Shown here one piece after another: positions 1-64,000 of a stretch of 64,000 bases of DNA (positions within the stretch are counted from its first letter, which is position 1; every line of letters starts with the position of its first letter). Origin of the DNA: Clostridiaceae bacterium (lineage in GTDB: Bacteria > Bacillota > Clostridia > DSM-8532); assembly GCA_012719645.1 (NCBI GenBank), contig JAAXZX010000004.1, positions 1 to 64,000 on the forward strand, written 5' to 3'. The notes under the pieces were generated by a model. It ran no database searches, was not told where the DNA came from, and worked only from the letters and a program-made list of their open reading frames with translations. The translations under genes were made by a program, and so were the position numbers.

Positions 1-81
1 CATATCTCATTTCTCACATCTAATGAGATTGCTTCGTCGCTTCGCTCCTCGCATAAAGGCTCGCAAGGGCTTACGAGGAGA

Positions 82-281
82 CGTGCTGTTCAGCCTCGAC
101 TGACTCCGCAGGAGCAGATGAAGTTGTATGCGAAATGCGCGGATCGAGCGGGAAAAAACAACCGGATGTTGTTTTTAGCCGGCAGTCGCACGGATGCGAC
201 GTTGCCGGCGGCCCTGCGAGATTAAGCATGAGCATGTACAACTTCCTGCGACGAGGACTGAAGGAGAGCCTGAACAGCACG
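82..281. mobile_element. MITE-like fold-back element, copy A
   Basis: Terminal inverted repeats CGTGCTGTTCAGCCTC (82-97) and GAGCCTGAACAGCACG (266-281) match at 15 of 16 positions. Inside are a second inverted pair (GAAGTTGTA near 121 with TACAACTTC near 238) and two local hairpins, so the 200-bp unit could fold into a branched cruciform. There is no coding capacity. A related copy with the same ends but a different core lies at 53392-53554. Calling it a non-autonomous mobile element is inference; no target-site duplication was established. Confidence 0.55.
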
Positions 282-375
282 GCTATGATACGAATAACCG
301 GGGAAGCGCAGCAGAGATTGCGCACTTCGCTTGCAATGACAACTCGAAAGACCTGCCAGGGTAATGCCGCGTACC

Positions 376-405
376 TTTACATATCAAACAGATGTTTGAT
401 AAAAT
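376..405 (+). promoter_or_regulatory. Candidate parE promoter with 18-bp palindrome in the spacer
   Basis: TTTACA (376-381) and TAAAAT (400-405) are separated by 18 bases. The spacer is almost entirely a perfect palindrome, ATCAAACA-GA-TGTTTGAT (383-400). A dimeric repressor bound there would occlude RNA polymerase. The start codon lies 57 bases downstream. The boxes are near consensus only in part, so the promoter call is moderate. Confidence 0.5.
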
Positions 406-461
406 GGTGTCGGAAAGCCGAAAATACTAATGAGAAGCAAATACTTACGAGGAGCGGGATA

Positions 462-2441
462 ATGCCAGAGAAACAAAAGCAGGTTTACGGAAATGAAAGC
501 ATTACTTCCCTCAAGGGGGCGGATCGCGTCCGGCTGCGTCCCTCGGTCATCTTCGGCTCTGACGGGCTGGACGGATGCGTGCATTCATTCTTTGAAATAC
601 TGGCCAACTCCATCGATGAAGCCCGGGAGGGCTACGGAAGCGTCATCCGGGTCATAAGACACGCGGATTGTTCCATAACAGTGGAGGACCAGGGCCGGGG
701 CATCCCCCTGGATTTCAATCCCAAGGAACAGCGATATAACTGGGAACTGGTATACTGCGAGCTCTATGCCGGGGGAAAGTACATGAACAATACCGGCGAG
801 AACTACGAGTTTGCCCTGGGGCTTAACGGCCTCGGAGCATGCGCCACCCAGTACAGTTCCGAGTACATGGATGTAACAGTATTTCGTGATGGGTACAGGT
901 ATGAACTGCATTTTGAAAAGGGCAACAATATCGGGGGCCTTAAAAAAGAGAAGTGCGATTATGAGCATACGGGCACCATACAGAAATGGAAGCCGGACCG
1001 GGAGGTCTTCACCGATATAAGGATACCCCTCGAGCGTTTCAGGGATATCCTGAAAAGGCAGGCCGTGGTCAATGCCGGGCTGGTTTTCGAACTCATCGAC
1101 GAAGAAAGCGGGACCGCCGAAAGGTTCTGCTATGAGAATGGCATCATAGACTATGTAAATGAGCTGGGGCAGGGGAAGAACCTGACCCAGGTGCAATTCT
1201 TCGAAGGATTCGCGAAAGGCCGCGACAGGGAGGACAAGCCCGAATACAAGGTCAGGATGCAAACTGCCTTTTGCTTTAACAACGAGGTCAGCCGCATCGA
1301 GTACTACCATAATTCCAGCTGGCTGGAATACGGCGGCGCGCCCGACAGGGCCGTAAAGGCGGCCTTTGTAAGCGAACTGGACAAATACCTGAGAAACGGC
1401 AACAAGTACAATAAAAACGAGAGCAGGATTACCTTTGCGGATATTGAGGACAGCCTGATCCTCGTCACAAATACCTTCTCCACCATGACCAGCTATGAGA
1501 ACCAGACCAAAAAGGCCATCAGCAACAGGTTTATCCAGGAAGCCATAACCGACTTTCTTAAGCAGCAGCTTGAGATTTATCTGATTGAGAACAGGGAAGA
1601 TGCCGAGAAGATCGCGTCCCAGGTCCTGGTCAACAAGCGGAGCCGCGAAACCGCCGAAAGGGCGAGGATCGATATAAAAAAGAAGCTCGGGAAAACCCTG
1701 GACGTGTCCGCAAGGGTCAAGAAGTTCGTGGACTGCCGGAGCCGTGATGTGAGCAAGCGCGAACTGTATATTGTGGAAGGTGATTCCGCCCTCGGATCAT
1801 GCAAAATGGCCCGTGACAGCGAGTTCCAGGCCATAATGCCTGTCCGGGGCAAGATACTTAACTGCCTGAAAGCGGAATACGACAACATCTTCAAGAACGA
1901 AATCATAGTGGACCTGATAAAGGTTTTAGGGTGCGGCGTTGAGATAAAGACCCGCCATAACAGGGATCTGAACACATTCGATATGGACAGCCTGAAATGG
2001 AGCAAGATCATAATCTGCACCGATGCCGACGTGGACGGCTTCCAGATCAGGACACTGCTCCTGGCCATGATATACAGGCTGATTCCTTCGCTGATTGACG
2101 CAGGGAAGGTATATATCGCCGAGTCGCCGCTCTTTGAGATCAATACAAAGGAAGGAACCTGGTTTGCCTATTCCGAAAAGGAAAAGGCCCAGATCCTGAA
2201 ACAACTGAAAGGCCAGAATGTGGTCATCCACCGGTCCAAAGGGCTTGGCGAAAACGATCCCGAGATGATGTGGCAGACCACCATGAACCCGGAAACCAGG
2301 CGTCTTATTAAAGTGACGCCCGATGAGGCCGAGGAGACCAGGAGATACTTCAACCTCCTCCTGGGGGACGACCTCCAGGGCCGCAAGGACTTTATCGCAA
2401 AATACGGACATGAATATATGGATGCCATAGATGTAATCTGA
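462..2441 (+). CDS. parE: Type II topoisomerase, ATPase subunit (ParE/GyrB family)
   Basis: The protein has 659 residues. With ParC it changes DNA linking number or decatenates chromosomes by ATP-driven strand passage. The GHKL ATPase motifs are clear: EILANSIDEA near 45-54 (catalytic Glu and Mg-binding Asn), DQGRGIP, and GLNGLGA. The TOPRIM domain has EGDSA near 439 and DADVDG near 521. The start is ATG 462 behind GAGGAGCGG; the ORF-track start at 135 lies in repeats. Pairing with an adjacent A subunit and the ParC-type start of that partner favour topoisomerase IV over gyrase, but the two are hard to separate by eye. The upstream palindrome suggests regulated expression. Confidence 0.9.
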   Translation: MPEKQKQVYGNESITSLKGADRVRLRPSVIFGSDGLDGCVHSFFEILANSIDEAREGYGSVIRVIRHADCSITVEDQGRGIPLDFNPKEQRYNWELVYCELYAGGKYMNNTGENYEFALGLNGLGACATQYSSEYMDVTVFRDGYRYELHFEKGNNIGGLKKEKCDYEHTGTIQKWKPDREVFTDIRIPLERFRDILKRQAVVNAGLVFELIDEESGTAERFCYENGIIDYVNELGQGKNLTQVQFFEGFAKGRDREDKPEYKVRMQTAFCFNNEVSRIEYYHNSSWLEYGGAPDRAVKAAFVSELDKYLRNGNKYNKNESRITFADIEDSLILVTNTFSTMTSYENQTKKAISNRFIQEAITDFLKQQLEIYLIENREDAEKIASQVLVNKRSRETAERARIDIKKKLGKTLDVSARVKKFVDCRSRDVSKRELYIVEGDSALGSCKMARDSEFQAIMPVRGKILNCLKAEYDNIFKNEIIVDLIKVLGCGVEIKTRHNRDLNTFDMDSLKWSKIIICTDADVDGFQIRTLLLAMIYRLIPSLIDAGKVYIAESPLFEINTKEGTWFAYSEKEKAQILKQLKGQNVVIHRSKGLGENDPEMMWQTTMNPETRRLIKVTPDEAEETRRYFNLLLGDDLQGRKDFIAKYGHEYMDAIDVI

Positions 2442-2580
2442 TAGAGGTTGGAGGTGGGAGGTTAGAGGTGAGAGGCAGGAGGTTGGAGCATTAGAAGGCT
2501 TCGAAGCCAAACTTGCTATTTCTAATATCTTACTTCTCACATCCCACATCTTGCACCAGTTTTCTATTAAGGAGAACCAA
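2442..2580. repeat. Purine-rich inverted repeat between parE and parC
   Basis: A run of GAGGTTGGAGG-type purine-rich repeats (about 2445-2490) is followed by GGCTTCGAAGCC and then pyrimidine-rich CTTACTTCTCACATCCC. The two halves are roughly complementary. The TCTCACATC motif recurs at the left window edge (about 11-20) and in the core of the repeat at 53430-53520. It sits inside the topoisomerase operon, where it could form a stem in the mRNA. The parC RBS (AAGGAG, about 2570) lies just beyond it. Confidence 0.6.
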
Positions 2581-2582
2581 AG

Positions 2583-4763
2583 ATGCAGGTCAATTATACC
2601 GAACAACCGATTATCGATACTCTTAAAACAAATTATATGCCCTATGCCATGAGCGTCATAGTCTCACGTGCCATACCGGAGATTGACGGGCTGAAACCGT
2701 CCCACAGGAAACTCCTGTACACCATGTACAGGATGGGCCTTCTGAAGGGAAACAAGACAAAATCCGCCAACGTGGTGGGGCAGACCATGAAGCTTAACCC
2801 CCACGGGGATCAGGCCATATATGAAACCCTTGTCCGTATGACCACGGGAAACATGGCCCTTCTGCATCCGCTCATAGAATCCAAGGGCAATTTCGGGCGC
2901 GTCTATTCCCGCGACATGAAATATGCCGCACCCAGGTACACCGAGGTGAAACTGGCTGATATAGCCGAGGCGCTGTTCAGGGATATCGACAAGGATACCG
3001 TCGATTTCGCGGACAATTACGACGGTACCATGAAGGAGCCTGTCCTTTTGCCCACTGTCTTCCCGAATATCCTTGTAAACCCCAACCAGGGCATTGCCGT
3101 AGGCATGGCCAGCAACATATGCAGTTTCAACCTGCGGGAGGTATGCGAGGCAACAATAGCCTATATACAGAACGATAACGTGGATTTGCTGGATTACCTG
3201 AAGGCGCCTGATTTTCCCACCGGCGGCCAGATCCTGGTAGACCGGGCCGAGCTTTCAAAGATATATGAAACAGGCAGGGGTTCTTTCAGGATACGTGCCC
3301 GCTACCGTTTCGACAAGAAAAACAGCTGCATTGAAATCTATGAAATTCCCTACACAACAACATCCGAAGCCATCATAGAAAGCATAGCCGAGATCATCAA
3401 GAGCGGAAAAATCAAGGATATTATCGATGTCCGCGATGAAACAGACCTGGATGGGCTGACCATAACCATCGACATCAGGCGCAGCGCCGACCCTGATGAA
3501 ATCATGAACAAGCTTTTCAGGCTTACCACGCTGCAGGACAGCTTCAGCTGCAACTTCAACGTGCTGGTGGACCAGAAGCCCGTGGTCCTCGGCGTATACG
3601 GGATACTGGACCATTGGATACAGTTCAGGATGAACTGCATAAGGCGCAGGTCGCAGTTCGATATACGAAAGAAAAGCCAGCGCCTTCACCTCCTGACCGG
3701 CCTTTCAATGATACTGCTCGATATCGACAAGGCCATAGCGATCATCCGCAAAACCGAAAAGGACGCAGAGGTAATCCCCAACCTGATGAAAGGGTTCCAG
3801 ATTGACAGGGAACAGGCTGAGTTCATAGCCGAGATCAGGCTGAGGAACCTCAACAGGGAATATATCCTCAGGCAGACCTCGGATATTGAGAAACTCAAAA
3901 GCGAGATTGAGGACCTGAAGGATATAATCGCCCGTGAAGAGCGGGTCCTGGACATTATCTGCCAGGAACTGCGCGAGATCTCGGAAACCTATGGCGTGGA
4001 CAGGAGGAGCGATATCATAAGCGAGGATGAGGTTGAGCATATCACCGAGGAAAAGCTCATTGAAGACTATAATGTGCGGCTGTTCTTGACCCGGGAAGGA
4101 TATATCAAGAAGATACCGCTGGTTTCCCTGCGTTCCGCCGGCGAACAAAAGCTGAAGGATGAGGACTCCATCCTGATGGAACAGGAGACCCGGAACAAGG
4201 CAGAACTGCTCCTGTTTTCAAACAAGGCTTCGGTTTACAAGATGAAGGTCCATGAGCTTTCGGACAGCAAGGCCAGCATGCTTGGGGATTACCTGCCGAA
4301 TATCCTGGGCCTTGAGCCCGATGAAAGGATCATCTGCATGCATGCCACCGATGATTATTCGGGGTACCTGCTCTTTGCGTTTGAGAACGGAAAGGTTGCC
4401 AAAATAACTTTATCAAGCTATGCCACAAAGCTGAACCGGAGAAAGCTGACCAAGGCCTACAGCCAGCTTTCACCGCTGGCGGCCATGCGCTATATAGCCG
4501 AGGACCAGGATTTCGCAGCCTTAAGCAGCATTGATAAACTGCTTGTATTCAATACATCCGATATCAGTCCCAAGTCCACAAGGGATTCCCAGGGGGTACA
4601 GGTGTTAAGGTCAAAGAAAGGGAGCGTCCTGGTCGGCTTCAGACCGCTGAGCGAGCTTGCCCTCACGGATCCCGAGTATTACCGGGCAAAAATTCCGGCA
4701 ATCGGATGTTACCTGAAGGATAAGGACAAGGAAGACAGGCAGGTCAGCCTGTTTGGGGCTTGA
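2583..4763 (+). CDS. parC: Type II topoisomerase, DNA-cleaving subunit (ParC/GyrA family)
   Basis: The protein has 726 residues. It cleaves and religates DNA through a tyrosyl-phosphate bond and works with the ParE-type subunit encoded just upstream. The N-terminus (NYMPYAMSVIVSRAIPEIDG) is the classic GyrA/ParC opening. The catalytic tyrosine is about residue 119 in AAPRYTEVKL, and GIAVGMASN follows. A long coiled-coil region lies near 420-490 and a beta-rich C-terminal DNA-wrapping region follows. No clear GyrA-box is apparent, which fits ParC. The ATG has AAGGAG upstream. Only the repeat at 2442-2580 separates it from parE. Confidence 0.9.
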   Translation: MQVNYTEQPIIDTLKTNYMPYAMSVIVSRAIPEIDGLKPSHRKLLYTMYRMGLLKGNKTKSANVVGQTMKLNPHGDQAIYETLVRMTTGNMALLHPLIESKGNFGRVYSRDMKYAAPRYTEVKLADIAEALFRDIDKDTVDFADNYDGTMKEPVLLPTVFPNILVNPNQGIAVGMASNICSFNLREVCEATIAYIQNDNVDLLDYLKAPDFPTGGQILVDRAELSKIYETGRGSFRIRARYRFDKKNSCIEIYEIPYTTTSEAIIESIAEIIKSGKIKDIIDVRDETDLDGLTITIDIRRSADPDEIMNKLFRLTTLQDSFSCNFNVLVDQKPVVLGVYGILDHWIQFRMNCIRRRSQFDIRKKSQRLHLLTGLSMILLDIDKAIAIIRKTEKDAEVIPNLMKGFQIDREQAEFIAEIRLRNLNREYILRQTSDIEKLKSEIEDLKDIIAREERVLDIICQELREISETYGVDRRSDIISEDEVEHITEEKLIEDYNVRLFLTREGYIKKIPLVSLRSAGEQKLKDEDSILMEQETRNKAELLLFSNKASVYKMKVHELSDSKASMLGDYLPNILGLEPDERIICMHATDDYSGYLLFAFENGKVAKITLSSYATKLNRRKLTKAYSQLSPLAAMRYIAEDQDFAALSSIDKLLVFNTSDISPKSTRDSQGVQVLRSKKGSVLVGFRPLSELALTDPEYYRAKIPAIGCYLKDKDKEDRQVSLFGA

Positions 4764-4824
4764 ACCGTTCAATCAGACTTTTACCCCTGGATCCTGTATA
4801 GGATAAATGTAACAGGAGGTAATC

Positions 4825-5418
4825 ATGGACGATATTGTCCGCATACGCAGATGTCTGGCTGGGGAGAGAGAGGCATTCGAACCCCTGGTATCCAAATATA
4901 AGAACCTTGTTTACGGGATAGCGCTGAATATCCTGTATAACAAGGATGAAGCGGCTGATGTTACCCAGGAGGTCTTTATGAAGGCATGGGCAAACCTGGG
5001 CCGCTTTAACCCGGAATACAGCTTCAAGGCATGGATCGCCCGGATTGCCGTGAACCACAGCATCAATGTCAACCAGAAGCACAAGCGTTCTGCGGCCGCC
5101 GCATGGGATGAGGAGGCTGTCCGCCGCATCCCGGCTGACAGCGGTCTCCCCGAGGAAGAGCTTCTGTTCAGGGAGGAGCAGGACAGGGTAAAGCAGGCTG
5201 TCGATTCCCTGCCGGAGATGTACAGGCTGATTGTCGTACTGTTTCACCAGCAGTCCCTGTCCTATGACGAGATATGCCAGGTAACCGGCTATCCGCTAAG
5301 CATAGTCAAAAACCGGCTGTACCGAGCAAGGAAGATGCTTTGTGAAAGGCTCAGGGAATACTATGAAAGTGCCGGGGAGGAGGAAGCTTCATGGGCTGTG
5401 AAAAAGCATGGGAACTGA
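4825..5418 (+). CDS. ECF-family RNA polymerase sigma factor
   Basis: The protein has 197 residues. It would direct RNA polymerase to stress or envelope promoters. Region 2 (about 10-80) contains ADVTQEVFMKAW and the DNA-melting segment FKAWIARIAVNHSIN. Region 4 (about 130-185) carries the helix-turn-helix LSYDEICQVTGYPLSIVKNRLYRARKML. There is no region 1.1 or 3, as is usual for ECF factors. The start is ATG 4825 behind a perfect AGGAGGT. The anti-sigma gene overlaps its 3' end by 28 bases, so the two are translationally coupled. Its targets probably include its own operon, but no autoregulated promoter was identified. Confidence 0.92.
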   Translation: MDDIVRIRRCLAGEREAFEPLVSKYKNLVYGIALNILYNKDEAADVTQEVFMKAWANLGRFNPEYSFKAWIARIAVNHSINVNQKHKRSAAAAWDEEAVRRIPADSGLPEEELLFREEQDRVKQAVDSLPEMYRLIVVLFHQQSLSYDEICQVTGYPLSIVKNRLYRARKMLCERLREYYESAGEEEASWAVKKHGN

Positions 5419-5927
5419 TGATGAGCCGGCTTGACGGCGAGCTTGGGAAACGTGATTCGATGATCCTGGAGAATCATCTCAGGATCTGCCCCGAGTGCCG
5501 AAGGCAGATGGCTGCGCTTGACGCGGCTCTCCTGGAACTGGAGATGTCAGGACCTGCCGCTCCCGAATCAATTGAGCAAAACGTGATGAAGAAGATCTGC
5601 GGCGCCAGGAATAAGGAAACAGCCTCGCTTCTCCCTTATGTCGTCCTGCCCGCGGCGTTGCTTACGGGGGCACTTGCCTTTATTCTGTATGAATTCCGTA
5701 CAGCCGGCATGATGGACCTGATCGTTAAGGCCGCCCGCGCCATTGAGCTTTTCTATAGAGTGTTCGAATCAATGACCGGTGTTTTGAGACTTCTCCTTAA
5801 TAACCCATATACGGGCGTAATCATGATGATAACAGGCATCCTGCTGTTTGCCGGCATCATTGTCCTAATCTCCGTGCAGTTTTGGAAAAAGGGCAATAGT
5901 TCAGTATACTGGAGGACAACGAAATGA
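5391..5927 (+). CDS. Zinc-finger anti-sigma factor, membrane anchored
   Basis: The protein has 178 residues. It probably binds the ECF sigma factor encoded just upstream and holds it at the membrane. The N-terminal anti-sigma zinc-finger motif is visible as H29-x3-C33-x2-C36 in ENHLRICPECRRQM. Two hydrophobic segments follow, near 80-103 and 140-164, which is one more than the usual single span. It overlaps the sigma gene by 28 bases and the next gene by 4, so the three form one transcription unit. The membrane signal that triggers release cannot be inferred. Confidence 0.85.
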   Translation: MGCEKAWELMMSRLDGELGKRDSMILENHLRICPECRRQMAALDAALLELEMSGPAAPESIEQNVMKKICGARNKETASLLPYVVLPAALLTGALAFILYEFRTAGMMDLIVKAARAIELFYRVFESMTGVLRLLLNNPYTGVIMMITGILLFAGIIVLISVQFWKKGNSSVYWRTTK

Positions 5928-7162
5928 AAAGAAGGCGTTTCTGTTTTATAATAGCAATCCTGGCAGCCCTGCTGCTGGCCGGTTCGGTAATCGTACTGGC
6001 CGCAGGCAGCAGTCCCTCAGTCAACACCGGTGAAATCCATGATGATGATTTTATCGCGGAAGGGGATTCAGTTACCAACGACGGGATCATAACCGGAGAC
6101 CTTCTGTCATTTTCGCAAAGACTGACCGTGAGAGGCGGGGTTGAAGGAGACATCATAGCCTTTGCAACCGATATCTATATCGGCGGGGAAGTAGGCGGAA
6201 GCATAAGGGCCGTGGGATCCAACATAAGCATATCCTCCAGGGTTTCCCGCAATGTAATGCTGGCAGGTTCCAGCTGCATACTTGATAACGGCTCTTCTGT
6301 AGCCAGGAATGTTTACCTGGTCGGCAATGTTGTAAAAAGCCTTGGCACTGTGGAGGGAACAACAAATATCTTCGGCTCCGATATTACCCTCGGCGGTGTT
6401 TACAACGGCGACGTGGTTATACACAATACGGCTGAGAAGGGCAGCTTCAGCATGCAGCCGGGGACTGTGATCAGAGGGAAGCTGACATATAAGGGTGCAA
6501 CCGAGTTCCATCTGCCAAGTTATGTCCAGGTAGGGGACTATGAATTCGTAAAAACCAGCCCGGCAGAGTCCGGGCGTGCGCAGGGGCTTAGCCTGGGGAG
6601 CATTATCAAAAGGATCACCACCCTGGCTGTGTATTACCTGTTGGCACTTCTTCTGTTCAGGCTGTTCCCGAGGTTTTTTGTCCGGTCGGGAAGTTTCATA
6701 TCCCAGAAGCCTTTCGCGGCAGCCGGAATCGGCATTGCCACCCTGGGAACCCTTGTTGGCGCTTTGCTCCTGCTGCTGATCATCATCCTGCTGGTCATGA
6801 CAATTCTTGAATTTTCAGTTCTCGGCTTTACCAGCCTTGCATTGCTCTTCTTCGGGCTGGTTACCGTTGTGTTTGCCGATATCCCGGTTTCATTATGGCT
6901 CGGGGGGATGATGTTAAGAAAAACCGGCAGCGTGCCCGCAAGGCTAGCGGTGGGACTGGCCGTTATCAGCGCCGTGAAGCTGGTTTTGGACCTGCTGAGC
7001 GTCATTCCGTCGGTGGGTTCTGTTTTCGGAGTTATTGGATTCCTGGTCAGAGCTGCCGTCTGGCTGTTGGGCACAGGAGCAATCCTCAATACGCTGTATT
7101 CCATGCTGAAGGCGGCCAACCAGCAGGCCGAGGCAGAGGAACTGGGGATAACAGAAGAATAG
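5924..7162 (+). CDS. Bactofilin-like polymer-forming membrane protein
   Basis: The protein has 412 residues. A signal-like hydrophobic segment occupies 1-27. Residues about 45-200 are short repeating beta strands (GDIIAF, GGEVGGSIRAVGS, GSDITLGGVYNGDV) typical of bactofilin-like beta-helical domains. About five hydrophobic helices follow from residue 225 to the C-terminus. ATGA overlap with the anti-sigma gene puts it in the ECF operon, which suggests an envelope-stress or shape-related role, though its function is unknown. The charged tail ends AEAEELGITEE. The polymer-forming call comes from repeat pattern rather than conserved catalytic residues. Confidence 0.7.
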   Translation: MKRRRFCFIIAILAALLLAGSVIVLAAGSSPSVNTGEIHDDDFIAEGDSVTNDGIITGDLLSFSQRLTVRGGVEGDIIAFATDIYIGGEVGGSIRAVGSNISISSRVSRNVMLAGSSCILDNGSSVARNVYLVGNVVKSLGTVEGTTNIFGSDITLGGVYNGDVVIHNTAEKGSFSMQPGTVIRGKLTYKGATEFHLPSYVQVGDYEFVKTSPAESGRAQGLSLGSIIKRITTLAVYYLLALLLFRLFPRFFVRSGSFISQKPFAAAGIGIATLGTLVGALLLLLIIILLVMTILEFSVLGFTSLALLFFGLVTVVFADIPVSLWLGGMMLRKTGSVPARLAVGLAVISAVKLVLDLLSVIPSVGSVFGVIGFLVRAAVWLLGTGAILNTLYSMLKAANQQAEAEELGITEE

Positions 7163-7258
7163 CGTCCTGCGTGTCTATCCGCCTTTGCCCTGTACAAATG
7201 GAACAACTTCTGGTATGTTTGATTTAAGGACTTACCCATATATATACAGAGGCGAGAG

Positions 7259-7804
7259 ATGGATAACAAAATATCTTCGATCATAAAAAGATCACTCAGG
7301 GTTACCTCCGGATATATCACGGCGTTCCTTATTATGTGCGCGCTTTCGGCAAGTGTTTTCGGGCTGGCGCGGGAAAATACCCCGCAAGCCATGCCCTGGC
7401 TTTCCTTTGCCACTTTCCTGGTCCTTTTCTTTGCTGTCTATAACGAAATGCGCAGCCTGGCGGTTAAGGAAAGCAGACCCCAGTACAATATTAATCCCTC
7501 GAAATTCAAAGGACTGCTCTACGGCGCGCTTGGGGTAATTCCCATATTGCTTGTTCAACTTATCATAATTGCCATCAGGGTTACCGAACCGTACGCGGTA
7601 TTCCGGAGGCGCATATTCCAGCTGGTGTCCGGACCGCTGTACTGGCTTGCAAGGATTCTTGGCAACGAGATCTGGCACTATTTCCTTGCTGTTGCTTCCA
7701 TTATCATAATAGCCTTTTTAGGATACTTTGCGGGGCATAAAAAATTCTACATCACCGCATGGCTGAGGGAAACGCTGGGCACAAAGAAAAGCAAAAAAGC
7801 GTAG
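7259..7804 (+). CDS. Conserved hypothetical membrane protein
   Basis: The protein has 181 residues and about four hydrophobic spans (near 17-36, 44-62, 85-110, 138-162), with a basic C-terminus (GTKKSKKA). I do not recognise the family. The start ATG 7259 follows GAGGCGAGAG. It lies 96 bases after the bactofilin-like gene in the same direction, so it may belong to the ECF sigma operon or start a new unit with cwlD. Confidence 0.6.
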   Translation: MDNKISSIIKRSLRVTSGYITAFLIMCALSASVFGLARENTPQAMPWLSFATFLVLFFAVYNEMRSLAVKESRPQYNINPSKFKGLLYGALGVIPILLVQLIIIAIRVTEPYAVFRRRIFQLVSGPLYWLARILGNEIWHYFLAVASIIIIAFLGYFAGHKKFYITAWLRETLGTKKSKKA

Positions 7805-7885
7805 GCCGGACATGCATGTTTTGTTATATGTCCAACCTGTCCCTGAATATTGATAGTACAAACAGGAAACAGGGACGGGGTATCG

Positions 7886-8599
7886 ATGATATTACTGATA
7901 AAAAGAAGAAATGCTGCGCTGATCCTGCTTATACTTGTTCTTTCAATCGCCGTATTCAGCCTGGAAGGGTCGGACGACCCGTTGGCGCTGGCGGCAAACA
8001 GGCAGTATAAGGCCACAGTGATATTGGATCCGGGGCACGGAGGCGAAGACCCGGGCGCTGTAAGCAATTATTCCGGGATTGCGGAAAAGGATATAAACCT
8101 GAGGATAGCCCTGCTGCTTAAGGAATTATTGGAGGAAGACAATTACCGCGTCATCATGACTCGCCAGGAGGACGTCCTCAACTACAAGCCCGGGACAAAG
8201 AACATAACCGAGAAAAGAAGGCAGGACCTGACAGGCAGGAGGAAGCTCATAGATAACTCGGGAGCGGACATCGTTGTAAGCATCCACCTGAATAAGTTCG
8301 AAGAACCGCAATACTATGGCGCGCAAGCCTTTTATCCCCCCGGCTCGCCCGAAAGCGAACGCCTGGCTGTGTGTATGCAGAATGCCTTAAAGGAGCATGT
8401 GGATCCTTCCAACAACCGGAAAGCGCTTGTAAAGAAGGAGCGCATCGTCATCCTGAGGGACCTGGTGGTGCCCACTGCTCTTGTGGAATGCGGCTTCCTG
8501 TCCAACTCCCGGGAAGAGGCTCTTCTCAGGACACCGGACTACCAGGAAAAAATCGCCAGGGCGCTTAAGATGGGAATAGACCAATACTTTGCCGAATAG
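7886..8599 (+). CDS. cwlD: N-acetylmuramoyl-L-alanine amidase, CwlD-like
   Basis: The protein has 237 residues. Amidase_3 enzymes are zinc hydrolases that cut the amide bond between MurNAc and the stem peptide; CwlD does this to make muramic-delta-lactam in the spore cortex. Residues 1-25 form one N-terminal membrane anchor. Zinc ligands are visible in DPGHGG, in the Glu of SGIAEKD and in SIHLN; the catalytic Glu is in ALVECGF. Length and single anchor match CwlD better than vegetative amidases, which carry wall-binding repeats. I chose ATG 7886 behind GGGACGGGG rather than the TTG at 7850 in the ORF track. Confidence 0.82.
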   Translation: MILLIKRRNAALILLILVLSIAVFSLEGSDDPLALAANRQYKATVILDPGHGGEDPGAVSNYSGIAEKDINLRIALLLKELLEEDNYRVIMTRQEDVLNYKPGTKNITEKRRQDLTGRRKLIDNSGADIVVSIHLNKFEEPQYYGAQAFYPPGSPESERLAVCMQNALKEHVDPSNNRKALVKKERIVILRDLVVPTALVECGFLSNSREEALLRTPDYQEKIARALKMGIDQYFAE

Positions 8600-8635
8600 A
8601 TCCGTCATACAGCGGCAATCCTCGCCAGTCACCAC

Positions 8636-8666
8636 TTGACGATACAGCTTGATTGAAGGATATAAT
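8636..8666 (+). promoter_or_regulatory. Candidate sigma-A promoter
   Basis: TTGACG (8636-8641) and TATAAT (8661-8666) are separated by 19 bases, slightly long. It precedes the acidic-repeat membrane protein gene at 8720. Confidence 0.5.
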
Positions 8667-8719
8667 AGGAGTGGTGCTGTTGTACGGGCATTATTCCACA
8701 AAGGATGGAGCGTGTCTTT

Positions 8720-9730
8720 ATGTATTATGAATACAGCCTATACGCTGTGCCTGCAATACTGGTTACCGGATTGGCAGCCTGGCTTTACCTCAAGTGGAGG
8801 GGACTGGCAGAGGGAACCAGGTTACGGAATTTGGTTTACGGCACAGCCACAGCCATCCTCATAGCATTGCTGATGCCTGTCACGGCAAGGCTGTTCTATC
8901 ACCGGGCGGGATTGCCGGTTGCAGCTTCATTGATAGCAGCCTTCGCATCTCTTGCCATAGCGGCAGGTCTCGTCCTGTATCTGGCGCATATCGTCGCAGC
9001 AAGCAAGGAAAAAGAGGGGGAAAAAGCTGCAGGTTACCAGGGTTCTGTTGCAGGTGCCCTGCAGGAATCGGCGGCAGCCCTTGAGGAACTGAGGACACCG
9101 CCTGAAGCACCCCATGAGGTCCTGCAGTCGCCCACCGAAACACAGCATGAAGACCTGCGTATACTGCCTGAAACATCCCACGGGGAACAGTTGACACCGG
9201 ATGAAGTACATGACGCCGGCCTGCAGGTTTTGGATGAAACTCTTTATGAAGACCTGGAGATAATTGAAAAACCCCTGGAAGATCTGCAAATACTGCCTGA
9301 AACATTCCAGGCGGACAAGCCGGAGCCGTCGGAAGAACCTTATGAGGAATTGCAGCCGCCGGAAGAGCCTTGGGAGGAGCCGCAGACACCATACCAAGTG
9401 CATCAAGTTGAGGCAGAAACCGTTGACACGGCGCAGATTATTGATAAAATTGGAGATGATGAACATCTCCCGGAGCAGGATAATGTCGATGCGTTGCTGA
9501 CTTCCGCCATGGAGTTCAAGATGGGCGGCAGTTATCCCGAAGCGGTTTCATGCTACCGCAGGGCCTTGGAATACATACAGGATAAAGAGCTTTTGACCTG
9601 GGTAGTTATAGATTTGTGCGGTTTGGCGAAGATTTTGAAAGATGATTCCATAATCCAGGATGTTCTTGATTCCGAGCAGGGAAAAATGCTGGATTCTGGC
9701 ATCATAACCGAAATCTTGAACAATATCTGA
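8720..9730 (+). CDS. Membrane protein with acidic ~11-residue repeats and TPR-like tail
   Basis: The protein has 336 residues. The N-terminus has three hydrophobic spans (about 5-22, 38-56 and 66-92). Residues about 110-245 are a low-complexity Glu/Pro-rich region made of about ten degenerate 10-12-residue units such as DLRILPETSHGE and LQILPETFQAD. The C-terminal 80 residues (TSAMEFKMGGSYPEAVSCYRRALEYIQ) look like one tetratricopeptide unit plus a capping helix. I do not recognise a family. ATG 8720 follows GGAG by about nine bases; ATG 8705 is less well placed. The layout suggests a membrane scaffold with a cytoplasmic stalk, which is inference only. Confidence 0.6.
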   Translation: MYYEYSLYAVPAILVTGLAAWLYLKWRGLAEGTRLRNLVYGTATAILIALLMPVTARLFYHRAGLPVAASLIAAFASLAIAAGLVLYLAHIVAASKEKEGEKAAGYQGSVAGALQESAAALEELRTPPEAPHEVLQSPTETQHEDLRILPETSHGEQLTPDEVHDAGLQVLDETLYEDLEIIEKPLEDLQILPETFQADKPEPSEEPYEELQPPEEPWEEPQTPYQVHQVEAETVDTAQIIDKIGDDEHLPEQDNVDALLTSAMEFKMGGSYPEAVSCYRRALEYIQDKELLTWVVIDLCGLAKILKDDSIIQDVLDSEQGKMLDSGIITEILNNI

Positions 9731-9748
9731 CAAATATATTATTTTTCG

Positions 9749-9777
9749 TTGAACTCGCCGGTTATTATTGTTATTAT
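9749..9777 (+). promoter_or_regulatory. Candidate sigma-A promoter for the PRC-barrel gene
   Basis: TTGAAC (9749-9754), a 17-base spacer and TATTAT (9772-9777). The -10 region overlaps an AT-rich inverted repeat (GTTATTATT...AATAATAAC). A hairpin CCGTTCC...GGAACGG follows in the leader before the RBS. Confidence 0.5.
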
Positions 9778-9857
9778 AAATAATAATAACTCATCCGTTC
9801 CCGCTGGTGGAACGGGATAGCAATAAATTGCATAACCGCGTTAGGGGGTAGCTGGGG

Positions 9858-10826
9858 ATGAAAACCACTCAGCAAATCGTTGGACTGCCCGTCATTAGTA
9901 TTTCGGACGGAAATGAAATTGGCATGGTCAAAAATGTCATAATCAATGCCGCGAAGGGGACTGTGGATTTCTTTGTAATCGACAGCGGAGTGAGGTCTCT
10001 GGCAGGAGGTGTTATTCCTGCCGGAAGGGTTCTTGGCATCGGCGAATATGCCCTGACGATTCAGGAACCTGACGACATCAGCGATATTGTAAAGATTCCC
10101 GCAGCTATTGAACTGATCCAGAAGAATATCACAGTAAAGGGAACGAGGGTTCTCACAAAGAAGGGAAGCCTTTTGGGCGAAGCCGGAGATATCTATATCA
10201 ATGAGGATGACGCAAGCTACGCTATTACCGGTGTTGAGTTTATCCCGGGAAAACCGGACATGAAGAGCGGCATCATCCCGAGAAGCAGCATTATCACGTT
10301 CGGCAAGAACCTTCTTGTTGTTAACGACGATGTAATGGATATGATGCTGGAAGCTCCCCATGATATCGGTTCCCTGGCTGGACAGCAGGGAGGCATTGAG
10401 GCAACAGCGGAATACAAATCCGAGGAAATGGGGGGAACCGATTTTTTTCTAGATAAGGCCGCCCCTGAGGAAACATATAGGCCTGAGGAAAGCGGCCCGG
10501 CTGCGGAGATTCCTGTCGGGGAACAGCACGATGACCTGTTCAGGCTGGATAACGGCAATGGACAGACCTTTGCAAGCCAGACCGAGCCGGCAGCCACCAA
10601 TGTTGCCCAGGCCGAAGCCAAGCCCGATGAGGCGGAAATGACCGCTGCCGAGCTTTTCGAATACAGGCAGAAGCAGTATTTGCTTGGCAAAAAGGTTACA
10701 AAGACCATTTACAGCAGCTCGGGCGGCATCATCGCGGAAGCCGGCGAGATCATAACTGAGAGCATGATCGATACGGTGAAGCGCGAAGGGAAACTGATTG
10801 AACTGGTAATGAACTACGAAGGATAA
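9858..10826 (+). CDS. PRC-barrel domain protein
   Basis: The protein has 322 residues. Two PRC-barrel-like beta domains occupy about 5-80 (VGLPVISISDGNEIGMVKNVIIN) and 88-165 (GTRVLTKKGSLLGEAGDIYI). An acidic linker at about 170-250 is followed by a conserved C-terminal segment (GKKVTKTIYSSSGGIIAEAG). PRC-barrels mediate protein or RNA contacts in diverse proteins, so no specific role can be given. There is no signal peptide and it is probably cytoplasmic. The start ATG follows GGGGGTAGCTGGGG. A strong terminator directly follows the stop, so the gene ends its transcription unit. Confidence 0.75.
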   Translation: MKTTQQIVGLPVISISDGNEIGMVKNVIINAAKGTVDFFVIDSGVRSLAGGVIPAGRVLGIGEYALTIQEPDDISDIVKIPAAIELIQKNITVKGTRVLTKKGSLLGEAGDIYINEDDASYAITGVEFIPGKPDMKSGIIPRSSIITFGKNLLVVNDDVMDMMLEAPHDIGSLAGQQGGIEATAEYKSEEMGGTDFFLDKAAPEETYRPEESGPAAEIPVGEQHDDLFRLDNGNGQTFASQTEPAATNVAQAEAKPDEAEMTAAELFEYRQKQYLLGKKVTKTIYSSSGGIIAEAGEIITESMIDTVKREGKLIELVMNYEG

Positions 10827-10833
10827 CGCGACA

Positions 10834-10866
10834 AACCGGGTCAGGGTTGCCTGATCCGGTTTTTTA
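10834..10866 (+). terminator. Rho-independent terminator after the PRC-barrel gene
   Basis: The stem AACCGGGTCAGG / CCTGATCCGGTT (one G-T-type mismatch region) encloses GTTG and is followed by TTTTTT. Confidence 0.9.
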
Positions 10867-10947
10867 AGATCTGACGGGCGTTCCCCGCAGAGCCCTTATG
10901 GTTTACATGCAGGGCGCCCATTTCAGAATCCTGGTGGAGTGATACAA

Positions 10948-12246
10948 ATGCGGAAACAAACAAAAAAACCGGCATGGATTCTTTTTGCTCTGCTTCAGGC
11001 CTTCCTGGGATCATGCACAGGTATTTTTGCTTTGTCAGGGTACCAGATCGACAGACTGCCGGAAGTTGCATACGTGAACAGCATTAACATCGGCGGCCTG
11101 AATTATGAGGAAGCCAGGGCCCGCCTTGCGGATTATAATGATTTTCTTATGAGCAAGGGCAAGGTAGTGGCAGAAGTAGGCCAGGACCGCCACACCATCT
11201 CCTATGATCAGATCGATGCACGCATTGACGTGGACAAAACGCTGGACAGGATCTTCGGCGAGTTGTCTGGTAATGCCGTAAACGTATTCATTGCGGGCGA
11301 AAGCGCCCGGACGGACCATGAGCCTGTCGTGACATTCAATGCGGGCAAGCTTTCAGCCGAAACCGAAAAGATATTCAGCCAGTATAACCGTGATCCGGTT
11401 CCAGATTCCTACAGGATCGAGGACGGCAGCCTCGTATACTCTCCCGAAGTCAGCGGGATCAGGGTTGATTATGAAGCCCTGGAGAAAAGGATAGGCGACC
11501 ATCTTAATTCCCTGAGCCAGGATGCACTGGTAATCCTGCAGGATGATCCTGAAATCTTTGTTGCTGTTGCCTCCGACCCGGGAGGGAAGAAGGAAGAGTT
11601 CAGGTTTATTGTTTCAAGCTCGGTCATAAAGCTTGGCGAGACTGACGGGAATGTGGAGGAAGAAATCCTGACAGGACTCAACGGGAATATTATCCCGCCT
11701 GGAGGAATGGTGCAGCTTTCGCAAATGCTTGATCTGGGCGGCCTGGCTCTGGAAGGCAGGCAGGACCTGCTAAACCGGGCAGCAACAGGGGTATACCAGG
11801 CTTTCCTGCCCATAAAGGGTATAACGCCGGTAAACAGGAGGCCGTCGGATATGGCCCTGCCCTATGCCGAACCGGGTCTTGAGGCGGTAATAAGCGGCGA
11901 GAACGGCGACCTTGTCCTTGAAAATGCAACGGGACAAACCCTTATGCTCCTTTGTGAGATAAAGGATAAGTCCCTTAACTGTTATGTTATTTCGCCGGAA
12001 GATATACCCAGCGGTGTTCTTGTGGCATATAAAAAGGATATAGTTGATCCTCCGGTAATCTACTCTGTGAACGGTGAACTCAAAAAGGGCGAGAGCAGGA
12101 TCGTATCGGAAGGGCGTGAAGGCTTTACCATCCAGGTGGAGCGCATAATCGGCAACGACAGGGAAGTCCTTTATACGGACAAATACGATCCTGTCAGCCG
12201 GGTGGTGGAAGTAGGCGACAGCCCTCTGCAGAAGGGATCAAAGTAA
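10948..12246 (+). CDS. VanW-like protein with peptidoglycan-binding-4-type domain
   Basis: The protein has 432 residues. An N-terminal hydrophobic anchor (about 9-30) suggests an extracytoplasmic location. Residues about 40-180 fit the PG_binding_4 pattern (VNSINIGGLNYEEARARLADY). Residues about 210-295 resemble a VanW domain (LNGNIIPPGGMVQLSQML). The usual GGGxCQxS motif of VanW proteins is absent and is replaced by GRQDLLNRAATGVYQAF. The C-terminus is beta-rich and G5-like. ATG 10948 follows GGTGGAG; GTG 10939 in the ORF track overlaps that RBS. A wall-associated role is likely but the biochemical function is unknown for the family. Confidence 0.72.
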   Translation: MRKQTKKPAWILFALLQAFLGSCTGIFALSGYQIDRLPEVAYVNSINIGGLNYEEARARLADYNDFLMSKGKVVAEVGQDRHTISYDQIDARIDVDKTLDRIFGELSGNAVNVFIAGESARTDHEPVVTFNAGKLSAETEKIFSQYNRDPVPDSYRIEDGSLVYSPEVSGIRVDYEALEKRIGDHLNSLSQDALVILQDDPEIFVAVASDPGGKKEEFRFIVSSSVIKLGETDGNVEEEILTGLNGNIIPPGGMVQLSQMLDLGGLALEGRQDLLNRAATGVYQAFLPIKGITPVNRRPSDMALPYAEPGLEAVISGENGDLVLENATGQTLMLLCEIKDKSLNCYVISPEDIPSGVLVAYKKDIVDPPVIYSVNGELKKGESRIVSEGREGFTIQVERIIGNDREVLYTDKYDPVSRVVEVGDSPLQKGSK

Positions 12247-12264
12247 TCATTCGGTCTGTATCTC

Positions 12265-12948
12265 CTATTTTGCGAAGTTATGCTTCCCGATCCTGGTGAC
12301 AATGGGTCTGCTCCAGATCCATTTGCTGGTTGCAGTGGTCGGATTGTAATAGTAAATGCAGCCATAGGTTGGATCCCAGCCGTTCATGGCATCCCTTGCC
12401 GCTTTTATCGCGGTGGCGCTGGGTTCCAGGTTTATCTGCCCGTCGGTGACGCAGTCAAATGCCCCTGGCTGGTATACGACGCCGGGGATGCTGTTGGGAA
12501 AGCGGCTGTCCTTTACCCTGTTCAGCACAACTGCCCCAACGGCAACCATGCCCTCATAGGGCTCTCCGCGGGCTTCCGCATGGATGACATGGGCCAGAAG
12601 GTCCAGGTTCTTATCAGCAGGCGTACTGGCGGCAGGGAATATTCCCATGGCTGCCAGTGTTTGTTTTCCGGCGATTCCGTCTACCTTGAGGCCGTTTTTG
12701 GCCTGGAACCAGCGTACGGCCCTGTAGGTCTGGTAGCCGTACTTGCCGTCAATAGCTCCGTTGTAATATCCCCAGTTTTTCAGCTTCCTCTGTATCTGGA
12801 TGACTTCCTGCCCGCTGGACCCGTAATATGAGAGGGCGGCCCTGTGGTATTCCTGGATTTCCATGGCCCGCGTGGAGCCGGCAAGCCCGGCGACGAGGAC
12901 TATGAACAGAACAAAACAGACCCATGCGTAGACCACATGCTTTTTCAT
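12265..12948 (-). CDS. sleB: Spore cortex-lytic enzyme, SleB-like
   Basis: The protein has 227 residues. SleB is a lytic transglycosylase that degrades muramic-delta-lactam cortex during germination. A signal or anchor segment occupies about 4-26. A PG_binding_1 domain (SGQEVIQIQRKLKNWGYYNG to DGIAGKQTLAAMG) lies at about 42-103. The hydrolase_2 domain follows (DLLAHVIHAEARGEPYEGMVAVGAVVLNRV, with conserved Glu in HAEARGE). I chose ATG 12948 behind GGGAGG rather than the upstream start in the track. It is the last gene of a four-gene minus-strand cluster. Pairing with the nearby cwlD fits a germination role, since CwlD creates the substrate. Confidence 0.88.
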   Translation of the reverse strand: MKKHVVYAWVCFVLFIVLVAGLAGSTRAMEIQEYHRAALSYYGSSGQEVIQIQRKLKNWGYYNGAIDGKYGYQTYRAVRWFQAKNGLKVDGIAGKQTLAAMGIFPAASTPADKNLDLLAHVIHAEARGEPYEGMVAVGAVVLNRVKDSRFPNSIPGVVYQPGAFDCVTDGQINLEPSATAIKAARDAMNGWDPTYGCIYYYNPTTATSKWIWSRPIVTRIGKHNFAK

Positions 12949-13017
12949 GAGTACCTCCCGATTCAAGTATTCATGATCAAAGCATCTGCAAAAGACAGAA
13001 AAATATGCATGAGCCTG

Positions 13018-13269
13018 TCAGCGGCCAAAGAGATCCAGGTCAAGGCCGCTTATGAAAATCAATATCAGGATTCCTATCAGCAGCTTGTCGTTACAGTAGT
13101 TATCTGTCAGCAGCAGGACGATGAGAACAAGGAGTATGATATCGTCCTGCCTGAGGTTTCTCAAAAATGAAGGCACGGACGGGCGCCTGTGAAAGTCTGC
13201 CGCATCGTATTTTGGAAGATTCTCGGGGACATTTGGGAAAGGGATTGCCTTTAAACCCATTGTTTCCAC
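13018..13269 (-). CDS. Small hydrophobic protein next to sleB
   Basis: The protein has 83 residues if read from GTG 13269, which follows GAGGGGTGAG. The C-terminal half is strongly hydrophobic (DDIILLVLIVLLLTDN, LLIGILILIFISGL), so one or two membrane spans are likely. The pattern of a short basic lead (FLRNLRQDD) and paired hydrophobic stretches recurs in small sporulation-associated proteins of Clostridia, but I cannot name it. It begins eight bases after the stop of the next upstream gene, so both are co-transcribed. Confidence 0.65.
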   Translation of the reverse strand: METMGLKAIPFPNVPENLPKYDAADFHRRPSVPSFLRNLRQDDIILLVLIVLLLTDNYCNDKLLIGILILIFISGLDLDLFGR

Positions 13270-13276
13270 TATACAC

Positions 13277-13645
13277 TCACCCCTCGGTCCGGGTCTGGTT
13301 CCCCGGAGTGATCGCATTGATGACAGCCACTATTTTCAGAAGCTGTATGCACGATGCGCAGCTGGATCGCCTCGCCGGGCTGAGGAACGGTTGTATGGAA
13401 GCGAGAAGGTTTATTCTCGAATCCGAAACATTGTTGAACGAATCGAGCATTTCCCGTGCCTTTGACAGGATGCCGAGGTTATCCCGCATTGCGTCTGTAT
13501 TGAAGGCTTGCGCCAGGGAAGAACCCGAACCGGATTGATAGAACTCAGCGTCTTCCTGCGCGCCATCGCCGGGACCGGGAGAATTCTGCGAAGCGCCGAA
13601 CATCTGGGCTATCTGCTTGATTGCCCTGTCCAGATCATCTGCCAT
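13277..13645 (-). CDS. Conserved hypothetical protein in sleB cluster
   Basis: The protein has 122 residues and no membrane span. The N-terminus is helical (MADDLDRAIKQIAQMFG), a Gly/Ser/Pro-rich linker follows at about 18-45, and the C-terminal part has NLGILSKAREMLDSF and LLASIQPFLSPARRSSCASCIQLLKIV. ATG 13645 has GGGAGG eight bases upstream and is preferred to ATG 13651, whose RBS would be too close. It lies between two other small genes of the same strand. I do not recognise the family. Confidence 0.65.
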   Translation of the reverse strand: MADDLDRAIKQIAQMFGASQNSPGPGDGAQEDAEFYQSGSGSSLAQAFNTDAMRDNLGILSKAREMLDSFNNVSDSRINLLASIQPFLSPARRSSCASCIQLLKIVAVINAITPGNQTRTEG

Positions 13646-13663
13646 GAACATCGCCTCCCACAG

Positions 13664-13972
13664 CTATTTTAACATCTGCCTGATCCGCTGTGCGATGACC
13701 GCCCCGTCCGGTCCCAGCACCTGGATCAGTTTTTGCAGGTCCCTTTCGGTAATGGTTCCCTTTAACTCGTCCATGTTGATCCCCATCTGTTTCAGCCTGG
13801 CCGGGTTGTACTCATCCATTCTGGCCAGGATTTCATCCCTGTCTATATTGCCGAGTCTTCTCCTCAGCTCCTGGGGGCTTTCGGTGCGCAGCATCTCAAG
13901 AACCTTCTCGAGTTTTTTTCTCGCGATCCTTCCGTCAATCTTGTCAAACAAGCTATAGTTTCCATCGGGCAT
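13664..13972 (-). CDS. Conserved hypothetical helical protein, first gene of sleB cluster
   Basis: The protein has 102 residues and is predicted all-helical and charged (IARKKLEKVLEMLRTESPQELRRRLGNIDRDEILARM), ending in VIAQRIRQMLK. The ATG follows AGGTGG. It is followed after 18 bases by the next gene. The layout suggests a small cytoplasmic partner of the following protein. No function is assigned. Confidence 0.65.
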   Translation of the reverse strand: MPDGNYSLFDKIDGRIARKKLEKVLEMLRTESPQELRRRLGNIDRDEILARMDEYNPARLKQMGINMDELKGTITERDLQKLIQVLGPDGAVIAQRIRQMLK

Positions 13973-14041
13973 TGGCGTCCACCTGCCGAACAGTCTCTGT
14001 ATTCAATTGTATGCGCTGAAAACCCGATTGTTGCAAAAAGA

Positions 14042-14067
14042 AACCGGGCTGTATGATCGGCCCGGTT
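14042..14067 (-). terminator. Terminator of argD (minus strand)
   Basis: On the minus strand AACCGGGC and GCCCGGTT form a stem around a ten-base loop, followed by TTCTTTTTG. It lies 30 bases past the argD stop. Confidence 0.82.
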
Positions 14068-14096
14068 CTCATGCGGCTTTTCGCGTTATCAGGAAT

Positions 14097-15293
14097 TCAG
14101 CCTTCATTGGACAGGATATCACTGAACACAGGTATGAATTCATCAATTTCCTTTTTAGTGATGATGAGCGGCGGAAGCAGGCGGATAATGCTGTCCCCGA
14201 CATTTCCTACAAGGAACCCCTGTTCAAGGCATTTCATATTGACAGCCTTTGCCACAGGCTTTGCAAGCTCTATCCCCACCATGAGCCCTTTTCCGCGCAC
14301 CTCCCTGATCATGGGGTTATCTTTTTTCAGCCCGTTGAGGGAATCCATCAGGTACTGCCCCATACGCTCCGAGTTTTCGCAGAGTTTTTCGTTGAGGATG
14401 GTGGAAAGTACGGCATATCCTGCCCGGCAGGCCAGGGGATTTCCGCCGAAGGTGGACCCGTGGTCTCCCGGTTCGAAGGCGCTGGCCACAAAATCCCTGG
14501 CGCAGAGCGCCCCGATTGGGAATCCGCCAGCCAGGCCCTTTGCCAGTGTGAAGATATCAGGTTCAACATCATAGTGCTGGTATCCGAACAGTTTGCCGGT
14601 CCTGCCCAAACCGCACTGTACCTCGTCAAAAATCAGGAGTATATCCTTTTGATCGCACAATTCGCGGACTCCGCGCATGTACTCATAAGTGGTGGGGTTC
14701 ACACCGCCTTCCCCCTGGATCGGCTCAATCATTACCGCGCATGTATTAGGAGTGACGGCCTTTTCGAGGGCTTCAGGATCGTTTATGGGAACGCTTTGAA
14801 ACTTGGGCGTCAATGGGCTGTAGTTCTTCTGGTACTTGGCCTGCCCGGTAGCCGCAAGGGTTGCAAGGGTCCTTCCATGGAATGATTTTTCCAGCGTAAT
14901 AATCTCATATTTTTCAGGGTAACCCTTTTTCCTGTAATAGAGCCGTGCCAGTTTTATGGCGCCCTCATTGGCCTCGGCGCCCGAGTTGGCGAAAAATACC
15001 CTGTCGGCGCAGGAATTCTCCGCTATGAGTTGTGCCAGCTTTGCCTGGTACTCAATATAGTACAGGTTCGAGCAGTGTATAAGCTTCGAGGCCTGATCGC
15101 TTATAGCCTGGACCAGGGCAGGATGGGAATGCCCCAGGGCGCTGACGGCTATTCCGGCAAGGAGGTCGGTGTATCTTTTTCCGTCAATATCCCACAGATA
15201 CATGCCTTCTCCTCTCTCAAAACACACCGGAGCCCGGCTGAATGTGTTCATATAATACTTTTTGTCCAGTTCAACGATTTCGTTAAGTCGCAT
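14097..15293 (-). CDS. argD: Acetylornithine aminotransferase
   Basis: The protein has 398 residues. It transfers an amino group from glutamate to N-acetylglutamate semialdehyde in arginine synthesis, using pyridoxal phosphate. Class-III aminotransferase motifs are clear: FFANSGAEANEGAIKLAR, SFHGRTLATLAATG, LLIFDEVQCGLGRTG and the PLP-lysine segment FTLAKGLAGGFPIGAL. The start is ATG 15293 behind AAGGAGG; the ORF track extends far upstream into the leader. Two ARG boxes lie just downstream of its promoter, so it should be repressed by ArgR when arginine is abundant. It is monocistronic here, separate from other arg genes except argF at 34 kb. Ornithine-type class-III enzymes are the main alternative. 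Confidence 0.92.
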   Translation of the reverse strand: MRLNEIVELDKKYYMNTFSRAPVCFERGEGMYLWDIDGKRYTDLLAGIAVSALGHSHPALVQAISDQASKLIHCSNLYYIEYQAKLAQLIAENSCADRVFFANSGAEANEGAIKLARLYYRKKGYPEKYEIITLEKSFHGRTLATLAATGQAKYQKNYSPLTPKFQSVPINDPEALEKAVTPNTCAVMIEPIQGEGGVNPTTYEYMRGVRELCDQKDILLIFDEVQCGLGRTGKLFGYQHYDVEPDIFTLAKGLAGGFPIGALCARDFVASAFEPGDHGSTFGGNPLACRAGYAVLSTILNEKLCENSERMGQYLMDSLNGLKKDNPMIREVRGKGLMVGIELAKPVAKAVNMKCLEQGFLVGNVGDSIIRLLPPLIITKKEIDEFIPVFSDILSNEG

Positions 15294-15310
15294 GGGCGAC
15301 ACCTCCTTGC

Positions 15311-15376
15311 CTAATAAATATACACCAATATGCATAAATATGCAATACTGTACTTTATGACATACAAAGCCGTCAA
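15311..15376 (-). promoter_or_regulatory. argD promoter with two ARG boxes
   Basis: On the minus strand TTGACG (15371-15376), 18 bases and TACAGT (15347-15352) form the promoter. A perfect TGnATwwwwATnCA match (TGCATATTTATGCA, 15331-15344) and a 12-of-14 match (TGTATATTTATTAG, 15311-15324) follow at a centre spacing of 20 bases. This is the arrangement used by hexameric ArgR/AhrC repressors. Confidence 0.78.
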
Positions 15377-15426
15377 AAAAGCCCTCATATTGTATATTTA
15401 ACATTATTAACGCCGGTTTGTGTATA

Positions 15427-15435
15427 TGATATAAT
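15427..15435 (+). promoter_or_regulatory. Candidate extended -10 promoter of the V-ATPase operon
   Basis: TGATATAAT is an extended -10 element (TGn plus consensus TATAAT at 15430-15435). No good -35 is visible at 17 bases. The first ATPase gene begins about 80 bases downstream. Confidence 0.5.
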
Positions 15436-15518
15436 TTGACGGATGGGTGAGATTTGTTTGAGCAGATCATAATATGAATGAATTCCGGATGGATTTTGAT
15501 AAAAAAGAGGGCTGATGC

Positions 15519-15845
15519 ATGAACGGCAATATGAAAGATATCGTAAAGCGGATAATAGAGTTGGAGCATAATGCCCAGAACCAGATCAGGCTGGGCGAGG
15601 ATGAGGCTGAAAAGATACGCCAGTCCGGCCAGGAGGAGTGCCGGCAGATGGAAGCCCGCATCATGGAGATGGCGGAAAACAAGATAAAGCAGATCCAGGC
15701 AAAGGGCAACAGGGAAAAGGAGGACAGGATCATCCGCATCTATGAGGACACTGCCCTGAAAATGCGACTGATGGAAGAGAACGCGGAGCAAAACAGGCAA
15801 AACTGGGAAGACGAAATATTTGACCGTATTATAAGAGGTGAATAA
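15519..15845 (+). CDS. V-type ATP synthase subunit G/H (peripheral stalk)
   Basis: The protein has 108 residues and is almost entirely charged coiled coil (RIIELEHNAQNQIRLGEDEAEKIRQSG), as expected for the G/H stalk subunit that pairs with subunit E. The ATG follows AGAGGG; an in-frame ATG four codons later is possible. It is first in a nine-gene operon ordered G/H-C-I-K-F-E-A-B-D. Its stop overlaps the start of subunit C. Identity rests mainly on position and coiled-coil character, since the family is poorly conserved. Confidence 0.82.
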   Translation: MNGNMKDIVKRIIELEHNAQNQIRLGEDEAEKIRQSGQEECRQMEARIMEMAENKIKQIQAKGNREKEDRIIRIYEDTALKMRLMEENAEQNRQNWEDEIFDRIIRGE

Positions 15846-16903
15846 TGCTGTTTTCGGCTATTAAGTACGGCGCTGTGTCCGGAAAAACACGGGCCATGGC
15901 CGGAAAGCTCCTCAAGCCGCGCGATTACGAGGAAATAATGCAAAAGAGGAGCGTGAGAGAGGTCGCGGCCTATTTAAAATATAATACGGGTTATTCTGCA
16001 GTCCTGGCTGATATCAACGAAGCTGAAATCCACAGGGGGCAACTGGAGAACATACTAAAGCTTCAATATATCAATGACTACAAAAAACTCATGCGCTTTT
16101 CCAGCGGCAGCCAGAGGGAGTTTATCAACCTTCTCTACCTTAAGATGGTGATTGAAAACCTGAAGCTGCTATTAAGGTTATTTGAAGCCGGAAATGCCGA
16201 TCCGTCCATCCTGGAGGAGTCCCTTCCGTTCCTGTCGCGGTATGATGACCTGGATATACAGAAACTCGCGCTGTCCAGGAGCCTTGAGGAGTTCATCGCC
16301 GGGCTCAGGGGAACAGATTATGCCGAGGTCATGAGGCCTTACGCTTCCATGGATAAGGGTACCAGGCTCTTTCACCTTGAGATGGCCCTTGACCTTTATT
16401 ACCTGCGGAAAGTTCTAGACATGTCCACCGGGCTTTTAAACGGGGATGACAAGCGGACCGCCATGGAATTGAACGGCATCGAGATCGATATCTTCAATAT
16501 CTTCTGGATTTACAGGATCAGGAAGTCTTTCAGTTTCGACAAGGAACTGGTATATACCTATATAATTCCTTCCTGGTACAGGATAAAGCGCGCGGAAATA
16601 GATGGGCTGATTTCCGCCAAAAACACCGATGAGTTTCGCCAGGTGCTTGGGAAAACGCCCTACGCCGGTTTTTTCGCCGACGATGAACCGGGGGCTTTCG
16701 AGCGGCGCTATACCGAGTATCTGTACGAGATTCACAGAAAGCGGTTTATACAGCAGCCCTTTTCGGTTGCGTGCATAATATCGTACCTGAAACTGAAGGA
16801 ATTTGAACTAAACAATATAATCTCCATCATAGAGGGAATCAGGTACAGTCTGCCGCCGGAAGAGATCCGGAAATTCATCACGGGCGTCAGGTTTGATTCC
16901 TGA
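15845..16903 (+). CDS. ntpC: V-type ATP synthase subunit C
   Basis: The protein has 352 residues and is helical. Subunit C (VatC/d-type) couples the central stalk to the membrane rotor ring. Typical features are the N-terminal YGAVSGKTRAMAGKLL, repeated YLKYNTGY-type segments and the C-terminal ISYLKLKEFELNNIISIIEGIRY. The length fits the family. It directly follows the G/H gene (one-base overlap) and is 21 bases from subunit I. The position of C before I differs from the Enterococcus ntp order, where C follows E. Confidence 0.9.
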   Translation: MLFSAIKYGAVSGKTRAMAGKLLKPRDYEEIMQKRSVREVAAYLKYNTGYSAVLADINEAEIHRGQLENILKLQYINDYKKLMRFSSGSQREFINLLYLKMVIENLKLLLRLFEAGNADPSILEESLPFLSRYDDLDIQKLALSRSLEEFIAGLRGTDYAEVMRPYASMDKGTRLFHLEMALDLYYLRKVLDMSTGLLNGDDKRTAMELNGIEIDIFNIFWIYRIRKSFSFDKELVYTYIIPSWYRIKRAEIDGLISAKNTDEFRQVLGKTPYAGFFADDEPGAFERRYTEYLYEIHRKRFIQQPFSVACIISYLKLKEFELNNIISIIEGIRYSLPPEEIRKFITGVRFDS

Positions 16904-16924
16904 GGAAGGGAAGTGTGAGGCGTT

Positions 16925-18850
16925 ATGGCTGTTGTACCAATGAAGTATATCAATGTCATGGGGCCCGTTCAGATATTTGACAGGTTTGTTCTGGAACATG
17001 TTATCAACAAGGACATCCAGATAGAGCCTTCCTATAAGACTATCCGCACCCATGGACTGATTCCTTTTGAGGATGATCCCACCTATGACCGCCTGAAGAA
17101 GCGCATGCGCATACTGAACGAGAGAATCGGAGCCAAAGCGGAACCCTTTGACCAGGACAGCCTGGTGAGGGAAGTCCTCGAGGATTTCGACCCTGATGAA
17201 ACCCTTTCCTATATAGAAACCCTGGAGAAGAGGTTTGACGAGCACAAATCGGCCATGGCGCACCTGAAGACGGAGATCCAGGAGAGGGAACAGATCATTA
17301 AGCAGATCCATCCCGTTTCAGAGCTTGAGGTGGACATTAATGAGATGTTCAGCTTCAGCTTCATGAAATTCCGTTTCGGTTCCATGCCCAGGGAAAACCT
17401 GGAAAAGAAAAAGAATTACCTGGATTCGCTGGATGTCATTTATGTGCCTGTATCCGAGGAGGACGACATAGTGTGGCTCTCTTATTTCATGCCTGCCCAG
17501 GTCGCCCCGGTCATCGATAATGTCTTCTCTGCCCTCGGATTTGAAAGGGTCAGGATATCGGACCAGGTTCATGGTGTACCGCGGATTGCCCTGGAGAAGC
17601 TGTCAGGCGAGGTTATTGAACTGAAAAATGAAATGGAGCACGAGGAAAGCGAGTTAAAGAGCTTCATGGAAAGGGAACGCACGCGCTTTTCAAAGCTCTA
17701 TTCTAAAGTGCTTTACCGTGCGAAAATAAACGAGATCAGGTCGCTTGCCGCACACATCGGCGATACGTTCGTGCTTGTCGGGTGGCTGCCGCGTAAGGAT
17801 TATCCGGCCTTCGAGAATAAGATTGGTTCCATTGACAAAATTGTCCTGTCCAGCGAGGATCCTCAATATGTAGTGACGTCAAAACCGCCCACTCTGATCA
17901 GGAATAAGGGGATATTCAAGCCCTTTGAATCCTTTGTGACCCTCTATGGCCTTCCCTCGGCCAGGGAGGTGGATCCCACAAAGCTTCTTACCCTCACCTA
18001 TATCCTCATGTTCGGCTTCATGTTCGGAGATGTGGGGCAGGGACTGGTGATTGCCCTGGTAGGAGCATATGCGTACTTCGCCAGGAAGATGTCCTTCGCC
18101 GGCATCCTCATGTGGCTCGGGGCTTCCTCAACCATCTTCGGCTTCCTGTACGGCAGCGTATTCGGCAGCGAGGAACTCATAAAGCCTATTTTCATAAGCC
18201 CGCTGCATGACAAGGACAGCATCATGAACATCCTGATCATCTCGGCTGTTTATGGCGCCTTCGTCATACTTGTTTCAATAGCGGCAAATATCATAAACAG
18301 CTACCGTGCCAGGGACTGGGGACGCATGCTTTTTGACAAGAACGGCATCGCCGGGCTGCTCTTTTATGGCGGGATCATAGTCTGCACTGTAATCTCGCTC
18401 CTGGCAGGACGGGTTGTGATTACAACGGCAGCGGTGGTGGTTGTTGTAATCATCCCGATGCTGATGCTCGTATTCAGGGAACCCCTGGAGAACCTGATAA
18501 AGCGCAGGGATCACATCATGCCCCGGGAAAAAGGCATGTATTTCGTGGAATCAGCCTTTGAAATCTTTGAAACTCTGCTGAACTTCTTCAGCGGGACCCT
18601 GTCCTTCCTGCGTGTGGGTGCTTTTGCCCTCAACCATGCAGGGCTTTCCCTGGCGGTCTGGTCTCTTGCAGGGATGATGTCGGGCTTTGGCGGGATTATC
18701 GTGGTGATCATAGGAAACCTTCTCACCATTGTCCTGGAAGGGCTTATTGTAGGGATCCAGTGCCTGCGTCTTGAGTATTACGAAATGTTCGGCCGCTTCT
18801 ATGGCGGTGAAGGCAATGAATTCAAGCCTGTAAGGGTAACCGAGGAATAG
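16925..18850 (+). CDS. ntpI: V-type ATP synthase subunit I
   Basis: The protein has 641 residues. Subunit I is the membrane stator that forms the ion half-channels against the K ring. The N-terminal about 330 residues are soluble and coiled-coil. The C-terminal half has about seven membrane helices, beginning at LLTLTYILMFGFMFGDVGQGL, with VGAFALNHAGLSLAV near the end; the family's essential arginine is probably in FLRVGAFALNHAG. The start ATG follows GAGGCG. It precedes subunit K by 94 bases. Confidence 0.92.
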   Translation: MAVVPMKYINVMGPVQIFDRFVLEHVINKDIQIEPSYKTIRTHGLIPFEDDPTYDRLKKRMRILNERIGAKAEPFDQDSLVREVLEDFDPDETLSYIETLEKRFDEHKSAMAHLKTEIQEREQIIKQIHPVSELEVDINEMFSFSFMKFRFGSMPRENLEKKKNYLDSLDVIYVPVSEEDDIVWLSYFMPAQVAPVIDNVFSALGFERVRISDQVHGVPRIALEKLSGEVIELKNEMEHEESELKSFMERERTRFSKLYSKVLYRAKINEIRSLAAHIGDTFVLVGWLPRKDYPAFENKIGSIDKIVLSSEDPQYVVTSKPPTLIRNKGIFKPFESFVTLYGLPSAREVDPTKLLTLTYILMFGFMFGDVGQGLVIALVGAYAYFARKMSFAGILMWLGASSTIFGFLYGSVFGSEELIKPIFISPLHDKDSIMNILIISAVYGAFVILVSIAANIINSYRARDWGRMLFDKNGIAGLLFYGGIIVCTVISLLAGRVVITTAAVVVVVIIPMLMLVFREPLENLIKRRDHIMPREKGMYFVESAFEIFETLLNFFSGTLSFLRVGAFALNHAGLSLAVWSLAGMMSGFGGIIVVIIGNLLTIVLEGLIVGIQCLRLEYYEMFGRFYGGEGNEFKPVRVTEE

Positions 18851-18944
18851 GTTTCCGAAACCCGCGGGTGGTAAGGTATTCAGCTGCTTGAACGCAGTTT
18901 TGATAAATCAGTAAACAAGACAAATAACAGTGGAGGTTGTTATT

Positions 18945-19379
18945 ATGGAATTCTTTGTTGTGTCAGCCGTTGTACTTTGCCTCAGCATGGTAGGCCTTGG
19001 CGTGAAATGCATACAAAAAGGGATAAAGGGTGAGAGTGTAAGGAAGATTCTGAGGTTCCATGTGAGTACGCTTTTCAGCGTGGTTGCGGCCGCTTTCATA
19101 TTCATTCTCCTGGGCGGTGTAACAGCAAACGCCGCTTCGGCTGATGCCGCAGCCGCAGCCTCGGCATCCTCGGAAGGGCTGAGATATATCGCTGCAGCCC
19201 TGTCTACGGGCCTGGCGGGCATAGGCGCCGGCATCGCCGTATCGGCTACAGGGTCGGCTGCCCTCGGCGCGTTGAGCGAGGATCCCAAGATCCTGGGCAA
19301 GGCCCTTGTGTTTGTAGGTCTTGCTGAAGGTATCGCCATCTATGGCCTGATCATCTCCATTATGATCCTTAACGCCTGA
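18945..19379 (+). CDS. ntpK: V-type ATP synthase subunit K (rotor ring)
   Basis: The protein has 144 residues with four hydrophobic segments. Only the second hairpin (about 81-142) looks like a c-subunit hairpin; it has the ion-binding Glu in VFVGLAEGIAIYGL. The first two spans lack a carboxylate and are joined to it by an Ala/Ser linker (ASADAAAAASASS). So each chain offers one ion site. The start is ATG 18945 behind GGAGG, not GTG 18930 of the track, which overlaps the RBS. Confidence 0.9.
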   Translation: MEFFVVSAVVLCLSMVGLGVKCIQKGIKGESVRKILRFHVSTLFSVVAAAFIFILLGGVTANAASADAAAAASASSEGLRYIAAALSTGLAGIGAGIAVSATGSAALGALSEDPKILGKALVFVGLAEGIAIYGLIISIMILNA

Positions 19380-19434
19380 TTTATCCGGCGAACGGATCCG
19401 GGGATGTACAGGCAGCAAGGCACGGTGTTATAGT

Positions 19435-19743
19435 ATGAGGTTTTTTCTTATCAGCGACAATATTGATACCAGGGCAGGCATGAGGCTTGCCGGGATCGAG
19501 GGCGTTGTGGTCCACCAGCGCGGAGAGATAGAGGAAGCATTCAGGACGGCGGTCCAGGATGAGAGCGTTGGCATCATCCTGATCACCGAACTTCTGGCAC
19601 AGCAGGCTGACGATCTTATACGGGAGTACAGGCTGAGCCACACAAAACCCCTGATTGTTGAGATCCCCGACAGGCATGGTACAAGGCGCCCTGCCGACCA
19701 CATCATGCGGTACGTCAACGAGGCTGTAGGTCTGAAGGTTTAG
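19435..19743 (+). CDS. ntpG: V-type ATP synthase subunit F
   Basis: The protein has 102 residues. Subunit F is part of the rotating central stalk. The alternating alpha/beta pattern is typical: MRFFLISDNIDTRAGMRLAGIEG, then GIILITELLAQQA and PLIVEIPDRHG. The RBS is weak (AAGG about 15 bases upstream), so expression may depend on coupling within the operon. It lies 55 bases after K and 57 before E. Confidence 0.88.
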   Translation: MRFFLISDNIDTRAGMRLAGIEGVVVHQRGEIEEAFRTAVQDESVGIILITELLAQQADDLIREYRLSHTKPLIVEIPDRHGTRRPADHIMRYVNEAVGLKV

Positions 19744-19800
19744 CCCGGCGGCAGCACGCCTGGTGCAAATATTGTCGGTTTATGAACTTGAGGTGTTTAT

Positions 19801-20397
19801 ATGGAGAATGCGCTTGAAAAGCTCGGAAGGTTCTCCGAGATGGTAATGCAGGAAGCCTACCGCAAAAAGAAGGAACGAATCCGGCAGGCCATGCAGGAAA
19901 AAAAGGAGATTATCTCATCATCGGAGATCCAGTACCTTCAGAAGGCTTACGAGAAGATACAGGAAGCGTTAAGAAAGTTTGAAAGGAAGCATAATGAAGA
20001 GATTTCAAAGGCCATTGTGGAGAGCAAGGAAGCCCTGTTCAACAGGCGCGAAGAGATTATAAGCTCGGTTTTTGCCAACGTGAGGAAACGCATTGAGGAG
20101 TTTGCCGGCAGCAGCGGCTATCCTGACCGCATGGAAAAGGAATTGGAAAATGCCCTCAGGCAGGCCGGCGAAGGGAAGATCATCGTTACGGCCAGTGCAA
20201 AGGATATGGAGCTTTTCAGCGGCATCAGGACCAAACTGGGAGAGGACTTCGACTTGCAGGAAAGCGATGAGGACATAATCGGCGGTTTCCTGGTAATGAA
20301 CAGGGACAAAGGTTTGGTCTGGGATCATTCATATTTAAGCAGGCTGAACAATGAAAGGGCGTCATTCCTTGAAAGAATTCCGCTGAGCATTGAATAG
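19801..20397 (+). CDS. ntpE: V-type ATP synthase subunit E
   Basis: The protein has 198 residues. It is the peripheral stalk subunit that pairs with G/H. The N-terminal about 110 residues are charged coiled coil (YRKKKERIRQAMQEKKEII). The C-terminal domain is mixed alpha/beta and ends in GGFLVMNRDKGLVWDHSYLSRL, a segment well conserved in E subunits. The ATG follows TTGAGGTG. Between this gene and subunit A lie 131 bases that contain a possible 40-codon ORF. Confidence 0.88.
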   Translation: MENALEKLGRFSEMVMQEAYRKKKERIRQAMQEKKEIISSSEIQYLQKAYEKIQEALRKFERKHNEEISKAIVESKEALFNRREEIISSVFANVRKRIEEFAGSSGYPDRMEKELENALRQAGEGKIIVTASAKDMELFSGIRTKLGEDFDLQESDEDIIGGFLVMNRDKGLVWDHSYLSRLNNERASFLERIPLSIE

Positions 20398-20442
20398 AAG
20401 CCGCATTTTTCGGAATGCATTTGTTTTTCCAAGGTACATGCA

Positions 20443-20565
20443 ATGATATTCGAAAAGCCTAAAAGGCGGCTAACAGAGTGGGAGGCAGCAAGGAAGCAGG
20501 CTAAATGCCAGTTTAGAAGGTGGAATGAATGGGAGAAACATCACAGGGAACCATTTATGGAATAA
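20443..20565 (+). CDS. Possible small ORF overlapping the start of subunit A
   Basis: ATG 20443 opens a 40-codon frame (MIFEKPKRRLTEWEAARKQA...) that ends 37 bases inside the subunit A gene in another frame. A weak AAGG lies about nine bases upstream. The product would be basic and Trp-rich. It could be a leader peptide that couples translation to subunit A, or chance. It is too short for the ORF track. Confidence 0.25.
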   Translation: MIFEKPKRRLTEWEAARKQAKCQFRRWNEWEKHHREPFME

Positions 20566-22322
20566 ACGGACCTGTTGTCAGGGTGCGCGGGGACCATCCG
20601 TTTCAGATGATGGAGATGGTGCTGGTAGGGCATGAAAGGCTTATAGGTGAGGTTATCCGCATACTGGAGGATGAAACCATCGTCCAGGTCTACGAGAACA
20701 CTACCGGCCTCAGGCCCGGGGAGCCGGTTATTTCCACGGGAAGGCCCCTTACAGTTAAGCTGGGCCCCGGGATAATCGGCAATATCTTTGATGGTATCGA
20801 GAGGCCGCTTACATCCATAGCTGAAAAAACCGGGCCTTTTATCGGCCGCGGTACAGTCATGGACAACCTTGACGCCGAGAAGCTCTGGGACGTGAGGATC
20901 CTTGTGCGTTCCGGGCATATACTGAAGCCTGGCAGGGTTATTGCCGAGGTACAGGAAACTCCGTCAGTTGTTCACCGCATCATGGTGCCGCCGGGTATTG
21001 AAGGCGTGGTGGATGAAGTGGTCAAAGACGGAAGATACCCAATCACCAAGCCCCTTGTCCGGATAAAGAATGGAAAGGCGATACATGACCTGACCATGGT
21101 TCATGAATGGCCGGTCCGTATACCAAGGCCATATAGCAGGAGGCTGCCCACCAATGAGCCGCTTGTTACCGGGCAGCGAGTCATAGACAGCCTGTTTCCC
21201 ATGGCCAAGGGGGGCGCCGCGGCCATCCCCGGAGGTTTCGGGACAGGGAAAACCCTCACCCAGCACCAGCTGGCCAAATGGTCCGATGCCGACATCATAG
21301 TATATGTGGGCTGCGGTGAGCGCGGTAATGAGATAACCGAGGTCCTGGAGGACTTCCCGAAGCTCATAGATCCCCGTAACAACAGGCCCCTGATGGAAAG
21401 GACAGTGCTCATAGCCAATACGTCAAACATGCCGGTGGCGGCGCGTGAAGCCTCCATTTATACAGGAATCACCCTTGCCGAGTATTACAGGGACATGGGC
21501 TACCATGTGGCTGTAATGGCAGACTCGACCTCCCGATGGGCCGAGGCACTGAGGGAGATTTCGGGAAGGCTCGAGGAGATGCCGGCCGAGGAAGGATTCC
21601 CGGCCTACCTGCCATCCCGGCTCTCGGAGTTCTATGAGAGGGCGGGAATGGTTGAAACCCTGAATGCCTCCACGGGCTCAATATCCATTATAGGCGCAGT
21701 ATCACCCCAGGGAGGCGATTTTTCCGAACCTGTTACACAGAATACAAAGAGGTTCATCCGCTGTTTCTGGGCGCTGGATAAATCCCTGGCCTATACGCGC
21801 CACTATCCCGCCATAAACTGGACCGACAGCTACAGCGAATACACCGAGGATCTTCGTGACTGGTATAACAAAAATACCGCACCGGATTTCATGGAGAAGC
21901 GCGAAAGGATAAGCCGGATCCTCCAGGAAGAAAGCAAGCTGCTTGAAATTGTCAAGCTGATCGGAAGCGATATCCTTCCCGATGAACAGAAGCTGGTCCT
22001 GGAATCGGCAAGGGTCATAAGGCAGGGCTTCCTGCAGCAGAACGCATATCATGAGCAGGATACCTACGTCCCCATAATCAAGCAGTACCATATGATGAAG
22101 AGCGTGCTCCGCCTACATGACCAGGCGGCTAAGCTGGTGGCGAAAGGGATACCCGTATCCGTCATAAGGAAGACCGGCGTTTTTGAAGAGGTTGTCAAGG
22201 CTAAATATACCATACCCAACGATGACATGGAGGCGTTTGAGGAACTGGATTCACGGATTGAGTCCGTACTCTCCGGTATTGATGAAGACTACAGCGGCAC
22301 CGAAAGGAGGAGACATGCATGA
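20529..22322 (+). CDS. ntpA: V-type ATP synthase subunit A (catalytic)
   Basis: The protein has 597 residues. It is the nucleotide-hydrolysing or synthesising subunit. The P-loop reads PGGFGTGKT; the catalytic Glu segment [19 protein letters not shown] follows, and [32 protein letters not shown] is the hallmark A-subunit signature. The long insertion typical of A (about 110-190) relative to B is present. The ATG follows AGGTGG. Its stop overlaps the start of subunit B, indicating strong translational coupling. Confidence 0.96.
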
Positions 22323-23725
22323 ACCTGGAATATATAGGACTAAAGGAGATTTCAGGTCCTCTTGTGGTGCTTGAAGGCGTTGAGAACCCATCATTCGAGG
22401 AAATGGTCGAAGTCACCGTGGGCAGGGAGAAACGCCTGGGGCGTATTGTTGAAATAAACGGAGATATATGCGTTGTCCAGGTATTTGAAGGAACCCACGG
22501 CATTTCCCTGACCAATACCCGGACAAGACTCCTGGGGAAACCCCTGAAGATTGCCCTTTCCAAAGAGATCCTGGGCAGGGTGCTCGACGGTGCAGGACGC
22601 CCTGTGGACGGGCTTGGCGAGATCTATCCCGAAAAGTACCTGGATGTCAACGGGCAGCCCATCAATCCTGTCAGGAGGGAGTATCCGAGGAATTATATAC
22701 AAACGGGCATATCCACCATCGACTGCCTGACCACCCTGATCCGCGGCCAGAAACTGCCTATTTTCTCAGGCAGCGGCCTTCCCCACAACCAGCTGGCTGT
22801 GCAGATTGTGAAGCAGGCCAAACTTGCCGGTGAAAGCCATGATGATTTCGCAATTGTTTTTGCCGCTATGGGCGTAAAGCATGACGTGGCCGATTACTTC
22901 AAAAACAGTTTCAGGAGCAGCGGAGTGCTTGACCGTGTGGTAATGTTCCTGAACCTGGCCAATGATCCGGTTGTTGAGCGCATAGTCACGCCCAGATGCG
23001 CCCTTACTGCCGCGGAGTATCTTGCGTTCGAAAAGGATATGCATGTACTTGTCATCCTCACCGATATGACCTCATATGCAGAAGCGCTTCGGGAGATTTC
23101 GTCGTCAAAGGGCGAGATACCATCAAGAAAGGGTTACCCGGGATACCTTTACAGTGACCTGGCTTCCATATATGAGCGAGCCGGCATGATCAGGGGGAAA
23201 AAGGGATCCATCACGCAGATCCCTATCCTCACCATGCCCAACGATGACATCACCCATCCCATCCCGGACCTGACAGGTTATATAACGGAGGGGCAGATAG
23301 TACTGGACCGCGGGCTCGCGTCCAGGGGTGTGTATCCTCCGGTCAGCGTGCTTCCATCCCTGTCGCGCCTCATGAAAGACGGCATTGGCGAAGGCTATAC
23401 GCGTGAGGACCACCCGGGACTGGCAAACCAGCTCTTTGCCGCATACGCCAAGGTCCAGGAGGTTCGCGCGCTGGCATCGGTTATCGGCGAGGACGAACTG
23501 AGCGACCTGGACAAGAAATATATGCGTTTTGGCCGTGCTTTTGAAGCACAGTTCATATCCCAGGAGTTCGGTGAAGACAGGGACATCATACAGACGCTGG
23601 ACCTGGGCTGGCTTCTCTTGGCCCTTCTTCCCCGGGAGGAGCTTGACAGGCTTTCACCTGAACTGGTCGACAAGTACTATAAGGAACCTGATGAAAGCGA
23701 AAGCAGGTTTATAAGATGGATGTGA
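22319..23725 (+). CDS. ntpB: V-type ATP synthase subunit B
   Basis: The protein has 468 residues. It is the non-catalytic regulatory partner of subunit A. The position of the P-loop is degenerate ([17 protein letters not shown]) as expected. [34 protein letters not shown] is the B-subunit signature. It overlaps A by four bases and D by ten. Together A3B3 forms the ATPase head. Confidence 0.96.
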
Positions 23726-24336
23726 AGCTTTTTCCTACCAAGGGCAACCTCATAATTGCCAAGAACACCCTGGCCCTTTGCCGCCAGGGTTATGAGCTGC
23801 TGGACAAAAAACGGAATATACTTGTCCGGGAGATGATGAACCTGGTGGAAAAGGCCAGGAAGATCCAGGCTGAGATGCAGGAGACCTTTCAGGAGGCTTA
23901 TCGGGCCCTCCAGCTGGCCAATGTTACCATGGGCATATCGGTGGTGGAGCAGATCGGATACGCGATCCCGGAAGACAGCAGCATAGAAATAAGGGAGCAT
24001 AGCGTCATGGGCGTTGAAATCCCGACCGTGGAGCTTGGAAAAGACGATATGCAGCCCCGATACGGTTTCCGTATGACCAATTCCACATTGGACACAGCCC
24101 GGGAAAAATTCGCAAGGGCTAAATATCTTGCCGCTGAGCTGGCAGAAATAGAAAACGCCGTATATCGCCTGGCTGCCAACATAAGAAGGACCCAGAAGAG
24201 GACCAACGCCCTGAAGAATATAATGATTCCCAGGTACGAAGAGGCTGTCAGAAATATCGTGAACGTGCTTGAGGAGAAGGACAGGGAGGAATTTGGCCGG
24301 CTCAAGGTTATCAAGCGCACCAAGCATGGCGGCTGA
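23716..24336 (+). CDS. ntpD: V-type ATP synthase subunit D (central rotor)
   Basis: The protein has 206 residues. It is the central shaft that rotates inside A3B3. The long antiparallel coiled coil is visible at both ends: [27 protein letters not shown] and [36 protein letters not shown]. It overlaps the end of B by ten bases and is the last gene of the operon. The intervening 112 bases before the next gene show no clear terminator. Confidence 0.94.
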
Positions 24337-24448
24337 TCTTGAATTTCTCAATTGCCAATCTTTAGGAATTCATATATTCTTGTATTAACTATTATTGCGC
24401 CCAACCCCCAGGGAACATGGGCCGAACCAACAGGAGGAGGGAAAAGAT

Positions 24449-25033
24449 ATGGATGACAAAATAATGGAAATAGCACAGCGAATACGGGGCATGCGCGAAG
24501 ATCTGGACATATCGGCGGCAGAAATGGCAGAACTTCTCGAAATGTCTGAGACAGAATACCTGGAATACGAGTCGGGAAAGCGGGATTTTCCCTTTACATT
24601 CCTCTACAAGACCGCTTCCCGGTTCGGCCTGGATATCAGCGACCTGATCACCGGCACCAGTCCCAGGCTCACGGTTTATACCCATGTAAAGAAGGGCCGC
24701 GGGCTCCCCATCGAGAGGCGCAAGGGTTTCAAATACCACAGCCTGGCTTATCTCTTCAAGAACCGCTATGCAGAGCCTTTCCTGGTAGAGGCTCCCTATG
24801 ACGAAAAAGCGGAGAAGGACGAGATACTTCTAAGTACCCACAAGGGACAGGAGTTCGACTATATACTCTCCGGCTCCCTGCGGGTCAGGATCAATGACCA
24901 TGAGTTCATCATGAATGAAGGGGACGCGGTCTACTACGACAGTTCCAACAAGCATGGCATGGTGGCCGCCGGTGGCCGCGACTGTACCTTTCTGGCGGTT
25001 GTAATCAAGGATATGGACGGGAGGATGGATTGA
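24449..25033 (+). CDS. XRE-family regulator with C-terminal cupin domain
   Basis: The protein has 194 residues. An N-terminal helix-turn-helix (IRGMREDLDISAAEMAELLEMSETEYLEYESGKR) occupies about 10-65. The C-terminal cupin barrel (about 110-190) has EFDYILSGSLRVRINDHEFIMNEGDAVYYDSSNKHGM, with likely metal or ligand residues. ATG 24449 follows AGGAGGAGGG; the track start (TTG 24395) is not supported. It overlaps the acyl-CoA ligase gene (TGATG), so it probably senses a small acid or acyl compound and regulates that gene. This pairing is frequent in Clostridia. Confidence 0.88.
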   Translation: MDDKIMEIAQRIRGMREDLDISAAEMAELLEMSETEYLEYESGKRDFPFTFLYKTASRFGLDISDLITGTSPRLTVYTHVKKGRGLPIERRKGFKYHSLAYLFKNRYAEPFLVEAPYDEKAEKDEILLSTHKGQEFDYILSGSLRVRINDHEFIMNEGDAVYYDSSNKHGMVAAGGRDCTFLAVVIKDMDGRMD

Positions 25034-26703
25034 TGGGAAGGCTATATAAGGAGTATGTAATTGAAACGCTGGATGCAGAAGGAAACGTAGCCCATGTAAG
25101 CTTCAGGAAGGATCCGGACTATAATTTCGGCTATGATATCGTAGACAGGATAGCCAGGGAGAATCCCGACAAGCTGGCCATGGTATGGTGCAATGAAGCG
25201 GGTGAAGAAAAGTTTATCACCTTCAGGGAAATGAAAGAGGAAAGCGACCGGACCGCGTCATATTTCCGCAGTCTCGGCATTAAAAAAGGCGATGCTGTCA
25301 TGCTGATCTTAAGACGTCATTACGAGTTCTGGTACTGCATTGTGGCGCTACATAAGATCGGTGCCATTGCCATTCCTGCTACCAACCAGCTTATGACCAA
25401 GGATATAGTATACCGCGTAAATGCGGCAAGCGTGAAAGCTATTGTATGCACTTCGGACGGGCATATTTCCGAACTGGTGGATGAAGCCCAGAAAGAAACC
25501 GAAACCCTTAAGATAAAGATACTGGTCAGAGGCAGGAGAGAGGGTTGGCTGAGCTATGAGGATGGCATAAGGCAGGCTCCTCCTTTCACCCCGCCCGTTG
25601 GCGATGAGCGCCCGAAGGCAGAAGAGATCATGCTTATGTATTTCTCCTCGGGAACCACCGGTTTGCCAAAGATGGTGGCCCATAACCACTATTATTCGCT
25701 GGCCCATATCCCAACTGCGGTTTACTGGCACAATGTAAACCCGGACGGCCTGCACTTTACCGTGTCCGAAACGGGTTGGGGAAAAGCGGTCTGGGGGAAG
25801 ATCTATGGCCAGTGGATCGCGGAGGCGGCCATCTTCACCTTTGATTTTGAGAAGTTCCATGCCGATGAACTGCTCAAGAGGATAAGCAAATACAGGGTGA
25901 CAACTTTCTGCGCGCCTCCAACCATCTACCGTTTCCTGATCAAGGAGGACCTCTCCAAGTATGACCTGTCGTCCCTGGAATACTGCACCACTGCCGGGGA
26001 AGCCCTTAACCCCGAGGTATTCAAACGGTTCAAGGAGCAGACGGGAATAGAGATCAAGGAAGGCTTCGGACAAACCGAAACCACGCTGGTTATTGCCACC
26101 ACCTTATGGATGAAACCCAGGCCTGGATCAATGGGCAGGCCATCACCCCAGTATTCTGTGGATCTCGTCGATGAAAACGGAAACAGCGTAAGCCCTGGCG
26201 AGGTCGGTGAGATCGTCCTGAGGATTGAACCCGAAAGACCTACTGGACTCATGATAGAGTATTACCGCAGCCCGGAGATGACAGCCAAGGCTATCCGCGA
26301 CGGGCTCTACCATACGGGGGATACCGCGTGGAGGGATGAGGACGACTATTATTACTATGTGGGGAGGACCGATGACATCATCAAATCATCGGGCTACAGG
26401 ATCGGCCCCTTCGAGGTGGAGAGCGTCATCATGGAGCATCCCGCGGTTCTCGAGTGCGCCGTGACAGGTGTTCCCGATCCCCTGAGGGGCCAGGTGGTCA
26501 AGGCGACCATCGTTCTTGCAAGGGGATACCAGCCTTCTGATGCCCTGGCTAAAGAGATCCAGGAATACGTCAAGAAGAACACGGCTCCCTATAAGTATCC
26601 GAGGATTATAGAATTCGTTGAGGAATTGCCCAAGACCATCAGCGGCAAGATACGCCGTACCGAGATACGGAAGCGCGACCTGGAGCGCGATGTCAATAAC
26701 TGA
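25033..26703 (+). CDS. AMP-forming acyl-CoA synthetase
   Basis: The protein has 556 residues. It would activate a carboxylic acid to an acyl-CoA through an acyl-adenylate. The P-loop is YFSSGTTGLPKMVAHNH, the second motif GFGQTETT, and the C-terminal domain has GRTDDIIKSSGYRIGPFEVESVI and the catalytic lysine in PKTISGKIRRTEIR. The sequence type is close to medium-chain or acetyl/propionyl-CoA ligases; substrate cannot be fixed. ATG 25033 overlaps the stop of the regulator gene; the track's TTG 25030 is unnecessary. Confidence 0.9.
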   Translation: MGRLYKEYVIETLDAEGNVAHVSFRKDPDYNFGYDIVDRIARENPDKLAMVWCNEAGEEKFITFREMKEESDRTASYFRSLGIKKGDAVMLILRRHYEFWYCIVALHKIGAIAIPATNQLMTKDIVYRVNAASVKAIVCTSDGHISELVDEAQKETETLKIKILVRGRREGWLSYEDGIRQAPPFTPPVGDERPKAEEIMLMYFSSGTTGLPKMVAHNHYYSLAHIPTAVYWHNVNPDGLHFTVSETGWGKAVWGKIYGQWIAEAAIFTFDFEKFHADELLKRISKYRVTTFCAPPTIYRFLIKEDLSKYDLSSLEYCTTAGEALNPEVFKRFKEQTGIEIKEGFGQTETTLVIATTLWMKPRPGSMGRPSPQYSVDLVDENGNSVSPGEVGEIVLRIEPERPTGLMIEYYRSPEMTAKAIRDGLYHTGDTAWRDEDDYYYYVGRTDDIIKSSGYRIGPFEVESVIMEHPAVLECAVTGVPDPLRGQVVKATIVLARGYQPSDALAKEIQEYVKKNTAPYKYPRIIEFVEELPKTISGKIRRTEIRKRDLERDVNN

Positions 26704-26706
26704 GTC

Positions 26707-26735
26707 TTGCCGGCTCATGAGAAATGCTATATAAT
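26707..26735 (+). promoter_or_regulatory. SRP RNA promoter
   Basis: TTGCCG (26707-26712), exactly 17 bases and TATAAT (26730-26735). The expected transcription start near 26742 coincides with the first base-paired nucleotides of the RNA. Confidence 0.82.
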
Positions 26736-26740
26736 GATCT

Positions 26741-27012
26741 TTGCCGTGCTAGACGGGGAGGTAGCGGTGCCCTGTATCCGCAATCCGCTATAGCGGAGTT
26801 GAACTCCTGCCCCCGGCATGCAAATGTAAGGTCTGTTATGCGGTTGAGTACAATGAAGATCGGGTCTTGCGCAATTCGGAGCCGTGAACCCCGTCAGGTC
26901 CGGGAGGAAGCAGCGGTAAGCGGTAAGCCGGGTGTGCCGCAAGCCAGCCTGGTCCGAGTATGACGCCCATGGTACGCTTGTATTTGCACTGTCAAAGGCA
27001 GGTGCACGGTTT
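26741..27012 (+). ncRNA. ffs: Signal recognition particle RNA, large Bacillus-type
   Basis: The core domain IV motif is unmistakable: GTCAGGTCCGGGAGGAAG followed by CAGCGGTAAG. The ends pair (TGCCGTGC at 26742 with GCACGGT at 27004-27010). The length of about 270 bases and the 5' segment fit the Alu-domain-containing RNA of Bacillus and Clostridia rather than the short 4.5S form. It forms the SRP with Ffh for co-translational membrane targeting. A sigma-A promoter precedes it and a terminator follows at 27024-27046. dnaX downstream is a common neighbour in Firmicutes. Confidence 0.95.
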
Positions 27013-27023
27013 ATATATATCGG

Positions 27024-27046
27024 CGAAGCCCTCTGGCTTCGTTTTT
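27024..27046 (+). terminator. Terminator of SRP RNA
   Basis: CGAAGCC / GGCTTCG with a CTCT loop, followed by TTTTTG. Confidence 0.92.
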
Positions 27047-27064
27047 GTTTATTGATCCCTGGTC

Positions 27065-27096
27065 TTGACATCCCCGGGCTGTTCCTGTGTTATAAT
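27065..27096 (+). promoter_or_regulatory. dnaX promoter
   Basis: A perfect TTGACA (27065-27070) is followed either by TGTTAT after 17 bases (27088-27093) or by consensus TATAAT after 20 bases (27091-27096). The start codon lies about 43 bases downstream. Confidence 0.7.
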
Positions 27097-27138
27097 GGTA
27101 GGGACAGCAGCATCCAGGATGGGAGCGATGGTGAAGCC

Positions 27139-28809
27139 ATGGCGCATTTGGCATTGTATAGAAAATGGAGACCTCTTTCCTTTGATGACGTTGTTGAACA
27201 GCGCCATATTGTTGAAACCCTCAAAAACAGCGTCAGGAACAATTCCGTTAACCACGCCTATCTTTTCTGCGGAACCCGAGGCACAGGGAAAACCACCATG
27301 GCCAAAATACTGGCCCGTGCTGTCAACTGTTTGGCTCCCGTCGACGGCAATCCGTGCAACCGATGCGATATATGCAGGGGAATCCTTGACGGGGCCATAA
27401 TAGATGTAATCGAGATAGACGCCGCGTCCAACAACGGCGTGGATGATGTTCGCCAGATCAGGGAAGCCGTCATGTATGTGCCGGCTGTTACACGATACAA
27501 GGTCTATATTATTGACGAAGTCCACATGCTGTCATCTGGCGCGTTCAACGCCCTTCTGAAAACCCTTGAGGAACCGCCTGAAAGCGTTATTTTCATCCTT
27601 GCCACCACCGAACCCCACAAGCTTCCGGCAACCATTCTGTCACGCTGCCAGAGATTCGATTTCAAGAGGATAACTGTCGAAGGAATCCGCAGCAGGCTGG
27701 AAACAATCGCAAAAGCCGCTGGCGCCGATTTTGAGCCGTCAGCGCTGACCATGATCGCACGGCTTGCCCAGGGCGGGCTGCGCGATGCCATCAGCCTCCT
27801 GGACCAGTGCATTGCCACGGGTACGGATAAAATCACCAGGGATGTTGTCATTGCCGTTTCAGGGCTGGCGGCCCTGGAGATGATTGACGCGCTGGCGGAA
27901 GCCCTGGTGGACCGGGATATCCCTGGCGCCTTGACATGGATCGATGAAGCCCTGTCAGGAGGGAAGGACCTTGCGCCCCTTTGCGGCCAGCTCGTGGGAT
28001 GGTTTCGCAACCTCATGCTGCTCCAGACCGGCGGGGATGCGCTGAGGCTCGTGGATGCGGATGAAGTGGGCATTGAACGCCTGCGACAAGCGGCAGAGAG
28101 GATAAGCTGCGAGGAAACGGTCGCCATTGTCAGGGAGCTTTCCGAGGCCGAAAGCAGGCTGAAGTGGTCGGAAAACCAGCGTGTGCTTATGGAAGTCACG
28201 GCAGTGAGGGTTTGCACCAGGAACCTTGGCAACGCTGATTTGCCTGAAAGGATAATGCTCCTGGAATCAAGGCTGAGCGACCTGGAAAGAAAGCTGATGG
28301 AGATCCCGGACCGGCCATTGGCGCAAAAGCCCGCGGCCGGGAAGGAACCTGCACGTTCCGAGGTTCCGGACGCCGTTGAAAAGGAGCCGTCCATTTCCGA
28401 AAAGGCCGGAAAAAAGCATGATCCGGATGCAAAAAAGAAGGACGCCGCATCTCTCCGGAATGAACTGGAGGAGTGGCCCAAGGTTCTTGAATACCTGCAG
28501 TCGGCGGGGAAGATGAAGGTCTATGTATATCTGCTGGATACCCGCTGCCTTCTGGCGGACGATTCCACCGCCGTCGTAGTGGTTGGCCGCGATGAGCAGA
28601 TCAAGAAGAACATCCTGTGCAGGCGGGAGAACCTTGAAGCCGTCAGCGAGGCGCTCAATAAAGTGACCGGCAGGTCCATGAAAGTAAAGGTGAAGGACGA
28701 GGCAGAGATCGGGCTGGTTGAACCGGACCCGTCAGTAACCGATCCCATACTGGAAAAAGTAAAACAGTTTGCCATGGATACCGGCCTGAAGCTGGACATC
28801 ACGGAATAA
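27139..28809 (+). CDS. dnaX: DNA polymerase III subunit gamma/tau
   Basis: The protein has 556 residues. It is the clamp-loader ATPase that loads the beta clamp and links polymerase cores. The Walker A motif GTRGTGKTT, the zinc site CLAPVDGNPCNRCDIC, Walker B VYIIDEVHML and sensor ATTEPHKLPATILSRCQRFDF are all present. The C-terminal third (about 370-470) is a charged linker and the last 100 residues form the tau-type tail. ATG 27139 is the start; the track's earlier start runs into the SRP RNA. No YbaB or RecR gene follows, although they often do. Confidence 0.95.
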   Translation: MAHLALYRKWRPLSFDDVVEQRHIVETLKNSVRNNSVNHAYLFCGTRGTGKTTMAKILARAVNCLAPVDGNPCNRCDICRGILDGAIIDVIEIDAASNNGVDDVRQIREAVMYVPAVTRYKVYIIDEVHMLSSGAFNALLKTLEEPPESVIFILATTEPHKLPATILSRCQRFDFKRITVEGIRSRLETIAKAAGADFEPSALTMIARLAQGGLRDAISLLDQCIATGTDKITRDVVIAVSGLAALEMIDALAEALVDRDIPGALTWIDEALSGGKDLAPLCGQLVGWFRNLMLLQTGGDALRLVDADEVGIERLRQAAERISCEETVAIVRELSEAESRLKWSENQRVLMEVTAVRVCTRNLGNADLPERIMLLESRLSDLERKLMEIPDRPLAQKPAAGKEPARSEVPDAVEKEPSISEKAGKKHDPDAKKKDAASLRNELEEWPKVLEYLQSAGKMKVYVYLLDTRCLLADDSTAVVVVGRDEQIKKNILCRRENLEAVSEALNKVTGRSMKVKVKDEAEIGLVEPDPSVTDPILEKVKQFAMDTGLKLDITE

Positions 28810-29112
28810 ACGAAAACCCCGGTTTTCCTTTTTGGGTTCTGCCCGGCCAAAACGCTGATTCAGGACTTTGATACCCGGGAATATATAAAGTTGAGGATCA
28901 TGGCATTCTAATACTTGACAAAACCGGTATGGTGCTGATATATTTAGTTTGCTCAGCTCTGAGATATTTCCCGGGTATGAATGTGTATTATCATGAGTGA
29001 ATAGGATAATAATAATTATCTGCTTATCTTTGATATGTTTGAGCCTTTTGAATCGCAATCCATTGAATAAATGCACATATAGTATTCTGTATATTTTACA
29101 AGGCGGTGTTTT
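28810..29112. other. Intergenic leader upstream of rho
   Basis: About 300 bases with no gene. A small hairpin follows dnaX (AAAAC/GTTTT then CTTTTT). A promoter lies at 28915-28944. ATACCCGGGAATAT (28871-28884) is repeated inverted as ATATTTCCCGGGTAT (28966-28980), so the two arms flank the promoter. The 5' leader of the rho transcript is about 160 bases, long enough for autoregulation. No protein-coding or known riboswitch signal was seen. Confidence 0.6.
28915..28944 (+). promoter_or_regulatory. rho promoter
   Basis: Perfect TTGACA (28915-28920), 18-base spacer, TATATT (28939-28944). Confidence 0.72.
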
Positions 29113-30987
29113 ATGGAAGACAGATCCATTCTCGAGAAGAAGTCGCTTGAGGACTTGCGTTATATTGCCAAAATGCTGGGTTTGAAGAGCATTTACAAGT
29201 ATCGCAAGAACGAACTCATCGATTACATTGTCAATTCGGCAAATGAAGAAGAAAAAGAAAAAAAGAAGCCTTCCAGGAAGAAGGCTGCCGGGGATGTACA
29301 GGCCGATGCCGGTGAAATAGAAACACGCCGGCCTGAGCCCAAAGCCGAAACCCCGGCAAAGCGCCGCGGCAGGCCTAAAAAAGCCCGGACAGATGAGGAA
29401 GCGAAAGATACGGCTGGTCAGCCCGAATCCTCAGAAGCGCCTGCGACGGCAACCGTTCAGGCAGGAACCAGAGCAGAGTATCCTTCTGAAGAACCAGTTC
29501 CACCTCCCATTTCTCCTGCAGAAGCAGAAATCCCATCCGAGGATAATATAGAAGAACAAACATCCAAAAAGCCATCCCGGATTCATATCAAAAAAGTTGC
29601 AGAGATCAAGAAACCGGATTCCGGCCCGGAGGTTTCAATGACAACCGAGCCTTATATCGAGGGGCTTTCCCCTGATATGGCCGATTCCCAGGTGTATGCC
29701 GACGCGGCAAAAGCTGCTGCAGGGCCTGCGGAAGAAATCCCGGAGATGGAAAAAGACAGGGAAGAAGGCGCGATAGATGGTGAAGCGGCCAGGGAGAGCC
29801 GTTATGTCAGAATTGCCAGGACCAAGGACCTTTCCAAGCTTGAAAGCGATAATCCGGTATCGGGAATTCTTGAAGTTCTCCCGGACGGATATGGTTTTCT
29901 CAGGGGTCATAATTACCTGTCAGGACCCAAGGATATCTATGTTTCACCCTCCCAGATCAGGCGTTTCAATCTGAAAACCGGGGATAAGATAGTCGGCAAG
30001 GGACGTATCCAGAAGGACGGGGAGAAGTTCCAGGCTTTATTGTACGTTACCTCGGTCAATGACGACCCCCCGGAAGCCGCCCTGAAAAGAAAACCGTTTG
30101 ACCAGCTGACTCCTATCTATCCCGACGAAAGAATCACGCTGGAATCTGATCCAAAGGAACTTTCCACCCGCCTGATCGACCTGATAGCCCCCATCGGCAA
30201 GGGCCAGCGCGGACTCATCGTTTCTCCGCCCAAAGCCGGTAAAACCATACTGCTGAAAAAGATTGCAAACGCCATTACCCTCAAGCACCCGGAGATAGAG
30301 GTCATTGTGCTTCTCATTGACGAGCGTCCTGAAGAAGTGACCGATATGCAGCGTTCCATCAAGGGTGATGTGGTTTACTCCACCTTCGATGAACTGCCCG
30401 AGCACCATATCAAGGTCGCCGAGATGGTGCTGGAGAGAGCCCAGAGGCTTGTTGAGCATCATCGGGATGTGGTAATCCTCCTCGACAGTATTACGCGCCT
30501 TGCCAGGGCATACAACCTGACCATTCCGCCTACGGGAAGGACCCTGTCAGGCGGACTTGATCCTGGCGCGCTTCACAAGCCAAAGCGTTTCTTCGGTTCT
30601 GCCAGGAATATTGAAAACGGCGGAAGCCTGACCATTATAGCCACGGCGCTCATAGATACGGGCAGCCGCATGGATGATGTCATCTATGAAGAGTTCAAGG
30701 GAACCGGCAACCTGGAGCTCCACCTTGACAGGAAGCTTTCCGAAAAACGAATCTTCCCGGCCATCGACATCTACCGTTCGGGAACCAGGCGTGAAGAGCT
30801 TCTGCTCACACAGCGCGAACTTGATGGTATCTGGACCATCAGGAAAGCCATGAGCAATCTCGGGACGGCCGAGGTCACCGAGCTTATCATAAGCAGGCTC
30901 CTGAAGACAAAAACCAATGAGGAGTTTGTCAGCGGCATAAATACCGCCCTGCTGCAGAAGGAGAACAACAACTATGGCGCCCTGTAA
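29113..30987 (+). CDS. rho: Transcription termination factor Rho
   Basis: The protein has 624 residues, about 200 longer than the compact form. Rho is a hexameric RNA-dependent ATPase that terminates transcription. The Rho_N helical domain is at 1-45 ([21 protein letters not shown]). A disordered, Glu/Pro/Ala-rich insertion spans about 48-235 and contains the AT-hook-like KRRGRPKK. The cold-shock RNA-binding domain starts at [14 protein letters not shown]. The ATPase has [13 protein letters not shown] (Walker A) and [16 protein letters not shown] (Walker B). Such insertions occur in other Rho proteins and can change RNA affinity. rpmE follows, an order common in Clostridia. Confidence 0.96.
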
Positions 30988-31109
30988 TTTGCCATAAGGA
31001 TTCTTGCAATCCCCCGTATGATGTGGTAGAATATCATTCGGCGCTTTTTTAAGGGTCGCAACGATAACGGTTTTGATAAAGAAGCAAGATGTGAGCGAGG
31101 TGAAAGACC

Positions 31110-31310
31110 ATGCGGGAAGGTATCCATCCTAAGTATACAAAGGCAACTGTCCGCTGTGCATGCGGTGAAACCTTTGAGACAGGTTCCACAAAGCCGGAGC
31201 TGCGTGTCGAAATCTGCTCCCAGTGCCATCCCTTCTTTACTGGGAAGCAAAAGCTTGTAGATACCGGTGGACGTGTTGATAAGTTCAAGAAGAAATACGG
31301 AATCAAATAG
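31110..31310 (+). CDS. rpmE: 50S ribosomal protein L31, zinc-binding type
   Basis: The protein has 66 residues. The zinc-binding form is shown by CAC near 16-18 and CSQC near 37-40 ([29 protein letters not shown]). This makes it the C+ form, replaced by a C- paralogue under zinc starvation in some bacteria. The ATG follows GCGAGGTG. A terminator follows directly. The order rho-rpmE is conserved in Clostridia. Confidence 0.95.
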
Positions 31311-31312
31311 AA

Positions 31313-31338
31313 AGCCGGGTATTGACCCGGTTTTTTAT
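31313..31338 (+). terminator. Terminator after rpmE
   Basis: CCGGGT / ACCCGG stem with a short loop (ATTG), followed by TTTTTTA. Confidence 0.9.
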
Positions 31339-31433
31339 TATCCTGCAGGAGAATGGCCGGTTAAGCCTGTCGAACATTCCTGCATGGGGCTGCTGGTTCG
31401 GTGAAATGATAGTATCGGTAAGGGGAATGGCAT

Positions 31434-32345
31434 ATGAGCAGGTTTTCAGCTGAAAAAACCAGGTCATACATCCTCATCGCGCTGGGGTGCGTGGTGGTTA
31501 CGTTTGCCATGAATGTATTTCTTATACCATTCAAACTGGCTCCGGGAGGAATATCCGGCTTATCAACCGTGCTGTATTATGTCTTCAACAAGGCTGTCCC
31601 GGTGGGCGCCATGATGCTGGCGTTAAATATCCCGCTGTTCCTTGGAGGATATAAGAGCAAGGGGAAGAGATTCTTCATACGCTCCCTGTTCGGGACAATT
31701 GTTCTTTCGGTACTGGTGGATGCCACGGCGCCCTTTGCAGAAACGCTGGTTACCGATTACCTCGTCAGGTTTGACAGTTCCATGGCTGCCCCTGACCTGC
31801 TTCTGAATGCCCTGGTGGGAGGCCTTATCATGGGCCTGGGCCTGGGAATGGTCCATAAGGAAGGTGCTTCCACCGGCGGTACCGACCTTGCAGCTTCGGT
31901 GTTAAGGAAGTTCTTTCCGCGATTGTCCCTTGGCGAACTGCTGCTGATCCTGGACGGCTTTGTCATCCTTTTTGCCACGATCGTTTTCAGGAGCGTCAAG
32001 CTCGGGCTCTATGCTTCCATCAGCCTTTATCTTTCCACAAAGACCATAGATGCATATATCGAGGGCTTCCATTTCGCGAAAAGCCTGATGATCATATCGG
32101 AGCGCCCCGAAGAAATAGCCGGGCGTCTCCTGAAGGATGTGGACAGGGGCGTGACCGGCCTTAAGGGAATCGGTATGTACAGCAGGGCGGATAAAACTGT
32201 CCTGCTGTGCGTTGTGAAGAAGCAGGAAATGCCCAAGGTCAAGGAGATCGTGAAGCAGTGCGATCCCAACGCCTTCGTTTTATTGAGCGATGTACGGGAA
32301 GTGCTGGGCGAGGGATTTCAACCGCTGCACTCCGATGAAAAATAA
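31434..32345 (+). CDS. YitT-family membrane protein
   Basis: The protein has 303 residues. About five membrane helices occupy the first 200 residues, with the family hallmark PGGISGLSTVLYY and HKEGASTGGTDLAA. The C-terminal domain (about 215-295, DUF2179-like) is soluble and has MIISERPEEIAGRLLKDVDRGVTGLKGIGMY. The family's function is unresolved. The ATG follows AAGGGGAATGGCAT. A hairpin GCATGCC/GGCATGC starts just after the stop. Confidence 0.88.
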   Translation: MSRFSAEKTRSYILIALGCVVVTFAMNVFLIPFKLAPGGISGLSTVLYYVFNKAVPVGAMMLALNIPLFLGGYKSKGKRFFIRSLFGTIVLSVLVDATAPFAETLVTDYLVRFDSSMAAPDLLLNALVGGLIMGLGLGMVHKEGASTGGTDLAASVLRKFFPRLSLGELLLILDGFVILFATIVFRSVKLGLYASISLYLSTKTIDAYIEGFHFAKSLMIISERPEEIAGRLLKDVDRGVTGLKGIGMYSRADKTVLLCVVKKQEMPKVKEIVKQCDPNAFVLLSDVREVLGEGFQPLHSDEK

Positions 32346-32619
32346 AGCATGCCACGGGAAGGCATGCCGCGGGGACGGTTCTACTGGTATACTTTAATGT
32401 CATGGGGACTGTCCTTTTTGCATACTTCCAACTGTCAGACCGGGCAGACGCGTATGACAGGAACCCGTCGGACTCTCATAGCAAGGTCATTGGCGGGTAA
32501 ATATACACTAACGGCTAAAATCGGCCGAAAACTCTTTTGGAGATATTTACTGACGGCAGAAGCAGCCTGCATACTCATCGGAAATCACTATATTCTTACA
32601 AAGCTGAGGAGGAATTGGC
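32346..32619. repeat. Intergenic region with hairpin and REP-like GGGGACGGTTCT segment
   Basis: The region begins with a perfect GCATGCC...GGCATGC hairpin (32347-32367) that lacks a T-run. It continues with GGGGACGGTTCT near 32371 and GGGGACTGTCC near 32404. Segments of this type occur in dispersed repeats of other Firmicutes (recollection, not checked). The rest shows no gene; the 114-codon ORF in the track has no RBS and no family look. Confidence 0.4.
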
Positions 32620-33036
32620 ATGTGGTTTTTATATGCCCTGTTGTCGGCGGTATTTGCCGCCCTGACATCCATACTCGCCAAGATAGGAATTGAGGGAATT
32701 AACTCCAATCTGGCAACTGCCATACGCACGGCAGTTGTACTTGTGATGGCATGGGTAATAGTTTTTGTAACGGGAATCCAGAACCAGATAGCCGACATCA
32801 GCAAAAAAAGCTGGTTGTTCCTGGCCTTATCGGGTATTGCCACAGGATTGTCCTGGCTTTGCTATTACAAGGCGCTTCAGATAGGAGAGGCTTCAAAGGT
32901 CGTTCCGGTGGATAAATTCAGTGTTGTCATCACCATGGTGCTTGCTTTTATAATTCTGAACGAGGCGCCAAATGTAAAAACAATCCTGGGCGGCATATTC
33001 ATTACAATCGGCACTTTTATCATGATACTGAAATGA
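32620..33036 (+). CDS. Half-size EamA/DMT-type transporter
   Basis: The protein has 138 residues and five hydrophobic spans. Members of this short class contain one EamA unit instead of two and may dimerise. Diagnostic segments are ALLSAVFAALTSILAKIGIEGINSN, SGIATGLSWLCYYKALQIGEASKVVPVDKFS and ILGGIFITIGTFIM. The ATG has GAGGAGG upstream. Its 3' end overlaps the convergent GNAT gene by 17 bases. The substrate is unknown; the family exports amino acids, sugars or drugs. Confidence 0.82.
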   Translation: MWFLYALLSAVFAALTSILAKIGIEGINSNLATAIRTAVVLVMAWVIVFVTGIQNQIADISKKSWLFLALSGIATGLSWLCYYKALQIGEASKVVPVDKFSVVITMVLAFIILNEAPNVKTILGGIFITIGTFIMILK

Positions 33037-33499
33037 GTTCTTTTTTAAGCCTTGCCCGGAGATATCCCCTGTCGGTTTCAACAGCTTCGACAAAGAAGCC
33101 CAGGCCATAGTAAAAGCGCATGAGAGCAGTATGCCTGGATGCGGTGTGCAGGGTGACTTCCCGCACACCCTGTGAAATCAGGTACTTGCCTGCGGCATTA
33201 ATCAGGGCTTCGCCGATCCCGATGCCGCGATTGTTGCAGCAAACCGCAAAACGGCTCAAATAGGCCATGTCACCTTGTATATCCAGCCTTAAGGTTCCCA
33301 CAGCCTCATTGTCCATTTCTGCGATAAGGACCGTCTTTTCGGCTATTGCCCGCCTGATGTCGTCGACCGTTTCCTGAAGGGCATCAAGACGGGTCTGCCC
33401 GATGGTCCTGCCATACTCCTGGAATGCCTGCTGCAGAATGGAAAAGACGGGGGCTGCGTCTGATTCCACAGCCCGCCTGATTACGAACGAATAAAGCAT
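33020..33499 (-). CDS. GNAT-family N-acetyltransferase
   Basis: The protein has 159 residues. It would transfer acetyl from acetyl-CoA to an amine. The fold signature includes the P-loop-like acetyl-CoA site RGIGIGEALINAAGKYL and the C-terminal FYYGLGFFVEAVE. It lies 24 bases downstream of argF on the same strand and is likely co-transcribed, which suggests but does not prove a link to arginine metabolism. The ATG follows AAGGAG. The 3' end overlaps the convergent transporter gene. Confidence 0.85.
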   Translation of the reverse strand: MLYSFVIRRAVESDAAPVFSILQQAFQEYGRTIGQTRLDALQETVDDIRRAIAEKTVLIAEMDNEAVGTLRLDIQGDMAYLSRFAVCCNNRGIGIGEALINAAGKYLISQGVREVTLHTASRHTALMRFYYGLGFFVEAVETDRGYLRARLKKELISVS

Positions 33500-33523
33500 G
33501 GCTCATGTCTCCTTGTGCCCGGA

Positions 33524-34447
33524 TCAGCCCATCAGCTTGACCAGTACCGCTTTTTGGGCGTGGAGCCTGTTCTCTGCCTGATCGAACACGATGGAACGGC
33601 TGCCGTCAATAACCGAATCGGTCACCTCATATCCCCTGTAAGCGGGGAGACAGTGCATGAACAGGGCATCCGGCCTGGCTTTGGAGAACAGTTCGTCGTT
33701 AACCTGGTAGGGCATGAATGCCTGCACGCGTTTTTCCTTTTCTTCCTCCATACCCATGCTGACCCAGGTATCGGTATATACGACATCCGCATCCTTTGCG
33801 GCTTCAATGGGATCGGTCGTGAGCACTACCTTTGCGCCGGTTTCGGCGGCTGCTTCCTGGGCTCTGCTTATTGCGACGGGATCGCAGGAATAGCCTTCCG
33901 GGGTTGCCGCGGTTATGTCCATTCCAACCTTGGCGCAGCCGATGAGAAGGGAGTTGGCTACATTATTCCCGTCACCGAGGTAGGCCAGCTTCAGGCCCTT
34001 GAACTTGCCCTTTTTCTCCTTGACAGTCTGAAGGTCGGCCAGCACCTGGCAGGGATGATAGCTGTCTGTCAGGCCGTTTATAACGGGAATTGTACCGCAC
34101 TCAGCGAGGGTTTCCACATCGCTCTGCCTGTATGTTCTGATCATGATACCGTCTATGTAACGGGACAGGGTTTTTGCCGTGTCGGCCATGGTTTCGCCCC
34201 TGCCCAGCTGGATATCATTGGCGCTGAGGAAGAGGGAGTATCCTCCCAACTGGTACATGGCCACCTCAAAAGATACCCTGGTGCGGGTTGAGGCCTTGGA
34301 GAAGATCAGACCCAGGGTTTTTCCCTTCAGAAGATGGTTGTGCCTGATGCCGTTTTTATTCTCGTATTTCAGTTTCTCGGCCATGGACAGTGTCTCCAGG
34401 ATCTCTTCGCTTGTCCAGTCGGCTAAGCATAAAAGATGTTTTACCAT
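33524..34447 (-). CDS. argF: Ornithine carbamoyltransferase
   Basis: The protein has 307 residues. It condenses ornithine and carbamoyl phosphate to citrulline. The carbamoyl-phosphate motif SKASTRTRVSFE, the ornithine-binding HCLPAYRG and DQAENRLHAQKAVL near the end are typical, with TYRQSDVETLAECGTIPVINGLTD between them. The length matches anabolic OTCs. ATG 34447 has AAAGGA upstream; the ORF track runs on through the promoter region. Two perfect ARG boxes cover its -35 and -10, so ArgR repression is expected. A GNAT gene follows. Confidence 0.95.
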   Translation of the reverse strand: MVKHLLCLADWTSEEILETLSMAEKLKYENKNGIRHNHLLKGKTLGLIFSKASTRTRVSFEVAMYQLGGYSLFLSANDIQLGRGETMADTAKTLSRYIDGIMIRTYRQSDVETLAECGTIPVINGLTDSYHPCQVLADLQTVKEKKGKFKGLKLAYLGDGNNVANSLLIGCAKVGMDITAATPEGYSCDPVAISRAQEAAAETGAKVVLTTDPIEAAKDADVVYTDTWVSMGMEEEKEKRVQAFMPYQVNDELFSKARPDALFMHCLPAYRGYEVTDSVIDGSRSIVFDQAENRLHAQKAVLVKLMG

Positions 34448-34532
34448 TGTCAACCATTCCTTTCCGCATAACGCTGCAAGTCTCGCCGGAAACCGGTTAA
34501 TCCGGCCTGTTAAGCACAATGTGATTCCTGAT

Positions 34533-34567
34533 TGTATTATTATACATTCAAATGTATAAAAATGCAA
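34533..34567 (-). promoter_or_regulatory. argF promoter overlapped by two ARG boxes
   Basis: On the minus strand TTGCAT (34562-34567), exactly 17 bases and TATAAT (34539-34544) form a strong promoter. Two perfect TGnATwwwwATnCA sites, TGCATTTTTATACA (34553-34566) and TGTATAATAATACA (34533-34546), coincide with the -35 and -10. Centre spacing is 20 bases, the same as at argD. Confidence 0.85.
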
Positions 34568-34630
34568 CAGTAATCTTTCAGCTGCGCCGTACCCGTTTTC
34601 TCCTGCCTCTCTGTTGGTAATTAATGAGTA

Positions 34631-34658
34631 TAAGCATAAAGAACCAAGATGCCGATTA
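34631..34658 (+). promoter_or_regulatory. Candidate sigma-D (flagellar) promoter of motAB
   Basis: TAAG (34631-34634), 16 bases and GCCGATTA (34651-34658) resemble the sigma-D consensus TAAA-N14-16-GCCGATAA. It lies 56 bases before motA. Confidence 0.55.
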
Positions 34659-34713
34659 ATAATTTGAATCCTGTTTGCTGTACGCAAGAGAAAGAGCTAA
34701 AGCTGGTGATGTA

Positions 34714-35541
34714 ATGGATCTCGCAACAATATTCGGGATGGTTCTGGGCATAGCATGCGTAGCCTATGGTATTTTAAGCGGCGGTGAGATCTCGTCCTTT
34801 ATTGACGCAGGTTCCATAGCCGTTACGTTTGGAGGCGGACTGGCATGCACAATAATGTCTTTTCCGCTCTCTGATACCATAAAGGCGCTGAAGGCAATAC
34901 CTCTTGTCTTCAAACCGCCCAGGTTTGATCCCTTTCAAACCATTCAACTTTTGGTTGAGCTTTCCCAGAAAGCGCGCAGGGAAGGCTTGCTGGCGCTGGA
35001 ATCCGCACAGGAAGACATAAAGGACGATTACCTGAAAAAAGCCCTGGAACTGGTTGTGGACGGTATTGAAGCTGAAATGGTCAAGACATCCATGCAGTTT
35101 GAAATAGACAGTATGGTGGTACGGCACAGCGTTGTACAGGCCTTCTTCAAAACACTGGCAGCACAGTTCCCGTCCTGGGGTATGATCGGTACGCTGATGG
35201 GACTTGTAAACCTGCTCAAGGGCATGGATGACCCGTCAAACATCGGGCCCGCGATGGCCCTCGCGATCATCACCACCTTTTACGGAAGCGTTCTGGCAAA
35301 CTTCATATGCAACCCGATTGCAACCAAATTGCAGGGAAGCAGCGCGGAGGAGATCAGGATGAGGGAGATGATCATGGAAGGCATCCTGTCCATCCAGTCA
35401 GGTGAAAACCCGCGTTTGATGGAGCATAAACTGAAGACATTCCTTTCTCCTGATCAGAAGCTGCAGTATGAAAGCATGGTTATCAGGGAAAGAGAAAAGG
35501 ATAGAGGAACCGAAAGAGAGATGGGAACAATCCAGGAGTAA
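34714..35541 (+). CDS. motA: Flagellar motor stator protein MotA
   Basis: The protein has 275 residues. With MotB it forms the ion channel that powers flagellar rotation. Four membrane helices are visible: near 3-22, 32-50, 148-170 (AAQFPSWGMIGTLMGLVNLL) and 182-203 (ALAIITTFYGSVLANF). The cytoplasmic loop and the PSWGMIGTLMG signature are typical. ATG 34714 follows GGTGATG; the ORF-track start is earlier. motB lies 102 bases downstream. No other flagellar genes are in the window. Confidence 0.94.
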   Translation: MDLATIFGMVLGIACVAYGILSGGEISSFIDAGSIAVTFGGGLACTIMSFPLSDTIKALKAIPLVFKPPRFDPFQTIQLLVELSQKARREGLLALESAQEDIKDDYLKKALELVVDGIEAEMVKTSMQFEIDSMVVRHSVVQAFFKTLAAQFPSWGMIGTLMGLVNLLKGMDDPSNIGPAMALAIITTFYGSVLANFICNPIATKLQGSSAEEIRMREMIMEGILSIQSGENPRLMEHKLKTFLSPDQKLQYESMVIREREKDRGTEREMGTIQE

Positions 35542-35643
35542 TACCTCCAGGCTGTTGCCTGACGTACTGGAAAGCAGCTGGTTTTGGCACAGCACACGGC
35601 AGCAGGTTTTGACATGTTCAACAGGATTGGGGTGAGTTGATCC

Positions 35644-36423
35644 TTGGCCAGAGGTAAAAAGAACCAGGAAGATTCTTCGGGTGCACCGGAATGGATGACC
35701 ACCTACAGTGATATGGTCACGCTGCTGCTGACCTTTTTTATCATGCTCTTTGCCATGTCGACAGTCGATAAGGCCAAGTTTACCGATGTCGCCAAATCCC
35801 TGTCCAATTCGCTGCTGAACCTGAGCACTGGGGATTCCATCCTGGATTCCAGCGGAAAGAGCATTATTACCGTTGATTTCGTCAATCCCAGCAATAAGAA
35901 CCTGCCTGAGCAGAATGAGAAATACATAGAGAGCGCCGAGGAAATGGTCATTGATGCCCAGAGGCAGATTTACGAAATGGAGATGGATATCGCCAAAGAG
36001 GAATTACGAGAGGCCGTGGAGCAGCAGGGCATAGGCGACAAGGTGGAAATCATCGAGGAGAAGGACTTCATTATAGTACGCCTTGAATCAGAACTCTTTT
36101 TTGATTCAGGAAGGGCCGAAATAAGGCCCGAAGCATATCCCGTGCTTGAACAGATGGCCGAGATCCTGAAAAACATGGATAATGAGATCCTGGTATCGGG
36201 GCATACCGATAATGTTCCCATAAACACGCCCCTGTTCAGGTCCAACTGGGAGCTTTCGACGGCCCGCGCCACCACGGTAGTCAGGTATTTCACCGAAACC
36301 CTGGGGCTGGATCCGGTGAAGTTCACAGCTACCGGCAACGGGGAGTTCCGGCCCATTGCGGATAACAGCACCCCCGAAGGGCGGCAGCGGAACAGGCGCA
36401 TTGAGATAATGATAATGAAATAA
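35644..36423 (+). CDS. motB: Flagellar motor stator protein MotB
   Basis: The protein has 259 residues with one membrane helix (about 18-42). The proton- or sodium-binding aspartate is in WMTTYSDMVTLLLTFFIML. The C-terminal OmpA-like peptidoglycan-binding domain runs from about 135 (LFFDSGRAEIRPEA) to GRQRNRRIEIMIMK, with GHTDNVPI. It starts with TTG, as a GGGGTGAG lies seven bases upstream and no ATG is better placed. Confidence 0.94.
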   Translation: MARGKKNQEDSSGAPEWMTTYSDMVTLLLTFFIMLFAMSTVDKAKFTDVAKSLSNSLLNLSTGDSILDSSGKSIITVDFVNPSNKNLPEQNEKYIESAEEMVIDAQRQIYEMEMDIAKEELREAVEQQGIGDKVEIIEEKDFIIVRLESELFFDSGRAEIRPEAYPVLEQMAEILKNMDNEILVSGHTDNVPINTPLFRSNWELSTARATTVVRYFTETLGLDPVKFTATGNGEFRPIADNSTPEGRQRNRRIEIMIMK

Positions 36424-36476
36424 GACCGGGAAATGTATTATAATGGTATCCGTGAATCCTTATCCGGGAGAGATCT

Positions 36477-36680
36477 ATGGATACCATTGTAAGCGAGATT
36501 GCCAAAACCCGTATGATGAAGGATGTTAATGATGCCCTTACAGCATACGGGTTGTCTGTTTCCAATATAGAATTCGATTCAAGCGTCAATTTTTCAGTGA
36601 TTATAGAACTGAGCATACAGGGTGTGTCTGAAAGCAGCAATTTGAAAAACATAGCTGTCCCTGAAGGGACAGCATGCTGA
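36477..36680 (+). CDS. Small hypothetical protein after motB
   Basis: The protein has 67 residues with no recognisable domain (MDTIVSEIAKTRMMKDVNDALTAYG). It is soluble and slightly acidic. The ATG has GGGAGAG upstream. A TATAAT lies about 40 bases before the start, without a clear -35, so a separate transcript is possible. It could be a real small gene or an accidental ORF. Confidence 0.5.
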   Translation: MDTIVSEIAKTRMMKDVNDALTAYGLSVSNIEFDSSVNFSVIIELSIQGVSESSNLKNIAVPEGTAC

Positions 36681-36743
36681 TCCGGCAATGGCTGCAAAGC
36701 GCCGCAAAGCAGCCATGCCCAAATAAAACTGATTGTGTAAAGG

Positions 36744-36950
36744 TCATTCCACGGCAGGTGCGTCTCTGAATAGCAGACTGATGGAATAAAGCCCCGCAAC
36801 TCCCACAAGAGAGTATACTATTCTGCTTCCAAGGGTCGCCGTTCCAAATATGCCTGCTACCAGGTCGTATTGAAAAAGGCCTACCAGCAGCCAGTTAAGA
36901 GCACCTATGATGACCAGTAAGAGCGCTATTCTGTCAAATGGTGTTCTCAT
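36744..36950 (-). CDS. DUF378-like small membrane protein
   Basis: The protein has 68 residues and two hydrophobic spans. The segment RIALLLVIIGALNWLLVGLFQYDLVAGIFG followed by GVAGLYSISLLF is the DUF378 pattern. The function of the family is unknown. ATG 36950 follows AAAGGAGTCGGGAG; the track's longer start lies upstream of that RBS. It stands alone on the minus strand between plus-strand genes. Confidence 0.85.
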   Translation of the reverse strand: MRTPFDRIALLLVIIGALNWLLVGLFQYDLVAGIFGTATLGSRIVYSLVGVAGLYSISLLFRDAPAVE

Positions 36951-37219
36951 ACTCCCGACTCCTTTACAATAATTTCGGGCGCGTTCTACGCCTTCATTCA
37001 TTTATTCTGTACAGACAAAACAGAATTAATGCGCTGCAATACTTGTAAATCATAACGGATGGGCTGCGATGACCGTTTCCGGTTGAATCGGCGGGAAATT
37101 GCGGCATTTCCTGCATGATTTTGCAAGGTCTTGTGAAGAGCGGGTTTTTGTGTGGTATAATATTAGCGTTTTTAAATTATCAGGTTTATATGTGCTGTAA
37201 AGAAAGGGAGGCAAAAGCT

Positions 37220-37444
37220 ATGGCAAGTTTCTGGGATCAAGAGGTTTTACTGGGCAAGTTTGTAAAAAACAGCCGTGAGGAGATCCACATAAAGCGTGTC
37301 AGCAAGAACGGAAGGGAGTATGTTGATATTCGAACCTTCTGGTATGACGGCCAGAGCGATGAGTTCCGTCCGAGCCAGAAAGGGCTTGCCATTCCCCTTG
37401 AGTTTGTAGGCGAGCTTAAGAACATACTGGATAACGTGGAATAA
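37220..37444 (+). CDS. PC4/YdbC-like transcriptional coactivator domain protein
   Basis: The protein has 74 residues. It resembles the PC4/p15 fold: GKFVKNSREEIHIKRVSKNGREYVDIRTFWYDGQSDEFRPSQKGLAIPLE is the typical beta-sheet plus helix with a positively charged surface. Bacterial members bind single-stranded DNA. ATG 37220 follows AAAGGGAGG; the ORF-track version is 35 codons too long. A TATAAT at 37156-37161 (with GTG before it) may be the -10. A strong hairpin follows the stop. Confidence 0.85.
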   Translation: MASFWDQEVLLGKFVKNSREEIHIKRVSKNGREYVDIRTFWYDGQSDEFRPSQKGLAIPLEFVGELKNILDNVE

Positions 37445-37452
37445 AGCTTCAA

Positions 37453-37484
37453 CCGCGCCCACCGGAGAAATCCGGCGGGCGCGG
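37453..37484 (+). terminator. GC-rich hairpin after the PC4-like gene
   Basis: CCGCGCCCACCGGA / TCCGGCGGGCGCGG form a near-perfect stem with a GAAA loop. No T-run follows, so it may be a terminator with weak U-tract or an mRNA stabiliser. Confidence 0.6.
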
Positions 37485-37554
37485 TATATCAGAACCGCAC
37501 AGGCTGCCGGCAGGCAAAGAGAAGGTGCGGATGTAATAAAATATGCATGGGGCG

Positions 37555-37624
37555 TTACAAATGTGAAAGCAGTCCCACTATCCGCCGGGAAACCCGGAAG
37601 TAAGCCAGCAAGGGGTGCCGATGG
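37555..37624 (+). promoter_or_regulatory. Structured leader upstream of the DUF6873-like gene, unassigned
   Basis: The leader contains CCGGG-AAA-CCCGG followed by AAGTAAGCCAGC and other short complementary stretches, and looks more ordered than random intergenic sequence. I compared it with the main riboswitch consensus patterns from memory (c-di-GMP, cobalamin, glycine, M-box) and none fits. Its 3' end supplies the RBS (AAGGGGTG). Confidence 0.3.
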
Positions 37625-38380
37625 GTGAAACCGCTTAACATTCCTTATATTCCTGGAAGTCCAGTGACTGCCATGCTCGTATCCCATAACATGCCCGACG
37701 GGATGCTGAGCCTCCTCAGGAAACTTGTACCCACAGTAATTCCGGTCATGGATCTGGCAGGCCTTCCCGCCCCGGTAAGGAGCCATCCGGATATGCAGAT
37801 GGTCATACCCGCCGAAGGGGTTATAATCCATGCCCCCGACCTCCATCACGAAACTGCGGAACGCCTCAGAGCCCTTGGATTCCTTTTGGTGCCAGGTGAA
37901 AAATCGCCCGCCGGAAGCTATCCCTGGGATATTCCGTATAATGTGGCCGTTATAGGCCGCCATGCATTTCTGAACACCAGGTATGCCGACCCGGTTGTTC
38001 TCGGGTGGCTGAAAAAAACCGGCAAAACAATATCCCATGTGAACCAGGGCTACGCGAAATGCTCTGTATGCATCCTTAACGAAAACGCCGTAATAACATC
38101 CGACCCTGGTATCTGCAGTGCCGCCCGTGCAAATAATATAGACGTTCTTCTGATTCCGCCGCAGAAATCCATATCCATCACCGGTTATGCTTATGGTTTC
38201 ATAGGGGGTTCAACCGGCCTTGTTTCAGGAAAGAAACTGGCAATATGCGGTGATATGGATACCCTTGAGAGCGCCGAATCCATCCTTTCGTTCCTTCAAA
38301 AACATGGCATAACGCCCGTAACGCTTGGCGCGGGCGCTGTCCGGGATCTGGGCAGCCTTATACCTTTATGTACCGTATAA
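37625..38380 (+). CDS. DUF6873-like conserved protein
   Basis: The protein has 251 residues and starts with GTG (AAGGGGTG upstream). It has a repeated alpha/beta pattern: RHAFLNTRYADPVVLGWLKKTGK, VNQGYAKCSVCILNENAVITSDPGI and YAYGFIGGSTGLVSGKKLAICGD. I recall this as a Clostridia family (DUF6873); the name is moderately sure and the function unknown. ytxC follows after 46 bases in the same direction. Confidence 0.7.
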   Translation: MKPLNIPYIPGSPVTAMLVSHNMPDGMLSLLRKLVPTVIPVMDLAGLPAPVRSHPDMQMVIPAEGVIIHAPDLHHETAERLRALGFLLVPGEKSPAGSYPWDIPYNVAVIGRHAFLNTRYADPVVLGWLKKTGKTISHVNQGYAKCSVCILNENAVITSDPGICSAARANNIDVLLIPPQKSISITGYAYGFIGGSTGLVSGKKLAICGDMDTLESAESILSFLQKHGITPVTLGAGAVRDLGSLIPLCTV

Positions 38381-38426
38381 CGGACAATAAGGGCTACATA
38401 TACTACACCTGAAAGGATGTGAGAGA

Positions 38427-39257
38427 ATGCCATCCTTCAGGGTTGACTACATGAAGGACAGTAAAGGATTGGCCCATTACATCGAGAAAAGAATGGCCCC
38501 GAAAGCCTTGCAGGGAGTTCGGATCCGATATGAGGAAAACAGCATTGTCATTATTGTAGGGGGATACCTGAGAAGAAACGGCAGGAGATACTCCTGCATG
38601 ATCCGCCAGCTTTCGGATTCCCTTGCCGATTATATCCTAAAGTCCTATGAGAAGGATATCCTGTCAAGGATCATCAACCGCATCTGTGACGGGCTGCCGA
38701 AGAGCGACCTGGATGAGATAAGCCGCATTGCCTGCAAAATCCTGTATCCCGAAAATACCGCCGAAAAACATATAAGCGACAGGCGCAGGCTCATTTCCGA
38801 CAAGATCTCGGAGTATCTGAAAACCTCCCGCAACCTTACCCTGGACGGTTTCATCACCTTCAGGCTGGGTGATTATGTAAAGAAGCTTGAGGCAGAGGTA
38901 GACCGGGCTATCAGGCAGTACTTTGTCGAAAAGCAGTATGAAGAGTATATAAGCCTCCTGACCACATTCATCCGCATGCAGTGCCCGAAAGTCCCCGAAC
39001 TGCATGTTTTTGCCCAAAGCGATGGCTCCTACAGGATTGAGGGCACAGGCCCATTTGAAATACCTGATGAAATCACAAGTAGTTACGGCATCGAGAAAGG
39101 CCGGCCAGTCATCCATGATGATGACTTTATGATTGGATTCCTGCTTACCTGCGCTCCCATTAGGATTTTTATCCATAATGCCGATAAATTTAAAAACAAG
39201 GAATTACTGAATACCATAAAAACCGTATTCTCGGAGTGCGTGCTGGTGAATGACTGA
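38427..39257 (+). CDS. ytxC: Sporulation protein YtxC-like
   Basis: The protein has 276 residues. The characteristic segment is LTLDGFITFRLGDYVKKLEAEVDRAI near 147-172, with the C-terminal ADKFKNKELLNTIKTVFSECV. YtxC is annotated as a sporulation protein, but its function is unknown. The ATG follows AAAGGATGTGAGAGA. It probably shares a transcript with the preceding gene. Confidence 0.83.
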   Translation: MPSFRVDYMKDSKGLAHYIEKRMAPKALQGVRIRYEENSIVIIVGGYLRRNGRRYSCMIRQLSDSLADYILKSYEKDILSRIINRICDGLPKSDLDEISRIACKILYPENTAEKHISDRRRLISDKISEYLKTSRNLTLDGFITFRLGDYVKKLEAEVDRAIRQYFVEKQYEEYISLLTTFIRMQCPKVPELHVFAQSDGSYRIEGTGPFEIPDEITSSYGIEKGRPVIHDDDFMIGFLLTCAPIRIFIHNADKFKNKELLNTIKTVFSECVLVND

Positions 39258-39305
39258 TTTTCGCCATTTTTATCGCGCCGGAAACGGTAAATTGGCATGA
39301 AAGCA

Positions 39306-39335
39306 TTGTATGGGAAGAATAAATTGTTGTATAAT
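39306..39335 (+). promoter_or_regulatory. Candidate promoter of the CdaR-type regulator
   Basis: TTGTAT (39306-39311), 18 bases, perfect TATAAT (39330-39335). Confidence 0.6.
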
Positions 39336-39373
39336 GTAACATGAATCTTAGTGGGTAAGGTGGGGTAATCCAG

Positions 39374-40453
39374 TTGGCATTCAAAGTGTTTCAGTCCGTT
39401 ATATCAAAAATTCGTGAAACCATTGGTAACGATTTTGGCATTACTGACGGAAACGGCACTGTCATCGCGAGCACCATTGAAGAAGAAATCGGGATGATCC
39501 ACGATCAATGCTCCGATTTTCTTACGTCCAACGCAATGTACATTGAAAAGCCCGGCCTGGTGATGAAAAAGATAGAGATCAACGGCCGGCTGGACTTTGT
39601 GTTGTACCTTGTGAGCGATCATCCGGACAGGAAGAAGTATGCCGAACTGATTGCAATAAGCCTTGAAAATGCCAAGCTCTACTATGATGAAAAGTATGAC
39701 CGCAACAATTTCATGAAGAATATCCTGCTGGGCAATATCCTGCCCGGGGATATCACCATCAGGGCGAAAGAACTGAGGATCAAGACCGAGTCCAGGAGAA
39801 TCGTCTACCTGATCCGGACCGAGAAAACCCGTGAACTGTACGCCTACAACATTATCCAAAGCCTTTTTCCAAACAATACGAGAGACTATATCATACTTCT
39901 GGATGACCAGAACACGGTTCTTGTGAAAGAGCTCAAAGAGCGTGAGGAAAGCGATGAAATCCACAAGAAGGCGCGTATTATCATCGATACCTTGAGCAGC
40001 GAGCTCATGATCAAGGCCAGTATCGGCATAGGAACCGTGGCCGACTCCCTCAAGGATGTGGCGAGGTCCTACAAGGATGCCCAGACAGCCCTGAAGATCG
40101 GCCAGATTTTTGAGGCTGATAAGAATATTGTTGACTACAACAACCTGGGAATAGGCCGCCTGATCTATCAACTTCCTACTACGCTCTGCCGCCTGTTTCT
40201 CAATGAGGTCTTCAAGGAGGGAGTCCTGGAAACCATAGACTCCGAGACCATGATGACCATCCAGAAATTTTTTGAGAACAATCTAAATGTGAGTGAAACC
40301 TCGCGTCAGCTTTTCATACATAGGAATACCCTGGTCTATCGCCTTGACAAGATTCAGAAAATAACCGGGATGGATTTAAGAAATTTTGACGACGCTATCT
40401 ATTTCAAGGTGGCCATGATGGTCAAGCGTTATCTTGACGAAGTATCCAAATAA
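39374..40453 (+). CDS. CdaR/PucR-type transcriptional regulator
   Basis: The protein has 359 residues. The N-terminal 120 residues (NDFGITDGNGTVIAST) form a sensory domain. The centre is a GGDEF-like CdaR region (about 185-270; IGIGTVADSLKDVARSYKDAQTALKIG). The C-terminal helix-turn-helix FFENNLNVSETSRQLFIHRNTLVYRLDKIQKITGMDLR is the PucR_HTH signature. It starts with TTG behind GGTGGGG. It may regulate the next genes, but ftsE is preceded only by 30 bases, so the two may be co-transcribed. Confidence 0.85.
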   Translation: MAFKVFQSVISKIRETIGNDFGITDGNGTVIASTIEEEIGMIHDQCSDFLTSNAMYIEKPGLVMKKIEINGRLDFVLYLVSDHPDRKKYAELIAISLENAKLYYDEKYDRNNFMKNILLGNILPGDITIRAKELRIKTESRRIVYLIRTEKTRELYAYNIIQSLFPNNTRDYIILLDDQNTVLVKELKEREESDEIHKKARIIIDTLSSELMIKASIGIGTVADSLKDVARSYKDAQTALKIGQIFEADKNIVDYNNLGIGRLIYQLPTTLCRLFLNEVFKEGVLETIDSETMMTIQKFFENNLNVSETSRQLFIHRNTLVYRLDKIQKITGMDLRNFDDAIYFKVAMMVKRYLDEVSK

Positions 40454-40483
40454 AAAGCCATCCCAGACCGTGGGGGGATACTT

Positions 40484-41170
40484 TTGATAAAGTTTGTAGA
40501 CACTACGAAGATTTACTCAAACGGTGCTGTTGGCGTTAAAAACATCACTTTGAGCATCGAAAAGGGAGAATTTGTTTTCGTTATAGGCGCCAGCGGCTCA
40601 GGCAAATCGACATTTCTGAAACTGATCATGCACGAAGAAACCCCGACCGAGGGGGAAGTGTATGTAAACGGATACAGCGTACATAATATGCCCAGGTCAG
40701 AGATTCCATATCTCAGGCGCAGCCTGGGCGTTGTCTTTCAGGATTTCCGCCTGCTTCCCAACAAAACAGCCTATGAGAATGTGGCTTTTGCCATGCAGAT
40801 CGTCGAAGCCCTGCCCCGTGAGATCAGGAGGCAGGTTCCGCTGGCCCTTGGGCTTGTGGGCTTAAGCAAGAAAGCAAAGGCCTATCCAGGCCAACTGTCC
40901 GGTGGTGAGCAGCAAAGGGTCGTCCTGGCACGCGCCCTGGTCAACAACCCTGCCGTCCTTATTGCTGACGAGCCTACCGGCAATCTCGATCCGAAAACAT
41001 CCCTTGAAATCATGGACCTTTTGGACGAAATCAACCAGCGGGGCACAACGGTCATAGTCGCCACCCATGAAAAAAGCATCGTGGACGCCATGAAGAAACG
41101 TGTCATCATGTTGGACAGGGGCGAACTTGTAAGTGATGTGAAGAGAGGTCAGTATACAAATGAAGATTAG
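40484..41170 (+). CDS. ftsE: Cell division ATP-binding protein FtsE
   Basis: The protein has 228 residues. It is the ATPase of the FtsEX complex, which controls wall hydrolases rather than transporting a substrate. Walker A is GASGSGKST, the signature LSGGEQQRVVLARAL, and Walker B VLIADEPTGNLD, with switch His in VATHEK. It begins with TTG behind GGGGGG. It overlaps ftsX by 11 bases. The neighbouring hydrolase and CtpA are in line with this role. Confidence 0.95.
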   Translation: MIKFVDTTKIYSNGAVGVKNITLSIEKGEFVFVIGASGSGKSTFLKLIMHEETPTEGEVYVNGYSVHNMPRSEIPYLRRSLGVVFQDFRLLPNKTAYENVAFAMQIVEALPREIRRQVPLALGLVGLSKKAKAYPGQLSGGEQQRVVLARALVNNPAVLIADEPTGNLDPKTSLEIMDLLDEINQRGTTVIVATHEKSIVDAMKKRVIMLDRGELVSDVKRGQYTNED

Positions 41171-42071
41171 AACGCTCAGACTGCTGACAAGAGAAGGCGC
41201 GGCAAATGTTTACAAGAATAAACTGATGTCCGCCGCATCCATGGTAACGATAACCACCACCCTTTTTATTCTTGGGCTGGTTCTTTTAATCATAGTCAAC
41301 GTGATAACCAACCTGGAGGCAAAAAAACGCGATCTGCAGGTCAAGTTCTACCTGAGAGTTGAAACCACGCGGCTGGAGCAGGAAGAGGTGGCCATATTCA
41401 TTGAAAACTGCAGGGCTACGGGCGTGGTTACCGCATACGAGTATGAATCCAGGGAGCAGGCTTATGAAAACGCGAAAAAAAACCTGCAGAACGAATCGCT
41501 TATGGAAGGGCTGACTCCTGATAACTTTTCAGAGGGGTATTTTGTTACCCTTGCCAACCCCAACGACAGCGACCAGTTTATCGCGAAACTGAAGCTTCTA
41601 AGCGGTGTCAACCCCAAATGGATAACCTACCCCAAGCAGGAACTTGAAAGAATTACCGGGATCGTCCGGGTTTTCAACTATGCAGCCATATTCGTCCTTG
41701 TGGTACTTATGGTCATATCCATCCTCCTGATCTCCAATACCATCCGCCTTACGGTTTTCGCCAGGAGGAAGGAAATAGAGATCATGAAGTATGTTGGGGC
41801 CAATGACTGGTTCATCCGCTTCCCGTTTATCATTGAAGGCATGATCATCGGGCTTTTGGGAGCGCTGCTTGCCTACCTTCTGACATCCCAGGCCTATGGC
41901 TGGATCGTGGACGGTTTGAACAACCTGTTTTCCAGCATCATGATCACGAACCTGGAACTGATGAAGTTTGACCAGTTTGCGATCAGGATTTTGGTGGTAA
42001 ATATTATATTCGGAATGACTATTGGAGTTATTGGAAGTTTTATGTCGGTGAAGAAGCACCTGGACGTATAA
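41160..42071 (+). CDS. ftsX: Cell division protein FtsX
   Basis: The protein has 303 residues. Four membrane helices are seen near 25-50, 172-198, 222-248 and 270-295. The extracytoplasmic loop (about 50-170) would contact the M23-type hydrolase or its adaptor, as in PcsB systems. RLTVFARRKEIEIMKYVGANDWFIRFPFIIEGMIIGLLGA is the FtsX signature. The overlap with ftsE indicates translational coupling. Confidence 0.94.
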   Translation: MKIRTLRLLTREGAANVYKNKLMSAASMVTITTTLFILGLVLLIIVNVITNLEAKKRDLQVKFYLRVETTRLEQEEVAIFIENCRATGVVTAYEYESREQAYENAKKNLQNESLMEGLTPDNFSEGYFVTLANPNDSDQFIAKLKLLSGVNPKWITYPKQELERITGIVRVFNYAAIFVLVVLMVISILLISNTIRLTVFARRKEIEIMKYVGANDWFIRFPFIIEGMIIGLLGALLAYLLTSQAYGWIVDGLNNLFSSIMITNLELMKFDQFAIRILVVNIIFGMTIGVIGSFMSVKKHLDV

Positions 42072-42125
42072 AGCTGTCCCATTGTTCCCAGGATGCTTTT
42101 TATTCACCAAAATAGCATGAAAACA

Positions 42126-42154
42126 TTGTCATACTGCCAGAAAAATGATATATT
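42126..42154 (+). promoter_or_regulatory. Promoter of the M23 hydrolase gene, with nearby inverted repeat
   Basis: TTGTCA (42126-42131), 17 bases, TATATT (42149-42154). Downstream, TTGCAC...GTGCAA (about 42175-42193) forms an inverted repeat in the leader that could be an operator. Confidence 0.65.
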
Positions 42155-42222
42155 CAACTTGCAGGTTACGTAATTTGCACAATTGAAGTGCAATTTAAAC
42201 CTTCAAGCGGAGGCGAGTACAT

Positions 42223-43368
42223 ATGACGAAAAGAATACTGGCTTTTGTCCTGGCAATTTGTCTTACAGCAGCATTTGGACTGACAGCCAGGGGGGCCAGC
42301 ACTCTGGATGAAGCCAAAGCAGAACAGAAAAGGCTCCAGAATGAAAAGAAATCGCTTGAGCAGCAAAAAAAACAGGTATCCCAAAACCTGATCAACAACA
42401 AGCAGGTTCGTGACAGTATAATCGCCGATCTTGAAGCCAAGGGATACGAAAAGGCACAGATTGAGGAAAAGATCAGGGAAATCGAGAGTGCCATCCAGAC
42501 CCTGGAGCAGGCCATCCGGGATGCACAGGCTGAATATGACCGGCAGCTGAAGCTGTTCCAGGACAGGTTCGTAGTGCTGTACATACGTTCCAGGATAGGC
42601 GCGGACGAAAGTGAACTCGCCCAGTGCAAAGATATTGAAGATTTCTTCCGTTGCCTGCATACCATGGAAGTTGTTTCGCAAGCTGACCAGGACCTGATGG
42701 ACAGCATCATGAAAAAAAAGCAGGAAATAGAGGAACTCAAGGCACTCAAGGAGCAGGAGGAGCAGAACGCGCAGGAACAGTTGGAAAGAAGCCTGCAAGA
42801 GCTCCATGAACTTGAGGTGTCCCGTTCCCAGGCAGAGGAAAGGATTAAGACCGACGAGCAGACGCTGGCAAGGATAGCAAAACAGGAAGACCAGCTTGAG
42901 AAGGAAGACAAGGAATTAGGGGAACTCATCAAGAAGCTGATGTCCACCGGGAAATATACCGGTGGCCCCATGCAGTGGCCTCTTCCCGGCTATACGAAGA
43001 TATCCTCATACTTCGGGAACAGGCTGCACCCGATCCTTAAGGTGTACAGGTTCCACAGCGGAATTGATATAGGCGCTCCCCAGGGTACATATATCCATGC
43101 CGCTGCCAGCGGAAAGGTCATATGGTCAGGATGGCGCAGCGGTGGTGGCGGGAATACCATAATCATTGACCACGGCGGTGGAATAGCCACCCTGTATCTT
43201 CACATCATGCAAGGCGGCCTCCTGGTTAAGGAAGGCCAGGTGGTGGCGGCAGGCGATGTCATCGCGAAAGTTGGAAGCACCGGATTGTCTACGGGACCCC
43301 ACCTGCATTTTACGGTGAAAAAGAACGGGGAAAGCGTTGATCCGCTGCAGTACGTTTCACCCAAGTAA
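42223..43368 (+). CDS. Coiled-coil M23 peptidase (FtsEX-type murein hydrolase)
   Basis: The protein has 381 residues. A signal peptide (about 1-25, cleaved after ARGA) leads to a long coiled coil (about 27-245; KQVSQNLINNKQVRDSIIADLEAK). The C-terminal M23 (LytM) domain has HSGIDIGAP and the metal motif HLHF. The layout matches EnvC/PcsB-type hydrolases or activators controlled by FtsEX, whose genes lie directly upstream. The catalytic set appears intact, so it may be an active endopeptidase rather than only an activator. The ATG follows AAGCGGAGG. Confidence 0.88.
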   Translation: MTKRILAFVLAICLTAAFGLTARGASTLDEAKAEQKRLQNEKKSLEQQKKQVSQNLINNKQVRDSIIADLEAKGYEKAQIEEKIREIESAIQTLEQAIRDAQAEYDRQLKLFQDRFVVLYIRSRIGADESELAQCKDIEDFFRCLHTMEVVSQADQDLMDSIMKKKQEIEELKALKEQEEQNAQEQLERSLQELHELEVSRSQAEERIKTDEQTLARIAKQEDQLEKEDKELGELIKKLMSTGKYTGGPMQWPLPGYTKISSYFGNRLHPILKVYRFHSGIDIGAPQGTYIHAAASGKVIWSGWRSGGGGNTIIIDHGGGIATLYLHIMQGGLLVKEGQVVAAGDVIAKVGSTGLSTGPHLHFTVKKNGESVDPLQYVSPK

Positions 43369-43391
43369 GCTCGGAAACTTTGGAATTGACT

Positions 43392-43419
43392 AAAGGATAT
43401 CCGTTTGGGTATCCTTTTT
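43392..43419 (+). terminator. Terminator of the M23 hydrolase gene
   Basis: AAAGGATA / TATCCTTT stem with loop TCCGTTTGGG, followed by TTTAA. Confidence 0.78.
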
Positions 43420-43524
43420 AATTGAATACATGAACGGTCCGAAGGCTTCATAGGATGTAGAATGGAGGCCCTTGCAGCCCCGAAAGGCAGGCGTCGGGAC
43501 TTTGGATACGGAAAGGGATGCGGC

Positions 43525-44793
43525 ATGAAAGACAAATCATTGATTATAAAAATAACAGCAATCATTCTGATATGTTCGGCGCTGTCCTTTTTCGCCGGCT
43601 ATTTTGTTTCTGTGGGGACGCTTGTTTCATGGGAGAACGTTCTGGCGCGCCCCATTTCAGGCTGGTTCAGGCAACAGTATGCCCTGTTCTTCGATGAGGA
43701 CGAGGTTGATATAGAGAATATCGAGGCATTCAACCGGGTAAAGGATCTGCTTATGAGCAGGTATTACAAGCCTGTTGACGTAAACGCCCTGCTGGAGAGG
43801 GCCATAAAAGGCCTGGCGGAAGGGGTGGACGATCCCTATACCGTTTATTATAACCCCGAGGAAATGAAGCAGTTCATGGAAGAGTCTTCGGGCAATTACC
43901 AGGGCATAGGCGTCCTGGTCAGCATGGATGAGAATTACCTTCTGACCGTGTCCGAGGTTTTTCCGGATACGCCCGCAAAGGAAGTTGGCATCAAGAAGGG
44001 CGACAAGATCGTAAAGGTTGACGGGGAGGATGTAACCGCCATCAGGGACGCAGACATCATAGTCAAGAAAATAAAGGGCCCTCCCGGAACTGTGGTCAAA
44101 ATCACGGTTTTCCGCGAGGATATAATGGATTATATAGACTTTGACATAACCAGGCAGACCATAAATGTTTCCTATATCTCCAGCAGGATGCTGGATGACA
44201 AAATCGGATACATCCGCATCAAGCAGTTTGATAATGACATTTCCCAGGATTTCCGGAACCATATGAACAGCCTTTTGGCCCAGGGGATGAAGGGACTGGT
44301 TATCGACCTCAGGGACAATCCCGGGGGAGATTACCATGAGGTGGTAAAGATCTGCGACATGCTTCTTCCAAAAGGGCTGATCGTCTACGTGGAAGACAGG
44401 TTTGGCGGCAGGCGTGAAGAGGTTTCCGACAGCAACCATGTGGATATTCCAATGAGTGTCATTATTAACGGCTACAGCGCCAGCGCTTCCGAGATCATGT
44501 CCGGGGCGCTGAAGGACTACGGTAAGGCCGTCATCGTAGGGACCAAATCCTTTGGAAAGGGCCTGGTCCAGCAGATTGACATGCGTTTCATCAATGGTGC
44601 AGGATTGAAATATACCATTGCCAGGTATTTTACCCCATCGGGCGTGAGCATCCAGGATGCGGGAGGGGTTGAGCCGGATATAGAGGTCGTGCTTGACGAG
44701 GAATTCAAAAACACATCCCTGGACGATATCCCCGCCGAGAAGGACAACCAGCTCCAGGCTGCCATTGCCGAGGTCAGGAAACAGATTCGCTGA
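43525..44793 (+). CDS. ctpA: C-terminal processing protease (S41, CtpA type)
   Basis: The protein has 422 residues. It has one N-terminal membrane anchor (about 8-28). A PDZ domain lies at about 110-190 (YQGIGVLVSMDENYLLTVSEVFPDTPAKEVGIKKGDKIV). The S41 domain has the catalytic serine in VINGYSASASEIMSGAL and lysine in GTKSFGKGLVQ. It would degrade or process envelope proteins. I chose ATG 43525 behind GAAAGGGA; the track's ATG 43462 would add an unusual basic leader. CtpA beside FtsEX-M23 genes is known from several Firmicutes. Confidence 0.93.
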   Translation: MKDKSLIIKITAIILICSALSFFAGYFVSVGTLVSWENVLARPISGWFRQQYALFFDEDEVDIENIEAFNRVKDLLMSRYYKPVDVNALLERAIKGLAEGVDDPYTVYYNPEEMKQFMEESSGNYQGIGVLVSMDENYLLTVSEVFPDTPAKEVGIKKGDKIVKVDGEDVTAIRDADIIVKKIKGPPGTVVKITVFREDIMDYIDFDITRQTINVSYISSRMLDDKIGYIRIKQFDNDISQDFRNHMNSLLAQGMKGLVIDLRDNPGGDYHEVVKICDMLLPKGLIVYVEDRFGGRREEVSDSNHVDIPMSVIINGYSASASEIMSGALKDYGKAVIVGTKSFGKGLVQQIDMRFINGAGLKYTIARYFTPSGVSIQDAGGVEPDIEVVLDEEFKNTSLDDIPAEKDNQLQAAIAEVRKQIR

Positions 44794-44868
44794 TCCCTGC
44801 ATATATTGGACGCCATGGCTGAATACCCTTGGTTATGGCAGGCCATAATATCCCATGGGGTGATTGGA

Positions 44869-45027
44869 ATGACGAAGAAGGATGAACAGCTCAAACTTGA
44901 AATAGCAAAGGAGCTGGGTTTATACGACAAGATCAGGGAACACGGATGGAAAAGCCTGAGCCCGAAAGAAACAGGCCGTATAGGGGGCATACTGTCCAGG
45001 AAAAAGAAATCGACACAGGCAGGGTGA
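44869..45027 (+). CDS. Alpha/beta-type small acid-soluble spore protein (SspF-like)
   Basis: The protein has 52 residues. LKLEIAKELGLYDKIREHGWKSLSPKETGRIGGILSRKKK has the alpha/beta SASP signature with E-I-A-x-E-L-G and a Gly-Arg-Ile-Gly-Gly end, in the shortened SspF-like form. SASPs coat and protect spore DNA. ATG 44869 follows GGGGTGATTGGA; the track start adds 21 unrelated codons. The basic C-terminal tail is longer than usual. Confidence 0.85.
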   Translation: MTKKDEQLKLEIAKELGLYDKIREHGWKSLSPKETGRIGGILSRKKKSTQAG

Positions 45028-45031
45028 TGGG

Positions 45032-45778
45032 ATGTACGAGGGTTTTGCCGAGGTCTACGACAGGCTGACGCGGGATATTGAGTACGGGAAATGGGCTGAT
45101 TATCTGGAATCAGCCTTTCTTAAATTCGGGGATAAACCCCGGCTGGTACTGGAGCTGGCATGCGGCACTGGCAGCCTGGCCATCGAAATGGCCAAAAGGG
45201 GATACGACATGATCGGCCTGGATATATCCTGCGACATGCTGTCCATAGCAAAAGAGAAGTCCTTAAGTCGCGGGCTCGATATTCTTTTCATCAACCAGGA
45301 CATGCGAAGCTTCGAGCTTTATGGCACGGTTGATGCAGTGATATGCATGCTTGACTCCATGAATTACATTACCGATAGAACTGACCTGGAGCGTGTTTTC
45401 GGGCTGGTCCGCATGTATCTTAATCCGGGCGGACTCTTTATTTTCGATATCAACAGCGAGTACAAGCTGTCGGGTATATTGGGGCAGAACACCTTTTACG
45501 AACTGGATGACGACATATCATGGATTTGGCACAATACATACGACCCGTCCCGCAGGCTGAGCACCTTTGAGCTTACCTTCTTCCGGAAGACTGGTAATGG
45601 TTTGTACGCGCGGTTTGATGAAACGCATATTGAGCGTGCCTGGTCCGACGAAGAGATCGCTGATGCCCTTGAAAAGGCGAGTATGGAACTGCTCGGCAGG
45701 TTCGGGAACCTTAGCTTCAGTCCCCCTTCGCCGGAAGAAGAGAGGATCTTTTATATAGCCAGGAAAGAATCTCCATAA
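45032..45778 (+). CDS. Class I SAM-dependent methyltransferase
   Basis: The protein has 248 residues. The SAM-binding motif LVLELACGTGSLAIEMAKRGYDMIGLDIS lies at about 38-66. The rest is variable (ICMLDSMNYITDRTDLERVF). The substrate is unknown. It begins five bases after the SASP gene stop with a GTGATGGG upstream, so it is in the same transcript. Confidence 0.88.
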   Translation: MYEGFAEVYDRLTRDIEYGKWADYLESAFLKFGDKPRLVLELACGTGSLAIEMAKRGYDMIGLDISCDMLSIAKEKSLSRGLDILFINQDMRSFELYGTVDAVICMLDSMNYITDRTDLERVFGLVRMYLNPGGLFIFDINSEYKLSGILGQNTFYELDDDISWIWHNTYDPSRRLSTFELTFFRKTGNGLYARFDETHIERAWSDEEIADALEKASMELLGRFGNLSFSPPSPEEERIFYIARKESP

Positions 45779-45792
45779 AGCCAGGCATGATA

Positions 45793-45801
45793 TGCTATAA
45801 T
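45793..45801 (+). promoter_or_regulatory. Extended -10 promoter of the nusB-dxs operon
   Basis: TGCTATAAT, with TG one base before a perfect TATAAT (45796-45801). No clear -35. Confidence 0.55.
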
Positions 45802-45882
45802 ATCCCTGAGGCTTTCAGCGGGTAAACCGCGGCATGTATCACTTCATATTTGCCAATGGCATGAGTGTTGGAGGAAACAGTG

Positions 45883-46317
45883 TTGGGAAGACGACAAGCA
45901 CGCGAACATGCGATGAAACTGCTATATCAGGTACAGATCCGCAAGGACGATCTTGACGGTCAAATACAGACATATATGGAAGAAGAGGCGATCCTGGAAT
46001 CGCCTGAGCGCGAATACATCGAGGATGTTGTCAAGGGCGCCGTAAACAGGCAGGATGAGATCGACGGCATTATCTCGCGCCATGCGAAGGGCTGGACCAT
46101 TTCCAGGATGCCCAAGGTGGACCTGGCCATCATGAGGCTCTGCATATACGAAATGCGCTGGCGGAAGGACATCCCTGTAAACGTATCGATAAACGAGGCT
46201 GTGGAATTGGCTAAGAAATACAGCGGAGAACAGTCCAAAACCTTTGTGAATGGCGTTTTGGGAAAGGTTTGGAGTGAGTTCTCCCAGGAAACCGGGGAAC
46301 CCAATGAACACGAATAG
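45883..46317 (+). CDS. nusB: Transcription antitermination factor NusB
   Basis: The protein has 144 residues if it starts at TTG 45883 (GGAGG eight bases upstream); GTG 45880 is nearly as good. NusB acts with NusE in rRNA antitermination. Typical segments are GRRQAREHAMKLLYQVQ, LPVNVSINEAVELAKKYSGEQSKTFVNGVLGKV (with small substitutions) and PKVDLAIMRLCIYEM. It overlaps xseA by 14 bases. This is the first gene of the isoprenoid/OLE operon. Confidence 0.94.
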   Translation: MGRRQAREHAMKLLYQVQIRKDDLDGQIQTYMEEEAILESPEREYIEDVVKGAVNRQDEIDGIISRHAKGWTISRMPKVDLAIMRLCIYEMRWRKDIPVNVSINEAVELAKKYSGEQSKTFVNGVLGKVWSEFSQETGEPNEHE

Positions 46318-47530
46318 CCTTACGGTAAGGGAGCTTACAGCATATATCAAGCAGATGATCGACAGCGACATGCTGCTTTCAAACTTATGTGTCACAGGTG
46401 AGATTTCCAATTTCAAGCTTCACAGTTCCGGCCACATGTATTTTTCCCTGAAGGATCAGGACGCAGTAATCAGATGCGTAATGTTCCGGACCTACAACGC
46501 CCGCATGAAGTTCATGCCAGAGGAGGGCATGAAGGTCATAGTCAGGGGATATGTTTCGGTGTACGCCCCCGGCGGCACCTATCAGCTATATGCGGAGGAC
46601 ATGCAGCCCGATGGGACGGGGAGCCTGTACCTGGCTTTTGAGCAACTGAAACAGAAGCTTGAGGCACTGGGGTGGTTCGCCCAGGAGCGAAAGAAGCCCA
46701 TTCCCCGGCTGCCCCGTGCCATAGGCATTGTCACCTCGCCCACAGGGGCAGTTATCCGCGACATGCTGAATATCCTGCAGAGAAGGTACCCAAACATCCG
46801 GGTCATCATCTATCCTTCGGCCGTCCAGGGGCCGGAAGCACCGGTGCAGCTTATCAGGGGGATCAGGTATTTCAATGAAGCGCAGAATGTGGATGTCATC
46901 ATAATTGGAAGGGGCGGCGGATCAATCGAGGATCTCTGGCCCTTCAACGATGAGGGGCTCGCCCGGGCGATCCATGAATCAGGCATACCGGTCATCTCTG
47001 CCGTAGGTCATGAAACCGATTTTTCCATATCCGATTTCGTAGCAGACCTGAGGGCTCCAACCCCTTCCGCGGCAGCCGAGCTGGTGATCCCGGAAAAGGC
47101 GCTTTTAAAGGAGCGGCTCGCGATATATGAGAAGAACCTGGTCAGCAGCCTGTTGATGAAGCTGAAGAGGGAGAGGGAAAGGATAGCCGGCCTGTCATCC
47201 GCAAGGAGCATTGCCCGGCCTTTCGAGAGGATTTACACATTGAGGCAGCAACTGGATGGCAAACACCGGGAACTGATTCTGATAGGCAGGTCGAAGCTTG
47301 AAAGGCGCCGGTCTGCCCTGGGCAGCCTTGCCGGAAGGCTTGACGCCTTAAGCCCGCTTACGGTACTGTCACGGGGATATGCCATCGTCCAGAAGGCGGA
47401 TGGCAGCGTTGTAAAATCCATCCAGACCATGAAACCGGGGGAAAGGATAACGGTCAGGGTAGCCGACGGCCGGTTCAAGGCGCTGTTCGAGGAAGCGCTG
47501 GAGGCCTTTCCCGACAGGGTTGGGCAATGA
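46304..47530 (+). CDS. xseA: Exodeoxyribonuclease VII large subunit
   Basis: The protein has 408 residues. ExoVII degrades single-stranded DNA from both ends. The OB-fold (SNLCVTGEISNFKLHSSGHMYFSLKD) is at about 25-100. The nuclease domain has GIVTSPTGAVIRDML, IIIGRGGGSIEDLWPFNDE and AVGHETDFSISDFVADLRAPTPSAAAEL. ATG 46304 overlaps nusB. Its small subunit gene follows. Confidence 0.95.
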   Translation: MNTNSLTVRELTAYIKQMIDSDMLLSNLCVTGEISNFKLHSSGHMYFSLKDQDAVIRCVMFRTYNARMKFMPEEGMKVIVRGYVSVYAPGGTYQLYAEDMQPDGTGSLYLAFEQLKQKLEALGWFAQERKKPIPRLPRAIGIVTSPTGAVIRDMLNILQRRYPNIRVIIYPSAVQGPEAPVQLIRGIRYFNEAQNVDVIIIGRGGGSIEDLWPFNDEGLARAIHESGIPVISAVGHETDFSISDFVADLRAPTPSAAAELVIPEKALLKERLAIYEKNLVSSLLMKLKRERERIAGLSSARSIARPFERIYTLRQQLDGKHRELILIGRSKLERRRSALGSLAGRLDALSPLTVLSRGYAIVQKADGSVVKSIQTMKPGERITVRVADGRFKALFEEALEAFPDRVGQ

Positions 47531-47551
47531 GATGTGAATGGAGTGTGGGGT

Positions 47552-47806
47552 ATGACAGGGATGCAAGATAGCCAGGAAAACAGGAACCTTACCTATGAAG
47601 AGGCCGCAGGCGAACTGGAAAAAGCCATAGCCGTGCTAGAGAAAGGGGATCTTCCCCTGGAGGAATCCATACAGGTCTTTGAAAAGGCTATTGGGCTGGT
47701 TCGCCTGTGCAATATGAAGCTGGATGAGATTGAAAAGAAGATCACCATTCTGGTTGAGGGAAAGGACGGAGTCAGGGAAACCGATTTTGAGCCTGACGCG
47801 GGATGA
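47552..47806 (+). CDS. xseB: Exodeoxyribonuclease VII small subunit
   Basis: The protein has 84 residues. LTYEEAAGELEKAIAVLEKGDLPLEESIQVFEKAIGLVRLCNMKLDEIEKKI is the XseB signature, two helices that bind XseA. I chose ATG 47552 behind GGAG eight bases upstream, rather than GTG 47534. It overlaps ispA by four bases. Confidence 0.93.
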   Translation: MTGMQDSQENRNLTYEEAAGELEKAIAVLEKGDLPLEESIQVFEKAIGLVRLCNMKLDEIEKKITILVEGKDGVRETDFEPDAG

Positions 47807-48693
47807 TGGAGTATATTCAGGAATACAACCGGTACAGGAACCTAATTGAGGAATGGATCGGAAATCGTATAACCGTCCCCGGCCTGCCTGAGAGAAACCT
47901 TTTCGAAGCAATGAGATACAGCCTCATGGCAGGAGGAAAAAGGCTGCGTCCCGTGCTGTCGCTGGCAGTCTGCGACATGCTTGGGGGCGACATGGAGGAT
48001 GTCCTGCCCTTTGCCTGCGCCATTGAACTTATACATACTTATTCCCTGATCCATGATGATCTGCCGTGCATGGACAACGATGACTTCAGGAGAGGGAAGC
48101 CCACCAATCACAAGGTTTTCGGCGAAGCAAAGGCCGTTCTCGCAGGCGACGCGCTCCTCAACACAGCCTGTGAGATAATGCTGGACGAAGTGCTTGCCGA
48201 CAGGGATGAACCCCATATAAAAGCTGCAGCGGCGCGCATAATCATGGAAGCCGCGGGAGCCTCGGGCATGGTTGCGGGGCAGGTAATCGACCTGGAGTCC
48301 GAGGATGTCCCTGTTTCCTACGAGGTCCTGTGCCGTATGCACAGTCTTAAGACAGGTGCGTTGATCCGTGCCGGCATCCTTTCGGCGGCCAGGCTCTGCA
48401 AGGCTGATGAAAAGACCTGGGACGCCCTGGACCGCTATGGACGGCATATCGGGCTGGCCTTTCAGATTAAGGATGACCTTCTGGATCTCGAGGGCGACGC
48501 GGCGGTAACCGGAAAGAGCACCGGCAGCGATGAAAAAAAACATAAATCAACCTTTGTGACCATTCTTGGGGCAAAGAAGGCGAAAGAACTGCTTGAAGAA
48601 ACTGTCCGGGAGGCTGTCAGAGCCCTGGAGAACCTGAAGAATGCCGGTTTTTTAGCCAGGACTGCAGCCTATATCGCCGAAAGAGAGAAATAA
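47803..48693 (+). CDS. ispA: Polyprenyl (farnesyl/geranylgeranyl) diphosphate synthase
   Basis: The protein has 296 residues. It condenses IPP with allylic diphosphates to make C15 or C20 isoprenoid chains. Both aspartate-rich motifs are seen, IHDDLPCMDNDDFRRGKPTNH and FQIKDDLLDLEG. The GGKRLRP motif lies at 45-51. FDP and GGDP synthases cannot be told apart reliably by eye. Start ATG 47803 overlaps xseB; ATG 47806 is equally possible. dxs in the same operon supplies precursors. Confidence 0.93.
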   Translation: MMEYIQEYNRYRNLIEEWIGNRITVPGLPERNLFEAMRYSLMAGGKRLRPVLSLAVCDMLGGDMEDVLPFACAIELIHTYSLIHDDLPCMDNDDFRRGKPTNHKVFGEAKAVLAGDALLNTACEIMLDEVLADRDEPHIKAAAARIIMEAAGASGMVAGQVIDLESEDVPVSYEVLCRMHSLKTGALIRAGILSAARLCKADEKTWDALDRYGRHIGLAFQIKDDLLDLEGDAAVTGKSTGSDEKKHKSTFVTILGAKKAKELLEETVREAVRALENLKNAGFLARTAAYIAEREK

Positions 48694-48742
48694 AGACCGC
48701 ATGATGTTCTTGCATAATGGCGGCAGTTAGTTTTCAGGAGAG

Positions 48743-49186
48743 ATGCAAGTGACTTTTTTTGAGGAGATCATTAACAATAAGGCCTTGACACTGCCTGTTC
48801 TGTCCTGGTTCCTGGCCCAGTTATACAAATTCCTGCATTGCCTGGTGGTCAACAGGAAAATTGATTTTATGAAGTTTGTAAGCTCGGGGGGAATGCCCAG
48901 TTCCCACAGCGCCATTTCGGTCTGCCTGGCCACCATCATGGGGATGCAGTATGGCTTCGGGTCGGGTATTTTTGCCCTTGCAGTCATATTTGCGCTGGTT
49001 GTCATGGCCGACGCGGCGGGGGTGAGAAGGGCTGCGGGCAAACAGGCCGCCCTGCTCAACAAGCTGGCCAACTCCACCAGGGAGTTCCGGGCCGAAAAGG
49101 ACCTGAAGGAGCTTATAGGGCATACGCCGGTGGAAGTGTTGGCGGGGGCCGCATTGGGCATCCTGGTTGCGATAGCCTTTGCATAA
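48743..49186 (+). CDS. Divergent PAP2 family protein (DUF212, YuiD-like)
   Basis: The protein has 147 residues, or 145 from GTG 48749, which has better spacing to AGGAG. Membrane helices lie near 12-32, 57-78 and 125-146. The PAP2-type signature is FVSSGGMPSSHSAISVCLATIMGM with GHTPVEVLAGAALGILVA. It may be a lipid-phosphate phosphatase-like protein related to isoprenoid metabolism, which fits its position after ispA. The OLE promoter lies in its last codons. Confidence 0.9.
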   Translation: MQVTFFEEIINNKALTLPVLSWFLAQLYKFLHCLVVNRKIDFMKFVSSGGMPSSHSAISVCLATIMGMQYGFGSGIFALAVIFALVVMADAAGVRRAAGKQAALLNKLANSTREFRAEKDLKELIGHTPVEVLAGAALGILVAIAFA

Positions 49187-49207
49187 CACCCCGGTTTGAT
49201 GTATAAT
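49179..49207 (+). promoter_or_regulatory. Promoter of OLE RNA
   Basis: TTGCAT (49179-49184), exactly 17 bases, TATAAT (49202-49207). The -35 lies inside the end of the DUF212 gene. A start near 49214 would sit seven bases before the terminal stem. Confidence 0.8.
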
Positions 49208-49220
49208 AATCATCAAGATC

Positions 49221-49837
49221 ATCAGGATGGCGCAGTATCCTAGTCAGTACTGCCTGGTTCGAAGACGGGCCTAAAAATCCGTTAAAGGGCATATCGATGA
49301 AGTTCCTTGTGCCGGCTTGTTACGCCCAGTGATGGGTCGGTGCTGGGAGTTAAGGTTTTGGGGCAGCCTGCAATGGCATGCAGGTGCGGACCCCTTTACC
49401 GCGGAGACCCTCATTCGTGGGAGACAGATTGCCTGCTTCGTGCAGTAAAAATCTTGACTACGATGGGGGATAGAACCTGTTTTGCGGTATCACTTTTGGT
49501 GCTGTGAGCAGTGTAGCCTGCCTTGAGTGCGGACCGGAGGATAGCGGATCAGGTGTTTATGTGCTGGCCGGCACATGAGCATTATCGCTGCTTGAAACCT
49601 TCCGTGCAAAAGAGGCTAGAACCAGGTAAGACTCCCGGGGAAAACCCCTAGGCTGTTGTTATCCAGGTATTCCGGGGATTGCAGTGTGTACTTAGTGGCA
49701 ATCAGGCTTTGAGAAGGGCAACCTCTCAACAGCGGGATTAAAGGGAAACCGCCGGAATGGCGACGTTCCGGTACCCTCTGGGGAAAACCTGCCTGACCTA
49801 AGACGCAAAATTTACTCGGAGTACTGCCATCCTGATT
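49221..49837 (+). ncRNA. ole: OLE RNA (ornate, large, extremophilic RNA)
   Basis: The 617-base unit matches OLE RNA in length and in gene context: the interval between ispA and oapA-dxs, in the order known from Bacillus halodurans. Its ends pair: ATCAGGATGG plus CAGTA at 49221-49237 with TACTGCCATCCTGAT at 49822-49836, giving 15 pairs with a two-base bulge. Internal hairpins include CCTGCA/TGCAGG (49367-49384) and CCGGAA/TTCCGG (49752-49771). The track's 66-codon ORF at 49307 has no support. OLE binds the membrane protein OapA and is linked to cold, alcohol and Mg2+ stress tolerance in the published organism. Covariance was not tested here. Confidence 0.85.
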
Positions 49838-49853
49838 TTTGTTGATTATTGCA

Positions 49854-49880
49854 AGAGAAACGTGTTATCGTTTCTCTTTG
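49854..49880 (+). terminator. Intrinsic terminator between OLE RNA and oapA
   Basis: AGAGAAACG / CGTTTCTCT with loop TGTTAT, followed by TTGCTTTG. It overlaps GTG 49862, so that GTG is an unlikely start. Confidence 0.75.
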
Positions 49881-49921
49881 CTTTGATTGTTCGATTATTT
49901 TCCGAAAGCAGGATTTTTGTT

Positions 49922-50569
49922 TTGGGTAAAACGGACACCGAAAAGAAATATATGAAACAACTGGATAAGTATAAGAAGACCTCCAGGCAGAACATTCCGG
50001 TAAAAAGGAAAGCCGGCTTTGAAAAAAAGCATGTTCTATGGGGGATTTTTATTACCTGCGTTTCTTTTGCGCTGTCCATGCTGGTACTCTTCGCGTCTTC
50101 CGGGCTCCTGGGCTCAGCGCAGCCTGTCTTTGCCTTCATCGTAGTGCTGGTTATCATCGTCGCGGGAGTCGTATTCGATGTTATCGGCATTGCTGTCACG
50201 GCAGCCGATGAAACACCGTTTCATTCCATGGCGTCAAAGAAGATAAAGGGGGCCAGGCAGTCCCTGGTCCTGCTTCGCAACGCCCCGCGCGTGTCCAGTT
50301 TCTGCAATGATGTGATTGGCGATATATGCAGCGTGGTGAGCGGTGTAGCCGCAACTTCAATCGTTTACAAGGTATTTGCCACAAGCGGCAATATCTCGGT
50401 TATAGAAACCATTACGGGAGCATTGATAGCTGCGTTTACAGTGGGCGGAAAGGCCTTTGCGAAAAATATCGGCATGAACAACAGCAACTATATCGTTTTC
50501 TGGGTAGGCAGGTTTCTGTCCTGCTTCAGTTTCGGCAAGAGAAAAAAAGGTCAGGGGTGTTCTGGTTGA
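49922..50569 (+). CDS. oapA: OLE-associated membrane protein OapA
   Basis: The protein has 215 residues. Its identity rests on position between OLE RNA and dxs, its size, its four predicted spans (about 38-59, 68-94, 133-153 and 160-180) and a basic N-terminus. OapA binds OLE RNA at the membrane. The stretch SMASKKIKGARQSLVLLRNAPRVSSFCNDVIGD resembles the DUF21 region of CNNM/CorC-like Mg2+ transporters. TTG 49922 has AGGA eight bases upstream; ATG 49952 is the alternative, and the track's GTG 49862 lies in the terminator hairpin. Its stop overlaps the dxs start. Confidence 0.8.
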   Translation: MGKTDTEKKYMKQLDKYKKTSRQNIPVKRKAGFEKKHVLWGIFITCVSFALSMLVLFASSGLLGSAQPVFAFIVVLVIIVAGVVFDVIGIAVTAADETPFHSMASKKIKGARQSLVLLRNAPRVSSFCNDVIGDICSVVSGVAATSIVYKVFATSGNISVIETITGALIAAFTVGGKAFAKNIGMNNSNYIVFWVGRFLSCFSFGKRKKGQGCSG

Positions 50570-52494
50570 GCCGGAATAATCATACCACGGAGATATTGAA
50601 AAGAGTTTCCGGACCCGAAGATCTGAAAAAGCTGAGCATGCGGGAGTTGAACGCTCTCAGCGGTGAAATACGGGATTTTCTTATAAGTACTGTGTCAAAT
50701 ACCGGGGGACACATTGCCTCCAATCTCGGTGTTGTGGAACTGACCATTGCCCTGCATCGTGTTTTTGATACCCCAAGGGACAGGATCATATGGGATGTGG
50801 GGCACCAGACCTATGTCCATAAGATCCTGACAGGAAGGAAGGAAAGGTTTAATACCCTCAGGCAGATGGACGGCCTTTCTGGATTCCCGAAATCCGCCGA
50901 GAGCGAATTCGATGCCTTCAACACAGGCCACAGTTCCACCTCCATCTCTGCTGCCCTTGGCATGGCCAGGGCCCGGGACCTTAAGGGTGAAAACTACTAT
51001 GTGGCGGCCGTGATAGGTGATGGAGCGCTTACAGGGGGCATGGCCTTTGAAGCCCTCAACGACGCTGGAAATGCCAGGACCAATCTCTTGATCATCCTCA
51101 ATGACAACGGCATGTCCATAGCCCAGAATGTGGGTGGGCTGTCCCGTTACCTGAGCCGGCTTCGCACGAGACCTTTCTACTATAAAACAAGGGAGTCCAT
51201 CCAGTCGCTGATCGACAGGCGACTTCCTAAGACCGGCAGGCATGTGCGCAGGTTCCTGCATCGCATTAAGGCAGCCATGAAGAGTATACTCGTGCCTTCC
51301 ATGTTCTTTGAGGACTTGGGCTTCAGGTATTTCGGCCCCATCGACGGGCATAATCTGCGGGAACTGATCACGGTCCTGGAACATGCCAGGACCATGAAAG
51401 GCCCTGTCCTCGTCCATGTCTGCACGCTGAAGGGGAAGGGGTATAAATACGCCGAGGAAAAGCCAAATGTGTTCCATGGCATAGCTCCTTTCGAGGTTGA
51501 GACCGGCGAATTGAAATCCAACGGCGGCGAAAGCTATTCGGAGGTCTTTGGCAGAAAGATCTGCGCGATTGCCCAAAGCAACCCGGGTGTTGTGGCCATT
51601 ACAGCCGCCATGCCCGACGGTACCGGCCTTAACCGCTTCAGGGAGTCATTCCCCAGGCGCTTCTTTGACGTGGGTATTGCTGAACAGCATGCGGTAACCT
51701 TTGCCGCAGGACTCGCCAAGGGAGGAGTCATACCTGTCGTGGCGATCTACTCCACGTTCCTCCAGCGCGCATATGACCAGATGCTCCATGACGTTGCCCT
51801 GCAGAACCTCCATGTGGTTTTTGCCATAGACCGGGCAGGAGTTGTGGGGGAGGACGGCGAAACCCACCAGGGTATTTATGATATAGCATATATAAAGACG
51901 ATGCCAAACTTTACACTCATGGCGCCCGCGTCGCCAAGCGAACTGGAAATGATGCTGGAGTATGCGGTTATGGAGCACAAAGGTCCTGTCGCTATCCGGT
52001 ATCCCCGCGGGACCGGCAGGGAGACAGATGCCCTGGGGCAGCCCATAAGGCCTGGAAAAGGTTTGGCAGTAAGACAGGGAGAGGATGTTACCATAGTTGC
52101 CGTTGGATATTTCCTGGACAGGGCGCTGAAAACCGCGGACCTCCTTGAGGCCGAAGGCATTAGCTGCGAAGTCATCAACCCCAGGTTTATCAAACCCATG
52201 GACGAGTCGCTTCTCAGGCAGTCCATCAGCAAAACGGGCAGGGTTGTCGTTATGGAGGACGGTATCATAAGCGGCGGTTTCGGCAGCAGCATCCTGGAAT
52301 TCACAAGCAGGGAACGCATCCAGGCTGAAACACTGCTTCTTGGGCTGCCCGATGAGGAGGTGCCCCACGGCTCCAGGAAGCTGATCTACGAAAAGTACGG
52401 GCTGGATCCCCAATCCATGAAGGACCGGATACGGGATTTCCTTGAAGCGTCGGGGGAGGGAGGCCGGGAATGGGCAAGGAACGTCTCGATGTGA
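50566..52494 (+). CDS. dxs: 1-deoxy-D-xylulose-5-phosphate synthase
   Basis: The protein has 642 residues. It condenses pyruvate with glyceraldehyde 3-phosphate using thiamine diphosphate, the first step of the MEP isoprenoid pathway. Present are WDVGHQTYVHKILTG, the TPP motif VIGDGALTGGMAFEALNDAG, the transketolase segment FFDVGIAEQHAVTFAAGLA and the C-terminal domain. TTG 50566 has AGGGGTG upstream and overlaps the oapA stop; the track start runs back through oapA in another frame. It overlaps tlyA by 25 bases. Confidence 0.95.
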   Translation: MSRNNHTTEILKRVSGPEDLKKLSMRELNALSGEIRDFLISTVSNTGGHIASNLGVVELTIALHRVFDTPRDRIIWDVGHQTYVHKILTGRKERFNTLRQMDGLSGFPKSAESEFDAFNTGHSSTSISAALGMARARDLKGENYYVAAVIGDGALTGGMAFEALNDAGNARTNLLIILNDNGMSIAQNVGGLSRYLSRLRTRPFYYKTRESIQSLIDRRLPKTGRHVRRFLHRIKAAMKSILVPSMFFEDLGFRYFGPIDGHNLRELITVLEHARTMKGPVLVHVCTLKGKGYKYAEEKPNVFHGIAPFEVETGELKSNGGESYSEVFGRKICAIAQSNPGVVAITAAMPDGTGLNRFRESFPRRFFDVGIAEQHAVTFAAGLAKGGVIPVVAIYSTFLQRAYDQMLHDVALQNLHVVFAIDRAGVVGEDGETHQGIYDIAYIKTMPNFTLMAPASPSELEMMLEYAVMEHKGPVAIRYPRGTGRETDALGQPIRPGKGLAVRQGEDVTIVAVGYFLDRALKTADLLEAEGISCEVINPRFIKPMDESLLRQSISKTGRVVVMEDGIISGGFGSSILEFTSRERIQAETLLLGLPDEEVPHGSRKLIYEKYGLDPQSMKDRIRDFLEASGEGGREWARNVSM

Positions 52495-53270
52495 TCCTGG
52501 TGAAAAAGGGGTTGTTTGAGAGCAGGGAAAAGGCCAGGCGTGCCATCATGGCCGGTACGGTTTTTGTTGACGGGGAGCGTGTTGACAAGGCCGGTTCCCT
52601 GTGCGATCCGGATTCATCAATAACCATAAAGGATAATCCCGTCCCCTATGTGAGCAGGGGCGGGCTGAAGCTTGAGAAGGCCATCAGGGTTTTCAACGTG
52701 AACCTGGATGGCCTGATCTGCGTGGATGTAGGGGCTTCAACGGGCGGATTCACCGATGTAATGCTTAAAAGCGGCGCCAGCAAGGTTTACGCTGTTGATG
52801 TGGGTTACGGACAGCTTGCCTGGTCCCTCCGCAATGACCCGAGGGTTGTCTGCATGGAAAGGACCAACTTCCGCTATGTAAAGCCTGAAGACATAGGCGA
52901 GCCCGTTGATTTCGGGGCGGTGGACGTTTCGTTTATCTCCCTGAGGCTGATTCTGCCTCCCCTTAAGGCAGTCCTGAAAGAGGGGGCCCGGGCGGTCTGT
53001 CTTATAAAGCCCCAGTTCGAGGCCGGGCGTGAGAAGGTGGGGAAGAAGGGCGTGGTCAGGGATCCCGCCGTCCATGAAGAGGTCATAGCCGCTGTCATTG
53101 ACTCGGCCAGGTCCCTGGGATTCACGGTGGATGGCCTGTCCTGGTCCCCCGTCAAAGGGCCCGAGGGTAATATCGAGTACCTGCTTTGCCTTTCCAACAC
53201 TCAAACCCGCGATGAACCTGAGATCAACATCAAGGAAACCGTCGCCGCCGCCCACCGGGAACTGGACTGA
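52470..53270 (+). CDS. tlyA: TlyA-family rRNA 2'-O-methyltransferase
   Basis: The protein has 266 residues. An N-terminal S4 RNA-binding domain (RLDVILVKKGLFESREKARRAIMAGTVFVDG) is followed by an FtsJ-like SAM domain (VDVGASTGGFTDVMLKSGASKVYAVDVGYGQL). TlyA methylates cytidines in 16S and 23S rRNA; older annotation calls it hemolysin A. The gene overlaps dxs by 25 bases. In many Firmicutes argR and recN come next; here the coding region ends in repeats. Confidence 0.93.
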   Translation: MGKERLDVILVKKGLFESREKARRAIMAGTVFVDGERVDKAGSLCDPDSSITIKDNPVPYVSRGGLKLEKAIRVFNVNLDGLICVDVGASTGGFTDVMLKSGASKVYAVDVGYGQLAWSLRNDPRVVCMERTNFRYVKPEDIGEPVDFGAVDVSFISLRLILPPLKAVLKEGARAVCLIKPQFEAGREKVGKKGVVRDPAVHEEVIAAVIDSARSLGFTVDGLSWSPVKGPEGNIEYLLCLSNTQTRDEPEINIKETVAAAHRELD

Positions 53271-53318
53271 AATACCGTTTCCGCATATGTCATTGCGAAC
53301 AGAGCAAATTCCTGTCTT

Positions 53319-53356
53319 GTCATTGCGAGCCCGGCGAAGCCGGGCGTGGCAATCTC
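53319..53356. repeat. GTCATTGCGAG-GCAATCTC palindromic repeat
   Basis: GTCATTGCGAG and GGCAATCTC flank an internal stem CCCGGC/GCCGGG. Inverted relatives occur at about 25-54 and 315-341. Confidence 0.75.
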
Positions 53357-53391
53357 TGCAGTGCTTTTCCCAAGTCATTACGTGTCACAGC

Positions 53392-53554
53392 CGTGCTGTT
53401 CAGTCTCTCCTTCAGTCCTCGTAAAAGAGAGGTAGGATGTGAGAGATTGGAGGGGTTAGATATATCCCAGTACAGTTCGTTACCATACATTCTAACTTCC
53501 AACCTCCAACTTCTCACATCCGGTATTCGGAGTCAGTCGAGGCTGAACAGCACG
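53392..53554. mobile_element. MITE-like fold-back element, copy B
   Basis: Ends CGTGCTGTTCAGTCTC (53392-53407) and GAGGCTGAACAGCACG (53539-53554) are inverted repeats matching those of copy A. Twenty-seven bases at 53528-53554 are identical in reverse complement to 82-108, and 34 bases at 53389-53422 match the reverse complement of 251-284 with one mismatch. The core is different, with a nested pair GGATGTGAGA...TCTCACATCC. Confidence 0.6.
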
Positions 53555-53950
53555 TTTTTGCTTAAGTCTTTGCGGATCTTTATGTGTCAATATTGGAGGA
53601 CTATGCCGAGATTGCCCCGCTCGGGTTCAGTCACTCCCCGCTAAAGCCGCAGACCCACTTGACCGCGGCCTGATAGGAGTGGTTGATGTTTCGCAGCCGT
53701 GCAACACAGCGACAGGGCTTTACGGGATCCCTGCAAGTACTTGGATTCCATATTTCCGCACAGTCTGCCGTTCCCTGTTGATGTCATTGCAAGAACAGCG
53801 CGGCTGCCAATGCAGTAACCAGCAAAACGCAATAGAGATTGACGCGCTTCGCCCGAAGGGTTCCATGCAACATTACCGAAATGTTAGCGGAACGGGGCGG
53901 AGCACGGCAATCTCTTCCTGTTCAGGGTTCACCGCATTAATAACAGGGTG

Positions 53951-55162
53951 TCAACTGCGGAACAGGTATTTTTCGTTTTTGAACATGGAGGCGGCTATCA
54001 GCAGGGACAGCACCACGTATACCAGCGATGTCGCCACCGCCAGGATGAGCCCGGTATAGTTGGTCATCCCGCCCAGTACCAGCTTGAAGGCCGATACGGT
54101 GTTGAGGACAGGGATCAGGTACATATACATCTGTATGTCATTGGGCATTATCATCATTGTGGCATAGGCCGGGATCATCACCACGAACATCAGCATGGAA
54201 AGGTAAGTCTGCCCTTCCTTGAAGGACCTGGCATAGGTACTGATGGCCAGCTGCAGCCCGGAAAAGGTCATTCCCAGGAGAAGGGTTACGATAAGGCACA
54301 GGATCACCGAGCCGCGGTCCATGGTGAAACCGCCAATCTGCCCCAAGCCCATGGTAATGGAAGAGGGATTTATAATAAAGGCAAGGAGCATCCCTATCAG
54401 GGTCGAAATCACGCTGGCAAAGCTGAAAAGGATTATGGTCAGGTATTTCCCGATAAGGATGGACATCCTGCCGGGGCGAGTGGTCAACAGGGGCTCAAAT
54501 GTCATGCGTTCCTTCTCTCCTGCTACAAGGTCGGTTGCAGCCGGTATGCCTCCCACGGCCACCAGCATCGCGATGATCATGGGGAGCAGCATCATCAGCA
54601 TCATATTTCCGTCCCCCGATCTGGCGACATTCTCCGTCTCCACCACAACCGGCGTGAGTATTTCCGGATTGATGCCCAAAGCTTCAAGGCGCTGCTCCGC
54701 AATTGTCCCATTCAGCTTTGTTATTGCCGATCTCAGCGCGCCTACGGCGCCGCCTGAGCGGGATAGCGAATTGTCGTAGTATATTTTCAGGGTGAACGGC
54801 TCTAAGGCTTTTAGCTTATCCTCGAAATCCCTGTCAAGCGATACCACCAGCTTGGCTTTCTTGCTGTTGATGGCCTCCCATGGGTCATCCACCGGATCGA
54901 CTATTGTTATATCCTCGCCCTGCGTTTCAAGGCTCTCCTTCAGGAAGTTCTGGGCGGCAGGACTGTAGCTGTCAGCCGTGAGGGCTACCGTAATATTGGT
55001 CGTCATCTCCTCGCTCATCTTCGCCGTTCCTCTTCCAACGAGCAGGAACAATATGGGCATAAGGAAGATGGGGACAATGATGCTGGAAAACAGCGTCTTG
55101 CGGTCGCGAACGATATCCTTTACTTCCTTCTTGAAAACGATCATTATATGCTTCCATTTCAT
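53951..55162 (-). CDS. natB: ABC transporter permease, NatB-like
   Basis: The protein has 403 residues. One span lies near 20-42 and about six more at 185-395, separated by a large extracytoplasmic loop, as in ABC-2 permeases of the NatB type. GIPAATDLVAGEKERMTFEPLLTTR and GKYLTIILFSFASVISTLIGM are typical. NatAB exports sodium. It overlaps the ATPase gene by four bases. The substrate remains an inference from family. Confidence 0.88.
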   Translation of the reverse strand: MKWKHIMIVFKKEVKDIVRDRKTLFSSIIVPIFLMPILFLLVGRGTAKMSEEMTTNITVALTADSYSPAAQNFLKESLETQGEDITIVDPVDDPWEAINSKKAKLVVSLDRDFEDKLKALEPFTLKIYYDNSLSRSGGAVGALRSAITKLNGTIAEQRLEALGINPEILTPVVVETENVARSGDGNMMLMMLLPMIIAMLVAVGGIPAATDLVAGEKERMTFEPLLTTRPGRMSILIGKYLTIILFSFASVISTLIGMLLAFIINPSSITMGLGQIGGFTMDRGSVILCLIVTLLLGMTFSGLQLAISTYARSFKEGQTYLSMLMFVVMIPAYATMMIMPNDIQMYMYLIPVLNTVSAFKLVLGGMTNYTGLILAVATSLVYVVLSLLIAASMFKNEKYLFRS

Positions 55163-55884
55163 CTGCCATCACCTGCCAGTCTTACAAACAGCTCCTCCAG
55201 GCTCTGGGTCCCGTATTTCCCGAGAAGCTCTTCGGTTTCACCGATGTCCACCAGGCTGCCCTTATGGATCACGGCAATCCTGTCACAGAGTTTTTCAACC
55301 TCACTCATGGTGTGGCTGGAGAAGAGTATGGTCTTGCCCGCTTTCTTCTGATCTATCAGGAATGCCTGGACTTCGCGCATGGCGCCCACATCCAGGCCTG
55401 AAGTGGGTTCGTCCAGAAGAAGCACATCCGGGTTATGGACGATGGCCCTGGCAAAGGATGCTTTCTGGCGCATGCCCTTGGAGAGCTTCCCTGCCCTCTT
55501 GTCGAGAAAATCATTCATTCCGAATGCGTCCGCAAGTTCCTGAATTCGTTTTTTGATTTCCCTGACGGGCATATCATTCAGTTCCCCGAAGTACTGTATG
55601 TTTTCATAAACTGTGAGCCGGTCGTACAGGCCGCTTTCTCCCCCGAAAAGGATGCCTACCCTGCCTCTTACCTCCTCAGGCGACTCAACTATATCGATAC
55701 CCGCAAGCCGGGCTGTCCCTGAAGTGGGTTTAAGCATGGTCGCCAGCATCCTGAGGGTTGTGGTCTTGCCGGCCCCGTTCTCGCCCAGAAGGCCGAAAAT
55801 CTCCCCCTCCCGGACCGTGAAGGACAGGTCGTTTACGGCTGTAACATTTCCAAACCTTTTTGTCAGCCCTTTAAGCTCAATCAT
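55159..55884 (-). CDS. natA: ABC transporter ATP-binding protein, NatA-like
   Basis: The protein has 241 residues. Walker A is GENGAGKTT, the signature KLSKGMRQKASFARAIVHNPDVLLLDEPTSGLD includes LSKGMRQK, and switch His is in FSSHTMSEVEKL. It pairs with the permease gene, which it overlaps by four bases. The ATG follows GGGAGG. Sodium or drug extrusion is typical. Confidence 0.92.
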   Translation of the reverse strand: MIELKGLTKRFGNVTAVNDLSFTVREGEIFGLLGENGAGKTTTLRMLATMLKPTSGTARLAGIDIVESPEEVRGRVGILFGGESGLYDRLTVYENIQYFGELNDMPVREIKKRIQELADAFGMNDFLDKRAGKLSKGMRQKASFARAIVHNPDVLLLDEPTSGLDVGAMREVQAFLIDQKKAGKTILFSSHTMSEVEKLCDRIAVIHKGSLVDIGETEELLGKYGTQSLEELFVRLAGDGR

Positions 55885-56196
55885 CTATTATCCTCCCGTG
55901 TAAAATGTTTCTGTCCATCATCATACATCAAAATCGGCAGGAAAAACAAACCTTTTTCACAGATTTTGTCTTTCCCTTCCTAACACCGTAATCTGGCTCA
56001 GAAGGCCTTTCGCCCTGTTGGGCAATAGGCTTTGAACACGATGCTTTCCAGGAACTGCGGGATCCTTTGGATAAAAAAGACATAGCCGTAATTCACGGCT
56101 ATGCCGGGTTTTTCAGGTACGATGTTACCGGGTGAAAACAACTTTACGCTCATGTTCGTGACCCAGCGCCGCATCGAAATTAGGCTCCCCCGGGGA
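55885..56196. other. Intergenic region between natA and the transglutaminase-like gene
   Basis: About 310 bases with no gene. It holds the minus-strand terminator at 56072-56103 and a Shine-Dalgarno and promoter region for natA. The 86-codon ORF at 56101 is antisense and has no family look. Confidence 0.5.
56072..56103 (-). terminator. Terminator of the transglutaminase-like gene (minus strand)
   Basis: CATAGCCGT / ACGGCTATG with loop AATTC. On the minus strand it is followed by TCTTTTTTAT; on the plus strand a weaker GGGTTTTT follows, so it may work in both directions. Confidence 0.85.
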
Positions 56197-56805
56197 TCAA
56201 TACTTGTCCGGCAGGTTTCCCTTCAGGTCTTCAATGCTGTCATACTTCCCCAGTGTTTTCAGAATGGTTTTACTGGGGTTTATGTAGACAACAGGATCAT
56301 CATATTCGCCGGCCGTAGTGTCAACCTCCAGCTCGGATGCCTCTTTTTCGAAATCAAATGAGAAATCGTATTCCTCAATGCTTCTGCTGGCATCGAGGCG
56401 CACCCACTTTCCAATCTCCCCGATGTAAACCGCGTTGTAGCCATGAACTACCAGGCGGCCTTCCGGATCGTCCTCATCCTTCCTTACCTGGTAGCACAGC
56501 CCGCATGGAATCCCTGCCGCACGCATGAGGGCGGCAAGCAGGTGAGCCTGGGAGTAGCATGTACCATGACCCTTTTCCAGTACTTCTGATGCCTTGATGG
56601 TGATACTGGTTGCGTCGATATGAAATGAATGGAGAATGTGGTCTCTTACAAACTCGTAGATTGCCTGTGCCCTGGAAATATTATCCCTTAATCCTTCTGT
56701 GATTTGCTCCGCTGTTTCCTCGACAAGCGGGTCATCATAGTCGATAATGTCGTCACATCTTAAATAATCGTCCGGATCCGGCCTTTCAGGCAATGGGTCG
56801 GGCAT
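56197..56805 (-). CDS. Transglutaminase-like domain protein
   Basis: The protein has 202 residues without a signal peptide. The catalytic triad is apparent: Cys in GHGTCYSQAHLLAALMRAAGI, His in VVHGYNAVYI and Asp in RLDASRSIEEY. The family includes cysteine proteases and amidases; the role is unknown. The start is ATG 56805, nine bases after AAGGAG; ATG 56814 touches the RBS. The gene stands alone. Confidence 0.85.
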   Translation of the reverse strand: MPDPLPERPDPDDYLRCDDIIDYDDPLVEETAEQITEGLRDNISRAQAIYEFVRDHILHSFHIDATSITIKASEVLEKGHGTCYSQAHLLAALMRAAGIPCGLCYQVRKDEDDPEGRLVVHGYNAVYIGEIGKWVRLDASRSIEEYDFSFDFEKEASELEVDTTAGEYDDPVVYINPSKTILKTLGKYDSIEDLKGNLPDKY

Positions 56806-57035
56806 TTTTTCCATCTCCTTGAATCATGAAAATCGGCGGCAAGCCGTCACGCACTGCGCTGACTTGTCCTTCCTTAAATAGTATGCTACCAAACTTCCGG
56901 GTATGTTGCAAGCGATAATGGGATAACAGGCTTTCCCACCAGGAAAATTAAGTGTTATAATGATTGATAAATGTAAGGATTTGATACTGTTCCGCCGCTT
57001 CCGGAATCTTTCCGGCAGGAAAGGGGTAAACAACT

Positions 57036-57647
57036 TTGACGAATAAAAACAAAAATAGAATCCTGCGTGAGGTAATCATCTGGCTGCTGGTCGTATTGAT
57101 ACCGCTGGTCCTGGTGTTTTTCCTCAATATGAAGGTTTTTGCCATATCTGCGGTGAACCAGTATTCCATGAAAAACACGCTTTTCGAGGGAGAACTGGTT
57201 TACTACAACCGCATCAACTATAATATAAATACTATTGAGCGGGGAGATATCATCCTCTTTCTTGCTGACGGCAGGATCAAAGACGGTTTTTTCAGCGAAC
57301 TTGCCATAAAGGTCCAGGACTTCATGGACAAATTCAGGCACGAGTCCCTGCGCGCAAATGAACGTTTGGTCAAGCGTGTCATAGGTATTCCCGGAGATAT
57401 CATCGATATCCATGATGGCCAGGTCTATGTCAATGGCGTAAAGGAAACAGGGGCTTATGTGGCAGGAACAACACAGGCTTCCGGGGAATACCCCATTACA
57501 GTCCCTCCAGGAAAACTTTTTGTCATGGGCGACAACAGGGAGGTCAGCAAAGACGGCAGGAATTTCGGCTGCATTGACGCGCGGTCAGTGGAAGGAAAGG
57601 CTGTCATGATTATCTGGCCCCCTTCCCGTATTGGCAAACCGGAATAG
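57036..57647 (+). CDS. lepB: Signal peptidase I
   Basis: The protein has 203 residues. One N-terminal membrane helix (about 11-34). The catalytic serine is S44 in VNQYSMKNTL and the lysine K113 in RLVKRVIGIPGD; FVMGDNREVSKDGRNFG closes the active site. It removes signal peptides from exported proteins. It begins with TTG behind AAAGGGG. MKNTL is unusual in place of SMxPTL, which lacks the common proline. Confidence 0.9.
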   Translation: MTNKNKNRILREVIIWLLVVLIPLVLVFFLNMKVFAISAVNQYSMKNTLFEGELVYYNRINYNINTIERGDIILFLADGRIKDGFFSELAIKVQDFMDKFRHESLRANERLVKRVIGIPGDIIDIHDGQVYVNGVKETGAYVAGTTQASGEYPITVPPGKLFVMGDNREVSKDGRNFGCIDARSVEGKAVMIIWPPSRIGKPE

Positions 57648-57669
57648 ATAACAGGTGTGAGGTAATGAA

Positions 57670-58710
57670 ATGGAAATGGAAGAGTTGGGAATTGTTGAAC
57701 AAAAACTGCCCGATACCAGGGATTCCGGGCTCATGTATTCCATATCCGCAATCCTGTTTGTGGTTATCGGCAGCCGTCTTGCCCGGCTGGGTCTTCCTAC
57801 GGACCTGTATATTATCCTGTCCGAGGTCCTGATAATTGCCCTTCCTCCGATCCTGCTGGCCAGGATAAAGCATCTGAGCATAGTCCCCACCTTTCGCCTG
57901 AAAAAACCCAGGGCTGTAGAGGTGCTTCTTACGCTCATGATCAGCCCGGTGATGATCATTGCGGGAGCCTGTGCGGGGTTTATCGCACTTATCATCATAA
58001 AGAACACCTTCGGATCGCTTCAGATCGATACCGGTGTCACATCGGTAATGGGAGGCGGAAGCGTCTTATGGTCGGTGTTTTTGATAGGCGTAGTTCCTGC
58101 GGTTTGCGAGGAACTGCTCTTCAGGGGATTGATCCAAAGGGGACTTGAGAGGATGGGAGCAGGCTGGTCCATATTCCTCAGCGGGCTCCTCTTCGGCCTT
58201 TTCCATTTTGATTTTCAGAGATTTGCCGCGCAGACTTTCATCGGCATTATTTCCGCTTACCTGGTATACCGCACCGGTTCCATCATAAACGGCATGATAC
58301 TTCACTTTATGAACAACGGCCTGATCACACTGCTGCTGCGATCGGGCACGTCCGGTGTTCAGCAGCAGAATCCCATGCCCCAGCCGACCACAGACCCGTT
58401 CTCATCCACTGAGTTTGTGAAGCTTGCAGAGCAATATGGCATGTCCCTGTCAGAGTTTCTGAACAGCATGATTATACCGATTTTTATAATCTTCATCGCA
58501 TGCCTTATAGTCATTTTCGGCCTTCTCCTTGTGGTTCGTGCCGTTACCAGGAACAGGGTGGAACAGCCCGGGCGGGATGAGAAGGCCGCCAGGGGGTTGC
58601 TCCTGGGTATTCCCGGCATAGTCCTGGTCCTGACGGTGTACACGGCAATAGGACTTGTGCTGCTGAAGAATCCTGCAGGAGCCGGAATCCTCCGGCTGCT
58701 CGGGCTGTGA
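57670..58710 (+). CDS. CPBP-family intramembrane metalloprotease
   Basis: The protein has 346 residues with about eight hydrophobic spans. The motif CEELLFRGLIQRGL (EExxxR), FGLFHFDFQRF and LHFMNNGLI carry the expected Glu/His residues. CPBP proteases process membrane proteins or peptides. The ATG follows GTGAGGT and comes 22 bases after the signal peptidase gene, so both may be one transcript. Confidence 0.9.
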   Translation: MEMEELGIVEQKLPDTRDSGLMYSISAILFVVIGSRLARLGLPTDLYIILSEVLIIALPPILLARIKHLSIVPTFRLKKPRAVEVLLTLMISPVMIIAGACAGFIALIIIKNTFGSLQIDTGVTSVMGGGSVLWSVFLIGVVPAVCEELLFRGLIQRGLERMGAGWSIFLSGLLFGLFHFDFQRFAAQTFIGIISAYLVYRTGSIINGMILHFMNNGLITLLLRSGTSGVQQQNPMPQPTTDPFSSTEFVKLAEQYGMSLSEFLNSMIIPIFIIFIACLIVIFGLLLVVRAVTRNRVEQPGRDEKAARGLLLGIPGIVLVLTVYTAIGLVLLKNPAGAGILRLLGL

Positions 58711-58797
58711 CAGGAATTTCCGGGGTTATGGCAGAAAACGGGTTTATCATCGTCAATCAGTGGCAATAATAGATGCAATCGATATCGGGGGAAGAAC

Positions 58798-59676
58798 ATG
58801 CTTGTTGCGGACAAATGGACTCAATACAGGGTGCTGGACGCGGGCGACGGGGAAAAGGTCGAGTATTGGAACGGGTATATCTTAAGGAGACCCGATCCGC
58901 AGGTTATATGGCCATGGACCAAACCACCCGCTATCCGGGAGGATGTCCACGGCATCTACCACAGGAGCAGAAGCGGGGGCGGCCAATGGGAATTTAAAAA
59001 GCCCATGCCTGAAAGCTGGACCATTGCCTATGGCAATCTCAGGTTCAGGGTGGAGCCCACGGGCTTCAAGCATACCGGTCTTTTCCCTGAGCAGGCGGTC
59101 AACTGGGATTGGATGTCCCGCGCCATAACAGAGGCAAAGCGTCCTGTTAATGTTCTGAACCTGTTTGCCTACACGGGAGGCGCCACCTGCGCCTGCCTGT
59201 CCGCAGGAGCCTCGGTCTGCCATGTGGATGCTTCAAAGGGCATGGTTAGCTGGGCGAAGGAAAACATCGGCCTCTCCGGGTTGGCCGAAAAGCCTGTCAG
59301 ATACATTGTGGATGACTGCATCAAGTTTGTCCGTCGCGAGATCCGGCGGGGAAGGAGATACGATGCGATAATCATGGACCCGCCTTCCTACGGCCGCGGC
59401 CCCAGGGGCGAGGTATGGAAGCTGGAGGATGCGCTCTATTCCCTGGTTGATGAGCTAAAGGATGTCCTGTCGGGAAAGCCGCTGTTCTTCCTGCTTAACT
59501 CGTATACAACCGGCTTTTCTTCACAGGTCTCCGCAAATATCCTGGAACTGGCATTAAAGGGCAGGTATGGCGGCAAGGTAACCTGCGGCGAAGTTGGGCT
59601 TCCCATAGACGGGACAAGTTTGGTGCTTCCCTGCGGGACCTTCTCCAGGTGGGAGGCATGTGGTCAGGAAGAATAG
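58798..59676 (+). CDS. SAM-dependent methyltransferase (RlmI/RlmL-type)
   Basis: The protein has 292 residues. The SAM motif VLNLFAYTGGATCACLSAGASVCHVDASKGMV and catalytic-site IIMDPPSYGRG (PPSY, N6/C5-methyltransferase type) are clear. An N-terminal region of 115 residues lacks an obvious PUA domain. It probably modifies rRNA. The ATG follows GGGGGAAGA. Confidence 0.85.
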   Translation: MLVADKWTQYRVLDAGDGEKVEYWNGYILRRPDPQVIWPWTKPPAIREDVHGIYHRSRSGGGQWEFKKPMPESWTIAYGNLRFRVEPTGFKHTGLFPEQAVNWDWMSRAITEAKRPVNVLNLFAYTGGATCACLSAGASVCHVDASKGMVSWAKENIGLSGLAEKPVRYIVDDCIKFVRREIRRGRRYDAIIMDPPSYGRGPRGEVWKLEDALYSLVDELKDVLSGKPLFFLLNSYTTGFSSQVSANILELALKGRYGGKVTCGEVGLPIDGTSLVLPCGTFSRWEACGQEE

Positions 59677-59768
59677 CAGTAAACTCATATTATGTGGTAT
59701 AATATCATGAAAACTTTACTAAAAAGGCTGTGGCCATATCTTCGGAACGGAGGGAAGAAATCGGATTA

Positions 59769-60131
59769 ATGGATAATGAGTCTATTTTTACACTGGTGGT
59801 TGAGGCATTGTATGAAAAGAAGGCGCGGGATGTTAAGGCCATCGACATCAGTGAACTGACAACGATAGCGGATTACTTCATCGTATGCAGCGGTACGTCC
59901 ATGACCCACATAAAGACCCTTGCCGATCATGTTGAGGAAAAGCTCATCGGACAGAATGTGCAATGCCTTCACCGGGAGGGCTACAACAGCGCCCGCTGGA
60001 TTCTGCTGGACTACGGGGATATCGTAGTTCACATATTCCTTGAAGAGGACAGGGAATTCTACGGACTTGAGCGGCTCTGGCAGGACGGAAAGCCTGTTCC
60101 TTTGGTCGAAACCCAGGAGGCCAATGCCTGA
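59769..60131 (+). CDS. rsfS: Ribosomal silencing factor RsfS
   Basis: The protein has 120 residues. RsfS binds L14 on the 50S subunit and blocks subunit joining in starvation. The DUF143 signature is ADYFIVCSGTSMTHIKTLADHVEEKL and GYNSARWILLDYGDIVVHIFLEEDREFYGLERLW. ATG 59769 is 13 bases after GGAGGG, long but the best option. A TATAAT (59699-59704) with a TGTG extension is probably its promoter. nadD and an HD-domain gene, often upstream, are absent. Confidence 0.93.
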   Translation: MDNESIFTLVVEALYEKKARDVKAIDISELTTIADYFIVCSGTSMTHIKTLADHVEEKLIGQNVQCLHREGYNSARWILLDYGDIVVHIFLEEDREFYGLERLWQDGKPVPLVETQEANA

Positions 60132-60227
60132 AACAGCTCATGTCCTTGTATCATAAATCAGGGGGTCCTGCGATTGGGAGGAACCCCGAAGAAGCAATGC
60201 AAATTTTAAACTTGGGAGGCTTATACA

Positions 60228-62669
60228 ATGGGGTACTCTGTAGCGATAGACAGGAAATGGCAGAAAAAATGGGAAGAAACCAATATTTATCGATTTGACA
60301 GGGATAACATCGACAAGAAGCTCTATTGCCTCGAGATGTTTTCATATCCCTCAGGCGCCAAGCTCCATGCGGGCCATTGGTACAATTTTGGCCTTACCGA
60401 TTCCTGGGCTCGTATGAAGCGCATGCAGGGGCATAACGTGTTCCATCCCCAGGGTTTCGACGCATTCGGTCTTCCGGCTGAAAACTATGCCATAAAGACC
60501 GGCATCCACCCCAAGGATTCCACTATGCAGAACATAGCCACGATGGAAGAACAGCTGAGGAGGATGGGTGCCACCTTCGACTGGGATTACGAGGTGATTA
60601 CCTGTCTGCCCGAGTACTATAAATGGACACAGTGGATCTTCCTGCAGCTATTCAAGCATGGCCTGGCATACAGGAAGAACGCGCCCGTGAACTGGTGCCC
60701 GAGCTGCAAGACCGTTCTGGCCAATGAGCAGGTAGTGGATGGCTGCTGCGAGCGCTGCAGTTCCGAAGTGACCAGAAAGAACCTGACCCAGTGGTTTTTC
60801 AGGATTACGAAATATGCCCAGGAGCTCCTGGACTGTCTGCCCGGCCTGGATTGGCCAGAGAAGACAAAGAAGATCCAGACCAACTGGATCGGACGGTCTG
60901 AAGGAGCTGAAATTGAGTTTAAGGTAGCAGACAGCGGCCTGTCCTTCAGGGTGTTCACCACCAGGGCCGACACCCTCTATGGCGTGACATATGTGGTCCT
61001 GGCTCCGGAACATGAGCTGGTGTACAGGATTACCACCGATGCCTGCCGCAGGGCCGTTGATGAATACAGGGAGGCTGCGGCGAAGGCTTCGGAGATCGAC
61101 CGCATGTCCACGGTAAGGGAGAAGACCGGTGTCTTCACAGGCGCCTATGCCATTCATCCCCTCACCGGGGAAAAAGTCCAGATCTGGATTGCCGACTACG
61201 TCCTGGCCGGTTACGGCACAGGCTGCGTAATGGCAGTTCCCGCCCATGACGAGAGGGACTATGAATTTGCGAAGAAGTTCAACCTTGAGATAAAGCGCGT
61301 TATAAAAGGCGCGGAGGGTGTGGATGATGCCCTTCCGTTCGTGGAGGATGGCTTCCTTGTCGGGAGCATGGAGTTTGACGGCCTTTCTTCCGCCGATGCC
61401 AGGGCTGCCATCGTAAAGAAACTTGCGGGCATGAACGCCGGCGAGCCGAAGGTTACATACCGGCTTCGCGACTGGCTGGTTTCCAGGCAGCGTTACTGGG
61501 GGGCGCCAATCCCCATCATATATTGCGATAAATGCGGTATCGTGCCCGTTCCCGAGGACCAGCTTCCGGTGGAGCTTCCATACAATGTGGTATTCACTCC
61601 CGACGGGGAATCGCCTCTTGCCAAGTGCGAGGAATTCATAAACACCACTTGTCCCTGCTGCGGCGGTCCCGCAAAAAGGGATTCGGATACCCTCGACACA
61701 TTTGTGTGCTCATCATGGTACTTCCTGAGATATCCGGACAACAAGAACGACAGGGAAGCCTTCAACCGTGAACTGATCAACAAGATGCTTCCCGTCGACA
61801 AGTACGTGGGCGGGGCCGAGCATGCCGCCATGCACCTGTTGTACGCCCGGTTCTTCACCAAGGCGCTCAGGGATATGGGTTACCTGGACTTTGACGAGCC
61901 CTTCCTGTCCCTGGTCCACCAGGGAGTTATACTGGGCGCGGACGGTCAGAAGATGTCCAAGTCCAGGGGCAACACCGTATCTCCCGACGAATACATTGAA
62001 AGGTATGGTTCTGACGTGTTCCGCACATACCTGGCCTTCGGTTTCAACTACGTGGAAGGCGGACCGTGGAGCGACGAAGGCATCAGGGCCATAGACCGGT
62101 TTATCGCCAGGGTTGAACGGCTGGTCAGGAAGTTCGCCGGGGAAAAGGGAACGCCGGGAAGCGACAGGTTCGGACCCGAGGAGAAGGAATTGAACTATGT
62201 AAGGCATTATGCCATTAAGTGCGCCACCGAGGACACTGAGATCTTCCAGTTCAACACGGCCATCGCGCGTATTATGGAACTGATCAATGCCCTGTATAAA
62301 TACGACGCGTTGGAAAGCAGGAACATGAAGCTGATGGAAGATGCGGTGAAGGACGCCATCCTGCTCATGTCCCCGTTCGCTCCGCACTTTGCCGAGGAGA
62401 TGTGGGAAGTACTGGGATACGAGTATTCGATATTCAACCAGCCCTGGCCGGCCTATGACGAAAAGGCCCTTGTCCGGGACGAAATCGAGATGGCTGTCCA
62501 GATCAACGGCCAGGTAAAATACAAGATAAATGTGCCCCGTGATGCCGACGACAAGCAGATTGAGGAGGCCGCGCTGACCGATGAAAGGGCTGCGGGCTAT
62601 ATTGGCGGAAAGAGCATCGTGAAGGTTATCGTGGTAAAAGGCCGGCTGATCAATATCGTGGTCAGATAG
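60228..62669 (+). CDS. leuS: Leucyl-tRNA synthetase
   Basis: The protein has 813 residues. It charges tRNA-Leu and edits misacylated tRNA. The HIGH motif is HAGH (47-50) and the KMSKS motif is [10 protein letters not shown] near 575. The editing domain includes [22 protein letters not shown] and [23 protein letters not shown] zinc site [21 protein letters not shown] is present. The ATG follows GGGAGG. No T-box motif was recognised in the 96-base leader. A terminator follows. Confidence 0.97.
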
Positions 62670-62714
62670 TGCCGGACATAACGCCAAAGTTATGCAGTTA
62701 GCAAGAAGAGCCTG

Positions 62715-62746
62715 ATCCGCCCTGCCTTTTATGCCGGGCGGATTTT
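62715..62746 (+). terminator. Terminator of leuS
   Basis: ATCCGCCC / GGGCGGAT stem, then TTTTCG. Confidence 0.85.
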
Positions 62747-62772
62747 CGTAACAGGCCGGAATATTATTGAAA

Positions 62773-63204
62773 ATGCGTGGTGATAGTTTGCAGAATGGCA
62801 ATACCGATGTGATAAGGCTGCTCCAGCCTGCAGTGCTGGCTTTTATAGGGGATGCCGTATTCAACCTTTTCATCAGGGAAAGACTAGTGAGGAAAAAACG
62901 GGCATCCTCCCACAGGCTCCATATTGACGCCACCAGGTATGTCAAGGCAGCCTCCCAGTCCAGGATAGCCAGGGAACTGCAGAAGGAATTCGATGAAGAT
63001 GAAGCCTTCATATTCAGGAGGGGAAGGAACGCGAAGTCCACAACCGTCCCCAAAAACGCGGATCTTCATGACTATCATTACGCCACGGGCCTTGAGGCCG
63101 TTATGGGCTACCTGTACCTGACCGGCCGGAAGGAGAGGCTGGAGAGCATCCTGGAACGGGCGGCGTCCATCATAGAAAGCGATGAAACGGAGAGTCAGCC
63201 ATGA
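62773..63204 (+). CDS. mrnC: Mini-ribonuclease III
   Basis: The protein has 143 residues from ATG 62773; a TTG at 62788 behind GTGGTGA is equally possible. Mini-III is an RNase III-type domain without a dsRNA-binding domain, and matures 23S rRNA. AVLAFIGDAVFNLFIRERL and ATGLEAVMGYLYLTG carry the conserved acidic residues. It overlaps the next gene by four bases. Confidence 0.9.
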   Translation: MRGDSLQNGNTDVIRLLQPAVLAFIGDAVFNLFIRERLVRKKRASSHRLHIDATRYVKAASQSRIARELQKEFDEDEAFIFRRGRNAKSTTVPKNADLHDYHYATGLEAVMGYLYLTGRKERLESILERAASIIESDETESQP

Positions 63205-64000
63205 ACAAACAGAAAAAGAAACCAGACAAAAAACCTGTCCGGAAGGATGGGCAGGCTCACGCAAAAAGGCCGCATCCCTACAGGGATCCATACCGCGATA
63301 CGGCGAAAGAGGCCGAACAGGACAGGGAAGACAGGATAGAGGGCAGGAACCCGGCGCTGGAAGCGTTAAGGTCGGGCCGCCCGGTCAACAAGGTTTTTAT
63401 AGAAAAGGACAACCAGGACCCCATCCTTGCCAGGATCGCGTCTTTAGCCAGGGGGAGGGACATCCCCGTCCAATATGTGGACAGAAGGAAACTGGACATG
63501 ATGTCTTCTGCCAGGATACACCAGGGGGTAATCCTTGACGCGGCCCTCAAGGAATATGTCCAGGTTGACGATATCCTCGAAATCGCATCTTCGCGCGGTG
63601 AAGACCCGTTCATTGTCATACTGGACGGCATTACCGACACAAACAACTTCGGTTCAATAATAAGGAGCGCCGAGTGCTCGGGAGTCCATGGCATCATTAT
63701 TCCGAAACGGCGCTCGGCGACCCTTAATGCCACTGTGGCGAAGGTCGCCGCCGGTGCGCAGGAATTCATCGCCATAGCCAGGGTGTCAAACCTTGCCCAG
63801 ACTGTCCGTGACCTGAAGAAGAAGGGCATATGGATAGCCGGGGCAGACCCCGAAGGGGAAAAAGCCTATTATGAAGCCGGGCTGAGAGGCCCCATAGGCC
63901 TTGTCATCGGCAGTGAAGGAGAGGGGATCAGCCGAGTCATAAGGGATGAATGCGACTTCCTCGTGAAGATCCCCATGAAGGGACAGATATCATCCCTGAA
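63201..64000 (+). CDS. rlmB: RNA 2'-O-methyltransferase, RlmB/TrmH type (cut by window end)
   Basis: At least 266 codons run to the window edge without a stop, so it is not in the ORF track. ATG 63201 overlaps the mrnC stop. A basic N-terminus (NKQKKKPDKKPVRKD) precedes the substrate-binding domain (IEGRNPALEALRSGRPVNKVFIEKD). The SpoU motifs are TNNFGSIIRSAECSG, GLVIGSEGEGIS and IPMKGQISSL. RlmB methylates G2251 of 23S rRNA. mrnC-rlmB is a common gene pair. Confidence 0.93.
   Translation, partial: MNKQKKKPDKKPVRKDGQAHAKRPHPYRDPYRDTAKEAEQDREDRIEGRNPALEALRSGRPVNKVFIEKDNQDPILARIASLARGRDIPVQYVDRRKLDMMSSARIHQGVILDAALKEYVQVDDILEIASSRGEDPFIVILDGITDTNNFGSIIRSAECSGVHGIIIPKRRSATLNATVAKVAAGAQEFIAIARVSNLAQTVRDLKKKGIWIAGADPEGEKAYYEAGLRGPIGLVIGSEGEGISRVIRDECDFLVKIPMKGQISSL

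Follow-up and report, generated by a model that had tools for sequence, protein, structure and literature searches.

The repeat at positions 82-281 of a 64,000-nt stretch of clostridial DNA (the window) carries a conserved RNA structure in its core, which we read, from covariance-model comparisons, as a diverged subfamily of TwoAYGGAY, an RNA family that has been without a function since 2010 (function unknown in Rfam, RF01731). The explanation that we favour, and consider probable, is that the repeat is a non-autonomous MITE-like element spread in trans, whose core is a predicted CsrA-binding (sponge-type) RNA. The source genome (G000) is a 2.6-Mb clostridial MAG in 142 contigs, and G003 is a sister species.

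The repeat family in the source genome

The first-pass annotation described two related fold-back copies in the window, and both were found where it had placed them (copy 1 and copy 2, Table 1). Positions 82-108 of copy 1 are the reverse complement of 53528-53554 (27 of 27 bases identical); a second stretch, 251-284, differs at one base out of 34 from the reverse complement of 53389-53422. The cores are different, as had been noted, and each contains nested inverted repeats of its own (149-162/168-181 in copy 1, 53435-53453/53503-53521 in copy 2). The 16-nt inverted repeats are indeed shared, but the end pattern proposed for them, with a variable C/T, is too narrow, the right arm of copy 1 (CGTGCTGTTCAGGCTC) indicating that G is possible too. 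Nor are these repeats the termini of the element, since ~35-45 nt beyond them are conserved on both sides. Outside the inverted repeat the copies have in common TGACACATAAAGGTCCGCAAAGACTTACGTGGAGA on one side and, on the other, CGGCTATAACACGTAATTAATTGAGAAACGCAGCAGAGATTGCCGCG running into the palindrome GAGATTGCC..CGCAATGAC; as this flank homology continues outward on both sides, the repeating unit is larger than the 16-nt-bounded element.

Table 1. Coordinates of the two copies in the window, their flanks and their cores
Feature	Position	Strand	Evidence or comparison
Conserved left flank outside inverted repeat, part of larger unit	51..81	+	flanks of copies compared
Copy 1, inner unit of A-type element, 200 nt	82..281	+	copies in G000, G003 and sister genus
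Left arm of copy 1 inner inverted repeat, CGTGCTGTTCAGCCTC	82..97	+	
Diverged TwoAYGGAY-type RNA (RF01731), model positions 1-168, full length	104..259	+	36.3 bits
Terminal hairpin 1, loop CGGAT (GGA) at 163-167	154..176	+	compensatory pairs
Terminal hairpin 2, loop CGGA at 191-194	178..209	+	GGA invariant in 18/18 copies; compensatory pairs
Right arm of copy 1 inner inverted repeat, CGTGCTGTTCAGGCTC on - strand	266..281	-	
Conserved right flank ending in AGATTGC..GCAATGAC REP-like palindrome	282..340	+	flanks of copies compared
Copy 2 right flank (element orientation) with REP-like palindrome	53321..53391	-	
Copy 2, B-type element: ends (27+31 nt) as in copy 1, other palindrome in place of the TwoAYGGAY core	53392..53554	-	
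Copy 2 inner inverted repeats	53392-53407/53539-53554		
Copy 2 palindromic core, arms 53435-53453 and 53503-53521	53435..53521		related sequences in B-type copies and at C25
Copy 2 left flank (element orientation), TGACACATAAAGATCCGCAAAGACTTAAGC..	53555..53590	-	

A self-search of the genome returned many scattered copies, as expected of the element family that had been proposed. The 200-nt A-type unit is present in seven copies in G000 (one truncated on the right), together with two 82-nt forms from which the middle is deleted and end-only matches at further places. At least five copies have the other core (B-type): besides copy 2 these lie at C63, C67 (right part missing), C11 and C108, and have related ends around a different palindromic core. 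With up to 2 mismatches allowed, G000 has 27 occurrences of the 16-mer end pattern and one of the reversed-pattern control. The A-type unit gave 13 blastn matches in G003, and ~75% identical homologues were found in several sister-genus genomes of the same family, some of them with up to a dozen or more copies. The G000 family is thus short, multi-copy and non-coding, with inverted repeats, as MITEs are. No copy turned up in a sequence search of plasmids, phages and viral contigs.

The outer borders of the G000 element merge with REP-like repeats, and their base-exact position cannot be fixed. The G000 copies, with their outer borders in these repeats, yielded no target duplications, and comparison with element-free sites in relatives gave no exact borders, the spacers being too diverged and repeat-rich. 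The REP-like palindrome GTCATTGCGAG..GCAATCTC (314-340 and 53321-53360 in the window, and many G000 and G003 loci) flanks most copies; it also adjoins other intergenic repeats in the same species.

The copies are intergenic, with neither a constant neighbour nor a constant orientation, which makes a cis-regulatory role for one gene unlikely. The gene downstream of copy 1 encodes topoisomerase IV/gyrase B. Copy 2 is bordered on one side by a gene of the FtsJ/S4-domain (TlyA-type) kind and on the other by a gene for an ABC-2 permease, which points towards it. Elsewhere in the window, the intergenic stretch 2441-2555 holds a GGAGGTTAGAGG-type sequence followed by CTTACTTCTCACATCC, which resembles the B-type core and has no element ends. 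The window also encodes a full-length OLE RNA at 49211-49846 (+) (RF01071, 520.5 bits), 3' of which are a gene whose match to the CNNM domain is weak and sub-threshold and a dxs gene, and a Bacterial large SRP RNA at 26744-27009 (+) (RF01854).

The flanks of the G000 copies were located in sister species for comparison of orthologous sites. At the site of copy 2, G003 has an A-type, TwoAYGGAY-bearing element within the same outer flanks; G001, G002 and G004 have no element there, and in the relatives the sites of other G000 copies are likewise without an intact element. One core was therefore swapped for the other in place, in either direction, and we take the B-type as derived because the RNA core is the one common to several genera. 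The copy 2 core was also considered as an Rfam RNA, and gave sub-threshold matches of the microRNA long-hairpin type only, which were taken as chance. The first-pass annotation had pictured a family that captures palindromic cores, and this interpretation is partly supported, being about half right: cores are exchangeable between shared ends and a swap is seen at one site, but the A-type core is an RNA and the most conserved part of the element.

A core conserved as RNA and related to TwoAYGGAY

An alignment of 18 core copies from seven genomes (G000, G023, G030, G025, G005, G022 and G026) gave a consensus fold of 59 pairs, of which 25 show changes on both sides. Paired cells amount to 96.5%, compared to 87% in shuffles and 31-48% in slid versions, the latter control being favourable to the fold, which was derived from the same alignment. 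None of 500 shuffles reached any of the five measures, and covariation is strong in both terminal hairpins. On the + strand the non-Watson-Crick cells comprise 41 G.U and 6 A.C (p 1.8e-7), a count biased upward by the choice of a fold with G.U allowed; the excess points to selection on RNA and not on DNA. A coding function was also considered for the core, as the open frame 135-2441 runs into the topoisomerase IV/gyrase B gene (Pfam), and was rejected on the single-base length variation between copies and the compensatory changes. Near the G026 copy, a few hundred bases away, is an FMN riboswitch (L067, 1223-1350, - strand).

The sole Rfam match in the element at permissive thresholds was RF01731 (E 1.9e-4 in a 261-base search), with a score (Table 1) below the family's gathering cut-off of 43; G023 and G022 copies searched singly with RF01731 gave no match. 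In the reverse direction, a covariance model (R1) built from the window family alone, without any RF01731 match, found the RF01731 loci L121 in G056 (42.6 bits, E 5e-10) and L118 in G051 (35.7 bits, E 4e-8), each at the same place as RF01731, and matched G085 weakly where RF01731 does. The window RNA has the features by which the family is recognized: a long stem and, side by side at its tip, two hairpins with A-Y-GGA-Y loops. The window core is like TwoAYGGAY in these features, in its AYGGAY-kind loops, its full-length alignment to the model and its occurrence in the class Clostridia; it differs in its sub-cut-off score and in a diverged first stem and loop size. We read it as a diverged subfamily. 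Rfam types TwoAYGGAY as 'Cis-reg', which is at odds with its dispersed placement here and with the table of the discovery paper, where it is scored as probably RNA and not cis-regulatory (PMC2864571).

TwoAYGGAY as a mobile repeat in other Clostridia

RF01731 was detected in 12 genomes of 99 relatives; among them, G068 (a complete genome) has 18 copies, G046 24, G051 10, and G056 and G086 8 each. Across the class, 34 of 393 sampled genomes are carriers; scoring in this sample was limited to 7 candidates per genome, and its copy numbers are not comparable with those of the 99-relative survey. RF01731 is multi-copy in several families of the class, and the outer inverted repeats are particular to each genome (for example, TGAAATGTGTGCAGA..TCTGCACACATTTCA in G046 and TGCATATTAGATATGTGCTGAAGATAT in G051): from genus to genus the outer ends change and the core stays.

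In G068 and G095 the elements end in CTKCRATTCGTAATATA and are bordered by direct repeats, such as ATTTGCCAT, ATCATATAA, ATGGAATGG and GTACATAAAA. Target duplications of 8-11 bp stand beside the terminal repeats in 9 of 12 G068/G095 copies, compared to 3 of 132 mismatched flank pairings (p 8e-10), and these direct repeats are a signature of DNA transposition. The target duplications that the first-pass annotation had proposed as a check exist in elements of the same kind, but were not found for the G000 copies; the G023 copies show no clear ones. In G095, contigs are broken at a long repeat (L167, L169 and L239, on C57, C93 and C13) that has the G068/G095 terminal repeat and is possibly the autonomous partner. 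A transposase sharing the element ends was recovered neither in G095, where the matching ends lie at contig ends, nor in G068, where they lie beside a non-transposase gene.

Other cores, of ~100-600 bp, also occur between the G068 terminal repeats (L181-L184 in G068, L185 in G095), and several cores have a second palindromic repeat, GGCTTGACATATAT..ATATATGTCAAGCC, inserted in them. At L116 (G068:C1:1143023-1146201) the TwoAYGGAY core is inverted relative to the ends, unlike in the other G068 copies.

Association with CsrA and competing explanations

CsrA recognizes GGA in hairpin loops, often paired (PMC7652899, PMC4383904), with the SELEX consensus RUACARGGAUGU, and its dimer is able to bridge two sites (PMC7652899). 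TwoAYGGAY has already been proposed as a CsrA-binding RNA from motif matches (PMC4333381). Two hairpins with GGA loops appear in 39 of 47 minimum-energy core folds and in 7 of 940 shuffles, a count that is biased in its RF01731 part, since the RF01731 model itself holds those loops. GGA in at least two hairpin loops is also what is sought in a CsrA-binding sRNA. G000 has two matches to PF02599 (CsrA). Of the 34 RF01731 carriers in the 393-genome class sample, 32 have PF02599, compared to 103 of the 359 non-carriers (p 2.8e-14). The subfamily of the window itself is placed among the non-carriers in this count, which works against the association. All 24 carrier genera have CsrA in at least one genome, compared to 57 of 195 other genera (p 3.6e-12), and among the 99 relatives, for genomes of at least 2 Mb, the counts are 17 of 20 carriers and 20 of 58 others (p 1.7e-4). 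The carriers G021 and G190 and the divergent-copy carriers G025 and G030, which are incomplete MAGs, gave no CsrA match. The co-occurrence, part of which may come from motility, lifestyle or phylogeny, suggests that RF01731 is a CsrA-binding RNA.

In the mechanism that we propose, the core (104-259, +) would be transcribed and fold into a long interrupted stem topped by the two adjacent GGA-loop hairpins, most likely to be bound by CsrA, with a single dimer across both loops. The dispersed copies would then act as a multi-copy CsrA-binding (sponge-type) RNA. A transposase acting in trans on the outer inverted-repeat unit would spread the copies, and recombination between copies, or nested insertion, would delete or swap the core, giving rise to copy 2. 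We infer transcription, CsrA binding, such a transposase and, for G000 itself, recent mobility.

The multiple intergenic copies without fixed neighbour or orientation, the target duplications in G068/G095 and outer ends that vary from genome to genome would be expected of a purely selfish MITE, in which the RNA serves the element through post-transcriptional silencing, insertion tolerance or aid to transposition and has no CsrA function. Such an element predicts neither paired GGA loops nor a strict co-occurrence with CsrA, and we consider it unlikely, though to be taken seriously. The long inverted repeats, and in G000 the REP-like palindromes along the outer edges, could instead reflect selection on DNA, with a transposase or recombinase acting on an extruded single strand or cruciform, in the manner of REP/RAYT or IS200/IS605; the one-strand asymmetry between G.U and A.C points to RNA, however, and 8-11 bp target duplications (G068) are not expected from Y1 transposases, so that this appears improbable.

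It is very doubtful that the copies are transcription terminators or stabilizers of mRNA 3' ends, rendering intergenic insertions harmless or useful: the insertions are intergenic and 9 of 12 G023 copies come after a same-strand gene, but all genomes together show no such orientation bias, and the conserved terminal loops would be left unexplained. The model of the first-pass annotation, a MITE family capturing arbitrary palindromic cores of which none is special, fits the ends shared by A-type and B-type copies and the several other cores within the G068 terminal repeats. It is largely refuted by the covariation and now hardly credible, given that the A core is conserved across genera with compensatory changes, matches an Rfam family and is less variable than the ends.

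Compared to known systems, the element resembles MITEs in being short, non-coding, multi-copy and intergenic, with inverted-repeat ends and, in G068/G095, 8-11 bp target duplications; it differs in a core that is under RNA-structure selection and conserved across genomes despite different outer ends. G000 copies share with REPINs and REP sequences the flanking REP-like GTCATTGCGAG..CAATCTC palindromes, but the element is far longer and has a structured RNA core, and the G068 ends are ordinary terminal repeats with target duplications. Like CsrB/CsrC and RsmX/Y/Z, a class described from Gammaproteobacteria only (PMC4333381), the RNA is non-coding and has GGA in hairpin loops at more than one site; unlike them, it has two sites only, is located on dispersed mobile repeats, and its CsrA binding is predicted. 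The parts are of known kinds and, the supplement of the 2010 paper aside, their combination appears to be new; with the same reservation, we found no description in the literature of TwoAYGGAY as part of transposable elements.

This analysis adds that TwoAYGGAY is dispersed by transposon-like elements whose ends are genome-specific while the RNA is conserved, and that it is nearly confined to genomes encoding CsrA. The older, motif-based guess at CsrA (PMC4333381) becomes a directly testable hypothesis. We suggest, more tentatively than for the window element itself, that TwoAYGGAY could be a mobile CsrA sponge, its ends replaced from one lineage of Clostridia to another, which would multiply CsrA sites and rewire or exploit the CsrA regulation of the host. 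If this is true, it would be a CsrA-binding RNA outside Gammaproteobacteria that spreads by transposition.
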